A DNA stretch of 31,684 nucleotides, taken from positions 1 through 31,684 of IMG/VR virus record IMGVR_UViG_3300024327_001038; one strand, written 5' to 3'. Positions 1-31,684 of this stretch are shown piece by piece (positions within the stretch are counted from its first letter, which is position 1; every line of letters starts with the position of its first letter). The notes under the pieces are model-generated. The model was not told the origin of the DNA. It made no database searches and saw nothing but the letters and a program-made list of their open reading frames with translations. Position numbers and translations under genes: made by a program. The stretch comes from a virus.

Positions 1-1215
1 GGCTCGACGCCTCTGCACCTGATTGAAAAGCCATCCCCCGGCACCGGGGCCACCCTCATGGTGGACGCGATTTCGACCATCCTCACCGGAACCGGAACCC
101 TGGTCATGACCGAAAGCCGGGACGACGAGGAATGGCGCAAACGGATTACCGCAAAACTGCGCCAGATCCCGGCCATCGTCTTGATCGATAACCTGCGCGG
201 CAAGCTTGATTCCTCAGCCCTCGCGGCAGCCCTGACAGCCCCTTTCTGGGAAGACCGGATCCTGGGCGTTTCGGAAACTATCCGCCTGCCAATTCGCTGC
301 ACCTGGATTGCTACCGGCAACAATCCGGAATTTTCCAACGAGATGGCGCGCCGTCTGGTGCGCATTCGCCTTGATGCCCGCGTTGATCAACCCTGGCGAC
401 GAGAGGCGTTCAGGCATCCAGATTTAATGGGCTGGGTTCGCGCCAATCGCGCCCGACTGGTCGCCGCTTGCCTGACCCTTTGCCGAGCATGGATCAGCGC
501 CGGGCGACCGCATGGACAACGCAGCATCGGGAGTTACGAGGCCTGGGCCCAGACCATGGGTGGCATTCTGGAGGTGGCTGGCATCGAAGGCTTCCTCGAA
601 AACCTGGACGACATGATGGCGGCGTCTGACAGCGAAGGGGCCATGTGGCGTGGCTTTATATCATCGTGGTGGGACCGGTTTGGGACAGCGGAGGTTGGCA
701 GCAGTGACCTCTACGATCTGGCGATCACATGCGAACCACCACTGCCCCTCGGCTCTGGCAATGAACGCTCGCAGCGCACCCGGCTTGGAAAGTCGCTCGG
801 GCGCATGCGCGATCGGGTGTTTGCCGTCGATGGGCGAAGCCTTCGGATGGGTGGCGCAGGAACCTATCAAGGCGTCAAACGGTGGAATCTGAATATTGAT
901 GAAAAAATAGGCAGAAATCTCGTGGACGTCGTGGACGTTGGTGGACGTTGTGATTCAAACGTCCACGAAGATAACCTTCTGAATAATAACGGTAATTCAG
1001 ACTCTCGTGGACGTGGTGGACGTTTATCCCCCTCCTACACGTATGCGGGGGCGCGCGCCCCCGTGAAAGATACACCGGGAAAACGTCCACCACGTCCACC
1101 ACGTCCACCGGAGCCAGGAAATCCGGGGGTTACAGACGGTGGACGTTCCGGTGGACGTCAAAACGAACGTCCACCGATCACAAATCCACCCGACTGGCTA
1201 AAGGAGATCCCGTGA
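1..1215 (+). CDS. Phage replicative helicase/primase-type ATPase, C-terminal part (5' partial)
   Basis: The reading frame is open from base 1, so the gene starts outside the window; the visible part is 404 codons. It looks like the ATPase half of a phage or plasmid replication helicase. A P-loop-like segment (PGTGATLM) lies at the edge, followed by a Walker B-like IVLIDN, a sensor-like ATGNNP and an arginine-rich RRLVRIRLD. The usual P-loop lysine is absent (GTGAT instead of GTGKT), so ATP hydrolysis is uncertain. The last ~110 residues are low-complexity, rich in Gly, Arg and Pro, because the DNA there is built from GTGGACG/CGTCCAC repeats. The gene is followed 42 bases later by a RuvC-like gene, consistent with a replication-recombination module. 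The general class is fairly sure; the exact family is not. Confidence 0.7.
   Translation, partial: GSTPLHLIEKPSPGTGATLMVDAISTILTGTGTLVMTESRDDEEWRKRITAKLRQIPAIVLIDNLRGKLDSSALAAALTAPFWEDRILGVSETIRLPIRCTWIATGNNPEFSNEMARRLVRIRLDARVDQPWRREAFRHPDLMGWVRANRARLVAACLTLCRAWISAGRPHGQRSIGSYEAWAQTMGGILEVAGIEGFLENLDDMMAASDSEGAMWRGFISSWWDRFGTAEVGSSDLYDLAITCEPPLPLGSGNERSQRTRLGKSLGRMRDRVFAVDGRSLRMGGAGTYQGVKRWNLNIDEKIGRNLVDVVDVGGRCDSNVHEDNLLNNNGNSDSRGRGGRLSPSYTYAGARAPVKDTPGKRPPRPPRPPEPGNPGVTDGGRSGGRQNERPPITNPPDWLKEIP
922..1174. repeat. Cluster of 12 GTGGACG/CGTCCAC heptamers (iteron-like, possible origin)
   Basis: Seven direct copies of GTGGACG start at 922, 931, 941, 1007, 1016, 1139 and 1151. Five inverted copies (CGTCCAC) start at 960, 1084, 1093, 1102 and 1168. 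Many are spaced 9-10 bases apart, close to one helical turn. They lie inside the 3' end of the replication ATPase gene. Phage lambda also carries its origin iterons inside a replication gene (O), so an origin or initiator-binding site is a reasonable inference. The alternative is a purely protein-level Pro/Arg/Gly repeat expansion. Confidence 0.6.
1046..1063. repeat. 18-bp perfect palindrome, all G+C
   Basis: The sequence reads CGGGGGCGCGCGCCCCCG on both strands. It sits in the middle of the GTGGACG iteron-like cluster and could form a GC hairpin or cruciform. No T-run follows, so it is not a standard terminator. Confidence 0.7.
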
Positions 1216-1265
1216 TGATCACCGCCCACACCACACAGCAAGCAAAGGAGAAACCAAATGGATAA
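1215..1265 (+). other. Possible 16-codon leader ORF overlapping the RuvC start
   Basis: ATG at 1215 overlaps the stop of the upstream ATPase gene and is preceded by a good Shine-Dalgarno sequence (AAGGAG at 1201). The frame runs 16 codons to TAA at 1263, crossing the RuvC ATG at 1258 in another frame. It may only couple translation of the two genes. No protein family is recognisable. Confidence 0.2.
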
Positions 1266-1770
1266 ATCGAATGTGATCAAGCCGAAGGCAGATGCCAAGG
1301 TCATGACGGTCCTTACCCTTGATCTCGGCACCAAAACCGGGTGGGCCCTGCATGGATCAGACCGGGCCATCACCAGTGGCACTGTCGAGTTCAAGAACGA
1401 CCGGTGGCAAGGCGGTGGTATGCGTTTCCTGCGGTTCAAGCAATGGCTGACCGAGATTAAACAAATGGCTCGAGGTCTGGACGCTGTTTTTGTTGAGGAG
1501 GTTCGCCGCCACATCGGCGTTGATGCTGCTCACGCTTACGGTGGGTTTTTGGCCCATGTCACCGCCTGGTGTGAACATCATCAAATTCCTTACGAGGCCG
1601 TTCCCGTCGGCACCATCAAGCGCCATGCCACCGGTAAGGGCAATGCCAACAAGGATGTGATGATCGCAGCCGCTCGCAGTCGTGGCTTCGATCCAACCGA
1701 TGACAACGAGGCTGATGCTTTGGCCCTGCTGGGCTGGGCACAGGATCATCGCATGGGAGGTGTGTCATGA
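1258..1770 (+). CDS. RuvC-like Holliday junction resolvase/endonuclease
   Basis: This 170-residue protein has the RNase H-fold layout of phage RuvC-type crossover junction nucleases. A first acidic strand LDLGTKTGWA carries Asp22, FVEEV carries Glu80/81, and a C-terminal DDNEADALAL carries Asp149 and Asp153. These are the expected metal-binding acidic positions. The likely role is cleavage of branched DNA during phage replication or packaging. The ATG follows a clear AAGGAG ribosome site. The stop overlaps the start of the next gene (ATGA), so the two are translationally coupled. The first ~15 residues before the catalytic strand are a non-conserved leader. Host RuvC is usually near this length, but the context marks this as the phage version. 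Confidence 0.85.
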   Translation: MDKSNVIKPKADAKVMTVLTLDLGTKTGWALHGSDRAITSGTVEFKNDRWQGGGMRFLRFKQWLTEIKQMARGLDAVFVEEVRRHIGVDAAHAYGGFLAHVTAWCEHHQIPYEAVPVGTIKRHATGKGNANKDVMIAAARSRGFDPTDDNEADALALLGWAQDHRMGGVS

Positions 1771-2021
1771 GCAGTAACCTTCTGAATATTGCTGCCACCA
1801 CGGTCGCAGAACGCCATGAGCAATACGGCAGTGCCAAGCCGTTATTCGATCACATTGCCAAACGCTGGTCGCTGGTGCTGAGCACCGAGGTCACCCCAGC
1901 GCAGGTGGCGTTATGCCTGATTGACCTCAAGATGGCCCGGCTGGTACACACCCCGAACCATGATGATTCCATCATCGATGTGGCAGGCTATGCCGCCTGT
2001 CTCAAGGAGGTGCAATCATGA
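1767..2021 (+). CDS. DUF6378 family phage protein
   Basis: An 84-residue protein with ERHEQYG near residue 15 and a helical body containing LCLIDLKMARL, the pattern of the small phage proteins grouped as DUF6378. The molecular function of that family is not known to me. The ATG overlaps the stop of the resolvase gene by four bases, and its own stop overlaps the next ATG in the same way, so it belongs to a tightly coupled early operon. No membrane segment or signal peptide is visible. Confidence 0.75.
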   Translation: MSSNLLNIAATTVAERHEQYGSAKPLFDHIAKRWSLVLSTEVTPAQVALCLIDLKMARLVHTPNHDDSIIDVAGYAACLKEVQS

Positions 2022-2218
2022 AATGGCATCCCCGAGGTTATGGCGGCAATCGCCGTCCTCCTGACCAGGTCAAACGTGATGGCTGGCAGGACCAGGGCAT
2101 GCTGGCTGTGTCGGTTGAAGATGACCGGCTGACCTGGCCAGAGAAAGAACTGATCCGCCAGTTGGGTGAAAAACTCTATGGCAGGCGACGAGACCGTGTG
2201 GAGAACCAGCATGATTGA
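2018..2218 (+). CDS. Small unknown early phage protein
   Basis: A 66-residue basic protein of no recognised family. The start overlaps the preceding stop (ATGA at 2018) and an AAGGAGG ribosome site lies upstream. The N-terminal region is rich in Gly, Arg and Pro; the middle is a short acidic/amphipathic helix (PEKELIRQLGEKLYG). Its placement between DUF6378 and DUF6362 genes with overlaps on both sides supports real expression. Confidence 0.6.
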   Translation: MKWHPRGYGGNRRPPDQVKRDGWQDQGMLAVSVEDDRLTWPEKELIRQLGEKLYGRRRDRVENQHD

Positions 2219-2660
2219 TTGGACACCATCCCAGGTGGAGGATCGTCTAGAGGAGGCCGCCGACGTGCTTAAACGATTGCCCGAGCAAAAGGTGCAAGGG
2301 TATTTCAACGTCTGGCCCGAGATGGTCCAGAGTTTTGCTGACAAGGTCGGTCAAACGCCTGAGCCCATGCGCCGCCCTCCACCGTCACCCGCATCGATAT
2401 CTCGCATGGACGAGACGTTGGCGTGGTTGAATCATCTGGACGCAGAGGATGCTCGTTTGGTTTGGATGCGGGCCGAGAGAACGCCGTGGAAGGAGATCTG
2501 CTGGCGCTTTGGGGTTAGCCGGTCTACGGCAATACGGCGGTGGCATTTTGCGCTCAGTGTCCTTGCCCTTCGGCTTAACGGCCAGCGTGTGCCCACGAAG
2601 CGATCCCGGTCGTTTGTGATCAGGAGCGCTCGAAGGCTGTCAATAGAAATCGTAAAGTGA
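2211..2660 (+). CDS. DUF6362 family protein with sigma-like helix-turn-helix
   Basis: The protein is 149 residues if started at the ATG at 2211, which overlaps the previous stop. An in-frame ATG at 2166 lies well inside the upstream gene and is less likely. The C-terminal half has PWKEICWRFGVSRSTAIRRWHFALSVLA split over a helix-turn-helix of the type seen in sigma-70 region 4, as in DUF6362 phage proteins. It may bind DNA as a late regulator. It is the last gene before a 379-base non-coding region and the packaging genes, a position that suits a regulator of the late operon. Family match is good; the regulatory role is inference. Confidence 0.75.
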   Translation: MIDWTPSQVEDRLEEAADVLKRLPEQKVQGYFNVWPEMVQSFADKVGQTPEPMRRPPPSPASISRMDETLAWLNHLDAEDARLVWMRAERTPWKEICWRFGVSRSTAIRRWHFALSVLALRLNGQRVPTKRSRSFVIRSARRLSIEIVK

Positions 2661-2694
2661 CACACTTTTTGGTGACACATCGCAAGGTGAGACA
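2657..2694. repeat. Three direct GTGACACA repeats at exact 15-bp spacing
   Basis: GTGACACA occurs at 2657 and 2672, and the one-mismatch version GTGAGACA at 2687. The first copy overlaps the DUF6362 stop codon. Regular spacing upstream of the packaging genes suggests a protein-binding array, for example a terminase or regulator site. Confidence 0.6.
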
Positions 2695-3039
2695 GATGCC
2701 GAAAATAGGGCTATATTTTCGTCAGACTTGGGAAAAACGCGCCCGGAGAAACCCCTGGGATGCCCCGCCCCGCTAACCCTTTGATATATTGGGTCCTTCC
2801 TGGCCGATATCCTATACGGGGGGCTTTAGCGCGGCATATCTCTACCGTCGCAACCTAAAACTTACTTGACAATCGCTTGACCGGCTAACGAAGAAACCGC
2901 TGTTTTCTACGGGTTTTGGCGCATCTGAGGTCGAGAAATTGTCAAGTGAGCTGTCAACCCGCCCTTCATTTGTCAAGCAAGCCTCCAAGCCGTTCCACCA
3001 TTTTGGGTGTGAGCGGTTTTTGTCTTTTAGCGGAACATC
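2661..3039. other. Non-coding region upstream of the packaging genes; possible cos or control region
   Basis: No convincing gene is present on either strand. The region holds the 15-bp-spaced GTGACACA repeats, a GC-rich stretch at about 2740-2775, a TATATT at 2712 without a good -35, and a set of CTTGACAA/TTGTCAAG elements at 2864-2978. In lambda-type phages the cos site lies just before the small terminase gene; here only the ParB-methyltransferase gene intervenes. The cos assignment is inference from position. Confidence 0.4.
2864..2978. repeat. Inverted and direct CTTGACAA/TTGTCAAG elements
   Basis: ACTTGACAAT at 2864-2873 is matched as a perfect inverted copy at 2938-2947 (ATTGTCAAGT). 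A further TTGTCAAGC lies at 2970-2978, and GCTTGAC at 2875-2881. The arrangement, 60-170 bases before the methyltransferase start, looks like a set of operator sites. TTGACA inside the first copy also matches a -35 hexamer, but no matching -10 is visible. Confidence 0.5.
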
Positions 3040-4248
3040 ATGAATCTCAAAATCGAACACATACCGGTCGATCAACTGGTCCCTTACGTGCGTAATGCAC
3101 GGACCCATTCTGACGAGCAAGTCTCTCAGATCGCAGGGTCTATTGCCGAGTTTGGTTTCGTCAATCCGATCCTGGTGGGCGACGACAATGTGATCATCGC
3201 AGGCCACGGTCGTTTGATGGCTGCCCATAAAATGGGGCTTGAGAACGTGCCCGTAATTTATCTATCCCATCTGTCCGAGGTGCAACGTCGGGCGTTGGTT
3301 TTGACAGACAACAAATTGGCTGAAAACGCAGGTTGGGATGAAGACCTGCTGCGCCTCGAACTGGAGGATCTTCAGGCTGAGAATTTTGACCTTGAGCTAA
3401 CGGGATTTGATTTTGATGAGATTGATCGGTTGTTGAATGCCGATACAGAGCCCGCAGGAAACACTGACGATGACGACATACCAGAAACGCCTGAAGAGCC
3501 GATTTCAAAACCGGGGGATCTTTGGTTGCTTGGCAATCATCGCCTGCTTTGTGGTGACGCCACTGTTCTGGGTGATGTTGAGCGGGTGCTGGACGGCGGC
3601 CTTGCCGATCTGACCTTTTGTGATCCGCCATACAATGTGGATTATGCAGGCGGGGCCAGTCGCAAGACGGATCGCCGTATTGAAAATGATAACCTGGGCA
3701 ATGCGTTTGAAGCGTTTTTGTATGACGCCTGCGTCAACATTGTCAGTGTAACCAAGGGCGGCATTTATATCTGCATGTCATCGTCGGAACTGCACACGTT
3801 GCAAAAAGCCTTCGTTGACGCCGGGGGCCACTGGTCGACCTTTATCATCTGGGCCAAGAACAGATTTACGCTGGGTCGGTCTGATTACCAACGCCAGTAC
3901 GAGCCGGTTTTGTATGGCTGGAAAGAAGGCACGGATCACTTTTGGTGCGGAGCCCGAGACCAGGGGGATGTGTGGTTTATCGACCGGCCCCACAAAAACG
4001 ATTTGCACCCGACCATGAAGCCCGTGGCCTTGGTGGAACGCGCCGTGCGTAATTCTTCGAAGTCCCGTGACATCGTGCTTGATCCATTTGGTGGGTCAGG
4101 CACAACGCTGATCGCTTGTGAAAAAGCGGGGCGAAGCGGCAGGCTTATAGAGATGGACCCAAAATACGCAGACGTCATTGTCAAACGCTGGCAGGAATTT
4201 ACCGGGCTCAAAGCAACGCTGGACGGCGATGGTCGGGCGTTCGGTTAA
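3040..4248 (+). CDS. ParB-like domain / DNA methyltransferase fusion
   Basis: A 402-residue two-domain protein. Residues 1-90 form a ParB/Srx-like domain with VIIAGHGRLMAA (residues 51-62). Residues ~160-400 form an amino-methyltransferase with DPPY (195-198), HPTMKP (323-328) and DPFGGSGTT (348-356). The catalytic motif precedes the AdoMet motif, the beta-class order used for N6-adenine or N4-cytosine methylation. An acidic linker (TDDDDIPETPEE) joins the domains. Such fusions are common beside phage terminase genes and are thought to modify phage DNA against host restriction or to mark packaging. It lies 35 bases before the small terminase gene. Enzyme class is secure; the target site is unknown. 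Confidence 0.9.
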   Translation: MNLKIEHIPVDQLVPYVRNARTHSDEQVSQIAGSIAEFGFVNPILVGDDNVIIAGHGRLMAAHKMGLENVPVIYLSHLSEVQRRALVLTDNKLAENAGWDEDLLRLELEDLQAENFDLELTGFDFDEIDRLLNADTEPAGNTDDDDIPETPEEPISKPGDLWLLGNHRLLCGDATVLGDVERVLDGGLADLTFCDPPYNVDYAGGASRKTDRRIENDNLGNAFEAFLYDACVNIVSVTKGGIYICMSSSELHTLQKAFVDAGGHWSTFIIWAKNRFTLGRSDYQRQYEPVLYGWKEGTDHFWCGARDQGDVWFIDRPHKNDLHPTMKPVALVERAVRNSSKSRDIVLDPFGGSGTTLIACEKAGRSGRLIEMDPKYADVIVKRWQEFTGLKATLDGDGRAFG

Positions 4249-4283
4249 TCGGGATCGACCGATGACAGGATGGCGGAACATAA

Positions 4284-4817
4284 ATGCTGATCAGTCAGGC
4301 CGAATATGCCAGAAAACGTGGCGTGTCGCGCCAATATGTGGGCCAGATGGTTGCCAAGGGCATCATTCAGCTCGTCGACAAAAAGGTGGATGTGGATCAG
4401 GCCGATGTTGCCCTTGCGGCGGTTCGGGATCCGGCCCGAGCCGAGCGTCGCCCTAAACATGACGAGGCTGCCCCTGTTCCGGTGCCGGGTGCTGGCGGCA
4501 ACCAAAGTGCAGCATATGCGCCAACGTTTACTCAATCCAGCAACGACCTGCCGACCTTGCTGCTTAAAACCCGCATCAAGAGCGAAGTCGAGCGGGCCAA
4601 GCTTCTCGAGATCAAGGCCAAGGTTGAGGCTGGCAAATACGTGGATGCCGACGATGTGAAACTGGTTGCCTTCAACAAGGCTCGAGTTGTTCGAGATGCA
4701 TTGATGAATATCCCTGAACGTCTGGCCGCCGTGCTGGCGGCGGAGACCGATACACAACGGGTGCATAACATGTTGATGACAGAACTTCGTACGGCGCTGG
4801 AAGAATTGTCACGGTGA
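4284..4817 (+). CDS. Terminase small subunit (Nu1-like)
   Basis: A 177-residue protein beginning with a winged-helix-like DNA-binding segment (QAEYARKRGVSRQYVGQMVAKGII), the lambda Nu1 pattern. A proline/alanine linker follows, then a helical C-terminal half suited to oligomerisation and contact with the large subunit. It would recognise the phage packaging site and start packaging. The gene overlaps the large-subunit gene by four bases (GTGA), which supports the pairing. The ribosome site is weak. Confidence 0.85.
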   Translation: MLISQAEYARKRGVSRQYVGQMVAKGIIQLVDKKVDVDQADVALAAVRDPARAERRPKHDEAAPVPVPGAGGNQSAAYAPTFTQSSNDLPTLLLKTRIKSEVERAKLLEIKAKVEAGKYVDADDVKLVAFNKARVVRDALMNIPERLAAVLAAETDTQRVHNMLMTELRTALEELSR

Positions 4818-6772
4818 TCCCAAGCGCGTCTAAAGTTTTTGGCACGGCCTTTGACAACGGCCTGCGCCCAGACCCGTTGTTGACGGTTTCTGAGTGGGCC
4901 GACCAGCACCGCCGATTGTCAGGCAAGGGAGCTGCCGAACCCGGCCAATGGCGCACCAGTCGAACACCGTATTTGCGGGACGTCATGGATTGCCTGTCAC
5001 CATCGTCCCCGGTGGAACGGGTGGTGGTGATGAAGGGCGCTCAGGTTGGGTTTTCAGAATGCGGTAATAACTGGATGGGGTATGTGATCCACCATGCGCC
5101 AGGTCCCATGCTGGCGGTATTGCCGTCATTGGATATGGCCAAGCGAAACTCAAAACAGCGGATTGATCCGTTGATTGAGGAAAGTGAAATTCTCTCAAAG
5201 CTGGTCAAGCCATCCCGGTCTCGTGATTCCGGCAACACCATTCTGACCAAATCGTTCCCCGGCGGCATGCTGGCTTTGACCGGGGCAAACTCGGCGGTGG
5301 GGCTTCGCTCCATGCCGGTGCGGTATTTGTTTTTGGATGAGGTCGATGGCTATCTGGGTGACATTGGAGGTGAAGGTGATCCGGTGGCCCTTGCGGAAGC
5401 CCGAACGCGGACCTTTGCCCGGCGCAAGATTTTTATTGTCTCAACGCCGACCGTCAAAGGCGTGTCCCGGATTGAGCGCGAGTTTGAGGCGACGGATCAG
5501 CGACGGTATTTTATCCCCTGTCCCCATTGCAAACACATGCAGTGGCTTCAGTTTGAGCATCTGAAATGGGACAAGGGAAAACCAGAAACCGCACATTATG
5601 GTTGCGAAGATTGCGAAGGCCATATTCAAGAGCACCACAAGACGTGGATGTTGGAACGCGGGGCCTGGCGGGCAACGGCTAAGCCAGAAAGCGGCAACGG
5701 TAAAACTGTCGGTTTTCATCTGTCCAGTTTGTACAGCCCCATTGGTTGGCGCAGCTGGGCCGAAATCGCCGCTACTTGGGTGGCCGCACAGGGCAATGAT
5801 GCAGCATTAAAATCGGCCAAAAACACAGACCTTGGTGAGACCTGGCAAGAAACCGGTGAGGCCCCGGACTGGCAGAGGATTTATGACCGGCGCATAGCGT
5901 GGAAGACGGGAACGGTGCCGAAAGGTGGTTTGTTCTTGACCGCAGGTGCCGATGTTCAAAAAGACCGAATTGAAATCGATGTATGGGCCTGGGGCCGTGG
6001 GCTGGAAAGCTGGCTCATTGATCACATCGTGATCGAGGGTGGTCCTGGCGATGCCGGTGCCTGGACCGCGTTAAGTGAACTCCTTGGTCAAACCTGGTCC
6101 CATGAGACCGGAGCGGCTCTTCGGATTTCCAAGCTGGCCATCGATACCGGTTATGAAACCCCAACGGTTTACAGTTGGGCCCGCAAGGCTGGGTTCGCGC
6201 AAGTGGCTCCGGTTAAGGGCGTTGAAGGATTTAACCGCTCAAGCCCGGTCTCGGGGCCAACCTATGTGGATAGCACCAATGCCGGTAAACGCCTGCGCCG
6301 GGGTGCACGTCTCTGGACCGTCGCGGTTTCCACCTTCAAGGCCGAGACCTATCGGTTCCTGAGGTTGGATCGCCCGACCGATGAAGAACGGGCGGACGGT
6401 GCGACCTATCCGCAAGGCTCTATTCATCTGCCCACCTGGGTTGAAACCGAGTGGATTAAACAATTGGTCGCCGAACAACTGGTAACGGTTCGAACCAAAC
6501 GCGGCTTTACCCGTCTTGAATGGCAGAAGCTGCGCGACCGCAATGAAGCCCTTGATTGTCGGGTTTATGCCCGTGCTGCCACCTGGATCATGGGTGCCGA
6601 TCGTTGGTCGGACGCCCGTTGGCAACATTTAGAAGATCAATTGAATATTCACGCCGGTGATGATCTCTGCGTTGAGCCCGTGGAAGCCCTCGAGGCCCGA
6701 CATGGTGGTCAAATTGTAAGGCCGCATGCCTCACACCGCCGGGTGATCACAAGCGGATACATGAACAGGTAA
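4814..6772 (+). CDS. Terminase large subunit (GpA family)
   Basis: A 652-residue packaging motor of the lambda gpA type, usual length for the family. The ATPase domain shows a P-loop variant KGAQVGFS (residues 74-81) and Walker B YLFLDEVD (171-178). A CPHCKH...CEDC zinc-binding pair lies near residues 230-265. The C-terminal nuclease domain begins near GADVQKDRIEIDVWAW, with conserved acidic residues there and in AIDTGY. It translocates DNA into the procapsid and cuts it. The start is GTG, overlapping the small-subunit stop. gpW and the portal follow directly, the lambda order. Confidence 0.95.
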   Translation: MIPSASKVFGTAFDNGLRPDPLLTVSEWADQHRRLSGKGAAEPGQWRTSRTPYLRDVMDCLSPSSPVERVVVMKGAQVGFSECGNNWMGYVIHHAPGPMLAVLPSLDMAKRNSKQRIDPLIEESEILSKLVKPSRSRDSGNTILTKSFPGGMLALTGANSAVGLRSMPVRYLFLDEVDGYLGDIGGEGDPVALAEARTRTFARRKIFIVSTPTVKGVSRIEREFEATDQRRYFIPCPHCKHMQWLQFEHLKWDKGKPETAHYGCEDCEGHIQEHHKTWMLERGAWRATAKPESGNGKTVGFHLSSLYSPIGWRSWAEIAATWVAAQGNDAALKSAKNTDLGETWQETGEAPDWQRIYDRRIAWKTGTVPKGGLFLTAGADVQKDRIEIDVWAWGRGLESWLIDHIVIEGGPGDAGAWTALSELLGQTWSHETGAALRISKLAIDTGYETPTVYSWARKAGFAQVAPVKGVEGFNRSSPVSGPTYVDSTNAGKRLRRGARLWTVAVSTFKAETYRFLRLDRPTDEERADGATYPQGSIHLPTWVETEWIKQLVAEQLVTVRTKRGFTRLEWQKLRDRNEALDCRVYARAATWIMGADRWSDARWQHLEDQLNIHAGDDLCVEPVEALEARHGGQIVRPHASHRRVITSGYMNR

Positions 6773-6776
6773 TACA

Positions 6777-6992
6777 ATGGCGACCACGGAAGAACTTACG
6801 GCAAAGATTGAGGCACTGAAGTCTCAACGTGCCAGCGGCGTTGCCCGGGTCAGCTATGACGGCAAAACCATCGAATACCGGGGCGACAGTGAAATCGTCG
6901 CGGCCATTCGAGACCTTGAGCGTGAGCTTTCGAAGCTTAACGGCACAGAACCTGTTCGCCAGATCAGAACCTTTTCCTCAAAGGGCTATTAA
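6777..6992 (+). CDS. gpW-like head-tail joining protein
   Basis: A 71-residue protein with the gpW pattern: an N-terminal helix (EELTAKIEALKSQRASG), a beta hairpin with SYDGKTIEYR, then a second helix (IVAAIRDLERELSKL). In lambda, gpW plugs the portal after DNA filling and prepares the head for tail joining. The start lies four bases after the terminase stop and the portal gene begins four bases after its stop, so the gene order is exactly that of lambda (A, W, B). Confidence 0.85.
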   Translation: MATTEELTAKIEALKSQRASGVARVSYDGKTIEYRGDSEIVAAIRDLERELSKLNGTEPVRQIRTFSSKGY

Positions 6993-6995
6993 ACG

Positions 6996-8480
6996 ATGCC
7001 GTTCTTGCAAAATTTACGCACCCTGTTTGGGCGTTCAAAAATCCGCCAAATCAGGGCGATGGGCTTTGAAGGCGCGCAAATGGCCCGACGCTTGTCGACG
7101 TGGCGATCAGGATCTGAAGGGATTAATGCCGCCGTTCGACAAGGTGGTGATGTCCTGCGCGCTCGATCTCGCGATCTTGTCCGCAACAACCCTTATGCAT
7201 CCAACGCGGCCTCAAGCTTTGCGGCCCATTCCATTGGTGCTGGCATCAAGCCATCCAGCCTGGTCGAAGATGCCGAGCTCAAGGATCGCATTCAACGACT
7301 GTGGCTAGCCTGGACCGATGAGGCGGACGCGGATGGATTAACCGATTTCAATGGCCTCCAGTCCATGGCGGCGCGCGCCGTGTTTGAGGCTGGGGAATGT
7401 TTTTTCCGGTTACGGTCCCGACGGTCTCAGGACGGGCTGTCCGTTCCACTTCAACTTCAGCTGCTGCCATCTGAGCAATTGCCATTATCGCACTGTGAGA
7501 CCTTGCCCAATGGCAACGAGGTCATCTTCGGTGTTGAATTCGACAAATTAGGCAGGCGCGTTGCCTACCATTTTCTAAGACGTTCTCCTGGCGATGTTCG
7601 CCAACCAACTGGCACCTCCCGTGTTCGTGTCCAGGCCAATCAAGTGCTTCATATATTTAACCCGGTGGCCGAAGGACAAATACGAGGGGTTCCGTGGTTG
7701 GCTCCAGCCATGGCCAAGCTGTGGCTGCTCGATCAATATGATGATGCGGAACTGGATCGCAAAAAAGTCGCGGCCATGTTTGCCGCCTTTGTTACGCGCC
7801 CGGCACCGGAAGATGTCATGGGTGAAGAAGGTCTTCCTCGCGATGATGACGGGGCGGCACTGTTGGGATTGCAGCCTGGTACCATGCAGTTGTTGTTGCC
7901 GGGTGAGGATATCAAGTTTTCTGACCCTGCCGATGTTGGCGGATCTTACGAAGCCTTCCAATACCGAACCTTGCTGGCCTGTTGCTCTGCCATGGGTGTG
8001 CCCTATACCAATGTCACCGGTGATTTGCGTCAGGCCAATTATTCAAGCCTACGCGAAGGCAAGCTCGAGTTCCGCCGACGCATGGAGCAGTTCCAGCACA
8101 ACGTGATGATCTTTCAGATGTGTCGCCCGGTATGGCGACGCTGGATGGAAAACGCTGTGCTGTCTGGCGCGTTGGGCATTACTGATTTTACGACCAGCCC
8201 GGGGCTATATCTTCCGGCCAAATGGATCCCGCCAAAATGGGATTGGGTTGACCCTCTAAAAGATCGCAAGGCTGAGATAGAGGCCATCAATGCCGGTCTT
8301 AAATCCCGCTCTGATGTCATCGAAAGCGAAGGCTTTGACGCCGAAGAAGTAGATCGGCGGATAGCTGCGGACCGGGCGCGAGAAGAAGCTCTTGGCCTGA
8401 AGTTTGAGAAAGACGCCAATTTTTCTTCCCTGGTTGAGGAAAATCAGTCGGACACCCCTTCAAAAGCATCTGCCGCTTAA
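6996..8480 (+). CDS. Portal protein (lambda gpB family)
   Basis: A 494-residue lambda-type portal protein. Typical features include the early NPYASNAASSFAAHSIGAG segment, EAGECFFRLRSRR, the VLHIFNPVAEGQIRGVPWLAPAM region and YSSLREGKLEFRRRMEQFQ in the C-terminal half. Twelve copies form the ring at the head vertex through which DNA enters and leaves. The neighbours (gpW before, ClpP-type protease after) confirm the assignment. The C-terminal tail is charged and variable. Confidence 0.93.
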   Translation: MPFLQNLRTLFGRSKIRQIRAMGFEGAQMARRLSTWRSGSEGINAAVRQGGDVLRARSRDLVRNNPYASNAASSFAAHSIGAGIKPSSLVEDAELKDRIQRLWLAWTDEADADGLTDFNGLQSMAARAVFEAGECFFRLRSRRSQDGLSVPLQLQLLPSEQLPLSHCETLPNGNEVIFGVEFDKLGRRVAYHFLRRSPGDVRQPTGTSRVRVQANQVLHIFNPVAEGQIRGVPWLAPAMAKLWLLDQYDDAELDRKKVAAMFAAFVTRPAPEDVMGEEGLPRDDDGAALLGLQPGTMQLLLPGEDIKFSDPADVGGSYEAFQYRTLLACCSAMGVPYTNVTGDLRQANYSSLREGKLEFRRRMEQFQHNVMIFQMCRPVWRRWMENAVLSGALGITDFTTSPGLYLPAKWIPPKWDWVDPLKDRKAEIEAINAGLKSRSDVIESEGFDAEEVDRRIAADRAREEALGLKFEKDANFSSLVEENQSDTPSKASAA

Positions 8481-8490
8481 AGGAATTCAC

Positions 8491-9507
8491 ATGAAAACAT
8501 GGTTTACAGCGCGTGCCAGCGATGGCGTCGCGGAACTCACTATCTATGACGAAATTGGGGCCTACGGGGTGCCAGCCAAGGCTTTCATAGAAGAGATGAA
8601 AGCTTTAGGTGGTGTCTCCGAGTTGACGCTGCGGATTAACAGTCCGGGTGGCTCTGTCTTTGATGGCATCGCCATTTATAACGCGCTCAAAAGGCACCGG
8701 GCCAAGATCACCGTCACGGTGGATGGCTTGGCCGCTTCCATTGCATCTGTGATTTTGTGCGCGGGAGATGAAGTGGTCATGCCCAAAAATACCTTGATCA
8801 TGATCCATGATCCGTCGGCTGTGGTGATGGGTAGTGCTCGGGATATGAGATCCATGGCGGAAGCCTTGGACAAGATGCGTGATGGCCTGGTTTCCGCTTA
8901 TCAGAATAAGACTGCCCGCGATCAATCCGACATTACCGACTGGATGGCTGAAGAGACCTGGTTCGATGCCAATGAAGCACTGGAAGCAGGCTTTGCCGAT
9001 CGCATCGAAGAGCCCGTCGCCATGGCTGCCACCTTTGATCTTTCAAAGTTTACCCGAGTGCCACCCGCATTGGCATCACTCCCCCATCAAACATCCCCCC
9101 GACGATCATCAGAAAACACGGAGACGAAAATGACCGAGAAACCCAATCCGGAACCAGCAAAAAATGAAGTCGAGAAAGTTCTGGCAAAAGACGCGGCTCA
9201 ACCCCCATCGGATGACAACGTCATCGATCTGGATCAGGTCCGCGCTCAGGAACGCAAAGCCACGCTGGCCTACGTAAGCGAGATCAATCAGCTCTGTGCC
9301 TTGGCGGGATCACCCGAGATGGCTTCGGAGTTCATTGCCAAAGCGACATCTCCGGAAATTGTCCGAACGAAACTCTTGGAAGCTCGCGCCGAGGAAGATG
9401 ACGCATCTGCCGTCAGTGCCACAGGCCGAAGCCAAACACCCAAGCCCAGTGAGCCTGCAATCGATACCGCTGCGATTTATGCGGCGCGCAACAAATCTGT
9501 TCGATAG
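8491..9507 (+). CDS. ClpP-type head maturation protease with scaffold-like C-terminus (gpC analogue)
   Basis: A 338-residue S14-family protease that cleaves scaffold and portal during head maturation. The ATG at 8491 has a good AAAGGA site; an in-frame extension back to 8404 overlaps the portal gene and is not convincing. The serine protease core includes INSPGGSVFDG (50-59), nucleophile Ser83 in GLAASIAS and His106 in MIHDPS. After residue ~190 the protein changes to a charged, Ala/Glu-rich region resembling scaffold. An internal ATG with its own ribosome site at 9130 would produce this part alone, as with lambda C and Nu3. Confidence 0.92.
   Translation: MKTWFTARASDGVAELTIYDEIGAYGVPAKAFIEEMKALGGVSELTLRINSPGGSVFDGIAIYNALKRHRAKITVTVDGLAASIASVILCAGDEVVMPKNTLIMIHDPSAVVMGSARDMRSMAEALDKMRDGLVSAYQNKTARDQSDITDWMAEETWFDANEALEAGFADRIEEPVAMAATFDLSKFTRVPPALASLPHQTSPRRSSENTETKMTEKPNPEPAKNEVEKVLAKDAAQPPSDDNVIDLDQVRAQERKATLAYVSEINQLCALAGSPEMASEFIAKATSPEIVRTKLLEARAEEDDASAVSATGRSQTPKPSEPAIDTAAIYAARNKSVR
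9130..9507 (+). CDS. Nested scaffold protein from internal start (Nu3-like)
   Basis: An in-frame ATG at 9130 inside the protease gene is preceded by GGAGA at about 9120-9124, nine or so bases upstream. It would yield a 125-residue, highly charged, mostly helical protein corresponding to the C-terminal part of the protease. Lambda makes its scaffold Nu3 from such an internal start within gene C. The ribosome site and the change in composition near this point are seen; the separate product is inferred. Confidence 0.55.
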   Translation: MTEKPNPEPAKNEVEKVLAKDAAQPPSDDNVIDLDQVRAQERKATLAYVSEINQLCALAGSPEMASEFIAKATSPEIVRTKLLEARAEEDDASAVSATGRSQTPKPSEPAIDTAAIYAARNKSVR

Positions 9508-9518
9508 AGGAGTAACCC

Positions 9519-9884
9519 ATGCCTGTCATGACTGAAGGCCAGCACACTGGCGAATTCATCGTTTCTGAAGGAAACGGATCCATTAGTCGAGAAACCGTGA
9601 CCATTTTAAACGGCCGAACGCTGGATACGGGGGCTGTCCTTGGGCAGGTCACGGCAACTGGCAAATACCGGGAAGTCGACCCCGCTGCTATCACCGGTGC
9701 GGAAATCGCTGTGGCCGTTCTGTTTGAGGCTGTCGATGCCTCAGGCGGTGATGCACCCGGGAACATTATTTCCCGGCTTGCTGAAGTTCATGGTGGTGAG
9801 GTGGTTTGGCCCACCGGCATCACCGACCCCCAAAAACAGACGGCCATTGATCAATTGGCCACCGCCACAATCATTGTCCGATAG
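9519..9884 (+). CDS. Head decoration protein (gpD-like)
   Basis: A 121-residue protein of the lambda gpD family, which trims the capsid surface and stabilises the expanded head. The ETVTILNGRTLDTGAVLGQVT start region and the closing ATATIIVR are typical. A strong GAGGAG site precedes the ATG. It lies between protease/scaffold and major capsid, the lambda order (C, Nu3, D, E). Confidence 0.9.
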   Translation: MPVMTEGQHTGEFIVSEGNGSISRETVTILNGRTLDTGAVLGQVTATGKYREVDPAAITGAEIAVAVLFEAVDASGGDAPGNIISRLAEVHGGEVVWPTGITDPQKQTAIDQLATATIIVR

Positions 9885-9893
9885 GAGAGGCCC

Positions 9894-10910
9894 ATGCCTG
9901 TACTAGACGTTTTTAATTCCAATGCTTTTTCCATGGTGTCTCTGACGGATTCCATCAACAAAATTCCCTTTATGCCAGGACGTATTGGCAAGCTGGGTTT
10001 GTTTCGAGAACAAGGTGTTGCGACCACTTCGATCCTTATTGAGGAAAAAGAAGGTTCCCTGACGCTTGTGGAGACCACGGCGCGTGGGGCACCTGCTGTG
10101 CAGAACGCCCATAACAAGCGCCGGGCCAGATCTTTGACCGTTCCCCATATTGCCCTTGAGGACACAATTTTGGCTGATGAAGTCCAAAATCTCAGGGCCT
10201 TTGGTTCGGACAGTCAGCTCGAAGGTGTTCAACAGGTGATGAATGATCGCCTGGAGGATATGGCGCGCAAGCTGGATGCGACGCTTGAGCATCTGCGCAT
10301 CGGAGCCATCAAGGGACAAATTCTCGATGCCGATGGCACCACCGTTCTCTACGACCTGTTCCAGGAATTCGGTGTCACCCAGCAAACGGAAGTAGATTTT
10401 GATCTAGATGCTGCCACACCAACGGCAGGAGCGGTCAAAAAGAAATGCCATGACGTCAAACGCAAGATCGAGGATGAACTGGGCGCAACGCCCTATGACC
10501 ACATCCATGCTATCTGCGGCTCAGCGTTCTTTGATGATCTGGTTGTTCATAGCGAAGTATCAACCGCTTATGATCGCTATCTGGACGGTCTATTCCTTCG
10601 TGAAGGACAAGCTCGCGGGTCGTTTGAATATGCGGGCATTGTGTTTGAGGAATATAGGGGACGGGTTGGTACGGTCGATTTTACCGATACCAACAAGGCG
10701 CATTTCTTCCCGGTCGGTGTTCCCAGCTTATTCCGTCAATACAATGCCCCGGCGGACTTTGTCGAAACGGTGAATACCATTGGACTGCCCCGTTATGCCA
10801 AGCAGGCACCTGACACTCAGTTTGGTCGCTGGGTTGCGCTTCATGCCCAGTCTAACCCACTTCCCATCTGCACGCGTCCGCGTGTGTTGATGAAAGGCAA
10901 GCGCACTTGA
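9894..10910 (+). CDS. Major capsid protein (gpE family)
   Basis: A 338-residue lambda gpE-type capsid protein, usual length. Family features are the early FNSNAFSMVSLTDSINKIPF, the RARSLTVPHIALEDTI segment near residue 80 and RLDG-like motion elements replaced here by helical AFGSDSQLEGVQQVMNDRLEDM. The C-terminal GLPRYAKQAPDTQFGRW region is also characteristic. A GGAGAGG ribosome site precedes the start. Two bases after its stop, a convergent reverse-strand cargo block begins, so no terminator of its own is visible. Confidence 0.92.
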   Translation: MPVLDVFNSNAFSMVSLTDSINKIPFMPGRIGKLGLFREQGVATTSILIEEKEGSLTLVETTARGAPAVQNAHNKRRARSLTVPHIALEDTILADEVQNLRAFGSDSQLEGVQQVMNDRLEDMARKLDATLEHLRIGAIKGQILDADGTTVLYDLFQEFGVTQQTEVDFDLDAATPTAGAVKKKCHDVKRKIEDELGATPYDHIHAICGSAFFDDLVVHSEVSTAYDRYLDGLFLREGQARGSFEYAGIVFEEYRGRVGTVDFTDTNKAHFFPVGVPSLFRQYNAPADFVETVNTIGLPRYAKQAPDTQFGRWVALHAQSNPLPICTRPRVLMKGKRT

Positions 10911-10912
10911 TT

Positions 10913-11464
10913 TTAGTGCGTACTTGAGGACGTTTTGTTCAGAGCTTTCAAACGTTTGTTTGCGAGCTTCAGATCAAACTCCTCGGGATCAAAATCGCCG
11001 ACCCAGTCCAGAAATTCCGGGTCGGCGGATTTTGGTGCTCGAACGGCTTCCACGAGATCGGCATAAGCATAAGGCCCGCCACTATCTTCCGGCGGACAGG
11101 CCCGTTTGCCATCAAGGCAGGCTAAAGGGGCAATGGCATCACTGACTTTGATCACATCTATCTCATGTCGCCAATCGTCACCAAAATCATAGGTGTAAAG
11201 GAACGTGTGACCTTCCGATAAAACATGGGAGAGCCTCACATTGGCTTCCTCTGTAATGGGCCGTCCTCCGGCAGCATCCTCAGGCTCACCATAGCGGTCG
11301 CCATCAATGACAAAGAGATGAAGGTGTTCGCCTTCCCAGCCCATCACGGCCTGGATGACAAAATGCAGGCCTGCCAAAGTATAATTAGCGGGAACTGTGA
11401 CTTGTCGCCAGATTTCTGGCTCGATGTCAGCCAAGCGGATGTGGAGAGAAATGGATGCAGGCAA
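10913..11464 (-). CDS. Plasmid pRiA4b ORF-3-like family protein (cargo gene)
   Basis: A 183-residue protein of the pRiA4b ORF-3/IS1096 TnpR-like family, with IEPEIWRQVTVPANYTLAGLHFVIQAVMGW (in two parts: IEPEIWRQV and LHFVIQAVMGWEGEHLHLF) and FLYTYDFGDDWRHEI. The biochemical role of the family is unclear. It begins with TTG directly after the stop of the upstream gene, with GGGAG about nine bases ahead; no ATG alternative exists before the conserved region. It is transcribed against the late operon and appears to be a cargo gene co-expressed with the zinc-ribbon gene at 11465-12127. Confidence 0.85.
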   Translation of the reverse strand: MPASISLHIRLADIEPEIWRQVTVPANYTLAGLHFVIQAVMGWEGEHLHLFVIDGDRYGEPEDAAGGRPITEEANVRLSHVLSEGHTFLYTYDFGDDWRHEIDVIKVSDAIAPLACLDGKRACPPEDSGGPYAYADLVEAVRAPKSADPEFLDWVGDFDPEEFDLKLANKRLKALNKTSSSTH

Positions 11465-12127
11465 TTATTTGTCTCCCACTGCCTGAGCCACCGTATGGGC
11501 TAGATCATCTTGATTGTCGATTGCAGCTTGTTCGAAGGTGATGACCGATCGAATGGTCGGATCCAGGTCTTGTCTCAAGAGTTCAGAGGCAATTTCTTTT
11601 GCTTCCTCCCAGCGGTTGGCACGGCGAAGGATGTCGACCAAGCGGGTCTTGGTAATGATGGTCTCTTCGGAAGTCTCGTCAGCATCGTTTAAGGATTTGA
11701 GAAACAAGTCAGCTGATCTATCCCGGTACTGACGGGCTCCGTCATTGTCGCCGACATCATCAGCCGCCCAGGCGGCGCAAAGAGCATGATCTGCAGCGGA
11801 GCCTAAATCATTGGACGCTTCATCTAACAGAGACGCTTTCAAGAAACGCCCTGTGAGCGTTCCACCAAGCGGAGCCGTCCGTAGTGATTGGAAGGCATCA
11901 CTTTCCATAACGGCTTTGGCTTCAGGGTGGATCTCATAAATGGAGCCTGCTGAATAACCGCAGCTCGGGCACTCCTGTAGCCAGTATGCCATTGTGGATC
12001 GCCTCATTTCAGGGGGACGTAAATCGAGGTCCGGCGATCCAAATGAATTTGTGCTTCCGATTGTCGTATGTTCGCTGGTTTCAGCGCAAACGGCACATGT
12101 GGTTTCAGAGCTTCCTAATGTGGTCAT
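11465..12127 (-). CDS. Zinc-ribbon, DUF2225-like protein (cargo gene)
   Basis: A 220-residue protein with two CxxC pairs (Cys11/14 and Cys53/56, the latter in ECPSCGYSAG) and a PDLDLRPPEM segment between them, a layout like DUF2225. The C-terminal ~110 residues are helical and repeat-like, resembling tetratricopeptide units (ALCAAWAADDVGDNDGA and similar). It may act with the pRiA4b-like gene that starts directly at its stop. It is divergent from the HU gene, with only 78 bases for both promoters. Function unknown. Confidence 0.6.
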   Translation of the reverse strand: MTTLGSSETTCAVCAETSEHTTIGSTNSFGSPDLDLRPPEMRRSTMAYWLQECPSCGYSAGSIYEIHPEAKAVMESDAFQSLRTAPLGGTLTGRFLKASLLDEASNDLGSAADHALCAAWAADDVGDNDGARQYRDRSADLFLKSLNDADETSEETIITKTRLVDILRRANRWEEAKEIASELLRQDLDPTIRSVITFEQAAIDNQDDLAHTVAQAVGDK

Positions 12128-12205
12128 GGCAAATTCACTAACAAATTGAATTTCAAATGAATACGGACTGTTCAGGCATTAGTACATTATTTGAAGGAGA
12201 ATTCG

Positions 12206-12481
12206 ATGATTCTTAATGATCTAAAAGACGCCGTTGCTGAAAAAGCCGGGATTTCCAAGGCTGACGCAGGCACCGCCGTTAGCGCCGTCCTTGATACCAT
12301 CAGCGAAACCTTGACCAAGGGTGAGAAAATAGCCCTACTTGGATTCGGTAATTTTGAAATTTCTAATCGTGCTGCCCGTGATGGCCGCAATCCTGCAACC
12401 GGTGAGACCATTAAGATTGCCGCGAGCAAAGCCGTCAAATTCAAGGCTGGTAAAGCCCTGAAAGAAAGCGTGAACGGCTAA
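12206..12481 (+). CDS. HU/IHF-family DNA-binding protein
   Basis: A 91-residue histone-like protein. ATG at 12206 has a strong AAGGAG site; an in-frame TTG at 12191 lies before that site and is unlikely. The body has the standard HU helices, then ALLGFGNFEI and the DNA-arm region AARDGRNPATGETIKI, followed by SKAVKFKAGKALKE. It bends DNA as a dimer. It sits between capsid and head-tail connector genes with its own terminator, so it looks like an independently expressed cargo gene rather than part of head assembly. Confidence 0.93.
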   Translation: MILNDLKDAVAEKAGISKADAGTAVSAVLDTISETLTKGEKIALLGFGNFEISNRAARDGRNPATGETIKIAASKAVKFKAGKALKESVNG

Positions 12482-12508
12482 CTTCGTTTTTGATATTTTA
12501 AGGATTAG

Positions 12509-12530
12509 GGCGGCCTTCGGGCCGCCTTTT
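12509..12530 (+). terminator. Strong intrinsic terminator after the HU gene
   Basis: A perfect 7-bp GC stem (GGCGGCC at 12509-12515, GGCCGCC at 12520-12526) with a stable TTCG tetraloop is followed by TTTT. It lies 28 bases after the HU stop and 11 bases before the next phage gene. Confidence 0.9.
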
Positions 12531-12541
12531 CTATGTGTGCC

Positions 12542-12856
12542 ATGATCAATGCATTTGATGACGCCATGAACCGTATATTTGCGGACCCAAACCTTGCCCG
12601 GGAGGCGGTTTATCAAAGGTCGGGCGTTGATCCCGTCATTGTTCGCGTAATCGCCAGACAAGCTGACCAAGTGCTGGATTTTGGGGACACCCGCGTCCAC
12701 ACCGGTAATTCGATGTTTGATGTTTTGGTTTCTGACGTTTTGGAGCCTCGTCCCGATGACACGCTCATTGTCGATGGAGAAAGTTACATCATTCAGGGTG
12801 ACCCGGTACGTGACCCGGAACGACTGGTCTGGACGCTTGATGTAAGACCAGCATGA
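12542..12856 (+). CDS. Head-tail joining protein (FII-like)
   Basis: A 104-residue protein (107 if started at ATG 12533) with an N-terminal FDDAMNRIFADPNLA helix and a beta-rich remainder (VRVIARQADQVLDFGD, TLIVDGESYIIQGDPVRDPERLVW). This pattern is typical of small phage head-tail connectors occupying the lambda FII position. Neither ATG has a visible Shine-Dalgarno site, since the HU terminator ends at 12530. Homologues tend to begin near MINAFD, so 12542 is preferred. The stop overlaps the next start by four bases. Confidence 0.7.
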   Translation: MINAFDDAMNRIFADPNLAREAVYQRSGVDPVIVRVIARQADQVLDFGDTRVHTGNSMFDVLVSDVLEPRPDDTLIVDGESYIIQGDPVRDPERLVWTLDVRPA

Positions 12857-13500
12857 AACTTGGTGCTGCCATCGTTGGTTCGCTCATGGCTGATATGAAG
12901 GCCGAGACAAAGCGCATTGAGCGCGGCGTCGGGGCTGGCGTCAAGCAAGCCGGTGACGGGCTCAAAGGTGGACTTCGTAAACAGGTGATTTCGGCTGGAT
13001 TAGGGTCGAGGTTGGCCCGGACCTGGCGGAGCCGCGCTTATCCCAACAAGGGATATGATGCCGCCGCACTGGTTTGGTCCAAGGCCCCACAGATCATTCG
13101 CACTTTTGATGAAGGGGCGGTGATACGAAGTAAGTCCGGCCTTTGGTTGGCTATCCCGACGCCAGCGGCTCCAAAACGCGGCGTTGGTGGCAAGCGTATC
13201 AACCCGGGCAATTTTCCGGAGCATAGGTTTGGGCCATTGCGATTTGTTTATCGTCGTGGTCGTCCGTCACTTCTGGTGGTTGATAGCGTTCGCATCAATA
13301 AATCCGGGCGGGTTGGTCGTCGTGCCAAGGGTGGCGCATTTACCAAAACCGGGCGCATGAAACAGGGCATCACCACGGTGGTTATGTTCATCATGGTGCC
13401 GCAGGTTCGGCTTAAGAAACGTCTGGATGTGGTGCTAGAAGCCAAACGTTGGGAGAGAAAATTGCCGGGGTTGATCGGGAGGCAGATGCTCCCAAACTAA
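12853..13500 (+). CDS. DUF6441 family protein, probable tail completion protein (Z position)
   Basis: A 215-residue basic protein matching DUF6441, with an N-terminal alpha-helical part, WRSRAYPNKGYDAAALVWSKAP and a later FVYRRGRPSLLVVDSVR. In lambda the genes between FII and the tail tube are Z and U, and this gene is in the Z slot, so a role in tail completion or head-tail joining is inferred from position. It overlaps the previous gene by four bases. One base after its stop, the reverse-strand antitoxin gene ends. Confidence 0.75.
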   Translation: MKLGAAIVGSLMADMKAETKRIERGVGAGVKQAGDGLKGGLRKQVISAGLGSRLARTWRSRAYPNKGYDAAALVWSKAPQIIRTFDEGAVIRSKSGLWLAIPTPAAPKRGVGGKRINPGNFPEHRFGPLRFVYRRGRPSLLVVDSVRINKSGRVGRRAKGGAFTKTGRMKQGITTVVMFIMVPQVRLKKRLDVVLEAKRWERKLPGLIGRQMLPN

Positions 13501-13501
13501 T

Positions 13502-13804
13502 TCAGGCCACCTCATCGACCAGTTCGACCCTGAGCCGCTTGCCGAGAACAGCCGCTGCCTTATCCATGGTCAACAAAGTGACGGAAGGATTATCAGGATC
13601 AAGAAATCGGTCAAGGGCAGCGCGGCTGGTATGCATGCGCCTGGCCATGGCAGCCTTGCTCAGTTTTTCATTCTCCATCGCCTGATTCACTTGCCAGGCT
13701 AAAGTGCGTTTAACCGCGATGGCGTGGGCTTCGGCAAGAAGACCGTCCTCTTTCAGAAGATCGTCGAGCGCGGAGCCAATATGTGGGTTGCTATTTTTAC
13801 TCAT
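13502..13804 (-). CDS. HigA-type antitoxin, Xre-like helix-turn-helix
   Basis: A 100-residue antitoxin starting at ATG 13804, which overlaps the toxin stop (ATGA). The helix-turn-helix covers LSKAAMARRMHTSRAALDRFL, followed by the usual DPDNPSVTLLTMDKAAAVLGKRLRVELV. It would bind and neutralise the toxin and repress the shared promoter. An open frame extends further upstream to 13993, but that part is the toxin gene in another frame. Confidence 0.88.
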   Translation of the reverse strand: MSKNSNPHIGSALDDLLKEDGLLAEAHAIAVKRTLAWQVNQAMENEKLSKAAMARRMHTSRAALDRFLDPDNPSVTLLTMDKAAAVLGKRLRVELVDEVA

Positions 13805-14154
13805 GAGGATTTCTCCAGTTTGCGTTTTCGATCTAATGCCAGGTCTAGTTCTGACTGAGGCGTTTTCTGTGTTTTTTTGATGAAGCCGTTTAACAACACC
13901 ATTTGTCCATTCGCGATGCAAAACAGAACCCGGGCGATCCGGTTGCCAAGATTTGTTCGTACTTCGAAAAGCCCGTGCTTCATGGGCTTGCATGTTGGCA
14001 TTCCGATTGGCCAGCCAAACTCAACCGTTTTGATATCTGTTCCGATACGCAGTCTGTCCTCTTTATTTAAGCGTTTCAGCCAATCCCTAACCGGCTCAGC
14101 ACCCGTTTCGGATCGATAGAAAACCGCCTGGATGCGTTTCAGTTGATCAGTCAT
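13801..14154 (-). CDS. HigB/RelE-like toxin (phage Gp49-like family)
   Basis: A 117-residue toxin of the Gp49-like/HigB family: YRSETGAEPVRDWLKRL at the start, GWPIGMPTCKPMKHGLFEVRTNLGNRIARVLFCI in the core (two parts), and GFIKKTQKTP near the end with a basic C-terminus. Such proteins cut ribosome-bound mRNA. Toxin precedes antitoxin, as in higBA. The start at 14154 is chosen because it lies five bases after a good -10; a longer frame to 14358 would run over the promoter and the divergent tail gene. The pair is inserted against the late operon and may stabilise the prophage. Confidence 0.88.
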   Translation of the reverse strand: MTDQLKRIQAVFYRSETGAEPVRDWLKRLNKEDRLRIGTDIKTVEFGWPIGMPTCKPMKHGLFEVRTNLGNRIARVLFCIANGQMVLLNGFIKKTQKTPQSELDLALDRKRKLEKSS

Positions 14155-14159
14155 ATTAA

Positions 14160-14188
14160 AATGTACCAAAATAGGTGCACTAAAGCAA
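14160..14188 (-). promoter_or_regulatory. Toxin-antitoxin promoter with operator-like palindrome; probably leaderless transcript
   Basis: Read on the minus strand, TTGCTT (14188-14183) and TACATT (14165-14160) are separated by exactly 17 bases. The toxin ATG begins five bases after the -10, so transcription would start at or near the start codon. An imperfect palindrome TGTACC-N6-GGTGCA (14162-14179, one mismatch) overlaps the -10 and spacer and is a candidate HigA binding site. Confidence 0.6.
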
Positions 14189-14198
14189 TGAGAAATAA

Positions 14199-14633
14199 AT
14201 GGTTTCAAAATCCGAACAGGTCCTTGAGGCCATAAAGGCACTGCTGATACCCGTGCCGGATGCCAAGGTTGAACGCAACACAGCGGTGCCCGAGAAAATT
14301 CCAACCGGCGGTCTGATCGTGCTGCGAGATGGCGATCCGGGCGAACCCGAGACCGCACTTGGCGGCTTCGGCGGCGTTTATTACAGCCATAATATTGAGA
14401 TTGAGCTTTATGCCGAGGATGGCGATGCCACCGCTCGTGATGCCGCCTTCGACAACTTGGTGCAATCCATCGGCACTGTGTTGGAGGCTGACCCCACCCT
14501 CGGTGGTCTTGCCTTCGGCATGAGCTATGGCCGACCTGATATCGACACCGAAGCTGTGGCCGGAGCCCCGGCCATCAAGACAGGCACGATCATCGTGACC
14601 ATCGAATACGAAACCACCAGCCCCCTTGGTTGA
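14199..14633 (+). CDS. Tail terminator/minor tail protein (U position)
   Basis: A 144-residue protein with an N-terminal helix (EQVLEAIKALL), a beta-rich core (GGLIVLRDGDPGEPETALGG, YYSHNIEIELYAED) and a C-terminal strand ending TGTIIVTIEYETTSPLG. This fits phage tail terminator proteins of the gpU type, and the gene sits directly before the tail tube gene as U does in lambda. Homologues are sometimes mislabelled as acyl-CoA transferase. The ribosome site is weak (GAGAAATAA). It lies 45 bases from the divergent toxin gene. Confidence 0.7.
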   Translation: MVSKSEQVLEAIKALLIPVPDAKVERNTAVPEKIPTGGLIVLRDGDPGEPETALGGFGGVYYSHNIEIELYAEDGDATARDAAFDNLVQSIGTVLEADPTLGGLAFGMSYGRPDIDTEAVAGAPAIKTGTIIVTIEYETTSPLG

Positions 14634-14673
14634 TACCTTGGGCTGATCACAATCTTATAACAGGAGACGTTAA

Positions 14674-15624
14674 ATGTCGCGAGCCTATGGTTCGAGCGCA
14701 ACACTGCTGCTCAAACGAGAAACCACCTACGGCACATCGCCGTCCGGGAACTTCATTCAGATGCCATTTAACAGTGTCTCTCTGGGCTCTGAACAGGGCC
14801 TGATTGACGACCCGGTGTTGGGTCAGGGACGTGATCCCCTGGCACCCTTGCAGGATGTGATCAACGATGAGGGTGATATCATGGTGCCCATGGACCCACG
14901 CTATTTAGGCCTTTGGCTCACAGGTTTACTTGGCGATCCAACCAGCACCGATAATCTGGATGGAACCTTCGATCATGTGTTTGTCTCGGGCGTCGATGCA
15001 CTGCCCAGTTATTCCCTTGAGGTCGGCATGTCTCAGGTGCCCGCCTTCTTCATGCATGCAGGCGTGGTGCTTAATTCCATTGCCCTGGATTTTCAGCGCT
15101 CCGGTGCTGCCGCAGCGACCATCAATGCCATCGCCCAGGGGGAGACCCGTAATGGCACATCCCAGGGCGGCACACCCAGCACATTGGCCTTTAACCGCAT
15201 CAGCCAGTTCCAGGGCTCTATCAAGAAGGCGGGCACGGCGGTCGCCAACCTCACATCCGGGTCACTGACTTATTCCAACAATCTCGAGAAAATCGAGACC
15301 ATCCGTTCCGACGGAATGATCGATGGGGCTGATCCAACGGTGGCGTCATTGTCTGGCCGTATTGATGTGCGGTTTGCCGATACCACCATGATTGATGCTG
15401 CTACCAGCGGCACACCGGTGGATCTTGAGTTTGGTTACACAGTCGGTACATCCAGCGTCATGTTCGCAGCTCACGAAGTTTACCTGCCCAAGCCCAAACT
15501 GGCCGTGGAAGGTCCTGGCGGCATTCAGGCAAGTTTCGATTTTCAGGGTGCCAAGAATGAGGCCGCTGGTCGCATGCTGACGGTGACCTTGGTCAACGAT
15601 CTGGATGGGACGATTTACGCATGA
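14674..15624 (+). CDS. Major tail tube protein
   Basis: A 316-residue tail tube subunit. The start SRAYGSSATLLLKRETTYGTSPSG, with its typical opening on an early strand followed by a loop, is characteristic of siphovirus tube proteins (seen here as SRAYGSSATLLLKRETTYG and what follows). The body is beta-rich and ends with GIQASFDFQGAKNEA and VTLVNDLDG. It has a clear CAGGAGA ribosome site. It precedes the tail assembly chaperone with a four-base overlap, as V precedes G in lambda. Confidence 0.85.
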   Translation: MSRAYGSSATLLLKRETTYGTSPSGNFIQMPFNSVSLGSEQGLIDDPVLGQGRDPLAPLQDVINDEGDIMVPMDPRYLGLWLTGLLGDPTSTDNLDGTFDHVFVSGVDALPSYSLEVGMSQVPAFFMHAGVVLNSIALDFQRSGAAAATINAIAQGETRNGTSQGGTPSTLAFNRISQFQGSIKKAGTAVANLTSGSLTYSNNLEKIETIRSDGMIDGADPTVASLSGRIDVRFADTTMIDAATSGTPVDLEFGYTVGTSSVMFAAHEVYLPKPKLAVEGPGGIQASFDFQGAKNEAAGRMLTVTLVNDLDGTIYA

Positions 15625-16124
15625 TCTCCTTAAAACAACCGAGCGAACCTTTTGACATTGAATTGCCCTACGGCATCACCGTCACGGTGACACCACTGAC
15701 CACAACTGCCATGGCAGCGGCTCAGGCAGGAGCCCGACGGCGGGTTGATGCTGTGGAAGCGCAAGTACGGGATCGTAAAGATTCAGGTCTGTCATTGGAC
15801 GGACTCCCAGACCTCAGCATTGAAGAGGAACGAGACGGCTTCCTGCAATGCCAAGTTGTTTATGAATTGGCCACCCGCCAGATCACGGGCTGGATCGGTA
15901 TTGAGGATGATCCCCCGGTCTCCCGCGACAATATTATCGCGGTGATGGACATTTATCCGGTTGGCGAACAATTCCTGCAGAAACTGACCCTGCAACAGAT
16001 GTTGCTTAACGCCGCAAAAAACGCATCCGGGCTCTCTGCCTCTGGCATTTCAAGCCAGGTGGAGGGCCCGGGTATTGCCAAGGCTGCCAAGATGAATACG
16101 CCGCCTGTTCAACAAGAAAACTAA
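15621..16124 (+). CDS. Tail assembly chaperone (gpG-like)
   Basis: A 167-residue protein in the lambda G position between tail tube and tape measure. It begins with a beta-rich domain (FDIELPYGITVTVTPLTTTAM) and continues with helices (GFLQCQVVYELATRQITGW, VGEQFLQKLTLQQML). Such chaperones coat the tape measure protein during tail assembly. Near codon 133 there is a canonical slippery heptamer and a stem-loop, so part of the ribosomes should shift by -1 and make a longer GT-type product ending at 16378. Confidence 0.82.
   Translation: MISLKQPSEPFDIELPYGITVTVTPLTTTAMAAAQAGARRRVDAVEAQVRDRKDSGLSLDGLPDLSIEEERDGFLQCQVVYELATRQITGWIGIEDDPPVSRDNIIAVMDIYPVGEQFLQKLTLQQMLLNAAKNASGLSASGISSQVEGPGIAKAAKMNTPPVQQEN
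16016..16071 (+). promoter_or_regulatory. Programmed -1 ribosomal frameshift signal (slippery A AAA AAC plus stem-loop)
   Basis: The heptamer A AAA AAC lies at 16016-16022 in the correct phase (codons GCA AAA AAC). After a four-base spacer, a 15-bp stem pairs 16027-16041 with 16057-16071 (12 Watson-Crick and 3 GU pairs), with a further GGC/GCC 3-bp stem in the loop (16044-16046 with 16054-16056). The -1 frame has a stop at 16007-16009 and is then open to 16378. Confidence 0.85.
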
Positions 16125-16378
16125 ACCCGGGCGACCGCCCATGTCCCTATCAAAAACATGCCCTGCAATCGGCAGAAGAACACCAGGCCTGGGACGTGCT
16201 CAGCGCCTGCCTTGGGCAATTGCGGTTTACGCCGTCCGGCCATGTGGCGGGCATCAATATGAATGCGGCACTTAAAATTGCTGAGGCTCGAGGTTTTGAG
16301 CCGGGCGTTATCTCTGAGCTTTTGAGTGCTGCAGAGAATGGTCTGATTGAAGCGATGAACCAGAAAGAATTGGACTGA
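16022..16378 (+). CDS. Frameshift extension of the tail assembly chaperone (GT-type T domain)
   Basis: In the -1 frame relative to the G-like gene, 118 codons follow the slippery site and end at TGA 16376-16378, overlapping the tape measure ATG by one base. The shifted product would be about 252 residues. The recognisable T-like part (AWDVLSACLGQLRFTPSGHV, then INMNAALKIAEARGFEPGVI) resembles short proteins found at this place in related phages, and I see similarity beginning near PCPYQKHALQSAEEHQ. No ATG, GTG or TTG precedes that part in frame; the first is GTG 16196. This supports expression by frameshifting. Stand-alone translation from 16196 or 16258 cannot be excluded. Confidence 0.75.
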   Translation, partial: RIRALCLWHFKPGGGPGYCQGCQDEYAACSTRKLNPGDRPCPYQKHALQSAEEHQAWDVLSACLGQLRFTPSGHVAGINMNAALKIAEARGFEPGVISELLSAAENGLIEAMNQKELD

Positions 16379-19296
16379 TGGCTAAAGCCAAACACACCTA
16401 TGCGATCCGCCTCAGCGTTGACGGCGGTGGCAAGGTCAAGGCCGAGCTCATGGATGTGGGCCGCGCTGGCGACAAGTCCCTCAAGAAGATTGAAAAGGCC
16501 GGTGGCCGGGCATCATTGGGCCTGACCAAGCTGTCTGATCGCGCTCAGTCCTTGGGCCGCAACATGAAGTTCCTCTACGGCGCAATTGCCGCCGCCGGGG
16601 CCATTCGCGGTCTGCAGGAAATGGTCAAACTCTATGCGGACTTTGAAGCCGGGCTGATCGGTGTCGGCAAGACGGCCAACCTGTCCAAGACGGAACTGGC
16701 CGCATTGGGCCAGGACATCGATGCCCTTTCCAAACGCATCCCGGTGGCCACCGACGAACTGTTGGCTATTGCCCAAAGTGCGGGCCAGCTGGGGGTGAAG
16801 GGTGCCGCCAACATTCTCAGGTTCACCGAGACTGTGGCGAAGCTTGGTACGGCAACGGACTTGTCCGGCAATGACGCGGCCATGGCTTTGGCGCGCATTC
16901 TCAATGTCACCGGTGAGACCATGGACACCGTTGATGTGCTGGGGTCGGTGATCGTGTCCCTTGGCAATAACTTTGCCGCCACGGAAAGCCAGATTACAGA
17001 AATGACCACCGAAATTGCCCGGGCGACCGCCGTCTTTGGTGTGAGCTCTGCCCAGGCTTCGGCTCTGGCAGCGGCATTGGCATCCGTCGGTGTTAAATCA
17101 GAAGTAGCGGGTACGTCCGTTGGCCGGGTTATGCATATGATGGACGCCGCTGTGCGCAGTGGCGGCAAGCATTTGAATATTTTGTCGCAAATCACCGGCC
17201 AAACCGGCGCACAAATCAAAACCCTGTTCGCTCAAGATTCTACAGCAGCCTTCGTGCTGTTCATCGAAGGGCTAAAACGGATCAGTGATGCTGGTGGATC
17301 GGCAGCGGAAGCCATGGCGGCATTGGGCCTGTCCGACCAGCGATTGTTAAAAACACTGCCGGTGCTGGCGAACCGTGCCGACTTGCTGGCCACAGCCCTT
17401 AATCTTGCCAGTCGCGAGACCGAAAACGCCACGGCCCTGAACGAGGAAGCGGCGAAGGCGTTTGAGAGCCTGAACAGCCAGACGGAGCTGATGTGGAACA
17501 ACATCAAATCCCTGGCCCGTTCTATCGGTGAAGATCTGGCTCCCGGTGTAACCACCGCGATCAAGGAGCTGGGAAGCCTGGCCAATCAAGCCAGTGTTGC
17601 CTATGAGCAATTGAAACTGCTGGCCCAGGGCGATTTTAATCTTGAGGGTCTCAGCCTCGGCAGCACCCGTTCCATTGTCGCGGAACGCCGTGCTGAGCTT
17701 CAGGAGATTGCCCGTGAGCTGAAAGAACTGGGCGACGTCGGGTTTTTGGACGATCCCCTTGGCTGGGGCCGCAAGGTAGCGTTGGAACGCCAACTTGAAG
17801 AAAAGACGGCCATCTATCGTCAATGGTCGACAAAGCTTGCCTGGATGCAGCGGGATATGGGCGACAAGCCAACACCAGAAACCAGCACACCCACACCTGA
17901 CGGCACGGTGGAAATTGATATCAAGGCGGCTCAAGTACGATCTGACCGCATCACTAAACTTGAAAAAGACCTGCAACGGCAACTGTTCATCCTGACCCAT
18001 CAGGGGGCGGACCGTATTCGGGCAGAATATGAACAATTGGCAAAAGACGTTGAGGCGCTGCTTGCCCCGGATGGCAGCAACCAGTCTCAGGTTGATGCCC
18101 TGATGGATCAGGCCGCCTCTGTTCGGGACGCCAAGCTGGCGCGGCTTGCCGCTAAAGCACAGGAAGCGGCGAACCGTATTGCCGAGGCCAATCGTAAAAT
18201 TATAGACGGATTGCGCGCCGAACATGACGCGCTCGCCATGACCGATAAACAGCGCTTTATCTCACAGGCATTGCGGCGGTTATCTGCTGAAGCCACGGTT
18301 GTTGAGCAGCAGCAGGTCCGGCAATTGACCGGAACCTTGTTCGAGGAACAACAAGCCATTGAAGCCCGGAACAAAGCCGAACAGGAAGCTGCCAAGTTAA
18401 AAGAAAAAGGCCGCGCTCTTACGGAAAGTCTGCGAACGGCACAGGAAGCCTACAAAGCTGAGATGATTGATCTCAATCGCTTGCTAGATGAAGGGGGTAT
18501 TGCTCAAGAGGCCTTTGCCCGTGCGTCCGAAGAGGCCTATGGCCGCATGCTCAGTGCCAGCCGGGAATGGTCGGACGGTGTCACCCGGGCGCTGCGTGAC
18601 TACGCGCAAGAGGCTGGTAATGCCGCCAAGCAGTTTGAGCAGGTTACCACCCGGTCGCTGAAAGCCGGAGAAGATGCCTTCGTTCAATGGGCCCGGACCG
18701 GCAAGTTCAGCGCCGCCGACCTCTTCAACACCATCGCCGAGGAGGCCCTGCGCGCCGCCGTTCGCATGTCGGTGATCAAGCCGTTCAGCGGCTTCCTGGA
18801 AAACCTGTTCGGCTCCATTGGTGCCAATTTGTTTGGTGGCGGTTCATCCGCGCCGGTGGGGGATTTTCCGGCCCCTGGTCCGGTGATGGTGGCCCATACG
18901 GGTGGCGTCATTGGTATGGATGTTCTTGCCAGTCGTTCTGTTGATCCGGCGGTATTTGCCACCGCGCCACGGTTTCATGGCGGCGGTGTGGTTGGCGGCG
19001 AGGTTCCCATCATCGCCAGGCGCGGCGAGACCGTGTTCACGCCCGGCCAGATGCGGGCACTCGGTGCCGGCCTGGGCCAGAAACCGGAAGTTCGCGTGAA
19101 TGTCCATGTTGACAACCGGGCGCCGGGAACGGAAGCCACGGTGCAAACCAGCCGGGACGGCAACGGCAACCTCGGCCTGGAAATCGTGGTTGAAAAAATC
19201 GAAGGCAAACTGGCCCGCAACATCGGGCGCGGCGACGGCCTGGCCCCGACCCTTGAGCGCCGATATGGCCTCAATCCGGCGGCGGGGAGTTATTGA
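16378..19296 (+). CDS. Tail tape measure protein (TP901-type core)
   Basis: A 972-residue protein that sets tail length and is ejected with the DNA. Residues ~80-330 match the TP901 core (YADFEAGLIGVGKTANLS, IAQSAGQLGVKGAANILRFT, VAGTSVGRVMHMM, AALGLSDQRLLKTLPVLANR). A long helical, coiled-coil-like region covers about 500-780. The end is Gly-rich with GGVVGGEVPIIARRGETVFTP. The ATG overlaps the preceding stop. Base composition becomes clearly more GC-rich near the 3' end (about 18.7-19.1 kb), suggesting that the last part came with the downstream tail-tip module. Confidence 0.93.
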   Translation: MAKAKHTYAIRLSVDGGGKVKAELMDVGRAGDKSLKKIEKAGGRASLGLTKLSDRAQSLGRNMKFLYGAIAAAGAIRGLQEMVKLYADFEAGLIGVGKTANLSKTELAALGQDIDALSKRIPVATDELLAIAQSAGQLGVKGAANILRFTETVAKLGTATDLSGNDAAMALARILNVTGETMDTVDVLGSVIVSLGNNFAATESQITEMTTEIARATAVFGVSSAQASALAAALASVGVKSEVAGTSVGRVMHMMDAAVRSGGKHLNILSQITGQTGAQIKTLFAQDSTAAFVLFIEGLKRISDAGGSAAEAMAALGLSDQRLLKTLPVLANRADLLATALNLASRETENATALNEEAAKAFESLNSQTELMWNNIKSLARSIGEDLAPGVTTAIKELGSLANQASVAYEQLKLLAQGDFNLEGLSLGSTRSIVAERRAELQEIARELKELGDVGFLDDPLGWGRKVALERQLEEKTAIYRQWSTKLAWMQRDMGDKPTPETSTPTPDGTVEIDIKAAQVRSDRITKLEKDLQRQLFILTHQGADRIRAEYEQLAKDVEALLAPDGSNQSQVDALMDQAASVRDAKLARLAAKAQEAANRIAEANRKIIDGLRAEHDALAMTDKQRFISQALRRLSAEATVVEQQQVRQLTGTLFEEQQAIEARNKAEQEAAKLKEKGRALTESLRTAQEAYKAEMIDLNRLLDEGGIAQEAFARASEEAYGRMLSASREWSDGVTRALRDYAQEAGNAAKQFEQVTTRSLKAGEDAFVQWARTGKFSAADLFNTIAEEALRAAVRMSVIKPFSGFLENLFGSIGANLFGGGSSAPVGDFPAPGPVMVAHTGGVIGMDVLASRSVDPAVFATAPRFHGGGVVGGEVPIIARRGETVFTPGQMRALGAGLGQKPEVRVNVHVDNRAPGTEATVQTSRDGNGNLGLEIVVEKIEGKLARNIGRGDGLAPTLERRYGLNPAAGSY

Positions 19297-19778
19297 TGGT
19301 TGTTTCCTGGCCCACAACCCTGCCATTGCCCAGCATCGAGGGCTACGGCGTCCACCCGGGCGAGGCCATCCTGCGCACCGAGATGGAGGCGGGACCGGCC
19401 CGACAGCGCCGCCGTTACACCCAGGTGCCGAGCCGGATCGCCGTGCGCTGGACCTTCCGCCGCGACCAGTTCGCGCTGTTCGAGGCCTGGTACCGCTGGC
19501 GCGCCAGGGAAGGCGGCGCGTGGTTCGAGATCGACCTGCTGGGCGGCATCGGCTTGACCGCGCACGAAGCCCGCTTCACGCGCCAGTTCCAGGCCTCGCT
19601 GGTGCGCGGCAACCATTGGCGGGTGATCTCGGAACTGGAGATCCGCGAGCGCCCGGTGTTGAGCGAGGACGCTCTCGCCCTCGCGCTCGAGGAAGACATT
19701 GCCGGCCTGCTGGTGGCGATCGACGGCCTTGACCGGCTGGTCGATGCCCAACTGGCGGGCCCCCTCAACTGGAACTAA
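19296..19778 (+). CDS. Minor tail protein (M position)
   Basis: A 160-residue protein directly after the tape measure gene, its ATG overlapping that stop by one base. It has RRRYTQVPSRIAVRWTFRRDQFALFEAWYRW and GGAWFEIDLLGG (pattern given in pieces: RRRYTQVPSRIAVRW, QFALFEAWYRW, GAWFEIDL), a signature I associate with small tail-tip proteins that attach the tip to the tape measure complex. In lambda this slot is gene M. Codon use is strongly GC-rich compared with genes before 18 kb. Confidence 0.7.
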   Translation: MVVSWPTTLPLPSIEGYGVHPGEAILRTEMEAGPARQRRRYTQVPSRIAVRWTFRRDQFALFEAWYRWRAREGGAWFEIDLLGGIGLTAHEARFTRQFQASLVRGNHWRVISELEIRERPVLSEDALALALEEDIAGLLVAIDGLDRLVDAQLAGPLNWN

Positions 19779-19790
19779 GTGGACAGAGCC

Positions 19791-20141
19791 ATGAATCTGC
19801 AACAGGAACTGGAAGCGGCGGTGAGCAAAACCACGGCGGCGGCGGCCAAGCTGCACGCCATTGTCAACGGCGACGCCGGCACCGTGGTCGAGACCGAAGC
19901 CGGCGCGGTGAAGTCGCTGGCCGGCGTTGTCGGCGAGACCGCCGACGCCCTGGCGGCCCTGGCCTCACTGGCCCAGGCGGCCGAGGAGGGCGTGTTCGCC
20001 GACCGGGCGCTGTTTTCCTTCGCCTTGAACGACGAGGGCGAACTGATCGCGATCAGCGACAGGGTCGAACTCTTTCAGGTCGCGCGCTTCGAGTTGCGTG
20101 ACGACGGCACGGTAATCATCAAATACGGAGAAGACCTATGA
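19791..20141 (+). CDS. Unknown tail-module protein, probable fibre component
   Basis: A 116-residue protein of no recognised family. The first ~75 residues are Ala-rich and helical, a likely coiled coil (QQELEAAVSKTTAAAAKL and ALAALASLAQAAEEG). The C-terminal part is beta-like, FSFALNDEGELIAISD followed by [17 protein letters not shown]. That end resembles the [15 protein letters not shown] end of the adjacent collagen-like protein, suggesting related fibre tips. ATG 19791 is preferred over GTG 19779 because an AGAG-like site lies just before it. Its stop overlaps the collagen-like gene start. Confidence 0.6.
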   Translation: MNLQQELEAAVSKTTAAAAKLHAIVNGDAGTVVETEAGAVKSLAGVVGETADALAALASLAQAAEEGVFADRALFSFALNDEGELIAISDRVELFQVARFELRDDGTVIIKYGEDL

Positions 20142-20518
20142 GCGTGGTTAATCTTGGCCGCATCAAGCCGCTGCATCGCGGCGATTACGACGCGGCGGCA
20201 AGTTACGGGGAACTCGATATCGTTGCCTATCAGGGCGCCGGCTATCTCTGCGTCAGCGCCACCGCCCTGCAGGGCACGCCGCCCGTCGATGGCGCCGGCG
20301 GGCTCAACGCCGGCTGGCAACTGCTGGCCGACAAGGGCGCGGTGGGCGAGGTCGGCCCACAAGGGCCCCAGGGCGGCACGGGAGCCCAGGGCGAAACCGG
20401 GGCGCAAGGACCCCAGGGTGGCGCCGGGCCCACCGGTCCACAAGGGCCGGACGGGGTTTTCAGCGGCACGTTTTCGCTCAACCCGGCGGGCGAACTGATC
20501 CTCACTTATACGGACTGA
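20138..20518 (+). CDS. Collagen-like tail fibre protein A
   Basis: A 126-residue protein. Residues 1-65 form a small beta domain of the kind common at the start of phage fibre proteins ([33 protein letters not shown]), somewhat like carbohydrate-binding type 3 domains. Residues ~67-106 are uninterrupted Gly-X-Y triplets ([19 protein letters not shown] and onward), predicted to form a collagen trimer. The end is a short beta segment ([17 protein letters not shown]). It is a paralogue of the next gene. A GGAGAAG ribosome site precedes the ATG, and the start overlaps the previous stop. Confidence 0.82.
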
Positions 20519-20522
20519 TATC

Positions 20523-20984
20523 ATGGCAACGCAAAATCTCGGCCGGGTGCGTTTTGCGCCCCAGGGCGCCTGGAACAGCGCCACGAGCTATTCCTTTTTC
20601 GATCTCGTCAGCCACCAGGGGGCGGCCTACGCCTATGTCGCCGCCACGCCTTCCGCCGGCATCCCGCCTGGCGATGTCGCCGTCTGGCAGTTGGTGGCGG
20701 CCAAGGGCGAGGCCGGGGCGAACGGGGCCGCCGGCCCGCAAGGCCCGGCCGGCGACAAGGGCGACAAGCCGGCGCACCAGTGGTCCGGGCCCTCGCTGCG
20801 CTTCGAGACCCCGACCGGGTCGTGGGGCGGTTACGTGAACCTACAGGGACCCCAGGGCGCACAGGGCTCACCGGGCTCACAGGGGCCGCAAGGCGGGCAA
20901 GGACCCACCGGGGCCACCGGGCCCCAGGGACCGCAGGGTCCCGCCGGCGGCTCCAATTGTAATTGTAATTGCGGCAACCAATGA
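20523..20984 (+). CDS. Collagen-like tail fibre protein B with C-terminal (Asn-Cys)x3
   Basis: A 153-residue paralogue of the preceding protein: N-terminal beta domain ([19 protein letters not shown]), first Gly-X-Y block at ~62-81, an insert with [20 protein letters not shown] (84-103) typical of phage fibres, and a second Gly-X-Y block at ~109-142. It ends [12 protein letters not shown], with Cys146, 148 and 150 alternating with Asn. This tail has no counterpart in protein A. Three chains of a collagen trimer would bring nine cysteines together, suitable for disulfides, metal binding or enzymatic modification. The oxygenase and radical SAM genes just downstream make modification an attractive hypothesis. 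Confidence 0.82.
20955..20972 (+). repeat. Three tandem hexamers encoding Asn-Cys
   Basis: AATTGT, AATTGT and AATTGC follow one another at the 3' end of the fibre gene. These AT-rich codons stand out in a strongly GC-rich stretch. The repeat could expand or contract by slippage. Confidence 0.85.
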
Positions 20985-20992
20985 GGCAACCC

Positions 20993-21853
20993 ATGTTACT
21001 TGCTGTTTCCAAAGGTCTGACGGTCCCGCTGTTCGCGGCGCTGCGGGTCCAGGACACCACCGTGTCCTTCGCGCTGCATGCGCCGCTATCCGGCGATGGC
21101 GTCGACAGCTTCACCGGCGAAGCCGTCGAGCCGCCAAAACGGCTCGGGCGCTTCCGGTTCGGCGCGGCCTGGTGCCGGAGCCCCGATGGCGAGGGCGTCC
21201 TGCGCCGGGTTGATCAGATCGAGATCGATCTTGCGCGGCTGTCGACAATTATAAACCCCCGCCGCCTGGGGCCCTGCGTTAACCTCTATGTCGCCTTTGA
21301 TTTTAGGCGGGGCCGGTTTCTGCCGCCCTACAACAAGCTGGCCGAGAGCTTCGCCAGCAAGGACGACGGTGCCCGCCATATCGCCGGGCGCCAGGTCAAT
21401 GTCGTCGGACAAATCCTGCTGCCGTTCGCCGACGCCGCGCCTGCCGATTGCGCCGCCCGGCTCACCGTAAACCAGACCGCCGGCTTCTGGACCAGCGGCG
21501 AGGCCGATATCCTGGCCAACAGCCATCAGGCCTATGTCGACTTCGCCGCCCGGGTGTTTCCAGGACTGGATATCGAGACGTCGAGCTTGAGCGTCAAACC
21601 GGATGAGCGCGCCCTGATCGGCGTGCGGCTGCTGGCGCCCGACGGCGCCTTTCTCAAGCGCGCGGGCGTCCGTCTGTTCGCCAAAACCGCCGCCGGCTAC
21701 CTGCCCAGGACCGAGGTTCGGACCGATACGTCGGGCCGCGCCCGGATCCCGTTCCTGGCTCTCGGCCTGGAGCCGGGCGACAGGGCGGATGTCGAGCTCG
21801 GCTTCAAGTGGCTTTCCAACATCGCGGCCTGCCGCGTCGAGGTCCAATCATGA
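20993..21853 (+). CDS. Unknown tail-tip protein with Ig-like C-terminal domain
   Basis: A 286-residue protein if started at ATG 20993, which has GAGG six bases ahead; ATG 20981 overlaps the preceding stop and is an alternative. The N-terminal two thirds ([54 protein letters not shown]) are beta-rich and not recognised. The last ~80 residues ([20 protein letters not shown] to ADVELGF) look like an Ig-like or carboxypeptidase-regulatory beta sandwich, common on phage surfaces. It is encoded between the Cys-tailed fibre and the two modifying enzymes and is an alternative substrate for them. Confidence 0.55.
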
Positions 21854-22698
21854 CCGGGCAATGGTTCCACTACCGCGATGTGCCCCCGGACAGGACCGTG
21901 CTCGAGCATATCCGGGCCCATTCCGACTGGGACCAGGCGACGGCGCGGCTCAGGGGACGTTTCGAGCCCAACCTCGGGGTCGCTATTCCCGTTCCCGTCG
22001 ATGATCTGCGGCGCGAGATCGCGCGGGCCTATGGCGATCTGGGCTGGTATCGCTGGCGCTCCACGCCGGGCGGCAGCTATTCGGGGCTCGCCGTCACTCA
22101 TAATCCGGAGCGTGGCGCCGGCGAACGTTACAACGGCCTGCTCGGCCATGAGCGCTACCGGGACCTCGCGACCGAGGACTATTTCGCGGTCGACCGCCAG
22201 ATAGATGCCGCCTACCGGGTGCGGGGCGACTATCTCGACACGCTGGGCTTTCGCCGCCTCAACGACTTCTCGCCCTATCCGGCGCTCAGCACCCTTCTCG
22301 GCGGCTTTCGCCGCCCGATCTCGCGCTCGCGCATCGCCTCGCTGTTCGGTGTTTCGCAAGTCTCGCCGCCTGACGTCGGCTGGCATGTCGACGAACCGCC
22401 CACGACGCTCCTGCGCATCAACATCTGCATCGAAAGCGACGCCGATTACGCCCTCGAATACCAGGACGGACCGGCAATCCCGATAGCCGCCGGCGAATGT
22501 CTGGTGGTCAACACCGACGTCCAGCACCGGGTCGCGGTGCGCCATCCGAGCATCTCGACCCGCAGCCACCTGGTGATCGGCGTCCTGCCCTGGCTCGACT
22601 ACGACGCCGATCAGGACGCCTGGCGCCTGAACGACTTCTACGGGCGTATCCATCCCTATGACATGGTCCGGGAGGGCCTGATCCATGCCGGTCTTTGA
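21850..22698 (+). CDS. 2-oxoglutarate/Fe(II) oxygenase, aspartyl/asparaginyl hydroxylase type
   Basis: A 282-residue protein starting at ATG 21850, overlapping the previous stop, with GAGG ahead. The C-terminal half has the cupin-fold iron site: HxD at His179/Asp181 in GWHVDEPP, a distal His226 in NTDVQHRV, and Arg238 in STRSHLVIG, which would hold 2-oxoglutarate. Spacing and surrounding residues resemble aspartyl/asparaginyl beta-hydroxylases (INICIES..., GECLVVNT) more than prolyl hydroxylases. It would hydroxylate a side chain in a protein. The N-terminal ~150 residues are not recognised and may bind the substrate. It overlaps the radical SAM gene by 14 bases, so the two enzymes are co-translated. 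Confidence 0.8.
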   Translation: MTGQWFHYRDVPPDRTVLEHIRAHSDWDQATARLRGRFEPNLGVAIPVPVDDLRREIARAYGDLGWYRWRSTPGGSYSGLAVTHNPERGAGERYNGLLGHERYRDLATEDYFAVDRQIDAAYRVRGDYLDTLGFRRLNDFSPYPALSTLLGGFRRPISRSRIASLFGVSQVSPPDVGWHVDEPPTTLLRINICIESDADYALEYQDGPAIPIAAGECLVVNTDVQHRVAVRHPSISTRSHLVIGVLPWLDYDADQDAWRLNDFYGRIHPYDMVREGLIHAGL

Positions 22699-24004
22699 CC
22701 TTCTCCTCGAAAAACCCGGCGGCGCCCATGTGATGCTCGCCTACGACACCGATGACTCGGTCATCTCGGGGGCAAACCTCGATTACGGCGCCTTCGGCGT
22801 GACGGCGGCGCCCCGCGCGTGGCGGGCCGTGCAAGCGCTCTCGCCCGGCAACCCGGGCCGCAAGAGCGCCGCCGCCCGGGTCATCAAGGTGTCTCTCGGG
22901 CTCGCCTGCAACCGCGCCTGCGGCTATTGCAACCAGGGCGGCGAACGGGCCCGCGCCGGCGCCAGCCGGCTCGCCGACGCCCAGGCGTTCGTGGCCGGCC
23001 TGGCCGGCTGGTGGGACGGCGGCGAGGACGGCCGTGGCGGTGGCACGCGCTTCGAGTTCTGGGGCGGCGAGCCGCTGCTTTACTGGAACAAGCTCGCATA
23101 CCTCGCCGAGGCGATCCGGCGGCGCTGGCCGGAGGCCTGTTTTCTGATCATCACCAACGGCGATCTTCTGGACGCTGAAAAGGTCGCCTGGCTCGACCGC
23201 ATGGGTTTCGCCGTCGGCCTGTCCCACGACGGGCCCGGCCAGCACCTGCGCGGCGGCGATCCCCTGGACGATCCGGCGCGGCGAAAGATCATAGTGAACC
23301 TGATGGAGCGGCTGGCGCCCGGCGGGCGGTTTTCCTTCAACTGCGTTCTGACCGCCCGGCATTACAGCCTGGCCGCCGCCGAACGCTGGATCGCCGGCAA
23401 GCTCGGACTGGACAGCGTGCCCATGGCGACCGAGGGCCTGATGCTGCCCTATGACGCCGCCGGCCTGATGCTGTCGCCAAAGGGCGATGAGCACGGCGTT
23501 ATCCACAACTCGCTCTTGCGTGAGCTGATCGACGGTCGCGCCTACCGGAACGTCTCGGTCTGGAAAGCCACCAGGGCCTTTGTCCAGAGCCTGGCCGACC
23601 GGCGCCCGGTAACGGCGCTTGGCCAGCGTTGCGGCATGGACCGGCCGGAACACATCGCGCTCGATCTCAAGGGCCGGGTCTTCACCTGCCAGAACACCGG
23701 CGCGCTCGATCACCACATCGGCGACGTGGCGGCGGTCGGGGACATTCGTCTCAGGCGCGCCCGCCATCACAGCCTGCGCCCCGCGTGCCGGACCTGTCCC
23801 GTGGTGCAGCTGTGCCAGGGGGCGTGCATGTTCCTCGACGGCGCGCTGTTCCGCCAGGCTTGCGACAACAGCTTCACCTACCATTCCGCCCTGCTGGCCG
23901 GCGCCCTCTACCACATCACCGGCGGCGGCGTTCTGAAGGAGATCACCAGCCGGGACGGCGTTGCCATCCGGGCTCGCCCGGCAGCCGCGAAAGAGGTGGC
24001 CTGA
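22685..24004 (+). CDS. Radical SAM/SPASM peptide-modifying enzyme
   Basis: A 439-residue enzyme. Residues 75-82 carry the CX3CX2C cluster motif (CNRACGYC), followed by WGGEPLLYW at 126-134, as in AdoMet-binding GGE motifs. The C-terminal SPASM domain is complete: Cys316-X13-Gly330-X4-Cys335, then Cys368-X2-Cys371-X5-Cys377-X3-Cys381 and Cys393, giving two auxiliary iron-sulfur clusters. Relatives mature ribosomal peptides or sulfatases by thioether, carbon-carbon or formylglycine chemistry. No sulfatase or short precursor peptide is nearby, so a tail protein is the likely substrate. A GGGAGG site lies in the upstream oxygenase gene. The first ~65 residues are an unrecognised extension. Confidence 0.9.
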   Translation: MPVFDLLLEKPGGAHVMLAYDTDDSVISGANLDYGAFGVTAAPRAWRAVQALSPGNPGRKSAAARVIKVSLGLACNRACGYCNQGGERARAGASRLADAQAFVAGLAGWWDGGEDGRGGGTRFEFWGGEPLLYWNKLAYLAEAIRRRWPEACFLIITNGDLLDAEKVAWLDRMGFAVGLSHDGPGQHLRGGDPLDDPARRKIIVNLMERLAPGGRFSFNCVLTARHYSLAAAERWIAGKLGLDSVPMATEGLMLPYDAAGLMLSPKGDEHGVIHNSLLRELIDGRAYRNVSVWKATRAFVQSLADRRPVTALGQRCGMDRPEHIALDLKGRVFTCQNTGALDHHIGDVAAVGDIRLRRARHHSLRPACRTCPVVQLCQGACMFLDGALFRQACDNSFTYHSALLAGALYHITGGGVLKEITSRDGVAIRARPAAAKEVA

Positions 24005-24007
24005 ACC

Positions 24008-24550
24008 ATGCCTGATCCCGCACTATCGGCGGCCATCAAGGAGGCCTACGCGGCGGCGCCCTCCGACGTGGTGATCCTGCATACGCTGGAACTGCGGCAT
24101 CCGGCCTTTGTTGATAATGATGGCCTTGTGACCGCCATCCGGGTGGTGCGCGATCATATAGACCTGACGGCGCGGCTGGAACCGGGCGCGCCGCTGGATG
24201 GCGGGGCCATGGTGACGTTTGTGGCCCTGGCCTTCGATCTCTCCCTGCCACCCATCGACACCGCCCCGGTGCCGGAGATCACGGTGACGCTGGATAACGT
24301 GTCGCGCGAGATCGTCCGCCACCTGGACGCGGCGGTGGCAACGCAAGATCGGATCGAGATGACCTACCGACCATATCTTTCGACAGACAAAGAAGGGCCT
24401 CAGATGGATCCACCGATCACCCTTGGTTTAACCGAGGTGGAGGCCAATGCCCTGCAGGTCACGGGACGGGCGCGCATGCTCGATATCGGCAACAAGGCAT
24501 TTCCATCAGAAACCTACACAGCAACGCGGTTTCCGGGATTGGCGAGATAA
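24008..24550 (+). CDS. DUF1833 family tail protein (L position)
   Basis: A 180-residue DUF1833 protein, with IKEAYAAAPSDVVILHTLEL, FVDNDGLVTAIRVVRDH and a later GLTEVEANALQVTGRARMLDIGNKAFPSETYT (given in parts). It occupies the lambda L slot before the NlpC/P60 gene. An AGAGGTGG ribosome site lies just upstream. Base composition falls from GC-rich to ordinary within the gene, around 24.33-24.37 kb, which marks a recombination border of the tail-tip module. Confidence 0.83.
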   Translation: MPDPALSAAIKEAYAAAPSDVVILHTLELRHPAFVDNDGLVTAIRVVRDHIDLTARLEPGAPLDGGAMVTFVALAFDLSLPPIDTAPVPEITVTLDNVSREIVRHLDAAVATQDRIEMTYRPYLSTDKEGPQMDPPITLGLTEVEANALQVTGRARMLDIGNKAFPSETYTATRFPGLAR

Positions 24551-24553
24551 ACC

Positions 24554-24964
24554 ATGCATTGGGCAGAACACTACATCGGCATTCCTTGGTCGGCGACTGG
24601 AGAAGGACCTGACAACTTTCATTGTTGGGCTTTTGTCCGTCATATTCAGAAGCAGAATTTTGGCCGTGATCTTCCCGGCATTCCAAACCCAGAAGACGTT
24701 CTCGCAATTGCGCGGGGGTTTAGGGATCATCCCGAACGTCAACGCTGGGAATTGGTAAACGCTCCAAATGACGGCGACTGCGTTCTCATGCGCCAGGCCC
24801 GCTATCCCATTCATGTCGGTGTTTGGCTTGAGGTTGATAATGGCGGCGTCCTTCACTGCTCTCAGGAAGCCGGTGTGGCGTTCCAGACCTTAAATTCTCT
24901 GGCTTTGAACGGCTGGAGCGTCGAAGGCTTTTACAAGTACATCGAAAACCAATTAACTAGCTGA
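24554..24964 (+). CDS. NlpC/P60-type tail assembly peptidase (K analogue)
   Basis: A 136-residue cysteine peptidase domain: Cys24 in NFHCWAFVRHIQ, His87 in IHVGVWL and a polar third residue near His101 in VLHCSQ. Such tail proteins cut peptidoglycan during infection or help assemble the tip. It lacks the extra N-terminal domain of lambda gpK. It follows DUF1833 after three bases, as K follows L. Confidence 0.88.
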   Translation: MHWAEHYIGIPWSATGEGPDNFHCWAFVRHIQKQNFGRDLPGIPNPEDVLAIARGFRDHPERQRWELVNAPNDGDCVLMRQARYPIHVGVWLEVDNGGVLHCSQEAGVAFQTLNSLALNGWSVEGFYKYIENQLTS

Positions 24965-25056
24965 AATAAAAGAAAATAATATCATATGAGCTTGCTATAA
25001 AACGAGTTTGGAGCGCTCATGATTGTATCTTCTCTATCTTCATTAAGAGGCAAAAA

Positions 25057-25389
25057 ATGAAGGAAATTTTGTATAACGCAATAATTGAAGACGTTAGAAG
25101 CGATAGATGCAGTGACGATGAAATATGCGCCCTAATACTTAGGTTTGAAATGGCCGTTCAGTCCATCGCACCAACCCTTGCGAAAAAGGCTTGGTTTGAT
25201 GCGACAGCAAAACATCCAAATGATGAGAAACTTGCTCATAGGTTTTCTCTGGTCCTTGAGCGTGAAACAAATTATCCCAATGAAAAATGGGTTGGTAGGT
25301 TTGTTTACGGAAACAAAAAACTGAAAATTATAGGATCCATGGAAGCAATTAATCCACCGCTTCATCCGGAGACCATTCATCAAGATTAA
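25057..25389 (+). CDS. Unknown small cargo protein
   Basis: A 110-residue protein of no recognised family. It is mainly helical at the N-terminus (ILYNAIIEDVRSD, EICALILRFEMAVQ) with a beta-like later part (KWVGRFVYGNKKLKIIG). An AAGAGG ribosome site precedes the ATG. Base composition is AT-richer than neighbouring tail genes. Its last 41 bases overlap convergently with the DUF4268 gene. The insertion between tail genes suggests an accessory gene. The 92 bases before it are AT-rich and contain an ATGAGC/GCTCAT inverted pair (24986-24991, 25015-25020) but no clear promoter. Confidence 0.6.
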   Translation: MKEILYNAIIEDVRSDRCSDDEICALILRFEMAVQSIAPTLAKKAWFDATAKHPNDEKLAHRFSLVLERETNYPNEKWVGRFVYGNKKLKIIGSMEAINPPLHPETIHQD

Positions 25390-26332
25390 TTTCTTTGATC
25401 CGCGCCCTGAAGGTTTTGTCGAGGAGTTCTAACTTATTTTTAAGCCACTCATGCTGGGACGAACGATCAGCTTCATTGGAAGGGTCACATTGGCGATACA
25501 AGACAATTCTAGAGGCGATTTTGTCTGGAAGCTCTTTCCAGATCATGGGTTCGCCTACTTCAGCTTCTATTTGGTCTTTATCATTCTGCAACAAGTGAAA
25601 AAAAGCCTTGGAAGAATCTTCCGCAAACATACAGATTTCTGCTCCGATACGATTCTCTTTTGTGTTTAATAGGGCCGTCATTTTGACGCCGCTTCGGCCA
25701 ATACTGAAATTGTACCAATGTTGTGCTCGTGGCTCTTGGGGCCGCAGATTTGATGAAGTTTCTCCAAGATAAGCGGAGAGATCTCTCCAATATTGGAGCT
25801 GCATTATTTTGGTATCTGTCATTGGTTGTTCGCTGAGCCTTTGGGCAGCGGACGATATGGATTTACTCCAATTGTTAGGCTTGGACACAATGTTGAATTT
25901 TGGAGCAGGGATTGAATCGTCTATGCGCCAAAGTTCGACTTCAAGCCCGAAAAAATGAAATCCGTCACCCGTTATTTTATTTAGCCAGTCGAGCGAGGCG
26001 CGGTGTTCTTCAGTAAATTTGGCGGCGACCCAAACGATTGTCACTGCCTGCAGACCCGCTGCGTAGGTCATGAGTTGGCCAAGGTGTCTGTGGTCTGTCT
26101 TTTCAATTTGGTTCTCAATAAGAACCCAAGAGTCATCGGCGGTGTTCCTACACAAGATGTCAGCCCGGAACGGGCCAACTTCTTTTTCTTGGGCTTCTAC
26201 TTCGAGCTCCATACCAATTGCGTCGGATAATATCTCCATGTGCTGATCTTGAGCCAGCCATGGTGTGAAGTCGCGGTCTTCTGTTTCCCAGATGTCCCGG
26301 AGTTCAACGCGTTCAAATCTACCTAATTTCAA
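25349..26332 (-). CDS. DUF4268 protein with PD-(D/E)XK-like nuclease N-terminus (cargo)
   Basis: A 327-residue protein. The N-terminal part has a restriction-nuclease-like core, GPFRADILCRN (Asp58) followed 14 residues later by WVLIENQIEKTDHRHLGQ with Glu73 and Gln75, an ExQ variant of the ExK motif. DUF4268-like sequence fills the C-terminal half (YWRDLSAYL, QHWYNFSIGRSG). The start is TTG at 26332 with a strong GGGGGTGAG site. Proteins of this kind are often linked to defence or DNA repair islands. It is placed against the late operon between the K-like and J-like genes, so it is likely an independently expressed accessory gene. Exact activity unknown. Confidence 0.8.
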   Translation of the reverse strand: MKLGRFERVELRDIWETEDRDFTPWLAQDQHMEILSDAIGMELEVEAQEKEVGPFRADILCRNTADDSWVLIENQIEKTDHRHLGQLMTYAAGLQAVTIVWVAAKFTEEHRASLDWLNKITGDGFHFFGLEVELWRIDDSIPAPKFNIVSKPNNWSKSISSAAQRLSEQPMTDTKIMQLQYWRDLSAYLGETSSNLRPQEPRAQHWYNFSIGRSGVKMTALLNTKENRIGAEICMFAEDSSKAFFHLLQNDKDQIEAEVGEPMIWKELPDKIASRIVLYRQCDPSNEADRSSQHEWLKNKLELLDKTFRARIKEINLDEWSPDEAVD

Positions 26333-26406
26333 TTAACTCACCCCCAAATAAATTTAATCAATCCTATCAGAGAGATTGTGTTTTCGATAGAGGAAGAAGA
26401 CCGCCC

Positions 26407-28728
26407 ATGTTGGCTAGTGTCCTAATGGTAAACAATCCGTTCTATCCTGATAGGGGGCGGGAAGTATTTTCGGTTACAAAAGTATGCACTTTGCGAAGTT
26501 GGCTCGACACTCGGTCAATATCAGAATTCGATTGCCCGACCATATGTCTGCATAACGGCGAGGCTGTATTGCGCACCAAGTGGCATTCGACTGTTGTTCA
26601 AGACGGAGACATTGTTGCATTTATTGCTCTGCCTCACGGCGGCGGTGGCGGAGGTGGCGGCAAAAATCCACTTAAGACGGTTCTCTCCATCGCCTTGATG
26701 GTGGCCGCACCCGCCTTGGGTGGAGCCCTTGCCGGATCTATGGGGCTGACCGGTAGCCTGTTTGCCGGAACCGCCTTTGAGGTTGGTTTTGGCACGATCA
26801 TGGGCGGCGTGGTTGCGTTGGCAGGTTCAGCCCTGATCAATGCGGTGATCCCATCGCCGAGACCATCCGTGCCGAGCTTGAACTTCAGTGCCGTTGGATC
26901 GTCGCCCGCACCAAGCCCGACCTATTCTCTGTCGGCGCAAGGTAACGAAGCCCGTTTGGGGCAGCCTATCCCTGTGTTGTATGGGCGGCATCTGATCTAT
27001 CCCGATCTTGCGACCCAGCCTTACCAGGAGTTTGTGAACAACGAACAATACCTGTTTCAGCTCCATGTGATTGGTCAGGGTGAATACGATCTGGAGCAGG
27101 TCCGCATCGAGGACACGCCGATTTCATCGTTTGAAGAAGTGCAAACTGAGGTCGTTGCCCCCGGTGGCAGCGTCACTTTGTTTGAAACCGACGTGGTCAC
27201 GGCACCTGAAGTGGCCGGACAGGAATTGCTAAGTGCTGTCGATGGCGGTGCCTGGATTGGTCCCTTTACCGCAAACCCGGCAGAAACCATGGTCAGCCAT
27301 CTCGGCATCGATGTGGTGTTCCCGCGTGGCCTTTATTACGCCAATGACGCAGGTGGCTTGGAAACCCGCACCATCCAATGGCAGGTGCAAGCACGCGCCA
27401 TTGATGATCAAGGTGTCGCTATTGGTTCTTGGATCCCCCTTGGATCGGAGACCTATTCAGATGCGACCAACACAGCTCAGCGGCAAAGTTATAAATACGC
27501 CGTTACGCCGGGGCGTTATGAAGTGCAATTGCAACGTCTCGACACCAAGGATGCATCGTCCCGCGCCGGTCATGAAATCCGCTGGGGTGGGCTTCGCTCT
27601 TATCTGGATGGCACACCTGACTTTGGTGACTTGACGATTTTGGCCGTAAAAATGCGGGCGACGGACAACCTGTCACAACGATCCGCTCGCATGATCAACT
27701 GCATCGTGACGCGCAAATTGCCAATTTGGGAACCAGCGACAGGTTGGAGTGCACCCGTTCCGACCCGGTCCATCGCATGGGCTTTTGCCGATGCGTGTCG
27801 CGCCCAGTATGGCGCAAAGCTGGCCGATAGTCGGATTGATTTAAATGCGCTCCACACCCTGGATCAAATTTGGTCAGGTCGAGGAGATGAGTTTAACGGC
27901 ATCTTTGATAGTTCCATGACCGTGTGGGAGGCTTTAACGCGGATATCGCGCTGTGGTCGGGCGGTGCCCGTGCTTCAAGGCGGCGTTGTTCGCCTCTACC
28001 GGGATGCGGCGCAGACCCTGCCAGTGGCCATGTTTGGGCCGCGCAATATCGTCAAAGGATCGTTCAAGATCCAATACGTTATGCCTGGTGAGGAAACGGC
28101 GGATGCGGTGACAGTTACGTTCTTTAATTCCCGCACATGGAAACCTGATGAGGTCACCAGCAGCCTGGCCGACAGTGCGGCAGAGCAACCGGCGAAGGTC
28201 GCGTTGTTCGGTTGCACCGACGCTGCGCAGGCTAAGCGAGAAGGCCTCTATATGGCTGCCGACAATCGGTATCGGCGGAAGCTGGTGTCCTGGTCAACGG
28301 AACTCGAAGGCATGATCCCGACCTATGGGGATCTGGTTGCCATCACCCATGACATGCCCCATTGGGGACAAGGCGGTGAAGTGGTGGCCTGGGACGATCA
28401 GGCACAGGTTTTGACCGTTTCTGAGCCGCTGACCTGGGAGACCGCCGCGGGGCATTATATAGCACTTCGCCGCCGCGATGGTTCGCTGGCGGGACCATTT
28501 TTGGCCGAGGCCGTCGAAGACGATGACCGCCTCGTTCATGTCTTGGAGCCATTAGACTTTACGCCATACACGGACACGTCTGAAGAGCGCACCCATTTTG
28601 CCTTTGGCGCGGGTGATGCTTGGGGTGCGAAAGCCCGTGTCATCGCCGTAAAACCCCGTGGCGAAAATGTTGAAATCACCGCCGTCGCTGAAGACGCCCG
28701 TGTCCATCAGGCAGACCTCGCCGCATAA
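26407..28728 (+). CDS. TipJ-type host specificity/tail tip protein (I-J fusion)
   Basis: A 773-residue tail tip protein. Residues 1-77 resemble the ubiquitin/ThiS-like fold of gpI proteins (CTLRSWLDTRSISEFDCPTI, HNGEAVLRTKWHSTVVQDGD). A run of eight glycines and KNPL follows, then hydrophobic segments (~88-145), and from ~180 the gpJ-like domain with LGQPIPVLYGRHLIYPDLAT. The protein stops after the conserved baseplate-like part, so it lacks long receptor-binding extensions. ATG 26407 is used; 26425 is an alternative. It would contact the host surface and close the tail. Short morphology fits the presence of separate collagen-like fibres. Confidence 0.88.
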   Translation: MLASVLMVNNPFYPDRGREVFSVTKVCTLRSWLDTRSISEFDCPTICLHNGEAVLRTKWHSTVVQDGDIVAFIALPHGGGGGGGGKNPLKTVLSIALMVAAPALGGALAGSMGLTGSLFAGTAFEVGFGTIMGGVVALAGSALINAVIPSPRPSVPSLNFSAVGSSPAPSPTYSLSAQGNEARLGQPIPVLYGRHLIYPDLATQPYQEFVNNEQYLFQLHVIGQGEYDLEQVRIEDTPISSFEEVQTEVVAPGGSVTLFETDVVTAPEVAGQELLSAVDGGAWIGPFTANPAETMVSHLGIDVVFPRGLYYANDAGGLETRTIQWQVQARAIDDQGVAIGSWIPLGSETYSDATNTAQRQSYKYAVTPGRYEVQLQRLDTKDASSRAGHEIRWGGLRSYLDGTPDFGDLTILAVKMRATDNLSQRSARMINCIVTRKLPIWEPATGWSAPVPTRSIAWAFADACRAQYGAKLADSRIDLNALHTLDQIWSGRGDEFNGIFDSSMTVWEALTRISRCGRAVPVLQGGVVRLYRDAAQTLPVAMFGPRNIVKGSFKIQYVMPGEETADAVTVTFFNSRTWKPDEVTSSLADSAAEQPAKVALFGCTDAAQAKREGLYMAADNRYRRKLVSWSTELEGMIPTYGDLVAITHDMPHWGQGGEVVAWDDQAQVLTVSEPLTWETAAGHYIALRRRDGSLAGPFLAEAVEDDDRLVHVLEPLDFTPYTDTSEERTHFAFGAGDAWGAKARVIAVKPRGENVEITAVAEDARVHQADLAA

Positions 28729-28758
28729 GCCAACTTATAAAATCAAGGAACCAGAAAA

Positions 28759-29049
28759 ATGAACCGACCTTCCCTGGAGGACGGGCATGTCCGCATGCCT
28801 GAAGATGAGTTTGAAGAACTCATGGAATTAGCCGCTGAGCGCGGGGCTAAACGAGCCCTTGCCACCGTTGGTTTGATTGATGAACACGCCGCCAATGACA
28901 TCCGAGACCTCCGCTCCCTGTTGGGTGCGTTTCGGATGGCCAAGCACACCGCCTGGTCGACCGTCATCAGGCTGATCACGACGGGATTGCTCATTGCCCT
29001 CATGGCAGGCGTTGCCATTAAGCTCAAGTTGTTCGGGGGGATTCAGTGA
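28759..29049 (+). CDS. DUF6127 family protein with one membrane segment
   Basis: A 96-residue protein: charged helical N-terminus (DEFEELMELAAERGAKRAL) and a C-terminal hydrophobic segment at about residues 67-92 (STVIRLITTGLLIALMAGVA). It matches small DUF6127 phage proteins. It lies directly before the endolysin, with a four-base overlap, so a part in lysis (spanin- or holin-like helper) is possible. That role is inferred from position. The ribosome site is AAGGAA. Confidence 0.7.
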   Translation: MNRPSLEDGHVRMPEDEFEELMELAAERGAKRALATVGLIDEHAANDIRDLRSLLGAFRMAKHTAWSTVIRLITTGLLIALMAGVAIKLKLFGGIQ

Positions 29050-29441
29050 AGCCCGCATTTTCTGAAAAATCCCTCGCCAAGCTTGCCACCTGTGACCCGC
29101 TCTTGCAGCGGGTTTTTCATGAGGTAATTCAAAACTTCGACTGCACCATTCTGGAAGGACATCGGGATAAAGACCGTCAGAACCAGATGGTGGCCGATGG
29201 CAAAAGTCAGGTGTATTGGCCGAATGGCAAGCACAACACGGTACCGTCATGCGCAGTCGATGTGACCCCTTATCCTATTCAATGGGATGACCGGGAGCGC
29301 CAGACCCTGTTTGCCGGATACGTCTTAGCAACCGCCAAGGCCATGGGCGTCAATCTTCGCTGGGGTGGTGATTGGGACCGGGACACCGAGGTCCGTGATA
29401 ATTCATTCGACGATTTGGTTCATTTTGAGATTGCGGAATAA
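29046..29441 (+). CDS. M15-family peptidase, probable endolysin
   Basis: A 131-residue zinc peptidase of the VanY/M15 type. Likely zinc ligands are His63 (GKHNTVPSCA), Asp72 (AVDVTPYP) and His126 (DLVHFEI), with the typical WGGDW at 106-110. It would cut peptide cross-links in peptidoglycan at lysis. The start is GTG, overlapping the DUF6127 stop. It lies between two membrane protein genes, the usual lysis cassette arrangement. The conserved length of catalytic domain is complete. A terminator-like hairpin lies inside codons 17-24. Confidence 0.9.
   Translation: MKPAFSEKSLAKLATCDPLLQRVFHEVIQNFDCTILEGHRDKDRQNQMVADGKSQVYWPNGKHNTVPSCAVDVTPYPIQWDDRERQTLFAGYVLATAKAMGVNLRWGGDWDRDTEVRDNSFDDLVHFEIAE
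29095..29117 (+). terminator. Terminator-like hairpin inside the endolysin gene
   Basis: ACCCGCT (29095-29101) and AGCGGGT (29107-29113) form a 7-bp stem with a CTTGC loop, and TTTT follows at 29114-29117. It has the form of an intrinsic terminator but lies in coding sequence, so it may act as an attenuator or be chance. Confidence 0.35.
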
Positions 29442-29444
29442 GTC

Positions 29445-29867
29445 ATGCTGGAAAAAATATTCGGATCGATTGTCGGGGGTGGTGTGGTGACTGCCGCCGA
29501 GGACGTTGCCAACATCATCGACCGGTTTGTTGAGACCGACGATGAAAAGCAGGCTGCTGAAATCATCAAGGCAAAGCTTATGATGACACCGAGCCTAGCT
29601 CAAATCGAACTCAACAAGATCGAGGCTGGACATAGAAGCATTTTTGTTGCGGGGTGGAGGCCGTTTATCGGCTGGGTTTGCGGGTTTGCGCTGCTCTGGC
29701 ACTTCATCCTGTTTGATCTTTTGAACTGGATTACAGTGAACTTCTTCCCCCACGTGACAGCGCTATCTGAACTGACTGGAACCGAAACCCTGGTCACCAT
29801 TTTGCTGTCGCTGCTTGGCCTTGGGGCCATGCGGACGGTGGAGAAGTTCGGGGGAAGGGCTAGGTGA
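29445..29867 (+). CDS. Holin of the three-TM (GTA-type) family
   Basis: A 140-residue membrane protein. An amphipathic N-terminal helix and charged region come first (ETDDEKQAAEIIKAKL), then RSIFVAGWRPFIGWVCGFAL, which is characteristic of the holin family found in gene transfer agents and alphaproteobacterial prophages. Hydrophobic segments cover about 69-105 and 112-132. It would form the lesion that releases the endolysin. It follows the M15 gene after three bases and is the last clear phage gene in the window. Confidence 0.87.
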   Translation: MLEKIFGSIVGGGVVTAAEDVANIIDRFVETDDEKQAAEIIKAKLMMTPSLAQIELNKIEAGHRSIFVAGWRPFIGWVCGFALLWHFILFDLLNWITVNFFPHVTALSELTGTETLVTILLSLLGLGAMRTVEKFGGRAR

Positions 29868-29911
29868 GAAGGCTGCCTGAGATGAACGTCAAATATTATT
29901 GAGGATCCGCT

Positions 29912-30265
29912 TCAGTCAGCAGTCTCTAGTAAGCGCAAGACGTCTTTGCTAGAGCCTCGGACCAAGGCATCACGCATATTGCGCGGAGGTAAGCCGAGAT
30001 CGTTCCTGATATTTGAGTTTATTTGGAGACGGGCCAAGGCGAAGTGAATCTTACCTGCCTCTTCGGTACCAGTTCTATCTGTGATCAGCCATATTTGCTG
30101 TATGTATGACACCCATTGTAGATCGAGTAAGTCTATAACGAGATCGCGTTGATCCTGTTCAAACTGATCAACGTATTTCTGAACGTTGTTGACGTATTCT
30201 GCTTCTCTCTCACCGAGAAATCCGTATGGAAACTGCTGGGTGAAATCATCAATATTTATGTCCAT
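29912..30265 (-). CDS. Unknown protein
   Basis: A 117-residue protein of no recognised family. ATG at 30265 has GGAG about ten bases ahead. A longer frame to 30370 would run into the upstream gene. The protein is helical and acidic (YVNNVQKYVDQFEQDQRDLV, LVIDLLDLQW) with a basic later part (ARLQINSNIRNDLGLPPRN). It lies 29 bases after the BrxL-like gene on the same strand, so the two could form a transcription unit. Base composition is AT-richer than the phage core. Confidence 0.55.
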   Translation of the reverse strand: MDINIDDFTQQFPYGFLGEREAEYVNNVQKYVDQFEQDQRDLVIDLLDLQWVSYIQQIWLITDRTGTEEAGKIHFALARLQINSNIRNDLGLPPRNMRDALVRGSSKDVLRLLETAD

Positions 30266-30294
30266 TTTTACTTGTCTCCGATATTTTATCACCC

Positions 30295-31338
30295 TTATCT
30301 CTGAAATATATCCACCTTGGTCTCGAGGCATTTCCTTAACAAGAGATCGTTTGACCCAATCCCGAACCAACTGTCGGGCTTTTGGTAAAAATCCAACCCT
30401 CGCCCGATTTTAACCGTCCAGCCATTATCAATTCTGATTTCACGGTCGTGCATGTGCTCGTTGATCTGAATATCGAGTTCTATATCAACGTCTAATAGAC
30501 TTTGTTTCAATTCACTAAGTCTCTCAGAAAGTGCCTGAACGTCCGTGTCGTTATCATAACTGGTAATTAGAACAATTTTTCTAACGGTTGGGGTTTTGAT
30601 AACGGCCTCGCAGAACCGAACAAAATTGTGCACCTGATGCGTTGCCCTAATATATGGATCTTCAATTTCGACAGCTTTAGCCCCGTTTAAATAGGGTGCG
30701 ATGAGGCTTTCGTAACTGTGGCCCGTATCGCCATAATAAATTGTGAAATGTTGCTCACTGGGCAGAGGTTCAGCCTTCGTTGTTATTTCAACATCTTTTA
30801 CCTCGGTGACTGCCACGGGCGCGGCTTCCGCCGGGACAGTAATAACTGCATCGGGGATTTCAGATGTTTCGCCGTTCTCGTGTATATCGCGTCGTGTTGG
30901 CTCTTGAGTGGCTAGGGCTGTTTTAGATTCCGGGCAGAAAACAACAACTTCACTTCCGTCCTTGTCAAAGAATGAGAGGTTGATTTTAGAGAACTCGTCA
31001 TCAGACTTTCTTTTGTTCATTTGCTCTTTGATACGTCTGCGACTTTCAACTGCATAACTGACATATTCATCGAACTCTTCGTCTGTTGGTTTATTGCCAG
31101 GATGTAAAATTTTCAGCAAGGCGGACACTGTCTTCTTGATCCCTTTTTCGTCACGCCCTTCCACGGCTTTTCCTAGGCGAATTCTCTTGCTGACCTCCTC
31201 GTATCGATTGGTGTGTTTCAGCTGATAATGAAAAGCCTCAGCTAAGTAGTCGGTGATAAAGCCATAGTTCGATGTAAGAAAATCACTGCTGTTTTTTGGC
31301 ATCTCCCATCCTGGTAGATAAGACGCAAAGCGATCCAT
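30295..31338 (-). pseudogene. BrxL/Lon-like C-terminal fragment with MIT_C (phospholipase D-like) domain
   Basis: The open frame gives 347 residues. Residues 1-125 match the part after the AAA ATPase of Lon-like BREX proteins such as BrxL: LPGWEMPKNSSDFLTSNYGF, ITDYLAEAF, VSALLKILHPGNKPTDEEFD, ESRRRIKEQM. Residues ~195-347 match the MIT C-terminal domain known from eukaryotic MITD1, including HDREI, GWTVKIGRGLDFYQK and a final TKVDIF. No ATPase domain is present. BrxL-like sequence appears to continue in frame before the ATG (NDIRLPKEFDLAV) up to a TGA at 31378-31380, so the gene is most likely 5'-truncated. A shorter functional protein is not excluded. Confidence 0.65.
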
Positions 31339-31380
31339 GACTGCCAGATCAAATTCCTTCGGTAACCTGATGTCATTTCA

Positions 31381-31417
31381 CAAGGAATGTAAGGTGTTTT
31401 TGGAGCTATTAGAGTAG
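31381..31417. other. Junction between two 5'-truncated genes
   Basis: The BrxL-like fragment on the minus strand loses its frame at 31380, and the plus-strand fragment at 31418 loses its own at a TAG (31415-31417). Both lack their 5' ends and face away from this short segment, as expected at a deletion or insertion scar. No target-site repeat is obvious in the window. Confidence 0.4.
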
Positions 31418-31459
31418 CACTTTGTTGCCTTAAGCGTTCAAGATGGATCTCTGAACAAA

Positions 31460-31684
31460 ATGAAAAAAATATTCAGCAGAGAAAAGAATCATGAGCCGCT
31501 CCTTCATGTTGAGCGAAGTGGAATAGACGCCCTTGCGGATGTTGGTCAGAACACATCGATCACTCGTATCAATGAGAAACTCAGTGCATTTGATACTTGG
31601 AGTACAGATGACATTGAAAAACGCCAGATGATGTTAATCAACCTCGCACACGAAATTTGGCAGACAACAGCTATTGAAGGCTAA
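31460..31684 (+). pseudogene. Small protein resembling the C-terminus of an HNH/DUF1524-type protein
   Basis: The open frame of 74 codons starts at ATG 31460, but the frame is open back to 31418 with plausible protein sequence (SVQDGSLNKM) before the ATG and no good ribosome site. The end, AFDTWSTDDIEKRQMMLINL then AHEIW, resembles the W...I..R...L...IW tail of DUF262/DUF1524 HNH-type restriction proteins. I read it as a 3' remnant of such a gene. The match is by pattern only and weak. It ends exactly at the window edge. Confidence 0.4.

Follow-up and report, generated by a model that had tools for sequence, protein, structure and literature searches.

Why should an enzyme that resembles a peptide maturase be encoded among the tail genes of a virus? 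The question is raised by IMG/VR virus record IMGVR_UViG_3300024327_001038, all 31,684 nucleotides of which (the window) were analysed. The virus infects bacteria, and its GpA terminase, lambda-type portal, capsid E, tape measure and TipJ mark it as a lambda-like tailed phage. On the + strand, six adjoining genes form a cassette at 19791–24004, located after the gene downstream of the tape measure and before genes for DUF1833, NlpC/P60 and TipJ proteins. A first-pass annotation had placed it between M-like and L-like genes; these labels found no family support. Its other structural claims (six contiguous genes, two collagen-like fibre proteins, an Ig-ended protein, an intact HxD...H...R oxygenase, complete CX3CX2C and SPASM cysteines) were all borne out, with the evidence for each given below. 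Consecutive genes overlap by 4, 4, 4 and 14 bases, with a single 4-base gap. Because all six are conserved in L335, a Magnetovibrio relative, under purifying selection (dN/dS 0.23–0.42), the cassette is more than a chance assembly. The features are as follows.

19791–20141, +: probable N-terminal anchor module of the tail fibre, read from ATG; resembles the start of the L006 fibre
20138–20518, +: collagen-like fibre protein 1, 126 aa, without Cys tail (PF01391, phrog_5073)
20523–20984, +: collagen-like fibre protein 2, 153 aa, proposed substrate (PF01391, phrog_5073)
20955–20981, +: Cys-x tail NCNCNCGNQ, the end of the 20523–20984 product and the signature common to the system
20981–21853, +: c2 protein, 290 aa, C-terminal Ig-like domain (AlphaFold2 pLDDT 84)
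21850–22698, +: Fe(II)/2-oxoglutarate (2OG) oxygenase, family c7, 282 aa (HxD..H..R; fold match)
22685–24004, +: radical SAM/SPASM enzyme, 439 aa, phrog_1802 family (PF04055, TIGR04085, phrog_1802)
24008–24550, +: DUF1833 / phrog_396 minor tail protein, context (163.2 bits; phrog_396 4.5e-41)
26407–28728, +: TipJ / gpJ-like host-specificity protein, context (NF040662, 543 bits)

The radical SAM/SPASM enzyme passes the cut-offs of PF04055 (30.7 bits, cut-off 29.5) and TIGR04085 (31.2 bits, cut-off 27), and matches phrog_1802 at 1.2e-47. Across 16 homologues, the CX3CX2C motif (C75, C79, C82) and seven SPASM cysteines (C316, C335, C368, C371, C377, C381, C393) do not vary. All 16 members match PapB (best 3e-23) and QhpD (4e-20) with scores well under the cut-offs; the window enzyme reaches none of the NCBIfam peptide-maturase cut-offs, scoring 46.9 bits against 340 for PapB (NF047865). 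The nearest solved structures include CteB and anSME. PapB, QhpD and SCIFF maturases form thioether links, and maturases of this thioether-forming kind are the closest to the enzyme. Neither the enzyme nor c2, whose fold search is Ig-dominated, has a Pfam match to a PqqD-like recognition element.

The constant partner of the enzyme is a C-terminal (Cys-x)n fibre tail, not collagen. For 131 enzyme relatives with at least 3 kb of upstream sequence, an N/D/A-type Cys-x tail was sought on the same strand and found at 115 loci, against 5 of 131 in the opposite-strand control. It is present at 62 of the 64 viral and isolate loci, the remaining two being variants seen by eye, and at 53 of 67 loci on genome contigs, where one further tail was seen by eye. 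(The pattern passed over the short variants of L291, L332 and L424, and also L326, all recognised by eye.) The other thirteen genome-contig loci show no Cys tail, which means that the enzyme can have another partner. In the reverse direction, viral contigs were scanned blind for CNCNCNC and then for a downstream enzyme, which follows 41 of 51 real tails; the other ten lie within 2.5 kb of a contig end. Chance CNCNCNC matches have the enzyme beside them in 0 of 65 cases (Fisher 5e-18), and a general 7×(Cys-x) control set from viral contigs gave just repeats and chance frames, with the enzyme at 0 of 120. The co-occurrence of enzyme and Cys-tailed fibres that the first-pass annotation had named as a check is thus seen both ways. 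It had also pointed to enzymes without tail proteins as counter-evidence: viral contigs provide no refuting case, but some chromosomal enzyme relatives are without tail, Ig-ended protein and oxygenase.

The tails hold 3–11 Cys, and x is N at 262, A at 126 and D at 60 of 491 positions (that of L328 reads CNCNCNCNC). They end fibre proteins with a median length of 284 aa (124 predicted tail ORFs), and many Cys-tailed proteins match fibre families. No separate short precursor peptide, with the leader and core of a RiPP, is seen in the window. The Cys-x tail is very probably the substrate of the enzyme. A role of the two enzymes in metabolism, host takeover or defence (as viperin-like or sulfatase maturase-like proteins), with a place among tail genes by chance alone, would suit the weak matches to pVip (2e-9) and sulfatase maturase (2e-9), but is extremely improbable given the two-way tests and an order, fibre tail – c2 – oxygenase – enzyme, that recurs in diverse phages.

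In the window the tail ends a protein with a PF01391 score of 33.8 bits (cut-off 27.2) and a phrog_5073 match of 1.6e-24; its L335 counterpart has the C-terminus GNCNCACDCGNN. The preceding collagen-like protein, also kept in L335, matches phrog_5073 (tail fiber, 8.6e-20) and falls slightly under the PF01391 cut-off of 27.2 at 24.8 bits. The 19791–20141 product (78% identity to L335, dN/dS 0.23; an in-frame GTG lies upstream of its ATG, at 19779) is, by sequence resemblance, the probable N-terminal anchor module of a tail fibre. Compared by eye, it resembles the N-terminus (MTLQTDLQAAVAKTTAAADKLHQVVHGDSGSTVETENG...) of a 357-aa fibre in L006 that bears the Cys tail there. Since that single fibre starts in a similar way, the fibre of the window seems to be split over three genes.

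The oxygenase retains H179-x-D181, H226 and the 2OG-binding R238, invariant in 11 homologues. Its AlphaFold2 model (pLDDT 72, pTM 0.76) has a double-stranded beta-helix fold and matches Fe(II)/2OG hydroxylases, including 7v4f, Pro-3-hydroxylase and AspH (Z 13.4 to 1e5r, 13.3 to 7v4f, 11.5 to AspH 5apa; Foldseek 3.9e-6). It has no clear match among Pfam, NCBIfam or PHROG families. This includes the Asp/Asn beta-hydroxylase family PF05118, which only an analogous protein, that of L012, approaches (18.0 bits, with 22.6 required). Queries of the oxygenase, c2 and collagen-like fibre protein 2 against phage records gave no match. Linkage of the c7 family to the radical SAM enzyme is near-exclusive: the radical SAM gene follows in 29 of 32 independently found members, and two of the other three are truncated by the contig. 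The oxygenase is a variable accessory of the system, with 12 changes or more along the tree of the radical SAM enzyme. It is fairly likely to act on the same fibre. The Asn/Asp content of tails is equal with and without an oxygenase (0.68 vs 0.67, p 0.96), and the tail therefore lends no support to x = Asn/Asp as its target.

Could the oxygenase instead hydroxylate prolines in the collagen-like part of the fibre, as happens with collagen in animals, and have nothing to do with the radical SAM enzyme? It adjoins collagen-like genes, and its fold matches include prolyl hydroxylases. Prolyl-4-hydroxylases, however, act on Pro in Y of Gly-X-Y, and the triplets of the window do not show this arrangement, having Pro at X except in one case. 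The same oxygenase family also occurs at fibres without collagen-like repeats (L033, L053, L302, L309 and others), and the radical SAM gene regularly follows it. This reading, very improbable, was rejected on the proline position and the non-collagen loci. Collagen-like repeats lie near just 28 of the 131 radical SAM loci, and the coupling of collagen to the enzymes in the first-pass annotation has to be given up. Its wider idea of a RiPP-like set acting on a virion tail protein stands for the fibre as target, through the co-occurrence of tail and enzyme, but not for its emphasis on collagen.

The c2 protein is a dedicated partner of the enzyme, with near-exclusive linkage: in whole-genome searches of 597 genomes, c2 was found in 5, each time about 1–2 kb from the enzyme. 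Residues 193–290 are modelled as an Ig-like domain (pLDDT 94–98; Z 11.8 to 9bey, 11.5 to intimin), while the N-terminal domain (1–192) has no match among the whole-protein fold results, which are Ig-dominated. Its occurrence only beside the enzyme would fit c2 itself being the substrate, with the Cys tail as a docking or assembly element. This is improbable: of 116 complete cassettes, 31 are without a detected c2 and 15 without a detected tail, and c2 is highly variable (27% mean column identity) and the least constrained cassette gene (dN/dS 0.42). Either c2 or its positional counterpart c6 is present in 94 of the 116 cassettes.

Taken together, the cassette is probably a virus-encoded modification system for the tail-fibre tip. 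The (Cys-x)n tail of the fibre protein would be the target of the radical SAM/SPASM enzyme, whose gene lies a short way downstream, and thioether links from Cys sulphurs to nearby residues are the most likely modification. This chemistry is put forward tentatively, at slightly less than even chance. Such a linked tail would form a rigid, protease-resistant tip; c2 may help the enzyme to find the fibre, or cap the tip, and 2OG oxygenases, where present, could add further variable modification. Ala is common at x, and a strict Cys-Asp link would leave this unexplained. Counting against the scheme, radical SAM enzymes are O2-sensitive and 2OG oxygenases require O2.

Other chemistries are conceivable. 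The enzyme could epimerise alternate tail residues or alter the backbone, the tail then folding like the D/L-alternating helix of polytheonamide. Strict Cys-x alternation suits a reaction at every second residue, x is mainly N, A or D, and in polytheonamide-type proteusins the radical SAM epimerase PoyD and the Fe(II)/2OG hydroxylase PoyI act on one ribosomal substrate (PMC9505594). We consider this unlikely, however, as all 16 members have complete SPASM cysteines and match SPASM maturases best, the match to the epimerase YydG is weak (8e-5), and conserved Cys would not be needed. More doubtful still is a metal-binding, metallothionein-like tip in which the enzymes assist in forming or shielding a metal site. 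Cys-x-Cys is typical metallothionein spacing, and a tail can hold up to 11 Cys, but the window tail has only three, and metal alone leaves the linkage to a peptide-maturase-type radical SAM/SPASM enzyme unexplained.

Some relatives add a further element. A Hint domain lies immediately after the tail at ten loci (JWF, 2-1, L010, L274, L282, L350, L351, L353, L358 and L407), and its self-cleavage would expose the tail because it follows directly. In L326 a Hint domain also abuts the tail, with its start GA instead of GT; in the window the tail has none after it. In such phages the domain might thus cap the tail and cut itself off.

Fibre tips set the host range of phages, and host attachment is a somewhat likely purpose of the modification. 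The tail–enzyme pairing, recurring in many phage sequences, suggests an undescribed way to build host-recognition tips. We lean slightly towards a broader view, that tailed phages and prophages (at least several hundred sequenced contigs) share an undescribed post-translational modification of the virion in which the radical SAM enzyme, a dedicated Ig-ended partner and interchangeable oxygenases rewrite the (Cys-x)n ladder at the fibre C-terminus. The tip that binds the host would thereby be stiffened covalently or given a new chemistry, and in some lineages Hint domains would act as caps that remove themselves. This would account for a peptide-maturase-like gene among the tail genes of many environmental phages. 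Tail and enzyme would form a portable pair and bring to light a class of radical SAM substrates, located on a structural protein, that is new. The pair may also serve as a genetic tag by which protein ends are cross-linked enzymatically.

Virion modifications such as glycosylation are known in phages, and we know of no radical SAM one among them. As the first-pass annotation had supposed, no phage system with such a combination seems to be described: the open-access literature (bioRxiv outside the scope) yielded nothing on radical SAM enzymes with fibre tails or on CNCNCNC. Several known systems are nevertheless similar in part. The PapB ranthipeptide maturases, likewise radical SAM/SPASM enzymes and the best family common to all 16 members, join the Cys sulphur to the Asp beta carbon and accept Cys-X0-6-Asp (NF047865; PMC9413430). 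Here the substrate would be a fibre protein without short precursor, and its alternating Cys-x, with mostly Asn or Ala, is not Cys-X3-Asp. Polytheonamide-type pathways likewise combine the two kinds of enzyme found in the window, but what they make is a natural product, a peptide with NHLP leader, and not a virion fibre. The window enzyme has a full SPASM domain and PoyD, to our knowledge, does not. In the His-Xaa-Ser system (HxsB/HxsC) and in a cassette of Thermus phage Cumys, which adjoins tail fibre genes, a radical SAM enzyme lies beside a short-repeat protein, but the repeats are of His-x-Asp type and the enzyme similarity is distant (1e-7). The cultured Achromobacter phage JWF (NC_029075, gp028–gp030) encodes a member of the window's radical SAM family (37% identity) and has, as its Cys-x tail, CNCDCNCNCS. 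It differs from the window in having a Hint domain (PF05203, 3e-12) after the tail, c6 in place of c2, no oxygenase found, and a position after gpJ, and its genes have been annotated only separately and unconnected.

The cassette comprises six contiguous genes, which encode a probable anchor protein, two collagen-like proteins, a 290-residue Ig-ended protein (c2), a 2-oxoglutarate (2OG) oxygenase and a radical SAM/SPASM enzyme. The 31.7 kb record also carries lambda-type packaging, portal, capsid, tape measure and TipJ genes, and the cassette lies between the gene that follows the tape measure and the DUF1833, NlpC/P60 and TipJ genes:

3040-4245, + strand: DNA methylase to which a ParB N-terminal domain is fused; the gene lies upstream of that for the terminase
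19293-19778: gene after the tape measure, phrog_384, bordering the cassette on one side
19791-24004, + strand: the cassette
30298-31338, - strand: 347-residue protein at the end of the phage, combining part of a BrxL-like ATPase domain with an MIT_C (phospholipase D-like) domain

Neighbouring cassette genes overlap by 4 to 14 bases or stand 4 bases apart. The motifs, folds and active sites assigned to their products in the first-pass annotation were borne out by profile matches, invariant residues in homologues and structure models. Among the relatives collected from viral contigs, genome contigs and phage records, the one nearest to the cassette is locus L335, which belongs to a metagenome-assembled genome of Magnetovibrio and has 76% identity in the enzyme. 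All six genes are retained there at dN/dS values of 0.23-0.42 and so are real and maintained.

Relatives of the radical SAM enzyme were taken from viral contigs (the best 80 of at least 585 matches) and genome contigs (the best 80 of 153); among phage records, close matches occur only in Achromobacter phages JWF and 2-1. Their neighbourhoods have in common a fibre-type protein with an alternating-Cys end, the Cys-x tail, for example NCNCNCDCNCNCNC, FNCNCNCACDCAC and WNCACACDCACACSK. The window has a short form, NCNCNCGNQ, on the second collagen-like protein, and the L335 counterpart is GNCNCACDCGNN. Association was scored in the 131 loci whose enzyme gene has 3 kb or more of sequence upstream of it. 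A tail was taken as a Cys-x run with at least three Cys that lies no more than 16 residues from the end or precedes a Hint domain, with Asn, Asp or Ala making up at least half of x. A same-strand tail is present in 115 of the 131, a few of these matches being weak (e.g. CTCAC), against 5/131 for the opposite strand over the same interval. For viral contigs, isolates and the window the figure is 62/64, the remaining two holding tail variants, CNCQCYC (L291) and ACNCAGGACDCG (L332); for genome contigs it is 53/67, plus one found by eye (L408). Clustered at 60% identity, the loci form 36 clusters, 29 of them with a tail.

The reverse search used a DNA pattern for CNCNCNC in viral contigs, independent of any enzyme, and gave 120 matches; in 51 of them the match forms the C-terminal tail of an open frame 60 residues or longer. 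The enzyme is found on the same strand for 41 of these. The ten tails that lack it are all close to where the retrieved stretch ends (0.1 to 2.5 kb), and for two (L064, L079) it is present in longer loci from the same contigs (L442; L265 and L067). Four of the other 69 matches have the enzyme, and these four also have real tails by eye; beside chance-frame matches it occurs in 0/65 (Fisher, 5e-18). In the control, a general search for any run of seven alternating Cys, the enzyme was found at 0/120 matches. The first-pass annotation had proposed a RiPP-like system acting on a virion tail-tip protein, to be checked by co-occurrence of its two enzymes with Cys-tailed collagen-like proteins; for the radical SAM enzyme the link with the tail holds in both directions.

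No tail was found at thirteen genome-contig loci (L349, L369, L381, L389, L391, L394, L395, L400, L401, L404, L406, L410, L412), most of which also lack c2 and an oxygenase. On the enzyme tree, nine tail-less representatives are accounted for by only four changes. These loci resemble either decayed prophages or chromosomal relatives that work with a different partner. Enzyme relatives with neither Cys tail, c2 nor oxygenase (L369, L391, L395, L400, L401, L404, L406, L412) come from Variovorax, Ramlibacter, other genomes and Bacteriovoracaceae, the last with further radical SAM-like genes.

Of the 116 cassettes whose flanks are complete, 94 have either c2 or its positional counterpart, c6. The c2 protein occurs in 5/597 genomes (two bacterial families), each time some 1 to 2 kb from the enzyme. 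An independent search with the window's oxygenase family gave 32 loci: 29 have the enzyme, two are cut off past the oxygenase, and L436 is the sole true exception. Other cassettes have different oxygenases, PF13759, PF05118 or PF13640-like, below cut-offs; oxygenase HMMs match in 71/116, and some cassettes have none. Because oxygenases differ between cassettes, may be absent, and came or went 12 or more times across the enzyme tree, the core of the system is the tail plus the radical SAM enzyme, and the oxygenases are interchangeable additions. In six loci (L345, L346, L364, L393, L402, L409) c2 and the radical SAM gene are separated by three different 2OG-oxygenase-like genes; L031, L037, L066 and L091 have none, and carry TRAP-type solute-binding-like and PP-loop (Asn_synthase-like) proteins downstream of the enzyme instead.

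Several Cys-tailed proteins match tail-fibre families, and in L012 a Peptidase_S74 fibre lies upstream of the tailed protein. Since the tailed fibre of L006 begins like the first cassette protein, the window's fibre seems to be split over three genes (anchor, collagen-like, collagen-like-plus-tail). Collagen-like repeats occur near 28/131 loci, and about 14 loci have them inside the tailed protein; they are one fibre stem among several. Three small Cys-tailed proteins stand in tandem upstream of c2 in L303, L304, L097 and L134. Locus L011 (3333-3831 and 7268-8754) has two small Cys-tailed proteins and two Asp-hydroxylase-like genes. A tail-sheath-like protein follows the cassette in L012, to which L011 is related, suggesting that contractile-tail phages also use it.

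A Hint domain with Cys as first residue directly follows the Cys-x run in JWF (PF05203, 3e-12), 2-1, L010, L274, L282, L350, L351, L353, L358 and L407, and one likewise follows it in L326. By analogy with Hint biochemistry, self-cleavage at this Cys would expose the tail as the mature C-terminus, as translation yields elsewhere. The enzyme tree requires five or more changes in the presence of the Hint domain, which is thus a repeated solution.

No description of this proposed system was found in an open-access library without preprints, so that it can be called new only provisionally. While the enzyme belongs to a known class, we know of no use of that class on a virion fibre tip. In Thermus phage Cumys (PQ109079; L415, 3255-7170) a distant radical SAM gene, its product ending in GDYTDHGDAPHGDHWDG, follows a tail collar fibre gene and adjoins one for a 343-residue protein of His-x-Asp type repeats, possibly an independent radical SAM and repeat-fibre system.

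The enzyme is nearest to the thioether-making SPASM maturases: each of the 16 members has matches to PapB and QhpD, and the closest solved structures include those of the SCIFF maturase CteB and of anSME. The Cys-x tail has few branched or bulky residues. The main alternative is epimerisation of the tail, as in polytheonamide, where PoyD (epimerisation) acts with the 2OG hydroxylase PoyI (PMC9505594). The Asn/Asp content of the tails gives no pointer to the target of the oxygenase, being 0.68 in cassettes that have one and 0.67 in those that lack it. Our leading proposal, at a little under an even chance, is that the enzyme would install a ladder of thioethers along the tail. PapB links the sulphur of Cys to the Asp beta carbon, tolerating zero to six intervening residues (PMC9413430). 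In the tail here, Cys stands beside Asn, Ala or Asp.
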